A program made the position numbers and the translations under genes. Of a DNA stretch of 22,626 nucleotides, positions 1 through 22,626 are shown in pieces. Under the pieces are notes generated by a model. That model was not told where the DNA came from. It searched no databases and saw only the letters and a list, made by a program, of their open reading frames with translations. The DNA comes from a virus. The first letter of the stretch is position 1, and every line of letters starts with the position of its first letter. The stretch lies in IMG/VR virus record IMGVR_UViG_3300037584_000260, positions 1 to 22,626 of that record; one strand, written 5' to 3'.

Positions 1-385
1 CAGGTATTTCTTCATATAGTTTTATATTTAGAATACCATCTTTGAAATCAGCCGAATCTACTTTGATGTATTCAGACAAAGTAAACTTTCGTACAACACT
101 TCTTGATGCGATACCTTGATGTATTAAGTTATCACTATCTTTGTTTTCTTTCTTGGCTTGAATAGTAAGCACACCTTCTTGTAACTCACATTCAATATCA
201 GACTTAGTGAAACCAGCTAATGCCATTTCTATCTGATACTTACCCTTACCAACTTTTCTTATGTTGTATGGAGGAAAGTTAGAAGTGTTTATTCTAGATA
301 CCTCATTTAGTGAATTGAACATTCTATCAAAACCAATAGAAAAATTTCTAAATGGGTCAAAATTTATTAAATCGTATTGTGTCAT
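1..385 (-). CDS. hsp20: Small heat-shock protein, Hsp20/IbpA type (partial, C-terminus beyond window)
   Basis: This gene encodes an ATP-independent holdase chaperone that binds unfolding proteins. The visible 128 residues start at the ATG at 385-383, behind an AAAGGA ribosome site at 397-392 (6-base spacing). The short N-terminal arm (residues 1-36, with DPF and FDRMF) is followed by the IbpA-like PPYNI at 38-42. The alpha-crystallin domain runs from about 43, with EMALAGFTKSDIE at 53-65, GVLTIQAKKE at 71-80, and the conserved end DGILNIKLYEEIP at 116-128. The window edge cuts the gene just where the family has its C-terminal I/V-x-I/V tail. It has its own consensus promoter and a 55-base leader, so it can be expressed apart from the structural operon upstream. 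Hsp20 is known from marine T4-like cyanophages. Here it sits beside ejection-protein genes and may help virion protein folding; that role is inferred. Confidence 0.93.
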   Translation of the reverse strand, partial: MTQYDLINFDPFRNFSIGFDRMFNSLNEVSRINTSNFPPYNIRKVGKGKYQIEMALAGFTKSDIECELQEGVLTIQAKKENKDSDNLIHQGIASRSVVRKFTLSEYIKVDSADFKDGILNIKLYEEIP

Positions 386-415
386 GTTATATCCTTTCGT
401 TAAGCGATTTAAGTT

Positions 416-438
416 AGTAACCTCTAATGAGCATTACT
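416..438 (-). promoter_or_regulatory. Stem-loop at the 5' end of the hsp20 leader
   Basis: Read on the minus strand, AGTAAT pairs with GTTACT, and an inner CTC pairs with GAG around an ATTA loop, with one bulged G. The structure would start about 3 bases from the predicted transcript start. It does not include the ribosome site at 397-392. It may therefore protect the 5' end of the RNA, as 5' stem-loops do in stable mRNAs, rather than act as a simple thermometer. The stem is AU-rich and modest in strength. Confidence 0.4.
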
Positions 439-446
439 TTATCTAT

Positions 447-475
447 ATTATAGTAATAATCCTAGTCCTTGTCAA
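447..475 (-). promoter_or_regulatory. Consensus sigma70 promoter for hsp20
   Basis: On the minus strand TTGACA (475-470) is followed by a 17-base spacer and TATAAT (452-447), a perfect match to the bacterial housekeeping promoter. The -35 box begins directly after the TAG stop (478-476) of the large polyprotein gene. The predicted start of transcription is near 440, which gives a 55-base leader to hsp20. Use by the host sigma70 polymerase is inferred. Confidence 0.9.
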
Positions 476-3400
476 CTACTTAAAAAAGAAGTTGAAAAAG
501 TCTTTATTTCTGCCCTCTAATTTAAAAGACTCACCATCCTTAGTATAACTTCTTTCATATTCTGCCTTCATTTTTTCTTCATTACCAGAGAATAATCCTT
601 TTCTAAATTCTTTAAATTTTTTAACACCACCTGAACCCATATTAAATTGAAAATCAATTAACATTTGTTTCTTTCTGTTATCTAATTTTAAATATTCATC
701 ACCATATATTTCAATTAATTTATCATGTGCTGCTTTTAAATCTCTTTTAAGTATATCATTAGCTTGAGGAACAGTTAATTTATTTATATCATATTCATAA
801 ATCTTTCCAGTTTCTATTTCTTCTTTAGTTAACTTGTGTCCATAAGCTACAGTATCAGTACCACCTTCAGCAGATTTATGTTGCATCATATTTTTGTTGC
901 CTAACATTAGCTTTTGATTTTCTACTTTCTTCATATAGTTTAAAAATTTATTATCTTCATATACAGGTAGTTTTTCTATTTTCTGTATATCTTTTTTCTT
1001 TTCATCATCTCTATCTACATAGCTATCATCTTCTACCAATTCTTTAACATACATATTTTCTGCAACAGAATCACTAGAAACTTTTTTAACAGGAAATTCT
1101 GAATCTACACCACCAATTAAATCTGATGTATCTATAACTTCACCACCCATTGAAAACTTTTTAATTTCTTTTAATCTACTTATTAATACACCTGAAGTAC
1201 CTATACCATATTTACTAGGTATTCTTTCTACTTTAAAATTTATACCTAATACTTTTTGTACAAAATCTTCTAATTCAGATTGTTTAAATCCTTTTTGAAA
1301 TGTTTTTTCTTTATTACCAAACAACCAACCATCTAAATACTTCTTAGCATTTTTAGATTTCTTAGCTTGATTAACTACATCATCACCTCTTGTTGTAATA
1401 ATAGCTATACCATCATCACTTAATAACTTACCTATCTGGTCTACAACTTTTATTCTTTCAGATGGATTCTCTATAACATTTAATACATTAAGATTTACTA
1501 TACCATCTTTAGATTTTAATCCATCTTTTAAAATAACTTCATCTGCTGTTTTATAATCTGGTAATTTACCTTTAGCTTTTACAATATCTTCTGATTTAAC
1601 AAATGGTTCATGACTTGTTACAATTTTATTTTTAAATTCTTTTGAACCTACTCCTTTACCTGAACCAAAATCATGTACTTTCTGTATTTTAAAATCATCA
1701 AATATTTTATTTGTTTTCGTATATGTACCTTTTGTAGTTGTTATTGCTGTCTTTGCTCTATTAATAGCAGATTTAGATACAGCTTTTGCAACAGCACCAC
1801 CAACACTCATTGGTATTTTAAAAGATTTATCAGTTAACTTTCCAACTTTAGGTGGATTCCATAATCTCATAATCCAATCTCTCCATTCAGGAAAAGGAAC
1901 AAATCTTCTACTAATAGTTTTCATAGCTGCATCAGTATCACCTTTGTATATTTGTTTTGCAGCAACAACTGGTTGTGATAATATTTGAAAACCTGGAGCA
2001 AATAAAAACCAAGGGTCTCTACCACCTGGTCCTATTGTTCTATTAAAGAACATATCAACAATCCATCCTTGAAGACCAGATAGTTGTCCAGCTTTAGCTA
2101 AAAATTCTGCAGAGTTTTTTGAAGGGTCAGTAATAACTTCACCATACTTTGCTAATTCTCTTAACTGTTGTATGCCACCATAAATAGGTATTACAGCTAA
2201 AGTTTTTATTAATGCTTTAGCATCTCCATTTTCTATTCTAGATAATAATCTATTTGTTTGTGCTGATTTAGCTTGAGTCCATGATAAAAACTGTCCTAAT
2301 ATTCTTATCCATGGAGTTTGACTTTGAGTAAATAATAATCTATTGTCTACTTGTGGAATCAATGCATCTCTATTAGCACCATTTATTCCAGCTTTATTTA
2401 AATAATTTTTACTAACAGAATCTTTTATTGCATCATCATAATTTTTAAACTTACCTATTTGTAAAGCTTGATTAGCTTCAATGTTATACATTCTTTTTAA
2501 TTTTTCTTGTAAGTTTAATGCTGCATTACTATTTTTACCAGATTTATTTACTGCATTAAAGTAACTTCTTGATAACATTTGAGCATCAATAGTTCCAGCA
2601 TTATATGCAAATCTTCTAGCATATCCAGTTAACCATTGTAATCCTAATAATTTAAATGCTAAATTATTTGTTAATGCTATCTTATCTTTCTTAGCAAAAT
2701 TACTTACCCAACTATTACTTAATAAAACATTATTACCTTCTAGTCCTGCAGACCTTGCAACTGCTTTTGACATCTCATCAGTAATATCTAAATTTAAATT
2801 TCTTGCTGGTCCTTTTTCTGCAGCAGCTCTTAAATTAGTTCTTGTTAATCCTTTTATTGCTGAAGTCCAATTAGCAGATAACTGCCATGGTTGAATTAAA
2901 TCACCTAAAGATGATATAGTTACTCTGCCTAGCATATTTAAATTAGCTAACATAGATACAATACCAACAGAAGCTTTTAATTGATTTCTTCCTGCAGCAC
3001 CATATCTATCAAAGTATGCATCAATACTTTTTATAATTAAATCTGATTCTTCTCTAACTCCTTGTGCTTTTTGTGCATCAGTTAAATTAGCTTTAGCATA
3101 TTTACCTCTAATTTCTTGAACAAGAGGTTTTAATAATTCACCATTCTTACCAAATTTTCTAGCAAATGCTACAGACTTAACAGAGTCAGTAACTACTTTA
3201 CCTAATGTATCTCTAACATCATTTATTAGAAATCCATTCTTTTCTAAAACTTCTTCTACTATTTTATAAGGACCATTTAAAGTTCTTTGATGAATAATAT
3301 GGTCACTAACTGGAGTATATATTAATTCTTTTTCACTAAGTTTTCTTTGTGCTGTTTTATAATTTGAATCAGCAACTAAATCTTTCCAAGCATTAGCATT

Positions 3401-5383
3401 GATAACACTATTGTAACCATTCTTATGTCCTTTTAAATAATTTTCTGCAGCAACTTCTGCTTTCAATCTGTTATAATTTGGATTAGGTGTTACCTTATCA
3501 CTTAAAAATTTATTTGTTATTCTACCTTTTATTCCTAAATCTTCATATATTTTTGTAATAACTTTTGTTGCAAATTTTTCATCTGCATCTATCTTATCCC
3601 AATTTAATTGTCTTGGAAAATAATCATCAATATTTTTTGGAGAGAAAAATCCTGATTGATTGTATAAAGTTTTAAATTCATCTAAGTAATCTTTAATATC
3701 TACTGATAATTTTTTTACTTTTGCTGATGCTGTTTTTTGTAATTCAATATTACCTCTTGCTATAGCAATAGCTTGTGCTTGTTCTACTTGAGTAGCATCT
3801 CCAACCATATCATCTAATTTTCTTAGAAAATATCTTTCCATTGCATCTGCTTGAGCAGCTACAGATTTGTCTTGTAAAGGGTCATCTACTCCTCTAAAAA
3901 ATAATCTACTAAATCTTTCTGTTGCACCACCAAATGATTTTAATTTTGTATATGAAGTTCCTGAAGTTAACTCTCTTACTTTTTGTAAAGTAAATTTAGC
4001 AGCATCACTATCTATAAATTTATAAATTTTTTGTTTATCACCTATTTGAAATTTTTTACTACCTTGAATTGCTTTTTGTGTTGCTCCAAAAAATGCACCT
4101 GCTGCAACAAACTTCCAAAAATCTTCTTCTTCACCAAATAATATATTACCACCAGCACCTACAGCACCACCCATTAAAGGTTTAGTAATATTTACCATTA
4201 ATGCTTTGTATGCTTTCTGTGCAAAGTTATCTGTTAATTGTATTTGTTCTATAATCTTTGCAGTTCTCTTACCTTCTAATTGATAGTATCGTAATAATTT
4301 TTCTGATTGTCTTGTTACTAATCTTGCTTTTTCTTTTTCAAATGCTTTTCTTGATGCTTGAAGATTGTTTCTTAGTTCAACTATTTGTTGCACTCCTGAC
4401 TTTCTCATCTTGAGAGCATCTCTAGGATTAATAATAGTTTGAGTTTTATCTTTTACAACATCTCTTAACCATTTATTAGAATTTCTAATTGCCTTTGTTT
4501 GATTATATACATCTTTTTTTAATTGATTTAATTTATTAAACTCTTTAGAAATAGGAGCATAATAATTAGTAGCCCATTGGTCTAATTCTTTTGTAACTTT
4601 TTTAACAGGGTCTGTATTGGAAATTTTTCTAAGTCTAATTAATTCATCATCTGATAACTTATTAGAGTTTGCAAGTTTACCATCAATCCATTTAGCTATT
4701 TTATTAGCTTCATTTTTTGTAGCACTAGGTAAATATTTTTTAACAATGTTTGCACCTATTGGAAACACTAAACCAATTGCAGCACCAGTACCAGCAGAAG
4801 CACCTGCTTCAACCCAATCAACTTCTCCTTTTCTTGCAAGTTGATTTACTATATTACCACCACCAATTAAACCAGCATTAAGTGCCATAGATGTAACTGG
4901 ACTAGCTAACAAAGGTCTACCAAAGAAATAACCAGTTAGATAATAAGGGTCAGATAACCATGATGCAGCACTACCTATTGTAGTATACTTACCATCATAT
5001 TTACCAGATAAAAATTTTGCGTGTTCTTTTTCAAAGTCAGCTTTTCTTTCTGCTTCATTTTCTAATATATAATCTTTGAAAGTTTTATTAGGGTCAAAAA
5101 CATCTTGAAGTTTTGCTCTTGCAATTCTTAATGCATCACCTGCAACCCATGTTTCTTTATCAAAACCATATTCTAGTTTTTCCCAAGTACTAGGTTCTTC
5201 AAGTTCTTTTTCACTTTTACCAATCGTATCAATACCTACACCACCTACTAAGTCTGATGTATCTATTGTTGAAATTGTATCTGTTTTTAAAGTTTGATTT
5301 GTTTCTTGAGAACTAACTTCTGGTTTTAGAGGTACTCCACCAACTAAATCTGATGTGTCTATTGTTAAAGCTTGTGTCGCCAT
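476..5383 (-). CDS. Giant ejection-type virion protein with methyltransferase-like and lysozyme-like domains
   Basis: A 1635-residue protein, probably carried in the virion and delivered with the DNA, comparable in role to T7 gp16. Residues 8-17 and 40-49 repeat IDTSDLVGGV. A hydrophobic Gly/Ala-rich stretch at about 150-213 and another in the 400s could contact membranes. The middle is helical and has DDYFPRQL near 588, a GRVTISSLGDLIQPWQ segment near 825 and GQFLSWTQAKSAQTN near 1030; I recall similar segments in large marine-phage ejection proteins. Residues about 1225-1400 look like a Rossmann methyltransferase: DFGSGKG (1238-1244), HEPF (1258-1261), VNLNVLNVIENPSER (1296-1310), ITTR (1329-1332). 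A third IDTSDLIGGV lies at 1417-1426. The C-terminus (about 1478-1635) resembles GH24 lysozymes: E1488, then HKSAEGGTDTVAYGHKLT (1502-1519), then NMGSGG and an EYERSYTKDG segment. The start at 5383 has no strong ribosome site, and the gap to the previous gene is 10 bases. Confidence 0.8.
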   Translation of the reverse strand: MATQALTIDTSDLVGGVPLKPEVSSQETNQTLKTDTISTIDTSDLVGGVGIDTIGKSEKELEEPSTWEKLEYGFDKETWVAGDALRIARAKLQDVFDPNKTFKDYILENEAERKADFEKEHAKFLSGKYDGKYTTIGSAASWLSDPYYLTGYFFGRPLLASPVTSMALNAGLIGGGNIVNQLARKGEVDWVEAGASAGTGAAIGLVFPIGANIVKKYLPSATKNEANKIAKWIDGKLANSNKLSDDELIRLRKISNTDPVKKVTKELDQWATNYYAPISKEFNKLNQLKKDVYNQTKAIRNSNKWLRDVVKDKTQTIINPRDALKMRKSGVQQIVELRNNLQASRKAFEKEKARLVTRQSEKLLRYYQLEGKRTAKIIEQIQLTDNFAQKAYKALMVNITKPLMGGAVGAGGNILFGEEEDFWKFVAAGAFFGATQKAIQGSKKFQIGDKQKIYKFIDSDAAKFTLQKVRELTSGTSYTKLKSFGGATERFSRLFFRGVDDPLQDKSVAAQADAMERYFLRKLDDMVGDATQVEQAQAIAIARGNIELQKTASAKVKKLSVDIKDYLDEFKTLYNQSGFFSPKNIDDYFPRQLNWDKIDADEKFATKVITKIYEDLGIKGRITNKFLSDKVTPNPNYNRLKAEVAAENYLKGHKNGYNSVINANAWKDLVADSNYKTAQRKLSEKELIYTPVSDHIIHQRTLNGPYKIVEEVLEKNGFLINDVRDTLGKVVTDSVKSVAFARKFGKNGELLKPLVQEIRGKYAKANLTDAQKAQGVREESDLIIKSIDAYFDRYGAAGRNQLKASVGIVSMLANLNMLGRVTISSLGDLIQPWQLSANWTSAIKGLTRTNLRAAAEKGPARNLNLDITDEMSKAVARSAGLEGNNVLLSNSWVSNFAKKDKIALTNNLAFKLLGLQWLTGYARRFAYNAGTIDAQMLSRSYFNAVNKSGKNSNAALNLQEKLKRMYNIEANQALQIGKFKNYDDAIKDSVSKNYLNKAGINGANRDALIPQVDNRLLFTQSQTPWIRILGQFLSWTQAKSAQTNRLLSRIENGDAKALIKTLAVIPIYGGIQQLRELAKYGEVITDPSKNSAEFLAKAGQLSGLQGWIVDMFFNRTIGPGGRDPWFLFAPGFQILSQPVVAAKQIYKGDTDAAMKTISRRFVPFPEWRDWIMRLWNPPKVGKLTDKSFKIPMSVGGAVAKAVSKSAINRAKTAITTTKGTYTKTNKIFDDFKIQKVHDFGSGKGVGSKEFKNKIVTSHEPFVKSEDIVKAKGKLPDYKTADEVILKDGLKSKDGIVNLNVLNVIENPSERIKVVDQIGKLLSDDGIAIITTRGDDVVNQAKKSKNAKKYLDGWLFGNKEKTFQKGFKQSELEDFVQKVLGINFKVERIPSKYGIGTSGVLISRLKEIKKFSMGGEVIDTSDLIGGVDSEFPVKKVSSDSVAENMYVKELVEDDSYVDRDDEKKKDIQKIEKLPVYEDNKFLNYMKKVENQKLMLGNKNMMQHKSAEGGTDTVAYGHKLTKEEIETGKIYEYDINKLTVPQANDILKRDLKAAHDKLIEIYGDEYLKLDNRKKQMLIDFQFNMGSGGVKKFKEFRKGLFSGNEEKMKAEYERSYTKDGESFKLEGRNKDFFNFFFK

Positions 5384-5393
5384 AAGTCATATC

Positions 5394-7088
5394 TTATCTT
5401 ATTTTTGTCTTATTAACTTTTTTTGTTGTTACTTTTTTCTTTTTATTTTTAGGATGTTCAGGGTTAGGTATTCTTCTTGTCATTCCTCTTGGACCTTTTA
5501 CAGTAATAAACTCAGGAATAATATTTAAATTTGGAGACATAGTTTCTGTATTTAAACCAAACTTCATAGCTTCACTAATTGCTTTTTGTAAATCTGGGTC
5601 TGAATATTTTGGATTATTTTTAAATGTTTCTAAATTATCTTTTATTGAAAATACTTGACCATTAATAGTAATACCTATATCACCATTATTCATTCTTACA
5701 CTTCTAAATTCACTTGTTCCTTTAGGTTCTGTTTCACCTTGAGTATTTGTTTCAGCAATTCCTTCATTATTAACATTTGTTTCAGTAGTTACTTCTGCAA
5801 CTTCAATAGGTTTTATATCACTATCTTCTAAATATTTTAAGAACATAGTTTTATATGCACCATCATTCATAATACTATTTTGAACAGCTACAGTTTTTTC
5901 TCCATTATCTAAATTTTGTATTCTTGATTCTTGTAAATCTTTATTACCTACAACTTCTCTAATAAAGTTTTCATATAAACTTTTAACTTCAGTACCATTG
6001 TATTGTTTACCATTAATCTGATTCTTCATATCTAATACATTAAATGGTAAATGAATTAAAGCTTTAATATCTTTCTTACCATCAAACCATTTAGTATTAT
6101 CTAAATTAATTGTTCTTTGTTCAATAGCTTGTGTTGTTAGTTTATGTATTTCATCTTTAGTTAAATTTTGTACTTCACTAACTCTTTGATTAGGATATAG
6201 TTTTGCAAAATCTTCTACAGTATATGTATTTAATATACTATTGTAAGTAGTTTTATATATATCTAAAAATGCTCTACCTTCTGTTGTAATTTCATCAACC
6301 TTACCATTTTTAAATTTAAAGAAACCACCACCATCTGCACCAACTAAATTAGCTGCAATCATAATTTGAGCAGCATCATCATGTAACTCTTTATCTTTAC
6401 TATAAATTAATTCTCCTTTTTTAGTACCAAAAGCTTTATCAAAATCAGGTTTAATTCTTAAAGGTGCATCAGTTGCTTCACCAGTTAAACCAGTTTCTTG
6501 TGTATCATCACTTGTATTTACAACTACTTCAGATGCTTTCTTTTCTGCATTAACAATATCACTTAAAGATTTTTCATCTACTGAAGTAGACTTACCTAAT
6601 ACTTTATTAACTAAGAAATTATTATCTTTAGATTTTTGTAATTCATCTTTGTATCTTTTAAGTATTAATTTTTCTTCTGATGCTAAAGCATTACTTAATT
6701 TATCTGGGTCTTGACTTTGCATTTTATAAGTAATAGGTTTCATACCATTAGCTTCAATAGACTTAGCTAACTTAGCAACTGCACTATCTCTTTCAGCAGC
6801 ATCATAAGTACCCCAATATTTATCTGTAGCTCTTAAATAATTTGTAGCATATTCATTTACATTACTATTTCCAAACTGAGCATTTAATGAATCAATTTCT
6901 TTTTTCTTTTCATTTTCTTTATAGTAAGCTTTTAACTCCATATCATATCTAGCATTTTTTCTAGCAATAAGAGAATCTTTTTCAGCTTTTAATTCTTCAG
7001 CTCTTAAAACAAAATCTTCTTTTTGATATTGTTTTGACTTGTCATACATTCCTTGAAATATACTACCTGCTGCTGTGAACCAATCCAT
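5394..7088 (-). CDS. Coiled-coil internal virion (ejection) protein candidate
   Basis: A 564-residue protein of unknown family. It opens with MDWFTAAGSIFQGMYDKSK, followed by a long charged helix (about 20-70) rich in Lys, Glu and Ala with heptad-like spacing. The middle is mixed helical. Around 455-485 there is a Thr/Glu-rich low-complexity linker. The last 40 residues are strongly basic (KNKKKKVTTKKVNKTKIR), which would suit binding to DNA or RNA. Its ATG shares one base with the TAA of the acidic 190-residue gene, so the two are translationally coupled. It lies directly before the giant polyprotein. By position it is a likely partner in the ejection complex, analogous in place to T7 gp14/gp15. 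No enzyme motif was seen, and the role rests on context. Confidence 0.6.
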   Translation of the reverse strand: MDWFTAAGSIFQGMYDKSKQYQKEDFVLRAEELKAEKDSLIARKNARYDMELKAYYKENEKKKEIDSLNAQFGNSNVNEYATNYLRATDKYWGTYDAAERDSAVAKLAKSIEANGMKPITYKMQSQDPDKLSNALASEEKLILKRYKDELQKSKDNNFLVNKVLGKSTSVDEKSLSDIVNAEKKASEVVVNTSDDTQETGLTGEATDAPLRIKPDFDKAFGTKKGELIYSKDKELHDDAAQIMIAANLVGADGGGFFKFKNGKVDEITTEGRAFLDIYKTTYNSILNTYTVEDFAKLYPNQRVSEVQNLTKDEIHKLTTQAIEQRTINLDNTKWFDGKKDIKALIHLPFNVLDMKNQINGKQYNGTEVKSLYENFIREVVGNKDLQESRIQNLDNGEKTVAVQNSIMNDGAYKTMFLKYLEDSDIKPIEVAEVTTETNVNNEGIAETNTQGETEPKGTSEFRSVRMNNGDIGITINGQVFSIKDNLETFKNNPKYSDPDLQKAISEAMKFGLNTETMSPNLNIIPEFITVKGPRGMTRRIPNPEHPKNKKKKVTTKKVNKTKIR

Positions 7089-7660
7089 TATTTATTCTCC
7101 TTTGCTTCTGTTACTTTTTCTGGTAATTCTGTTTTAATTTTAGATAATAAACTTTGACCTACAACTTCTTCTGTAGGTTCTTGAACTCTAGGTGTTTCTT
7201 CTTTAGGTTCATCATCATCCATCATTATAGGTTCAATATCATCATCTGGTATTTGTGCTTCAGGGTCAACATCTTCACCTTCATATAAAACATAATCATC
7301 AATATCTGCATAGTCTGCTATTGCAATTAAAAGATAGATAGTAGGTTCAATTAACATTAACATTAAATCAGGATTCCATAATCCTTCAGTATAACCTTTG
7401 TATAAAATAACTTGTGCCATTTCATCTAAAGGTGTACCTTCATTAATCATATCAATTACTCTGATAAGATTACCACTAGCAGTTAACTCCATATATACTG
7501 CTTCCATACAATCATCTTCTTCAGTATACTTAGGTGGTCTTTCCCAAGAATGAGGAACATCTGGTGTTGTTGTTAAACTCTCACCTGGAATAGGAGCATT
7601 AAAAGGATTAACACCTACCTTATCAAATTGATTTTCTTTTAATCTATCTTCTTCTGCCAT
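7088..7660 (-). CDS. Conserved acidic marine-phage protein of unknown function
   Basis: A 190-residue acidic protein. The N-terminal part (about 18-45) contains NPFNAPIPGESLTTTPDVP followed by HSWERPPKYTEEDD. I recall this pattern, a Pro-rich PG-x-SLT motif followed by a W-E-x-PP motif, from proteins of marine T4-like and pelagiphage genomes that have no assigned function. Residues 47-122 are helical and hydrophobic (for example LMLMLIEPTIYLLIAIADYA). Residues 125-160 are almost all acidic (VDPEAQIPDDDIEPIMMDDDE), and the C-terminus is Lys/Glu-rich. It overlaps the next gene by one base (TAATG) and starts 4 bases after the 79-residue gene. An acidic protein beside several very basic ones suggests a binding partner or charge-masking role, which is speculative. 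The ribosome site is weak (GGT near 7671). Confidence 0.7.
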   Translation of the reverse strand: MAEEDRLKENQFDKVGVNPFNAPIPGESLTTTPDVPHSWERPPKYTEEDDCMEAVYMELTASGNLIRVIDMINEGTPLDEMAQVILYKGYTEGLWNPDLMLMLIEPTIYLLIAIADYADIDDYVLYEGEDVDPEAQIPDDDIEPIMMDDDEPKEETPRVQEPTEEVVGQSLLSKIKTELPEKVTEAKENK

Positions 7661-7664
7661 TATA

Positions 7665-7904
7665 TTACCTATATTTTTTTACCTTTGATGCTATACCTTT
7701 TGGTTGTTTACTAAATTGTTTACCTGCTGCTTTAGATTTTCTCTTAGCTGCAGTTGTTCTTGCATATTCTGAAGATGATAAAGCTTTGATTGCAGCACTT
7801 GGTAAATATCTTTCACCTGTTTCAGATGATTTTTTACCAGACTTTGTTCTCCACTTTTGTTTACTCCAGTTTTTTAAACTTTGTTGAGACTTAGCTAATG
7901 CCAT
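7665..7904 (-). CDS. Small basic marine-phage protein (WRTKSGKKSSETGERYLP family)
   Basis: A 79-residue, very Lys/Arg/Ser-rich protein. The recognisable core is KQKWRTKSGKKSSETGERYL (15-34), then the AIKALSSSEYARTTAAKRK segment, and it ends in KQPKGIASKVKKYR. I recall this layout (W-x-TKSG ... TGE-x-YLP ... LS-x-x-EYA-x-T-x-x-KR) in many marine phages as a small protein of unknown function. I could not check the family name. Its ATG overlaps the TAA of the 53-residue gene by one base. The high positive charge and the late-gene position suggest binding to packaged DNA or to acidic virion proteins; neither is shown by the sequence. Confidence 0.8.
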   Translation of the reverse strand: MALAKSQQSLKNWSKQKWRTKSGKKSSETGERYLPSAAIKALSSSEYARTTAAKRKSKAAGKQFSKQPKGIASKVKKYR

Positions 7905-8065
7905 TATGCACCTACTTTTTTCATAGCTTTTTTATGTGCTTCTCCAAAAGTTGAACCATTCAACATAGCTTTTGTCATTTCTTTCATATGCTTTGCTGTA
8001 TGATGTTTCTTATGTCTCGCCATTGTTTCTTTTTGTCTTTTTGTTAGTTCTTTTTGTTTTGCCAT
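7904..8065 (-). CDS. Tiny basic protein, 53 residues
   Basis: This short gene reads from the ATG at 8065-8063 to the TAA at 7906-7904 and gives MAKQKELTKRQKETMARHKK at its start and FGEAHKKAMKKVGA at its end. It is rich in Lys, His and Met, with a HKKHHTAKHMKEM segment (18-30). It probably forms one or two amphipathic helices. An AAAGGT lies just upstream and there are two bases between this ATG and the previous stop. Its stop overlaps the next start as TAATG. The coupling, the ribosome site and the shared basic character with its neighbours support a real gene. Its function is unknown; a small DNA-associated or virion protein is possible. Confidence 0.75.
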   Translation of the reverse strand: MAKQKELTKRQKETMARHKKHHTAKHMKEMTKAMLNGSTFGEAHKKAMKKVGA

Positions 8066-8067
8066 TG

Positions 8068-8199
8068 TTATTTACCTTTTTGTTTTTTTGATATTGCTAT
8101 GGCTGCCTGTTGTTTTCTACTCTTACTAAATTTTTTCTTTTTCTTTTTTGCTCCTGCATATACTTCAGGTACGAAAGCTTTTCTCATTCCTAATGCCAT
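8068..8199 (-). CDS. Tiny basic protein, 43 residues
   Basis: This gene runs from the ATG at 8199-8197 to the TAA at 8070-8068. It begins MALGMRKAFVPEVYAGA, continues with six lysines in a row (18-23), and ends QQAAIAISKKQKGK. It overlaps the stop of the 56-residue gene by one base. A GGAGG ribosome site 9 bases upstream lies inside the codons for the Gly-Gly-Gly end of that upstream protein. No family is recognised. Its place in a run of four small Lys-rich genes with coupled starts supports translation. The lysine run suggests binding to nucleic acid or to acidic protein. Confidence 0.75.
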   Translation of the reverse strand: MALGMRKAFVPEVYAGAKKKKKKFSKSRKQQAAIAISKKQKGK

Positions 8200-8369
8200 T
8201 ACTTATAACCTCCACCTGCTTTCTTATAAGCTTTAGCTAATGCTTGTGCTTTTCTTGCTGACCATTGTCCAGCTTTTGTGCCATGAGAAGCTTGTGATTT
8301 TATTCTTTGAAATATTTTTTTTCTCATTGTAGGTTTTGTATAATTTCCTGCTTTGTTAACTGTACTCAT
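8199..8369 (-). CDS. Small basic protein with GQWSARKAQ...AGGGYK motif
   Basis: A 56-residue protein starting MSTVNKAGNYTKPTMRKK. I chose the ATG at 8369 because AAAGGA (8378-8373) stands just before it and it leaves 10 bases after the previous stop. An in-frame ATG at 8411 would overlap the upstream gene by 32 bases and has no better ribosome site. The C-terminal half, SHGTKAGQWSARKAQALAKA then YKKAGGGYK, is a motif I recall from small proteins of marine phages and some other viruses; I could not confirm a family number. It is strongly basic and has no enzyme signature. Its end encodes the ribosome site of the next gene. Confidence 0.8.
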   Translation of the reverse strand: MSTVNKAGNYTKPTMRKKIFQRIKSQASHGTKAGQWSARKAQALAKAYKKAGGGYK

Positions 8370-8379
8370 ATATCCTTTC

Positions 8380-9702
8380 TTATGTACTTCCTTGTTCTGC
8401 TGAACCAACATAGTTCATATGTCTATGATAATTTTTTAATTTATTCCATGCTTCATTTCCAAATACTCCACTAAAATATTTAGTACCCATTGCTCCAGTT
8501 AAATCTGTACTTGAAGTTAATGCACCACCTTGAGTACTAGCAAATTCTGCTCCTGGTGTCATTAATCCTTCATAACTTTGTTGTGGTAAATCTGAAGGAG
8601 ATAATAAATTTTTTAAATAGTCAGTTCCTTTTTTAGTAATGTATGATGTAGATTTCTTTTTAACTTTATCTACTAATGCATTTTTATTTTTACTTTGTTT
8701 TATAACTGTATTATCTAATGTAGAATTACCATTAAAATTATAATTACCTGCTACTCTATCTCTTGCAGAACCTAAAGTATAATCTCCTGATTTAGCAAAA
8801 TCAAAATCATATGCTATACTTCCATCTGCTGTAGCTGATTCTATAAGTCCTTTATTCTTAGACATTGAATCCCACATATCATATTTATTAGCAAATGTTC
8901 CATCACTAATTGTAGCAAGATTATCCATATGTGTTAATGCATTATTACTTAAATTTCTTCCAATAGTGTCATCAAAACTTGCATTTATTGTTTCAGTAAT
9001 TAATTTATCTGCTTGAGAACTTCCTGCTTTAGTAAAGTAACCTTCAGCACTTCCTAATGTTTGTTTAGTAATTTGACTTGCATCTATTACACCACTTTCT
9101 AAATATTTTGCTGCTTGACTTGCATCTATTGTCATTGGTGCTGTTCCTCCACCTGGTAATGCACCTTGATAAGTTACTGTTCCTTCTGTACCTGTTCTAA
9201 ATTTAGGAGAATATTTTTTAACTGTAGCTCTTGCTTTATTAAATAAATTTTTAGCACCATTAGAAATTTTACTCCATAAACCATTACCTTTACCACCACT
9301 CATTTTACTAAATCCTTCAGTAATACTTCTTGTTATTGTTTTCATTCCTGTTTTAATAGCACCAGTTGCAACATTATAACCTGTTCTAATAGCATTACCA
9401 ACATTACCTATACTTCTAAGAAATACATTTTGAGAACCCATTAATCCACTAGGAATTTGAGGACCTAATGCACCTACAGCTCCTTGACCTACTATACTAC
9501 TTAATCCTGATAATGCATATGGCATAGCAATTGATAAAGCAATTGTACCTAATGGTCCAAGTTTTTTATTTAATTTAGCAACACCTTTCATAACAGATTT
9601 ACCTACTTTAGCTATACCTCTAGCTATACCTTTAGTAATTTTACTAATAGGTTTTTTAATTATTTTTGTTGCTTTTTTGAATACTTTTCTTACACTTCCC
9701 AT
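8380..9702 (-). CDS. Virion protein with highly cationic amphipathic N-terminus
   Basis: A 440-residue protein with no recognised family. Residues 1-48 (MGSVRKVFKKATKIIKKPIS and onward) carry about 16 Lys/Arg and no acidic residue, spaced as an amphipathic helix with Gly and Val/Ile. Residues 50-80 are hydrophobic and Gly/Ala/Ser-rich (LGTIALSIAMPYALSGLSSI). No Asp or Glu appears until about residue 129. The rest is Ser/Thr/Gly/Asn-rich. The start is preceded by AGGAG. It lies between the 22-residue-repeat protein and the small basic genes, in the ejection/virion block. A membrane-active internal virion protein is a reasonable inference. A DNA-binding core protein is the main alternative. Confidence 0.6.
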   Translation of the reverse strand: MGSVRKVFKKATKIIKKPISKITKGIARGIAKVGKSVMKGVAKLNKKLGPLGTIALSIAMPYALSGLSSIVGQGAVGALGPQIPSGLMGSQNVFLRSIGNVGNAIRTGYNVATGAIKTGMKTITRSITEGFSKMSGGKGNGLWSKISNGAKNLFNKARATVKKYSPKFRTGTEGTVTYQGALPGGGTAPMTIDASQAAKYLESGVIDASQITKQTLGSAEGYFTKAGSSQADKLITETINASFDDTIGRNLSNNALTHMDNLATISDGTFANKYDMWDSMSKNKGLIESATADGSIAYDFDFAKSGDYTLGSARDRVAGNYNFNGNSTLDNTVIKQSKNKNALVDKVKKKSTSYITKKGTDYLKNLLSPSDLPQQSYEGLMTPGAEFASTQGGALTSSTDLTGAMGTKYFSGVFGNEAWNKLKNYHRHMNYVGSAEQGST

Positions 9703-9712
9703 TATTTATCTC

Positions 9713-11800
9713 CTATCTATTTTTCCATATATCTAATGCAAATTCTCCAAGAGTTTTTAATATTCCTGCTTTACTTGAATCTTGTGCAGCTTCATTTCCT
9801 AAAGAAGCTACAACTAAATTAGCTTGTCTATCTGCATCATTGTTTGCTGAATCATATTCCCACTTAGCAGCATCTCTCATTTCTTGCCATAAAAATGACA
9901 AACCTTGATTACTTAAATTAAATGAGTTCATTGCATTAGCTTGATTAACTGCATTAACACCTGCTGTATTTGCTGTATTCAAATCTCTTCTCCATTTAAC
10001 ATTTGATTGTTCTATTAAGTTAGAATTTTGTACATTAAAATTTTCTTTATTAAATTCTAATTGTGAATTAAATTGTTCTATTTGACTATTTAATGTAGCT
10101 TGTAATCTATCAGCTTCTAATTTATTATTTTGATTTAGTGCAGCTATTCTACTTGACTCAGTAGTATTAAACTGATTCATTGCATCATTTCTTGCAGCAT
10201 TTTGTTGATTAATTGTAGATGCTAAACTATTCACAAATTGATTAACTTGATTTGTACTGGATGCATTAAATTGTGCAGCAGCATTATCTGCAGCTTGATT
10301 AGATAACATTGCTTGTTGTCTATTCTGTGTATTAATAACTTCTAACTGTTGTGTATTAGTTAAGTTTGCCATATCCATTTGTAAAAATGCTTGTGCATTT
10401 ATTACAGCTTTTTGTTGAGCATTTGTTAAATTAGCCATATCCATTGTAGCTAACTGTACAGCATTTTGCATAGTAGCTTGTTGACTATTACTTAAATTAG
10501 CTAACTCAAATGTTTTAAATAAATTAGAATTAGATATTGCAGCTTGTTGTTGATTATTTAAATTTAATACATCAAAACCTGCATTAGTTTGTGCATTTGC
10601 TAAAGCTGTTTGTTGTCCAGCATTTAAATTAGCTAATGCCATTTGTTGTTTTAATTGTGCATTAGTTAATCCAGCTTGTTGTACATTTGCTAAGTTTGCT
10701 AATCTAACTTGTTGTTGTTGTTGAGAACCAGCTAGTATAGCTTGTTGTTCATTCATTGCATTAAGCTTAGTTAACTCTTGAGCAAACTGCCCAGTCATCA
10801 TCTTAGCTTTCATGTCATTCTCAGCATTAACTAACTGAGTTTGAAAATTCTGTTGTGCTGATAACACAGAAGCTTGTTGTTCGTTACTTAAATTCTGTGC
10901 TGCTCTTTGTTGTAATGCAGTAGCATTTGATTGTGCAATAGGTAATGCTGAATTAATTATTGCATTTACTAAAGCATCTCTACCTATTGTAGATTTACTT
11001 AAACCTCTTTGAGCTAAATTTTTTTCTACATTTTCTACAGCTCCTCTTGCCCATGTAGGAATTTGACCAGTATCTATTCCATTTAATAATGAAGTCATTT
11101 GACTAGATACTAATGCATCTGTAGGTAATGAAGCAACCTGTGCTTGTACTGCTGTAGGTTGTTGCATTATAGTTGCAGTAATACTTGCAGGATTATTTGC
11201 AACTGCTGCTTGAATATTTCCAGGTAATGTTGCAGTTTGTCCAGAAACTGTAGCTTCAGTTCCAGTTAATACTTGAGCTAAAGCTCCTGCAGATAGTTGT
11301 CCTGAAGCTGCTTGTACTACTGCTGAAGTAGATGGTCCTGCTGTAGCACCTGAAGCTGAACCTGATAAAGTTCCTGTAACTGTACCAACTTGTGATTGTG
11401 TTCCTACTGTACCAGCTTGTGCAGTTCCTGTTTGAGCAGTACCACTAGCAGGTGTCATAGTTGCAGCAGTCATACTTGTAGGTGCTGCTACTTGTGTTGA
11501 AGTTATAGCTGTTGGTGCTGTAACCTGTTGACCTGTAATTGTAGTTGTACCAACAGATGTCGGTGCTGCCATTTGAGTACCAGATAATAATTCATTACTT
11601 TGTACTTGTTGTTGTGTATAATTTTGTTTAGCAGCATCAGCAAGTTCAGGTGATTTAACATTATCACTTACAAACTTAGATAAAAATTGATTTCTTTTAC
11701 CAACTTGAGTTTGTTGTGGTTGAGAAGCTGTAGGAATTTTTTCAAACTTTCTAGCTTCACCACCTGTATTTCTTCTAACTCTTTTTATTTTTGTTAACAT
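9713..11800 (-). CDS. Gln/Asn/Ala-rich virion protein with strict 22-residue repeats
   Basis: A 695-residue protein, likely structural or internal to the virion. The N-terminus is basic (MLTKIKRVRRNTGGEARKFE). Residues 70-235 are Thr/Ala/Gly/Gln low complexity with recurring AAPTS and Q-V-x-APT units, like a flexible linker. Residues 303-500 are nine consecutive units of exactly 22 residues that begin N-L-x-N-x-Q-Q. Residues 505-620 are Asn/Gln-rich and helical. The C-terminus (about 635-695) is a more ordinary sequence with LSFLWQEMRDAAKWEYDSAN. An AAGG ribosome site precedes the ATG, and the holin-candidate gene ends 8 bases upstream. I know of similar Gln-rich proteins in marine podophages, annotated as internal virion or structural proteins; the exact role is unknown. 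Confidence 0.65.
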   Translation of the reverse strand: MLTKIKRVRRNTGGEARKFEKIPTASQPQQTQVGKRNQFLSKFVSDNVKSPELADAAKQNYTQQQVQSNELLSGTQMAAPTSVGTTTITGQQVTAPTAITSTQVAAPTSMTAATMTPASGTAQTGTAQAGTVGTQSQVGTVTGTLSGSASGATAGPSTSAVVQAASGQLSAGALAQVLTGTEATVSGQTATLPGNIQAAVANNPASITATIMQQPTAVQAQVASLPTDALVSSQMTSLLNGIDTGQIPTWARGAVENVEKNLAQRGLSKSTIGRDALVNAIINSALPIAQSNATALQQRAAQNLSNEQQASVLSAQQNFQTQLVNAENDMKAKMMTGQFAQELTKLNAMNEQQAILAGSQQQQQVRLANLANVQQAGLTNAQLKQQMALANLNAGQQTALANAQTNAGFDVLNLNNQQQAAISNSNLFKTFELANLSNSQQATMQNAVQLATMDMANLTNAQQKAVINAQAFLQMDMANLTNTQQLEVINTQNRQQAMLSNQAADNAAAQFNASSTNQVNQFVNSLASTINQQNAARNDAMNQFNTTESSRIAALNQNNKLEADRLQATLNSQIEQFNSQLEFNKENFNVQNSNLIEQSNVKWRRDLNTANTAGVNAVNQANAMNSFNLSNQGLSFLWQEMRDAAKWEYDSANNDADRQANLVVASLGNEAAQDSSKAGILKTLGEFALDIWKNR
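10301..10894 (-). repeat. Nine tandem 66-base units coding 22-residue repeats
   Basis: The repeats start at residues 303, 325, 347, 369, 391, 413, 435, 457 and 479 of the 695-residue protein with no insertion or deletion. The consensus opens N-L-x-N-x-Q-Q, and hydrophobic residues follow a 4-3-4 spacing twice per unit. The DNA copies have diverged but the protein period is exact. The second unit (NAENDMKAKM...) is the most degenerate. Confidence 0.85.
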
Positions 11801-11808
11801 ATTTTACC

Positions 11809-11985
11809 TTACTTAATAAAAAAATTATAAGCACTACCTACAATAGTAGCTAATACTAATAATATCCATATAGCACCTTTACCTTTGTTAATGTCAGCTC
11901 TTAGACATTTAGTTTCAGTTTTTAATTCTTTTACTTCTCTAACTAAAAAATCTATCTTGACTTCTGTTGCTGACTTTCTTGCCAT
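11809..11985 (-). CDS. Small coiled-coil/one-TM protein, XhlA-like holin candidate
   Basis: This 58-residue gene runs from the ATG at 11985-11983 to the TAA at 11811-11809. Residues 5-36 form a charged helix with heptad spacing (VKIDFLVREVKELKTETKCL). Residues 38-56 form one transmembrane segment (GAIWILLVLATIVGSAY), and the end is FFIK. An N-terminal coiled coil followed by one C-terminal membrane helix is the layout of XhlA-type proteins and of several single-TM phage holins. It starts on a TAATG overlap with the 47-residue gene and has a good AAGGA ribosome site. A holin releases lytic enzymes across the inner membrane at the end of infection. The lysozyme-like domain in this window is in the giant virion protein, so a separate endolysin may lie outside it. 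A virion membrane protein is the alternative. Confidence 0.6.
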   Translation of the reverse strand: MARKSATEVKIDFLVREVKELKTETKCLRADINKGKGAIWILLVLATIVGSAYNFFIK

Positions 11986-12128
11986 TATCTTCCTTGTCCT
12001 TTATAAATTTTTACACCAGTTTGTCTTCGTTTATGTTTATTCATAGTACTTGTATTTGGTCTTCTTCCAACAGAACTACCTTTTTGTATTCGTTCATGTT
12101 GTACAAAATCTTTAAATTTTTTAGCCAT
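11985..12128 (-). CDS. Small basic protein with SSVGRRPNTSTMNKHKRR motif
   Basis: A 47-residue protein from the ATG at 12128-12126 to the TAA at 11987-11985. It begins MAKKFKDFVQHERIQKGSSV and contains GRRPNTSTMNKHKRR (21-35), ending IYKGQGR. I recall tiny proteins with the same RP-x-TS-x-MNK-x-KR core and a YKGQGR or YRGQGR end from other marine phages, all without known function. It has no obvious ribosome site (the bases before the ATG are all A/T) but its stop overlaps the start of the holin candidate as TAATG. It is very basic and has no membrane segment. Confidence 0.72.
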   Translation of the reverse strand: MAKKFKDFVQHERIQKGSSVGRRPNTSTMNKHKRRQTGVKIYKGQGR

Positions 12129-12142
12129 AAATTATTTATTAA

Positions 12143-12168
12143 ATGGCTAGATATTTCTACCCAGCCAT
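12143..12168 (-). terminator. Possible weak terminator or processing hairpin
   Basis: In the 45-base gap between the 98- and 47-residue genes, ATGGCT and AGCCAT form a 6-bp stem, with a further AGA/TCT pairing and a 4-base bulge inside. Downstream on the minus strand comes TTTAATAAATAATTT, which is AT-rich but not a clean T-run. It lies at the border between the fibre block and the lysis/virion block, so partial termination or RNA processing is plausible. Confidence 0.3.
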
Positions 12169-12173
12169 ATAAA

Positions 12174-12470
12174 TTATAATACTATTGTATTTGCTTCTTC
12201 TTCAGTTAATGCTTCACCTGCAATTAGTTTTGCTTTAGCACTAGCTTTTAAATCTGCTGTTGATGGTGTATTAGCTTCTGTTTCATTAGCTACTGTTTCA
12301 TAACTTTCAATTTGTTCAGAAGTTGGTTGTGCAATATCTAAATTCCATTCAGAAATATATGCACCATTTCCATCACTGTCATCTTTTAATCTGACATCTG
12401 AAAGAAAATCAACATTACTAACACCATTAGCTTTGCAGTATTCTTTTATTTTTGTTGAATATTCAGCCAT
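12174..12470 (-). CDS. Small protein after fibre genes, possible fibre chaperone
   Basis: A 98-residue mostly acidic protein. Residues 1-50 contain IKEYCKANGVSNVDFLSDVR and then GAYISEWNLDIAQPTSEQI (36-54). The W-N-x-x-x-x-x-P-x-x-EQ pattern is common in small proteins coded next to phage tail fibres (XkdW-like and fibre-assembly proteins), but the match is only by eye. The C-terminal half is Ala/Glu/Thr-rich and helical. An AGGAG ribosome site stands about 9 bases before the ATG. As the last gene of the adhesin block it may assist fibre folding or assembly; this is inferred from position. Confidence 0.6.
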   Translation of the reverse strand: MAEYSTKIKEYCKANGVSNVDFLSDVRLKDDSDGNGAYISEWNLDIAQPTSEQIESYETVANETEANTPSTADLKASAKAKLIAGEALTEEEANTIVL

Positions 12471-12490
12471 TTTATTTTTCTCCTATATTA

Positions 12491-13258
12491 TTAATCTGCT
12501 AATCTGTAAGCACCAAAGTATGAACTTTCTTTGTCGCCAATCATTGTTCTGTTTCCACTATCATTATGGTAAACTTGAACCTTTATACTATCTCCTACAA
12601 CTAAAGGTTCAACTATAAACCAAGGAATATAAGGATAGCCATCTCCATTGTAAGGATTTTCAGCAGTTAAAATTGTTTTAGTAGTTGTTCCAGTACATAA
12701 AACTTGTGCGAAATATCTAGTACCAGAAAAATTGTTTTTTCTTGTTGAACCATAGATTACATATTTTCCTGCTTTACCACTTGGTACTGTAAAAGTATAA
12801 TTTGAATTATTATAAGCATTATCAGTATCATATGTTTCTGTGTTAAAAGGAACTATTGTTTCTGTGACACTAGCAACAGTATAATTACTGTTTGCGTAAG
12901 CATGAAAAGCTGGTGTAATACTTCCACCGACAGCTTCCCAAACTGGATTTTGTCCAGAACCTTTTGTGACTAATGCATGACCACTTGTTCCATAGCCAAG
13001 TCTTTGTAATCCACTTCCATCTCTATAAAGTATATCACCTTGAGTTGTTAATGTAGTTCCAACATCAGTACCATCAGTACCTTTTGCTGACATTTGATTC
13101 CAGTAAGTAGTATTGGTTGGAAGGTTTCCAGTACTTGCTTGAATACAAACATATGATGAACCATTGTACGAAACAACATCATCAACTATATAAGCAGTAC
13201 CAGCATTATAAGCTCCCTTCCAGTTGAGCTTTATATTGCCTAGATTTACTGTAGCCAT
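12491..13258 (-). CDS. Tail fibre with carbohydrate-binding N-terminus and C1q-like C-terminus
   Basis: A 255-residue protein. Residues 12-56 (WKGAYNAGTAYIVDDVVSY, then SSYVCIQASTG and YWNQM) match the pattern of the short chitin/carbohydrate-binding module of ChiC/ChtBD3 type, which is frequent at phage fibre ends. Residues 68-111 contain TQGDILYRDGSGLQRLGYG and a GTSGHALVTKGSGQNPVWE linker, common in marine-phage fibres. Residues 116-253 look like a C1q/TNF-like jelly roll: FHAYANSNYTVAS, VPFNTETYDTDNAY, YTFTVPSGKAGKYVIYGS, and YFGAYRLAD at the end. Such heads form trimers and bind surface ligands. It is preceded by AAAGGAG. It likely acts in receptor binding at the cell surface. Confidence 0.75.
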   Translation of the reverse strand: MATVNLGNIKLNWKGAYNAGTAYIVDDVVSYNGSSYVCIQASTGNLPTNTTYWNQMSAKGTDGTDVGTTLTTQGDILYRDGSGLQRLGYGTSGHALVTKGSGQNPVWEAVGGSITPAFHAYANSNYTVASVTETIVPFNTETYDTDNAYNNSNYTFTVPSGKAGKYVIYGSTRKNNFSGTRYFAQVLCTGTTTKTILTAENPYNGDGYPYIPWFIVEPLVVGDSIKVQVYHNDSGNRTMIGDKESSYFGAYRLAD

Positions 13259-13271
13259 TTTTTCTCCTTTG

Positions 13272-14183
13272 TTAAATTGTAGCTATAAGTTCACCATTTA
13301 CTATACTCCAAGTAAAACCACTTGCAGCATATAAAACATCAGAAAAGTTGGTGTATGTACTTGAACTAATGTTATCTTGACCTTGATTGGTCGTAATTAC
13401 TCTTAATGTGTTATCAGCAGGTGTAGAAACATTTGCCTGTCCACCCATATTACTATGATTTGTACAATAGTAATATAAAGTTGGTGCATTACTTGCTACT
13501 ACAATTTGAGTATATGCTCCTGCTGAACCAGGAGTTCCAACTACTGTTACTCCAGTTGTATATGCACTACCTCCACCATGTGTACCATTTGATGTTATAG
13601 AAAATCTTAAAGGATGTCCAGAGTTTGAACTATCTGACTGGTCAAACTTATATGTGTTTCCTTTTAATAACTCAACAGTATCTTGAGTAACTCCATCTAT
13701 TGCATATTTATTTCCACCAGATGAAACTACTGTTACTGTTCTGACTAATGTAGAAGCTGTAAAGAATGTTTCAAATCCATAAACTTCTGCTGAACTAGCA
13801 TTACCTAATTCCCATGCATTTCCTGCATCATTTACTTTAATTACATTACCTGCTGATACTCCAGAGGTACTAAATTTTGCTGGTGTTATTGAACCATCAA
13901 CAGGAGTTGATAATAAACCTGTACCCATGTGAAAAATAAAATCACAAGTATCTGCATCAGCTAATGCACCAGAAAAAGTTATTGTTGACCCACTAACAGT
14001 AAAGTTACCATATTGAACTACACCATTAATTGATACAACCATTGTATTAGCCGAAGATGGAGTAAATGCTACACCACCTTTAGTTAAATTATAAGGACCA
14101 GCACCTGTTGAAGTAGCTGGTGTTATAGCATCTAGTTTTTCTACATTACTAAATCTATCTAAATTTTGTCCTATATAAGCCAT
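13272..14183 (-). CDS. Tail fibre with cupredoxin-like domain
   Basis: A 303-residue fibre protein. The N-terminus (MAYIGQNLDRFSNVEKLDAI) and residues 21-90, with VVSINGVVQYGNFTVSG, are of a type common in marine-phage fibres; the 263-residue neighbour also opens with an M-x-YIG form. Residues 99-130 form a linker (ITPAKFSTSGVSAGNVIKVN). Residues 145-255 look like a cupredoxin: TYKFDQSDSSNSGHPLRFS, then YYYCTNHSNMGG. His190, Cys240, His243 and Met246 have the spacing of a type-1 copper site (C-x2-H-x2-M as in amicyanin). The last 45 residues form another small beta region. Its start lies one base beyond the stop of the LamG fibre. A role at the tail surface is likely, and copper binding is untested. 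Confidence 0.75.
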   Translation of the reverse strand: MAYIGQNLDRFSNVEKLDAITPATSTGAGPYNLTKGGVAFTPSSANTMVVSINGVVQYGNFTVSGSTITFSGALADADTCDFIFHMGTGLLSTPVDGSITPAKFSTSGVSAGNVIKVNDAGNAWELGNASSAEVYGFETFFTASTLVRTVTVVSSGGNKYAIDGVTQDTVELLKGNTYKFDQSDSSNSGHPLRFSITSNGTHGGGSAYTTGVTVVGTPGSAGAYTQIVVASNAPTLYYYCTNHSNMGGQANVSTPADNTLRVITTNQGQDNISSSTYTNFSDVLYAASGFTWSIVNGELIATI

Positions 14184-14184
14184 A

Positions 14185-15603
14185 TTAATATTGTAATGAT
14201 ACTCCTCTTATTCTAGCTTCTTTACTTCCACTAGCTTGATTAGCAAATTCTATTTTGTACTTCAAGCTCGTACCTGCAGTAACCGAGAGGTCATTAACTT
14301 TTGCCATCTTAATACCAGTAGCAAAGTCAGGTAAAGCTGTAAGTGTAGCAGTAGAATAGTTTGAACCATTATCTGCTGAAAGTTTTAAAATTATATCTGT
14401 GTTTAATGTGTTAGTTCCTGCATTGTCTTGATAAGTAATTACTGCTCCCATAGATGAAGTTGATGATGCTGTAATTGCATTACCTTCAAAAGAACCAGTT
14501 GCACTTGTTGTATCTCCATAATGAGTTGTATTTGGTGTAAAATTACCAGACCGACCAGAGCCACTTCCTTTTGTAATTAAAATATCATCTAAATACATTT
14601 CTTCTGCTGCTGCTGTGGTACTATCTGAAGGAAAACCAATTTTCCAATCTCTAGTTCCCTCTCCAAAATCTGTTCCACCAGTTGAACCAGTACTTATTGC
14701 TAAATTTTGTATTGTACCATCTCTAAATATTTTAAGTTCTCCATTACTATTTCTTGCAACAGCACAATGATACCAAGTGTTATTATTCCAAGTTAAATTA
14801 TTAGTTTCTATACTTACTACCCAACTACCGAAATTACCAGAATTATTTGATGATGATAAAAGTTTTAATCTACCTTGAGTATTAATATAAAATGTTGTAC
14901 CTGCATAATCAGTAGCAGTTCCCCAACCACCTTGAGAAAATAAAACTTTATTATTAGAAGAAAAATTTGGAAAATTAACCCACATATCTATTTTAAATTC
15001 TCCAGTTCCAAAATGAAATGCACTTGTATTTCCACCAAAAAGAACATCATCACTTCCATCAAAGTAAATAGATGTTGAACCTATTTTACCTCTATTATTA
15101 CTATGTGCTATTCCACCAGAAGTATTTACTGTTATTGAATTAGATGATTGGTCTGTAAAAGTTGTGCTACCATTTACTTGGTCACCTCTTAAATAAAATT
15201 GAGTACCAGTTGGTAAAGCACCACCAGTTGTTACTGAACTTATATATTCATTAGCATTTCTTGCAGTATTAGTTAAATTTGTAATTCCAGAACTATCTTG
15301 AAATACATCAAAAGATGCAGAATTAGTATTTGAAGCATTAAGATTTTCTTGAGTATGTACTCGTAATCCTAAAGTAGATAAATCATTTACAATTTTATTA
15401 TCATCAAAACTTGTTGCGTGTTGAGAAACATTAGATGCTGCAATACGAGCATCAGCAAAAGTGCCAGAAGTAATTTTAGATGTTGCTAAGTTTGGTATTC
15501 TTGCATCAGCAAAAGAACCACTTGTTATTTTACTTGCATCAAGATTAGGAATCTCTGCTGCATCTAAAGTTATTGCTCTATTCTTAACTGTAATTATTGC
15601 CAT
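14185..15603 (-). CDS. Tail fibre with LamG/concanavalin-like lectin domain
   Basis: A 472-residue protein. Residues 17-60 hold two copies of an IPNL-x-x-SKITSG-x-FADARI repeat, a trimeric-fibre motif. Residues about 175-345 look like a LamG/concanavalin-like jelly roll: STSIYFDGSDD, FKIDMWVNF, NNTWYHCAVARNSNGELKIF, RDWKIGFPSD and EEMYLDDILIT. Residues 365-472 form a separate beta-rich C-terminal region with DIILKLSADNGSNYSTATL and a KYKIEFANQASGSKEARIRG end, a type I recall after LamG in marine-phage fibres. It probably binds cell-surface glycans. It ends one base before the next gene, consistent with operon expression. Confidence 0.78.
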   Translation of the reverse strand: MAIITVKNRAITLDAAEIPNLDASKITSGSFADARIPNLATSKITSGTFADARIAASNVSQHATSFDDNKIVNDLSTLGLRVHTQENLNASNTNSASFDVFQDSSGITNLTNTARNANEYISSVTTGGALPTGTQFYLRGDQVNGSTTFTDQSSNSITVNTSGGIAHSNNRGKIGSTSIYFDGSDDVLFGGNTSAFHFGTGEFKIDMWVNFPNFSSNNKVLFSQGGWGTATDYAGTTFYINTQGRLKLLSSSNNSGNFGSWVVSIETNNLTWNNNTWYHCAVARNSNGELKIFRDGTIQNLAISTGSTGGTDFGEGTRDWKIGFPSDSTTAAAEEMYLDDILITKGSGSGRSGNFTPNTTHYGDTTSATGSFEGNAITASSTSSMGAVITYQDNAGTNTLNTDIILKLSADNGSNYSTATLTALPDFATGIKMAKVNDLSVTAGTSLKYKIEFANQASGSKEARIRGVSLQY

Positions 15604-15609
15604 ATTATT

Positions 15610-16647
15610 TTACCTTGCTGTACATGGTACATTGTTTGAACCTACTAATGATTGACCAAATGCCATAAAAAAATTTTCTCTACCAGATGTATTAGAACCA
15701 CTACCACCAGTAAATTTAAAACCATTTGAAAGTATGTCTATTGAATGATTTGCATTACTTGTATATTCTGTTGCATTACCATCTGCTTCTAAAAATTGTT
15801 GAACATTATTATAACCTGGTCTTTTATTATCATACATAAACCAATTTCCAGATGTTTTAGCTTTTACCATAATAAATGATGGAGCAAAACCACAGTACAC
15901 AAATGTACCATCGGTACTACCATTCCCAGTTAGAGAACCAAATTTTGAATAACCAGTTTTTTCTACGAAGCAGTATGCTATATAATTTTCTCCACTTCTG
16001 TTTGTGTTATTATTTCCTACACTAAAGACAGATGAAGTTGGTGCTGTATCATTAAAAGATGGGTCATTAGCTTTTGCTGCAGTTTCGTTTAATTCTGATA
16101 CTTCATTATATGTACTATCAATATTATCTCCACCAACAATCCAACCACCTGTAGTTATTGTTCCTAAAGGTTTTACTATAATAAAATTAGGTTTAGCATT
16201 TAATCCATGACCTACTGTAGTTGCTGAACCTGTACCTGTTCCATATTTAACAATACTAAATCCTGCAGTATTATTTACTGAAACAGTAGAGTTTATTCCA
16301 CCATCTGTATTAGCTGAACCTGCTCCATTTGCTTTCCAGTTCCATGATGCAAAAGTATCTCCACTTTTATTATCTCCTGCATTACTTCCAAGAGTAAAAC
16401 CATCACTATTAAAAGCTGTTAATGAAGTTGCTGTTGTGTATTGTTCTTCAGTAGTATCTGGGTGACAATATTTTGTAGCACCTCTAACAGCATCATAAAT
16501 TCTATGTGAATATGATTGTGTTCTTATTTTTATCCATGTCATATCTGGTTGGAAACCAACACCTGTGATAGCATTAGTAGAACCATTACCAGTATAAAGT
16601 TTAGTATTAAAATGCTCTGAAGATTTATTAATTGTTGTGTATGCCAT
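15610..16647 (-). CDS. Tail-associated protein with three W/D repeats (DUF7483-like)
   Basis: A 345-residue protein. It contains three related units: GFQPDMTWIKIRTQSYSHRI (near 31-50), GLNAKPNFIIVKPLGTITTG (near 148-167) and GFAPSFIMVKAKTSGNWFMY (near 253-272). Each has the form G-F-x-P-x-(x)-hydrophobic-I/M-x-K, followed by a Trp/His and Asp-x-x-R-type segment. I associate this with a domain of marine-phage tail proteins, probably named DUF7483, but could not check. The end FFMAFGQSLVGSNNVPCTAR is typical of that set. Its ATG shares one base with the stop of the upstream LamG/SPRY gene. A virion surface or receptor-binding role is inferred from the neighbours. Confidence 0.65.
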   Translation of the reverse strand: MAYTTINKSSEHFNTKLYTGNGSTNAITGVGFQPDMTWIKIRTQSYSHRIYDAVRGATKYCHPDTTEEQYTTATSLTAFNSDGFTLGSNAGDNKSGDTFASWNWKANGAGSANTDGGINSTVSVNNTAGFSIVKYGTGTGSATTVGHGLNAKPNFIIVKPLGTITTGGWIVGGDNIDSTYNEVSELNETAAKANDPSFNDTAPTSSVFSVGNNNTNRSGENYIAYCFVEKTGYSKFGSLTGNGSTDGTFVYCGFAPSFIMVKAKTSGNWFMYDNKRPGYNNVQQFLEADGNATEYTSNANHSIDILSNGFKFTGGSGSNTSGRENFFMAFGQSLVGSNNVPCTAR

Positions 16648-17990
16648 TATGAGTTAAGTCCTTTTGTTGATAAAGCTGTGTAGCCAGTTGGTACATCATA
16701 TTCAAATATTCCTATTCCTGATGCGTTAGTTCCTGCACTAGATACTGCTGTTGTTCCAAAGTAGCCATTTCCAAAGTTTGCACTCCATTGACAATTATTG
16801 TTATATACCGAAGTTGCAAAAGTTAAAGCATCTCCTGTGTTTAAAGAAGAAATATCATAACCACCAGTATTATTAGCTGGGTCTCCACTTGCTAACCATG
16901 TTCCACCATTTACTCTAAAATGACATTTATTATTTGTAATATCTAATGCTACTGAAACAATATTATTAGTTGTATATGTTATAGAAGTTTGATTATCAAT
17001 AACACTGGCACTTTTATAAACATTTCCACCAGGGTGCATTGCTATTCCATTATTTCCAAGATATGTATTATAAACATAATTATCCATTGATGAAACACCA
17101 CAATAAGGAGATGAACCATCTTGTGGTCCGAGATTTATCATTTTAAATTCTGCATAAAATTTTCCAGTAATATTACCTATATTGCATATAGCTTGTCTTT
17201 GACCAACTCCACTTGTTTGTTTTTGAGTAGTATTTCCATTTGATAAAGCATTGTGACTACCTAAACTATTTAAATTATTATATGTAGCAAAAACATTACT
17301 TGGACAATCTTCTGTTTTTGTAAGTGTACCACCACCGACTGTAAAATCATTACTGTTAGATGATTGGTCTGTAATTGTATTTCCATCTTTTAAAACTGTA
17401 TATCCATTTCCACCTAGTGTAAAACTAGGAGCAGTATTTATTTTCCATTCGCCAGTTGTACTATCTGTTGAACCAAAAACTGTAGGTGCATAAGAATAAC
17501 CAGAAGAATAATGCACATGAGACATAGAGCCATCAAAATAACTACCTGCGTTCCATGAACCAATGGTATGACCAGTTCCACTATCTGATGTATTAAAAAT
17601 TAAACTATCGCCATTACTTAAATTATTTGTTGAATTTGCAAAAGAAGTTTCTCTTTCTCCATTTACATATATTCTTACTCTATCTCCTGCTGTTGATTGT
17701 GAGCTATCTACATTTACAACAATATGATACCAAGCATTTACATCTCTAAATTTTTTAGATGTTGAATAAGTATAATGATAACCACCATTTTTATAACTAG
17801 CTACAAGTAATTCATCTGCATGACCACCATCACCAAAATAAACTTGAACCCAATTATTACCATCTTGTCTGCTTTTAAAAAGTGTATTAACAGTATTAAA
17901 ACTACCTGACCTTTTTACCCAAGCTGACCATGTCCATTTGTATATCGTTTCTGAAACTGATAAATCTCTTTTTATATATGTACTAGCCAT
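16647..17990 (-). CDS. Tail protein with LamG-like and SPRY-like domains
   Basis: A 447-residue protein. Residues 12-165 look like LamG: YKWTWSAWVKRSGSFN, NAWYHIVVNVDSS, DRVRIYVNGERETSF and GSMSHVHYSSG. Residues 185-235 form a linker with a DGNTITDQSSNSNDF motif. The 472-residue neighbour has a similar DQSSNSITV. Residues about 275-440 have SPRY-like features: KFYAEFKMINLG, PYCGVSSM, VSVALDITNNKCHFRVNGGT, ANFGNGYFG. Proteins that combine a lectin-like fold with a SPRY fold are frequent in marine phage tails. It overlaps both flanking genes by one base. It probably recognises a host-surface ligand. Confidence 0.75.
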   Translation of the reverse strand: MASTYIKRDLSVSETIYKWTWSAWVKRSGSFNTVNTLFKSRQDGNNWVQVYFGDGGHADELLVASYKNGGYHYTYSTSKKFRDVNAWYHIVVNVDSSQSTAGDRVRIYVNGERETSFANSTNNLSNGDSLIFNTSDSGTGHTIGSWNAGSYFDGSMSHVHYSSGYSYAPTVFGSTDSTTGEWKINTAPSFTLGGNGYTVLKDGNTITDQSSNSNDFTVGGGTLTKTEDCPSNVFATYNNLNSLGSHNALSNGNTTQKQTSGVGQRQAICNIGNITGKFYAEFKMINLGPQDGSSPYCGVSSMDNYVYNTYLGNNGIAMHPGGNVYKSASVIDNQTSITYTTNNIVSVALDITNNKCHFRVNGGTWLASGDPANNTGGYDISSLNTGDALTFATSVYNNNCQWSANFGNGYFGTTAVSSAGTNASGIGIFEYDVPTGYTALSTKGLNS

Positions 17991-18781
17991 TAGTTAAATT
18001 GTCCTCCACCAGTTGCACCGAAGCTAGAAGTTAAGCTAAATGCTCTATCTACTGTTTGACCTTCAGCATCTGTTATTCTTGCTGTAAAATTATATTGTGT
18101 TGCAGAAGTTGAACTTCCACCAAAATCTGTTGTTGCTAAAACTCCTGCTGATGAAAGAGTTACATTAGCACTTGATAAGTTTGAACCTACTTCAGAAAAT
18201 GTTATTGAACTATCTGAAGTACCTTGAAGTGTAAATAAAGTACCAGAAAAATCTCCTGCAAAAGTTCCAAGTGAACCTGCATTTGTAGTAAATGTAGGAG
18301 CAGTAGATGCAGTAATAATATTATTTGTGCTTCTACCTGCATTACCATCAGGATTTTCTACTCTTACAAAATAGTTACCAGAAGCTAAAGTTACATTAAC
18401 TGAAAGTGTTGTTGCATTTGTAAATGTAATTGAGTTAGCTACAGTTACTGAACCATCTGTTTTAACAAATTCTACTTGTGGTACTGATACAAAGTTTGTT
18501 CCTGTAATACTAATTGTTGTAGCTGTTGCAGGAGCAATAGTTTGAGATACATCAGCAACTGTTGGTTTAGTTTCTCCTACTGTAACTGAACCACCTAAAG
18601 CTACTGCAGAACCATTTATAGTAATTGATTCATTTAAAATTTTTGCATTAGTAACTGCATCTGCATTTACTTTAACAGTAGTAACAGCATTACTAGCAAT
18701 TTTATCTGCTGTAACTATACCATTATTTAAATCATCTGCTGTTATCGCTGCATTTGCAGGTACTCTACCTATATAGGGCAT
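17990..18781 (-). CDS. Tail fibre with IPT/TIG and second Ig-like domain
   Basis: A 263-residue protein. The N-terminus (MPYIGRVPANAAITADDLNN) and the ITADKIASNAVTTVKVNADA-type segment (21-50) are fibre-stalk repeats. Residues 72-157 look like an IPT/TIG fold: PTVADVSQTIAPATATTISI, TGTNFVSVPQVEFV, LSVNVTLASGNYFVRVENPD. Residues 161-252 form a second Ig/cadherin-like unit (APTFTTNAGSLGTFAG, ending YNFTARITDAEGQTVDRAF). An AGGAAA ribosome site precedes it, 15 bases after the 112-residue gene. It is likely an adhesion protein at the tail. Confidence 0.72.
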   Translation of the reverse strand: MPYIGRVPANAAITADDLNNGIVTADKIASNAVTTVKVNADAVTNAKILNESITINGSAVALGGSVTVGETKPTVADVSQTIAPATATTISITGTNFVSVPQVEFVKTDGSVTVANSITFTNATTLSVNVTLASGNYFVRVENPDGNAGRSTNNIITASTAPTFTTNAGSLGTFAGDFSGTLFTLQGTSDSSITFSEVGSNLSSANVTLSSAGVLATTDFGGSSTSATQYNFTARITDAEGQTVDRAFSLTSSFGATGGGQFN

Positions 18782-18796
18782 TTACTATTTCCTTTA

Positions 18797-19135
18797 TTAT
18801 GCTGATATTGTATCTACAACACTTGTAATTATATCAACAGATGAAGCTGCTGAAGCATAAGCTTTAATTGCATCTCCATTCATTAATACAACTTTAGAAC
18901 CACCATCAATTAATTCTAAAGAACCACCTGTAGGAATAGGTGCATCTTTAATAATATGATAAACAGTAGAATTGTTCTCTACATAAACAGTAACATTAAC
19001 TGAAGTGCCAGAAGTATTAACACATCTAACACCAATAATTGCATCATCAGTAGTCGTTGCTGCTCTTAGTTGTGTAGGAGAACCAGAGTTGTTTGATATA
19101 TTTCGTTCCAGAGTTCTTTCAAAATCTTGTGCCAT
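18797..19135 (-). CDS. Small beta-rich virion protein at head of promoter-driven fibre block
   Basis: A 112-residue protein starting MAQDFERTLERNISNNSGSP. The alternating pattern (ATTTDDAIIGVRCVNTSGTS, VNVTVYVENNSTVYHIIKDA, PIPTGGSLELIDGGSKVVLM, NGDAIKAYASAASSVDIITS) suggests a single beta-sandwich. I recall similar small proteins near the fibre genes of marine phages, without an assigned function. It is the first gene after the consensus promoter at 19176-19148. An AGGA lies 7 bases before the ATG but upstream of the predicted transcript start. A small tail adaptor or decoration protein is a fair guess only. Confidence 0.7.
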   Translation of the reverse strand: MAQDFERTLERNISNNSGSPTQLRAATTTDDAIIGVRCVNTSGTSVNVTVYVENNSTVYHIIKDAPIPTGGSLELIDGGSKVVLMNGDAIKAYASAASSVDIITSVVDTISA

Positions 19136-19147
19136 AGAATTATCCTA

Positions 19148-19176
19148 ATTATACCTTTTTTTTGTCATATTGTCAA
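19148..19176 (-). promoter_or_regulatory. Consensus sigma70 promoter inside the fibre block
   Basis: On the minus strand TTGACA (19176-19171) is followed by 17 bases with a run of eight A and then TATAAT (19153-19148), a perfect housekeeping promoter match. It begins 6 bases after the stop of the 534-residue fibre gene. The predicted transcript start near 19141 is only 6 bases before the ATG at 19135, so the RNA would be almost leaderless. Confidence 0.88.
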
Positions 19177-19182
19177 CACAAA

Positions 19183-20787
19183 CTATAATGCAATAGCCAT
19201 TGCTACTGCAAAACCATTACTAGCTTTAGTATTGATATTTGTATTGGCTGTATTTATTTGAGTTTGAATAGCAGAAGTTACACCATTCAAGAAACCAAAT
19301 TCTGTATTATCTACTGAACCATCATGTATTAGATTAGCATTTAATCTATTAGATGAATCAATAGTTGCTTGTTTAGCATCTATCTGTGTTTGAGCATTAG
19401 ATGATAAACTATTAATAAATTGAAACTCTGTACTTGTTACACTACCATCTGCTATTTTAGTAGCATCAATAGCTGCTGCAGATTTAATATTAGCATTTTC
19501 AATATTAGTAATTGAGTTACCAGTACCATCTGCATCTATAGTTTTATTAGTAAATATATTTGTACTTGATGCTGAAACTTCTGCATTTAAAGTTACTGCA
19601 CCAGTTGTACCACCACCTGATAAACCTGTACCAGCTATAACATTAGTAATATCTCCAGTTGGAACTGTAGCTACTTGAGCATCAACATAAGCTTTAATAG
19701 ATTGTTGAGAAGCAACTGCTGTAGCAGAATCAGATGACATATTATCTTCATCTTTAAATGCTGTACCACTAATAGAAGTATTTAATACTGGACTTGTTAA
19801 AGTAGGGCTTGTTAAAATTTTGTTTGTTAAAGTTTGTGCTGTAGATACATCAACTGTAGTTGCAGTATCTATATTTAAAGTTGCAGCTCCACTTGCAGCT
19901 CCTCCAGATAATCCTGTTCCAGCAATAACTTCAGTAATATCACCAACAGGTATTGTTGCAACTTGAGTATCTACATAAGATTTAATAGCTTTTGCTGAAG
20001 CAAGTGTAGTATCACCTGCAGCAACTGAAGTTAAATCTGTATCTAATACTCCAGATTTTAAATTATCTACTTCAACATTTGATAATGTATTATTATCTAC
20101 ATCAATAGTTTTACCAGTTAAAACTTGTGAACCTGTTAATGTTGCAACTGTAGCATCAATTGCTATATCATTTGCATTTGCAGTAATACCTGTACCACCT
20201 ATAACATTTAGTGTTACATCACCAGATACTCCACCACCTGTTAATCCAGAACCAGCAACTACTGAAGTAATATCTCCTACAGGAATTGTTGCAACTTGTG
20301 CATCAACATATGTTTTAATTGCTTTAGCACTAGCTACTGTATTATCACTTCCTGAAACAGATGTTAAATCTGTATCAACATCTGTAATACTTGTAGCACT
20401 TCCAATTACTAAACCATCTAATGTTACAGTACCATCAAAGAAAGCATCTTTAAATTCTAAACTTGATGTACCTAAATCTATATCATTATCTGTTACAGGT
20501 ACAATAGCACCATCTTGTATTTTAAATTGTTCTACTGATGAACCACTTACATCTATATAAAATTCTAAATGGTCATTAGTTGTATCTACTATAATTTTAT
20601 TTAATGGAGTTGCTAAATTTGCATCACCAATTAATCCTATTACTGGACCTTCTTCTGGACTGCCATCATGTTTATGACCACCTGTATTACTAAATGCTGT
20701 TGCTAATTTATTATATTCATCATTAAATAAAGTAGCTTCAATTACATTTCCATTTGAAATATTACTTTGTCTTTTATATCCTGCCAT
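19183..20787 (-). CDS. Repetitive tail fibre protein
   Basis: A 534-residue protein. The N-terminal region (MAGYKRQSNISNGNVIEATL, then FNDEYNKLATAFS and GGHKHDGSPEEGPVIG at 36-51) is common in marine-phage fibres. The His-x-His-Asp segment could bind a metal, as His-x-His motifs do in some fibre trimers. Residues 152-398 carry three copies of a unit with S-x-KAIK-x-YVD-x-QVAT-x-P and GDIT-x-V-x-AG-x-GL-x-GG. Between them lie TLTNK and TSPTLTSPVLNT fibre motifs. Residues 425-534 hold ANIKSAAAIDATKIADGSVT and two related TEF-x-F-(I/L)-N-x-(L/V) segments. The C-terminus is short and hydrophobic (GFAVAMAIAL). It follows the tail hub gene by 4 bases, the position expected for the main fibre. It probably forms an elongated trimer; a chaperone need is inferred. 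Confidence 0.78.
   Translation of the reverse strand: MAGYKRQSNISNGNVIEATLFNDEYNKLATAFSNTGGHKHDGSPEEGPVIGLIGDANLATPLNKIIVDTTNDHLEFYIDVSGSSVEQFKIQDGAIVPVTDNDIDLGTSSLEFKDAFFDGTVTLDGLVIGSATSITDVDTDLTSVSGSDNTVASAKAIKTYVDAQVATIPVGDITSVVAGSGLTGGGVSGDVTLNVIGGTGITANANDIAIDATVATLTGSQVLTGKTIDVDNNTLSNVEVDNLKSGVLDTDLTSVAAGDTTLASAKAIKSYVDTQVATIPVGDITEVIAGTGLSGGAASGAATLNIDTATTVDVSTAQTLTNKILTSPTLTSPVLNTSISGTAFKDEDNMSSDSATAVASQQSIKAYVDAQVATVPTGDITNVIAGTGLSGGGTTGAVTLNAEVSASSTNIFTNKTIDADGTGNSITNIENANIKSAAAIDATKIADGSVTSTEFQFINSLSSNAQTQIDAKQATIDSSNRLNANLIHDGSVDNTEFGFLNGVTSAIQTQINTANTNINTKASNGFAVAMAIAL
19594..20334 (-). repeat. Three imperfect fibre repeats of about 100 residues
   Basis: Homologous segments start near residues 152, 263 and 360 of the 534-residue fibre. 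Each holds S-x-KAIK-x-YVD-x-QVAT (the third has QQSIKAYVDAQVAT) and then GDIT-x-V-x-AG-x-GL-x-GG. The periods are about 111 and 97 residues. They look like internal duplications, with room to change fibre length by recombination. Confidence 0.8.
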
Positions 20788-20791
20788 AATA

Positions 20792-22603
20792 TTATCTTCT
20801 TCCTCCTGCTATAAAAGATACAAACATTCCATTTACTGAATATGATGCATCTGTATCATCTGTAAAAAATTTAAAATTATTTGAAAAACCACTTCCAGTT
20901 ACAATCATTCGTTTACTTGGTAATACTACTGCTCCAAATACTGAAGTACCAAATATTGAAGTACTTGAACCAAATACTGCAGCACTACTTAAATTACCTA
21001 CATTAAAAGGACCTGGTTGTGGAACATCAGTAGATTCAAAATCATATCTAATTCTTAATTTTAAATTATTATTTGTTCCTTCTGGTTCAATGTTTGCTTT
21101 AACTGCATACAAACTTTTTCTTAAACCATTATCACCATAATCCATATCTGGTGTTTGAAACTGTGCATTTATATTAGAACCATCAAAATTATTTCCAGTA
21201 TCTAATTGATAAACAAATCCAGTTTCATTTGAACCAAATTGTACTTCTTTATTATTTACATCTAAATCTGAAGTACATCTTTTAATTTCCATACCAACTG
21301 TTTCACTCCATTCAAATGCAGGAACACCATTGGCATCAAATTTAAAAGTTCCTATAATTCCTTTTTGAGCAGAAGATGCTTGACCAGATTGAAAATAAAA
21401 TAATCTGTATTGACTTCTTTCTCTAATAACCATACTAGATATAGTAAAGCTAGATATGTTATCTAATAAAGTATTTATTAATGGTAATATTTTTCTACTA
21501 ATAGAACTTAATTCAACATCACCAATTCTAGCTGTACCAGCAATGGTTCTTAATCCATCAGGTGCTAAAAATATTAAATCTCCACCTATCTCTTGGATTG
21601 TATTTCCATCTACACAACCTATATTTTTAGTTACTGATTTAAGTATAGGGGTAGAATCTAGGTTTGTCAACTCATAAATACTATTTTTACAGAATATAAC
21701 TAGACTATTTCTAAATACTTTTATACCTACAATTACATCTCCAGTATCTATTGTACCTGCAGAAGCACCAGTAAAATCATATGGTTTTAACCTAGTACTA
21801 TATGCAACTGTACTATCTGCATCTGATTGACCAGCTACTATTAATCTTTCAGAAAATATTGTAACTCTTTTAGGATTAATAGGTGTAGACCTTTCCAATG
21901 TTTCAAAATGAAATACATTAGAACCACCTTCTAATGTTATTTGAAATTCAGCTATTTTATTATTACTATCTGTAATATAAACAGTACCAAAATTACCTTC
22001 AGATTCATAATTAACAAATTGACAATTAGTTTGATTTGTTCTAACTACTGCTGTTGCACTAGATAAATCTGAAGAAGACATACCACTTTTCTTTACAGCT
22101 TGTCCACTTGCAGTAGATACTACATTAAAATCTAAAGTTAATACTGTATCACTTGTTATAGATAATACTCTATAATTAACATTATTAATTTGTATTCTAT
22201 CATTAGCAGCAAACTCTGTTGTAAAAGCTGTACCACTTCCAGTTACTGTTGGACTACCTGCTGTTACAGAAACTGTTCCTGTTTTAGTTTTATAAGTATC
22301 TTTATTTATTTGTGTATAACTTGTACCAGTTGTACTAAAATATATATCATCTCCTTGACAAACTATTACTCCATTTGCATATGGAAATAATCCTTCTATA
22401 GATTCTGTTGAAACTCCTGAAGGTATAGCTGAACTAGCTCCACCAAATTTTGTATAACCACTTATTCTTCTATATCCACCAGTTGTAGAAGATTCAAAAT
22501 TTTGTAATTTAGTTGCAGCTCCTGGTGTTCTAAATAATGCATGAGAACTAGATACTAAATCTAGTCCACCTTGTACTGTAATGGAAGCTCCTTGTGTTGC
22601 CAT
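20792..22603 (-). CDS. Tail hub/nozzle-like protein (T7 gp12 or P22 gp10 role)
   Basis: A 603-residue protein. It starts MATQGASITVQGGLDLVSSS with HALFRTPGAATKLQNFESST and GGYRRISGYTKFGG (about 38-54). This opening, where a list of 'fields' with an N-F-E/R-RR-G-Y pattern precedes a beta-propeller, is typical of podovirus tail nozzle/stabilisation proteins. Residues about 105-165 (VTAGSPTVTGSGTAFTTEF, INNVNYRVLSI) form a small inserted beta domain. The body has propeller-like blades (GTVYITDSNNKIAEFQI, NSLVIFCKNSIYELTNL, LIFLAPDGLRTIAG). The end is NGMFVSFIAGGRR. A TAGGA lies 9 bases before the ATG. It lies immediately upstream of the fibre genes. The family call is by pattern only and a different tail-tube protein is possible. 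Confidence 0.6.
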   Translation of the reverse strand: MATQGASITVQGGLDLVSSSHALFRTPGAATKLQNFESSTTGGYRRISGYTKFGGASSAIPSGVSTESIEGLFPYANGVIVCQGDDIYFSTTGTSYTQINKDTYKTKTGTVSVTAGSPTVTGSGTAFTTEFAANDRIQINNVNYRVLSITSDTVLTLDFNVVSTASGQAVKKSGMSSSDLSSATAVVRTNQTNCQFVNYESEGNFGTVYITDSNNKIAEFQITLEGGSNVFHFETLERSTPINPKRVTIFSERLIVAGQSDADSTVAYSTRLKPYDFTGASAGTIDTGDVIVGIKVFRNSLVIFCKNSIYELTNLDSTPILKSVTKNIGCVDGNTIQEIGGDLIFLAPDGLRTIAGTARIGDVELSSISRKILPLINTLLDNISSFTISSMVIRERSQYRLFYFQSGQASSAQKGIIGTFKFDANGVPAFEWSETVGMEIKRCTSDLDVNNKEVQFGSNETGFVYQLDTGNNFDGSNINAQFQTPDMDYGDNGLRKSLYAVKANIEPEGTNNNLKLRIRYDFESTDVPQPGPFNVGNLSSAAVFGSSTSIFGTSVFGAVVLPSKRMIVTGSGFSNNFKFFTDDTDASYSVNGMFVSFIAGGRR

Positions 22604-22626
22604 ATAATTTTATCCTATGGTAATAA

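Follow-up and report, generated by a model that had tools for sequence, protein, structure and literature searches.

A predicted methyltransferase module, carried as an exchangeable cassette, in a putative ejection protein of a marine podophage

The locus and its carrier protein

The stretch of DNA analysed here (the window) comprises all 22,626 bases of an IMG/VR virus record, with late genes of a podophage on its minus strand. The last large one encodes a protein orthologous to HTVC103P gp52 and HTVC104P gp54, both annotated as "hypothetical" (37–38% identity over 95% of the length); its backbone is 35% identical to that of HTVC103P gp52 over 1159 columns. HTVC103P and HTVC104P carry morphogenesis genes of the HMO-2011 type (PMC8528129), and the source of the window is a marine, SAR11-type, HTVC103P-like pelagiphage. 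At the edge of the window (2–385) lies a partial gene; at this position, immediately following the gene for the ejection protein, an Hsp20-family gene is found in HTVC103P, HTVC104P and HTVC115P. Among the morphogenesis genes of the pelagiphage HTVC115P, gp46 (L003, 580–1029) is annotated as a toxin-activating lysine-acyltransferase.

The carrier protein combines a long backbone with a methyltransferase module and a lysozyme domain (Table 1). It also contains three copies of a short tag. At the corresponding places, the proteins of other phages repeat a tag of their own (LSxLEGV in HTVC103P, DVFSQFKVTEP in HTVC104P, LDFS in L009 and L010). The copies within one protein thus co-vary, as if the tag served a binding partner or a processing enzyme.

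Table 1. Features of the carrier gene and protein, in window coordinates
Feature	Position	Strand	Basis or remark
Giant protein, putatively ejected (coding sequence)	476..5383	-	1635 residues, zero cysteine; last large late gene
Tag IDTSDLVGGV, copy 1, N-terminus	5333..5362	-	Sequence
Tag IDTSDLVGGV, copy 2	5237..5266	-	Sequence
All-helical core, residues 473-874, likeness to T7 gp16-type ejectosome	2762..3967	-	AF2 backbone model and VIA
Methyltransferase module, residues 1205-1406	1166..1771	-	AF2 (pLDDT 90.2, pTM 0.84); Foldseek and VIA matches
Motif I DFGSGKG, residues 1238-1244, predicted SAM-binding glycine loop	1652..1672	-	Alignment, sequence
HEPF, residues 1258-1261, acidic residue after strand 2	1601..1612	-	Alignment, AF2 model
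VNLNVLNVIENPSER, residues 1296-1310, strand 4 with the asparagines presumed to be in the active site; common to TIGR04096	1454..1498	-	Alignments
ITTR, residues 1329-1332, end of strand 5	1388..1399	-	Alignment
TFQKG, residues 1361-1365, signature common to TIGR04096	1289..1303	-	Alignments
FSMGG linker after the module, F-x-x-GG junction	1142..1156	-	Sequence
Tag IDTSDLIGGV, copy 3, after the module and before the lysozyme domain	1106..1135	-	Sequence
Phage_lysozyme domain, residues 1506-1617	533..868	-	PF00959, E 8e-6, above Pfam cut-off

The AF2 model of the backbone (residues 61–1190), which has moderate confidence (mean pLDDT 64), is all-helical. In VIA-align, the four highest rows for its core were without exception chains of podophage cores or ejectosomes (9jyy_I, Z 15.0; 8vb2_A, 12.3; 9vvp_O, 12.1; 7eyb_I, 11.7), and the next row was an unrelated structure at Z 9.2. 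Of these chains, 9jyy_I is from mature T7 and 8vb2_A from the PhiM1 C4 ejectosome. Judging from their lengths of 1101–1223 modelled residues, we take all four to be tetrameric ejection proteins of the gp16 type, as described for PhiM1 (PMC11440229). Foldseek searches with the backbone model gave no significant E-values and did not detect the gp16 likeness, and sequence searches against PDB that included the backbone yielded no match to gp16 and nothing significant. Since the likeness was seen only in this second look by VIA-align and not by Foldseek, we regard it as good but not conclusive. Taken with the lysozyme domain and the place of the gene, it suggests that the carrier is most likely an ejection protein, in line with the first-pass annotation, which had described a giant ejected virion protein. 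A published virion proteome of the carrier was not found in the literature.

Fold and kinship of the methyltransferase module

The first-pass annotation had placed a methyltransferase-like domain at 1184–1711, which is exactly residues 1225–1400, and had quoted the motifs DFGSGKG, HEPF, VNLNVLNVIENPSER and ITTR, all of which are there. Its location holds, but its extent does not: the real domain is longer (about residues 1205–1406, window 1166–1771) and includes TFQKG as an extra conserved motif.

The AF2 model of residues 1195–1427, built from an alignment of 51 relatives, is confident (mean pLDDT 90.2, pTM 0.84) and shows ordered structure from about residue 1205 to 1406. Foldseek against PDB returned 549 matches at E < 0.001, and the best listed among them were SAM-dependent methyltransferases, with glycine sarcosine N-methyltransferase first (E 2e-8) and Trm9 and METTL6 also present. 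By VIA-align, the best match was 2p8j (Z 16.6, rmsd 3.2 over 178 residues), and METTL6 scored Z 16.2. Model and both structure comparisons thus agree on the Rossmann-like fold of SAM-methyltransferases which had been read from the motifs, and for which an AlphaFold comparison with methyltransferases had been suggested.

At the sequence level, the domain had no significant match in PDB, and PADLOC assigned it to no defence family. It matched Methyltransf_23 with E 4e-5, below Pfam's curated cut-off, and its best family match was TIGR04096, a DNA phosphorothioation-associated putative methyltransferase (E 3.8e-8, 32.5 bits). Relatives of the domain are encoded on 264 IMG/VR stretches. In an alignment of 51 diverse members, 17 columns are invariant, including D1238, G1240, G1242, G1244, E1259, the strand-4 asparagine N1302, R1310, R1332 and Q1363. 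Because of the two family matches, the number of relatives and the invariant residues, we consider the domain more than a chance resemblance. The hallmarks of class I SAM-dependent methyltransferases, D-x-G-x-G-x-G and an acidic residue after strand 2, are present and invariant; from the fold, the acidic residue of HEPF is expected to bind the SAM ribose. The dN/dS of the module ranges from 0.09 to 0.51, and the module is under purifying selection. Given the modelled fold with its PDB matches, the invariant presumed active-site residues and the dN/dS values, the prediction of a functional class I SAM-methyltransferase fold is well supported, and we infer catalysis from it. That the module should instead be a catalytically dead spacer, or a SAM- or ligand-binding structural part of the core, seems very improbable to us: ejection proteins are indeed mosaic and recurring F-N-x-GG linkers flank the module as they would any spacer, but the SAM-binding motif and the polar, presumed active-site residues are invariant across very different carriers, and stand-alone versions exist.

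With 32.5 bits, the domain falls far short of the curated TIGR04096 cut-off of 150 bits, and hmmscan aligns only about 90 residues of the 478-position model. Eight genomic TIGR04096 members were collected for comparison. A profile built from seven of these matched the phage profile in hhalign (probability 98.6, E 5e-16), and in this alignment the signatures VN-x3-LNV and TFQK line up. In the reciprocal search of the phage profile against 398 genomes, TIGR04096 genes were among the strongest cellular matches (best 3.9e-11), outranked by a single phage-like contig. The phage domain is thus a relative, not a member, of TIGR04096, and the likeness to a Dnd phosphorothioation-associated methyltransferase family noted in the first-pass annotation was right as kinship. 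Three of the eight genomes have a dndC gene no more than about 6 kb away from that for TIGR04096; beside the window gene, dnd genes are absent and the neighbours are phage structural genes and an Hsp20-like gene.

The same annotation had raised the possibility that the module methylates the incoming phage DNA and thereby protects it. DarB of phage P1 protects incoming DNA by methylation, and the nearest cellular relatives of the module are associated with phosphorothioation, in three genomes with dndC nearby. DNA methylases do occur in polyvalent proteins; those described there, however, are NPP(Y/F) adenine enzymes of the DarB type, with LPD36 and fused to an SF2 helicase (PMC5512222). In the window protein, a motif search found [DNS]PP[YFW] nowhere in the 1635 residues, the same residues include no cysteine for a C5-type mechanism, and family profile scans found no helicase or DNA-recognition partner domain. 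Further, the enzymes of known structure that come closest in fold act on small molecules, tRNA or protein and are not DNA-base methyltransferases. With the motifs, the cysteine and the helicase partner missing, protection of incoming DNA by the module is a weak hypothesis, and we think it quite unlikely.

Occurrence of the module and its exchange between phages

We surveyed 77 IMG/VR proteins with a homologous backbone and a complete C-terminus. The module is fused in 21 of these, encoded in an adjacent reading frame in 3 and missing from 53, so that 24 of the 77 have it, a proportion that is approximate because some contigs are near-duplicates. Module and backbone disagree in their relationships: L020 and L035 share 96% identity in the module (97.8% at the nucleotide level) and 38% in the backbone, L020 and L027 97% and 54%, whereas HTVC103P and L035 share 63% in the module and 72% in the backbone. 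AU tests rejected the grouping of the module for the backbone data (p 1e-5) and that of the backbone for the module data (p 0.005). The module is an accessory cassette, moved between phages by recombination. Among the ejection proteins without methyltransferase (L104–L150), the C-terminal tails often have a conserved hydrophobic segment, MNIKDTVKAxVVAGxxATGVNAD, with an internal methionine at the same position.

The murein hydrolase that accompanies the module is a phage lysozyme in some relatives and a glucosaminidase in others, and it stands either before or after the methyltransferase. The position between body and lysozyme noted in the first-pass annotation is correct for the window protein, but as a rule it had to be rejected, given the reversed order and other hydrolase type in relatives. 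A linker of the form F-N-(I/V/L)-GG or a close variant precedes the module in every ejection-protein fusion of the group (junctions in L008–L050) and is missing from the portal-side relatives; it is a possible recombination or cleavage site. Two contigs (L017, L030) have a stop codon just before the linker and an ATG directly after it, parting the module from the hydrolase. Unless this is a sequencing error, covalent attachment of the module may be dispensable. In-frame TAA codons with ATG codons downstream were seen in three contigs (L017 at 4989, L030 at 1070, L033 at 590), where they split the hydrolase from the methyltransferase or the backbone from the rest; they could reflect separate translation or sequence error.

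Relatives of the domain also occur in other carriers. Stand-alone proteins of about 200–320 residues are encoded between the genes for terminase large subunit and portal (L059, L066 and, by gene order, L069), upstream of terminase (L071) and in the major head protein gene block (L077). The roseophages CRP-3 and CRP-738 have the domain in a large protein encoded right after the portal gene. In the mycobacteriophages Bigswole, Myrna and ScoobyDoobyDoo it is found in a protein of 1200–1320 residues, encoded two genes before the major capsid protein and ahead of the minor capsid and major head protein genes; the cryo-EM paper on Myrna describes gp98 and does not mention the neighbouring methyltransferase-bearing gp97 in its text. 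Two phage contigs encode a cytidylyltransferase-like domain fused to the methyltransferase (L061, 3935–5740; L070, 3686–5101). The largest carrier (L065, 3558–13667) has 3370 residues, with a weak LPD22 match, the methyltransferase at about 1481–1680 and, directly after it, ART-PolyVal at 1714–1887 (E 4e-19); its gene has a possible acetyltransferase gene upstream and a tail-fibre-like gene downstream. The plasmids searched contained no relative of the domain, and a peptide pattern search of bacterial genomes yielded one contig only, with an open frame of 1110 residues, whose architecture makes a phage origin likely.

Such gene neighbourhoods might also mean that the methyltransferase acts in the producing cell during assembly, on head, portal or core proteins or on the DNA being packaged, and is unneeded after ejection. 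The stand-alone genes next to terminase, portal and head genes fit this, as does the position of the mycobacteriophage carrier gene. However, of 77 ejection proteins that resemble each other in other respects, only 24 have the domain, a patchy distribution which argues that the assembly pathway is independent of the module, and in L065 the methyltransferase adjoins an ART-PolyVal effector domain. We consider action during assembly unlikely.

For the favoured reading, of a protein that travels in the virion, it is relevant that the domain stays among genes for head, portal and ejection proteins, where such proteins are usually encoded; we infer the virion association of the carrier from this context. 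With stand-alone relatives encoded between terminase and portal, and another that adjoins ART-PolyVal in the 3370-residue protein, the domain belongs to polyvalent-protein biology, where the first-pass annotation had seen it. The window protein itself combines several unrelated enzymatic domains, a methyltransferase and a lysozyme, on an ejection backbone, as polyvalent proteins do. Enzymes in ejection and polyvalent proteins are already known; a methyltransferase of this clade was not found among them in the main text of Iyer et al. 2017 (PMC5512222) nor elsewhere in the open-licence literature searched.

Proposed role and comparison with known systems

SAR11 phages are among the most numerous marine viruses, yet to our knowledge hardly anything has been learned about the way in which they cope with host defences during the first minutes. 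We judge it fairly probable that the module is an ejected methyltransferase effector which acts early in infection and which is carried, as a swappable cassette, C-terminally on an ejection protein of the gp16 type. The ejection protein would be packaged in the phage head, exit via the tail at infection and form a trans-envelope channel. Its hydrolase would open the murein, and its C-terminal part would reach the cytoplasm, where SAM is available and where the methyltransferase could modify a target in the newly infected cell. This target is most likely a host macromolecule, i.e. a protein, RNA or other component of defence or takeover. That the module is accessory, is swapped between phages and in one relative adjoins an ADP-ribosyltransferase speaks for an effector or counter-defence enzyme and less for a core function in assembly. 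There is a tension in this account, in that the lysozyme, which works in the periplasm, is at the same end of the protein as the module; the two activities would need different compartments. Also counted against it are the moderate backbone model (pLDDT 64), the lack of a sequence match to gp16 and the stop codons in L017 and L030.

A more specific version is speculative, and we consider it unlikely: the module might represent a virion-delivered branch of the Dnd-associated clade that acts on host defence when the DNA enters, for instance on sulfur-modified DNA, a nucleotide signal or a protein of the defence. Ejected methyltransferases would then include, besides DarB, a second class, which abundant phages of the ocean exchange as a cassette.

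A compact and, by its model, well-folded methyltransferase on a putative ejection protein, swapped between lineages, is a definite candidate for an early effector. It would link TIGR04096, so far a family of the DNA-sulfur islands of bacteria only, to phage virions, and the substrate of either, once found, would inform the other. Polyvalent proteins would further hold a methyltransferase class distinct from the adenine methylases of the DarB type.

Among known systems, polyvalent proteins (Iyer et al. 2017, PMC5512222) resemble the window protein in being multidomain, in their virion-associated gene context and in mixing an enzyme with a murein hydrolase. The difference to their DarB-type methylases is that the window domain belongs to another methyltransferase clade, without NPP(Y/F) motif or helicase partner. 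TIGR04096 is homologous over most of the domain, and D-x-G-x-G-x-G, VN-x3-LNV, E-R and TFQK are found in both; yet its large second part is missing from the phage domain, and the phage carriers sit among viral head and ejection genes, not in dnd islands. The closest relatives of the whole protein, the orthologous carriers HTVC103P gp52 and HTVC104P gp54, have the same module (about 70% identical) but another hydrolase after it, whereas HTVC115P gp40 shares the backbone but lacks the module.

T7 gp16 and the PhiM1 tetrameric ejection protein are, like the window carrier as modelled, giant all-helical internal proteins with a murein hydrolase, and have the closest core structure. T7 gp16 differs in lacking a methyltransferase and any sequence similarity, and in having its murein hydrolase at the N-terminus, in the periplasm, whereas that of the window carrier is at the C-terminal end; hydrolase domain swapping is known among ejection proteins (PMC8954989). 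The C-terminal part of T7 gp16 is thought to be cytoplasmic (PMC8954989), and the module likewise lies C-terminal to the gp16-like core.
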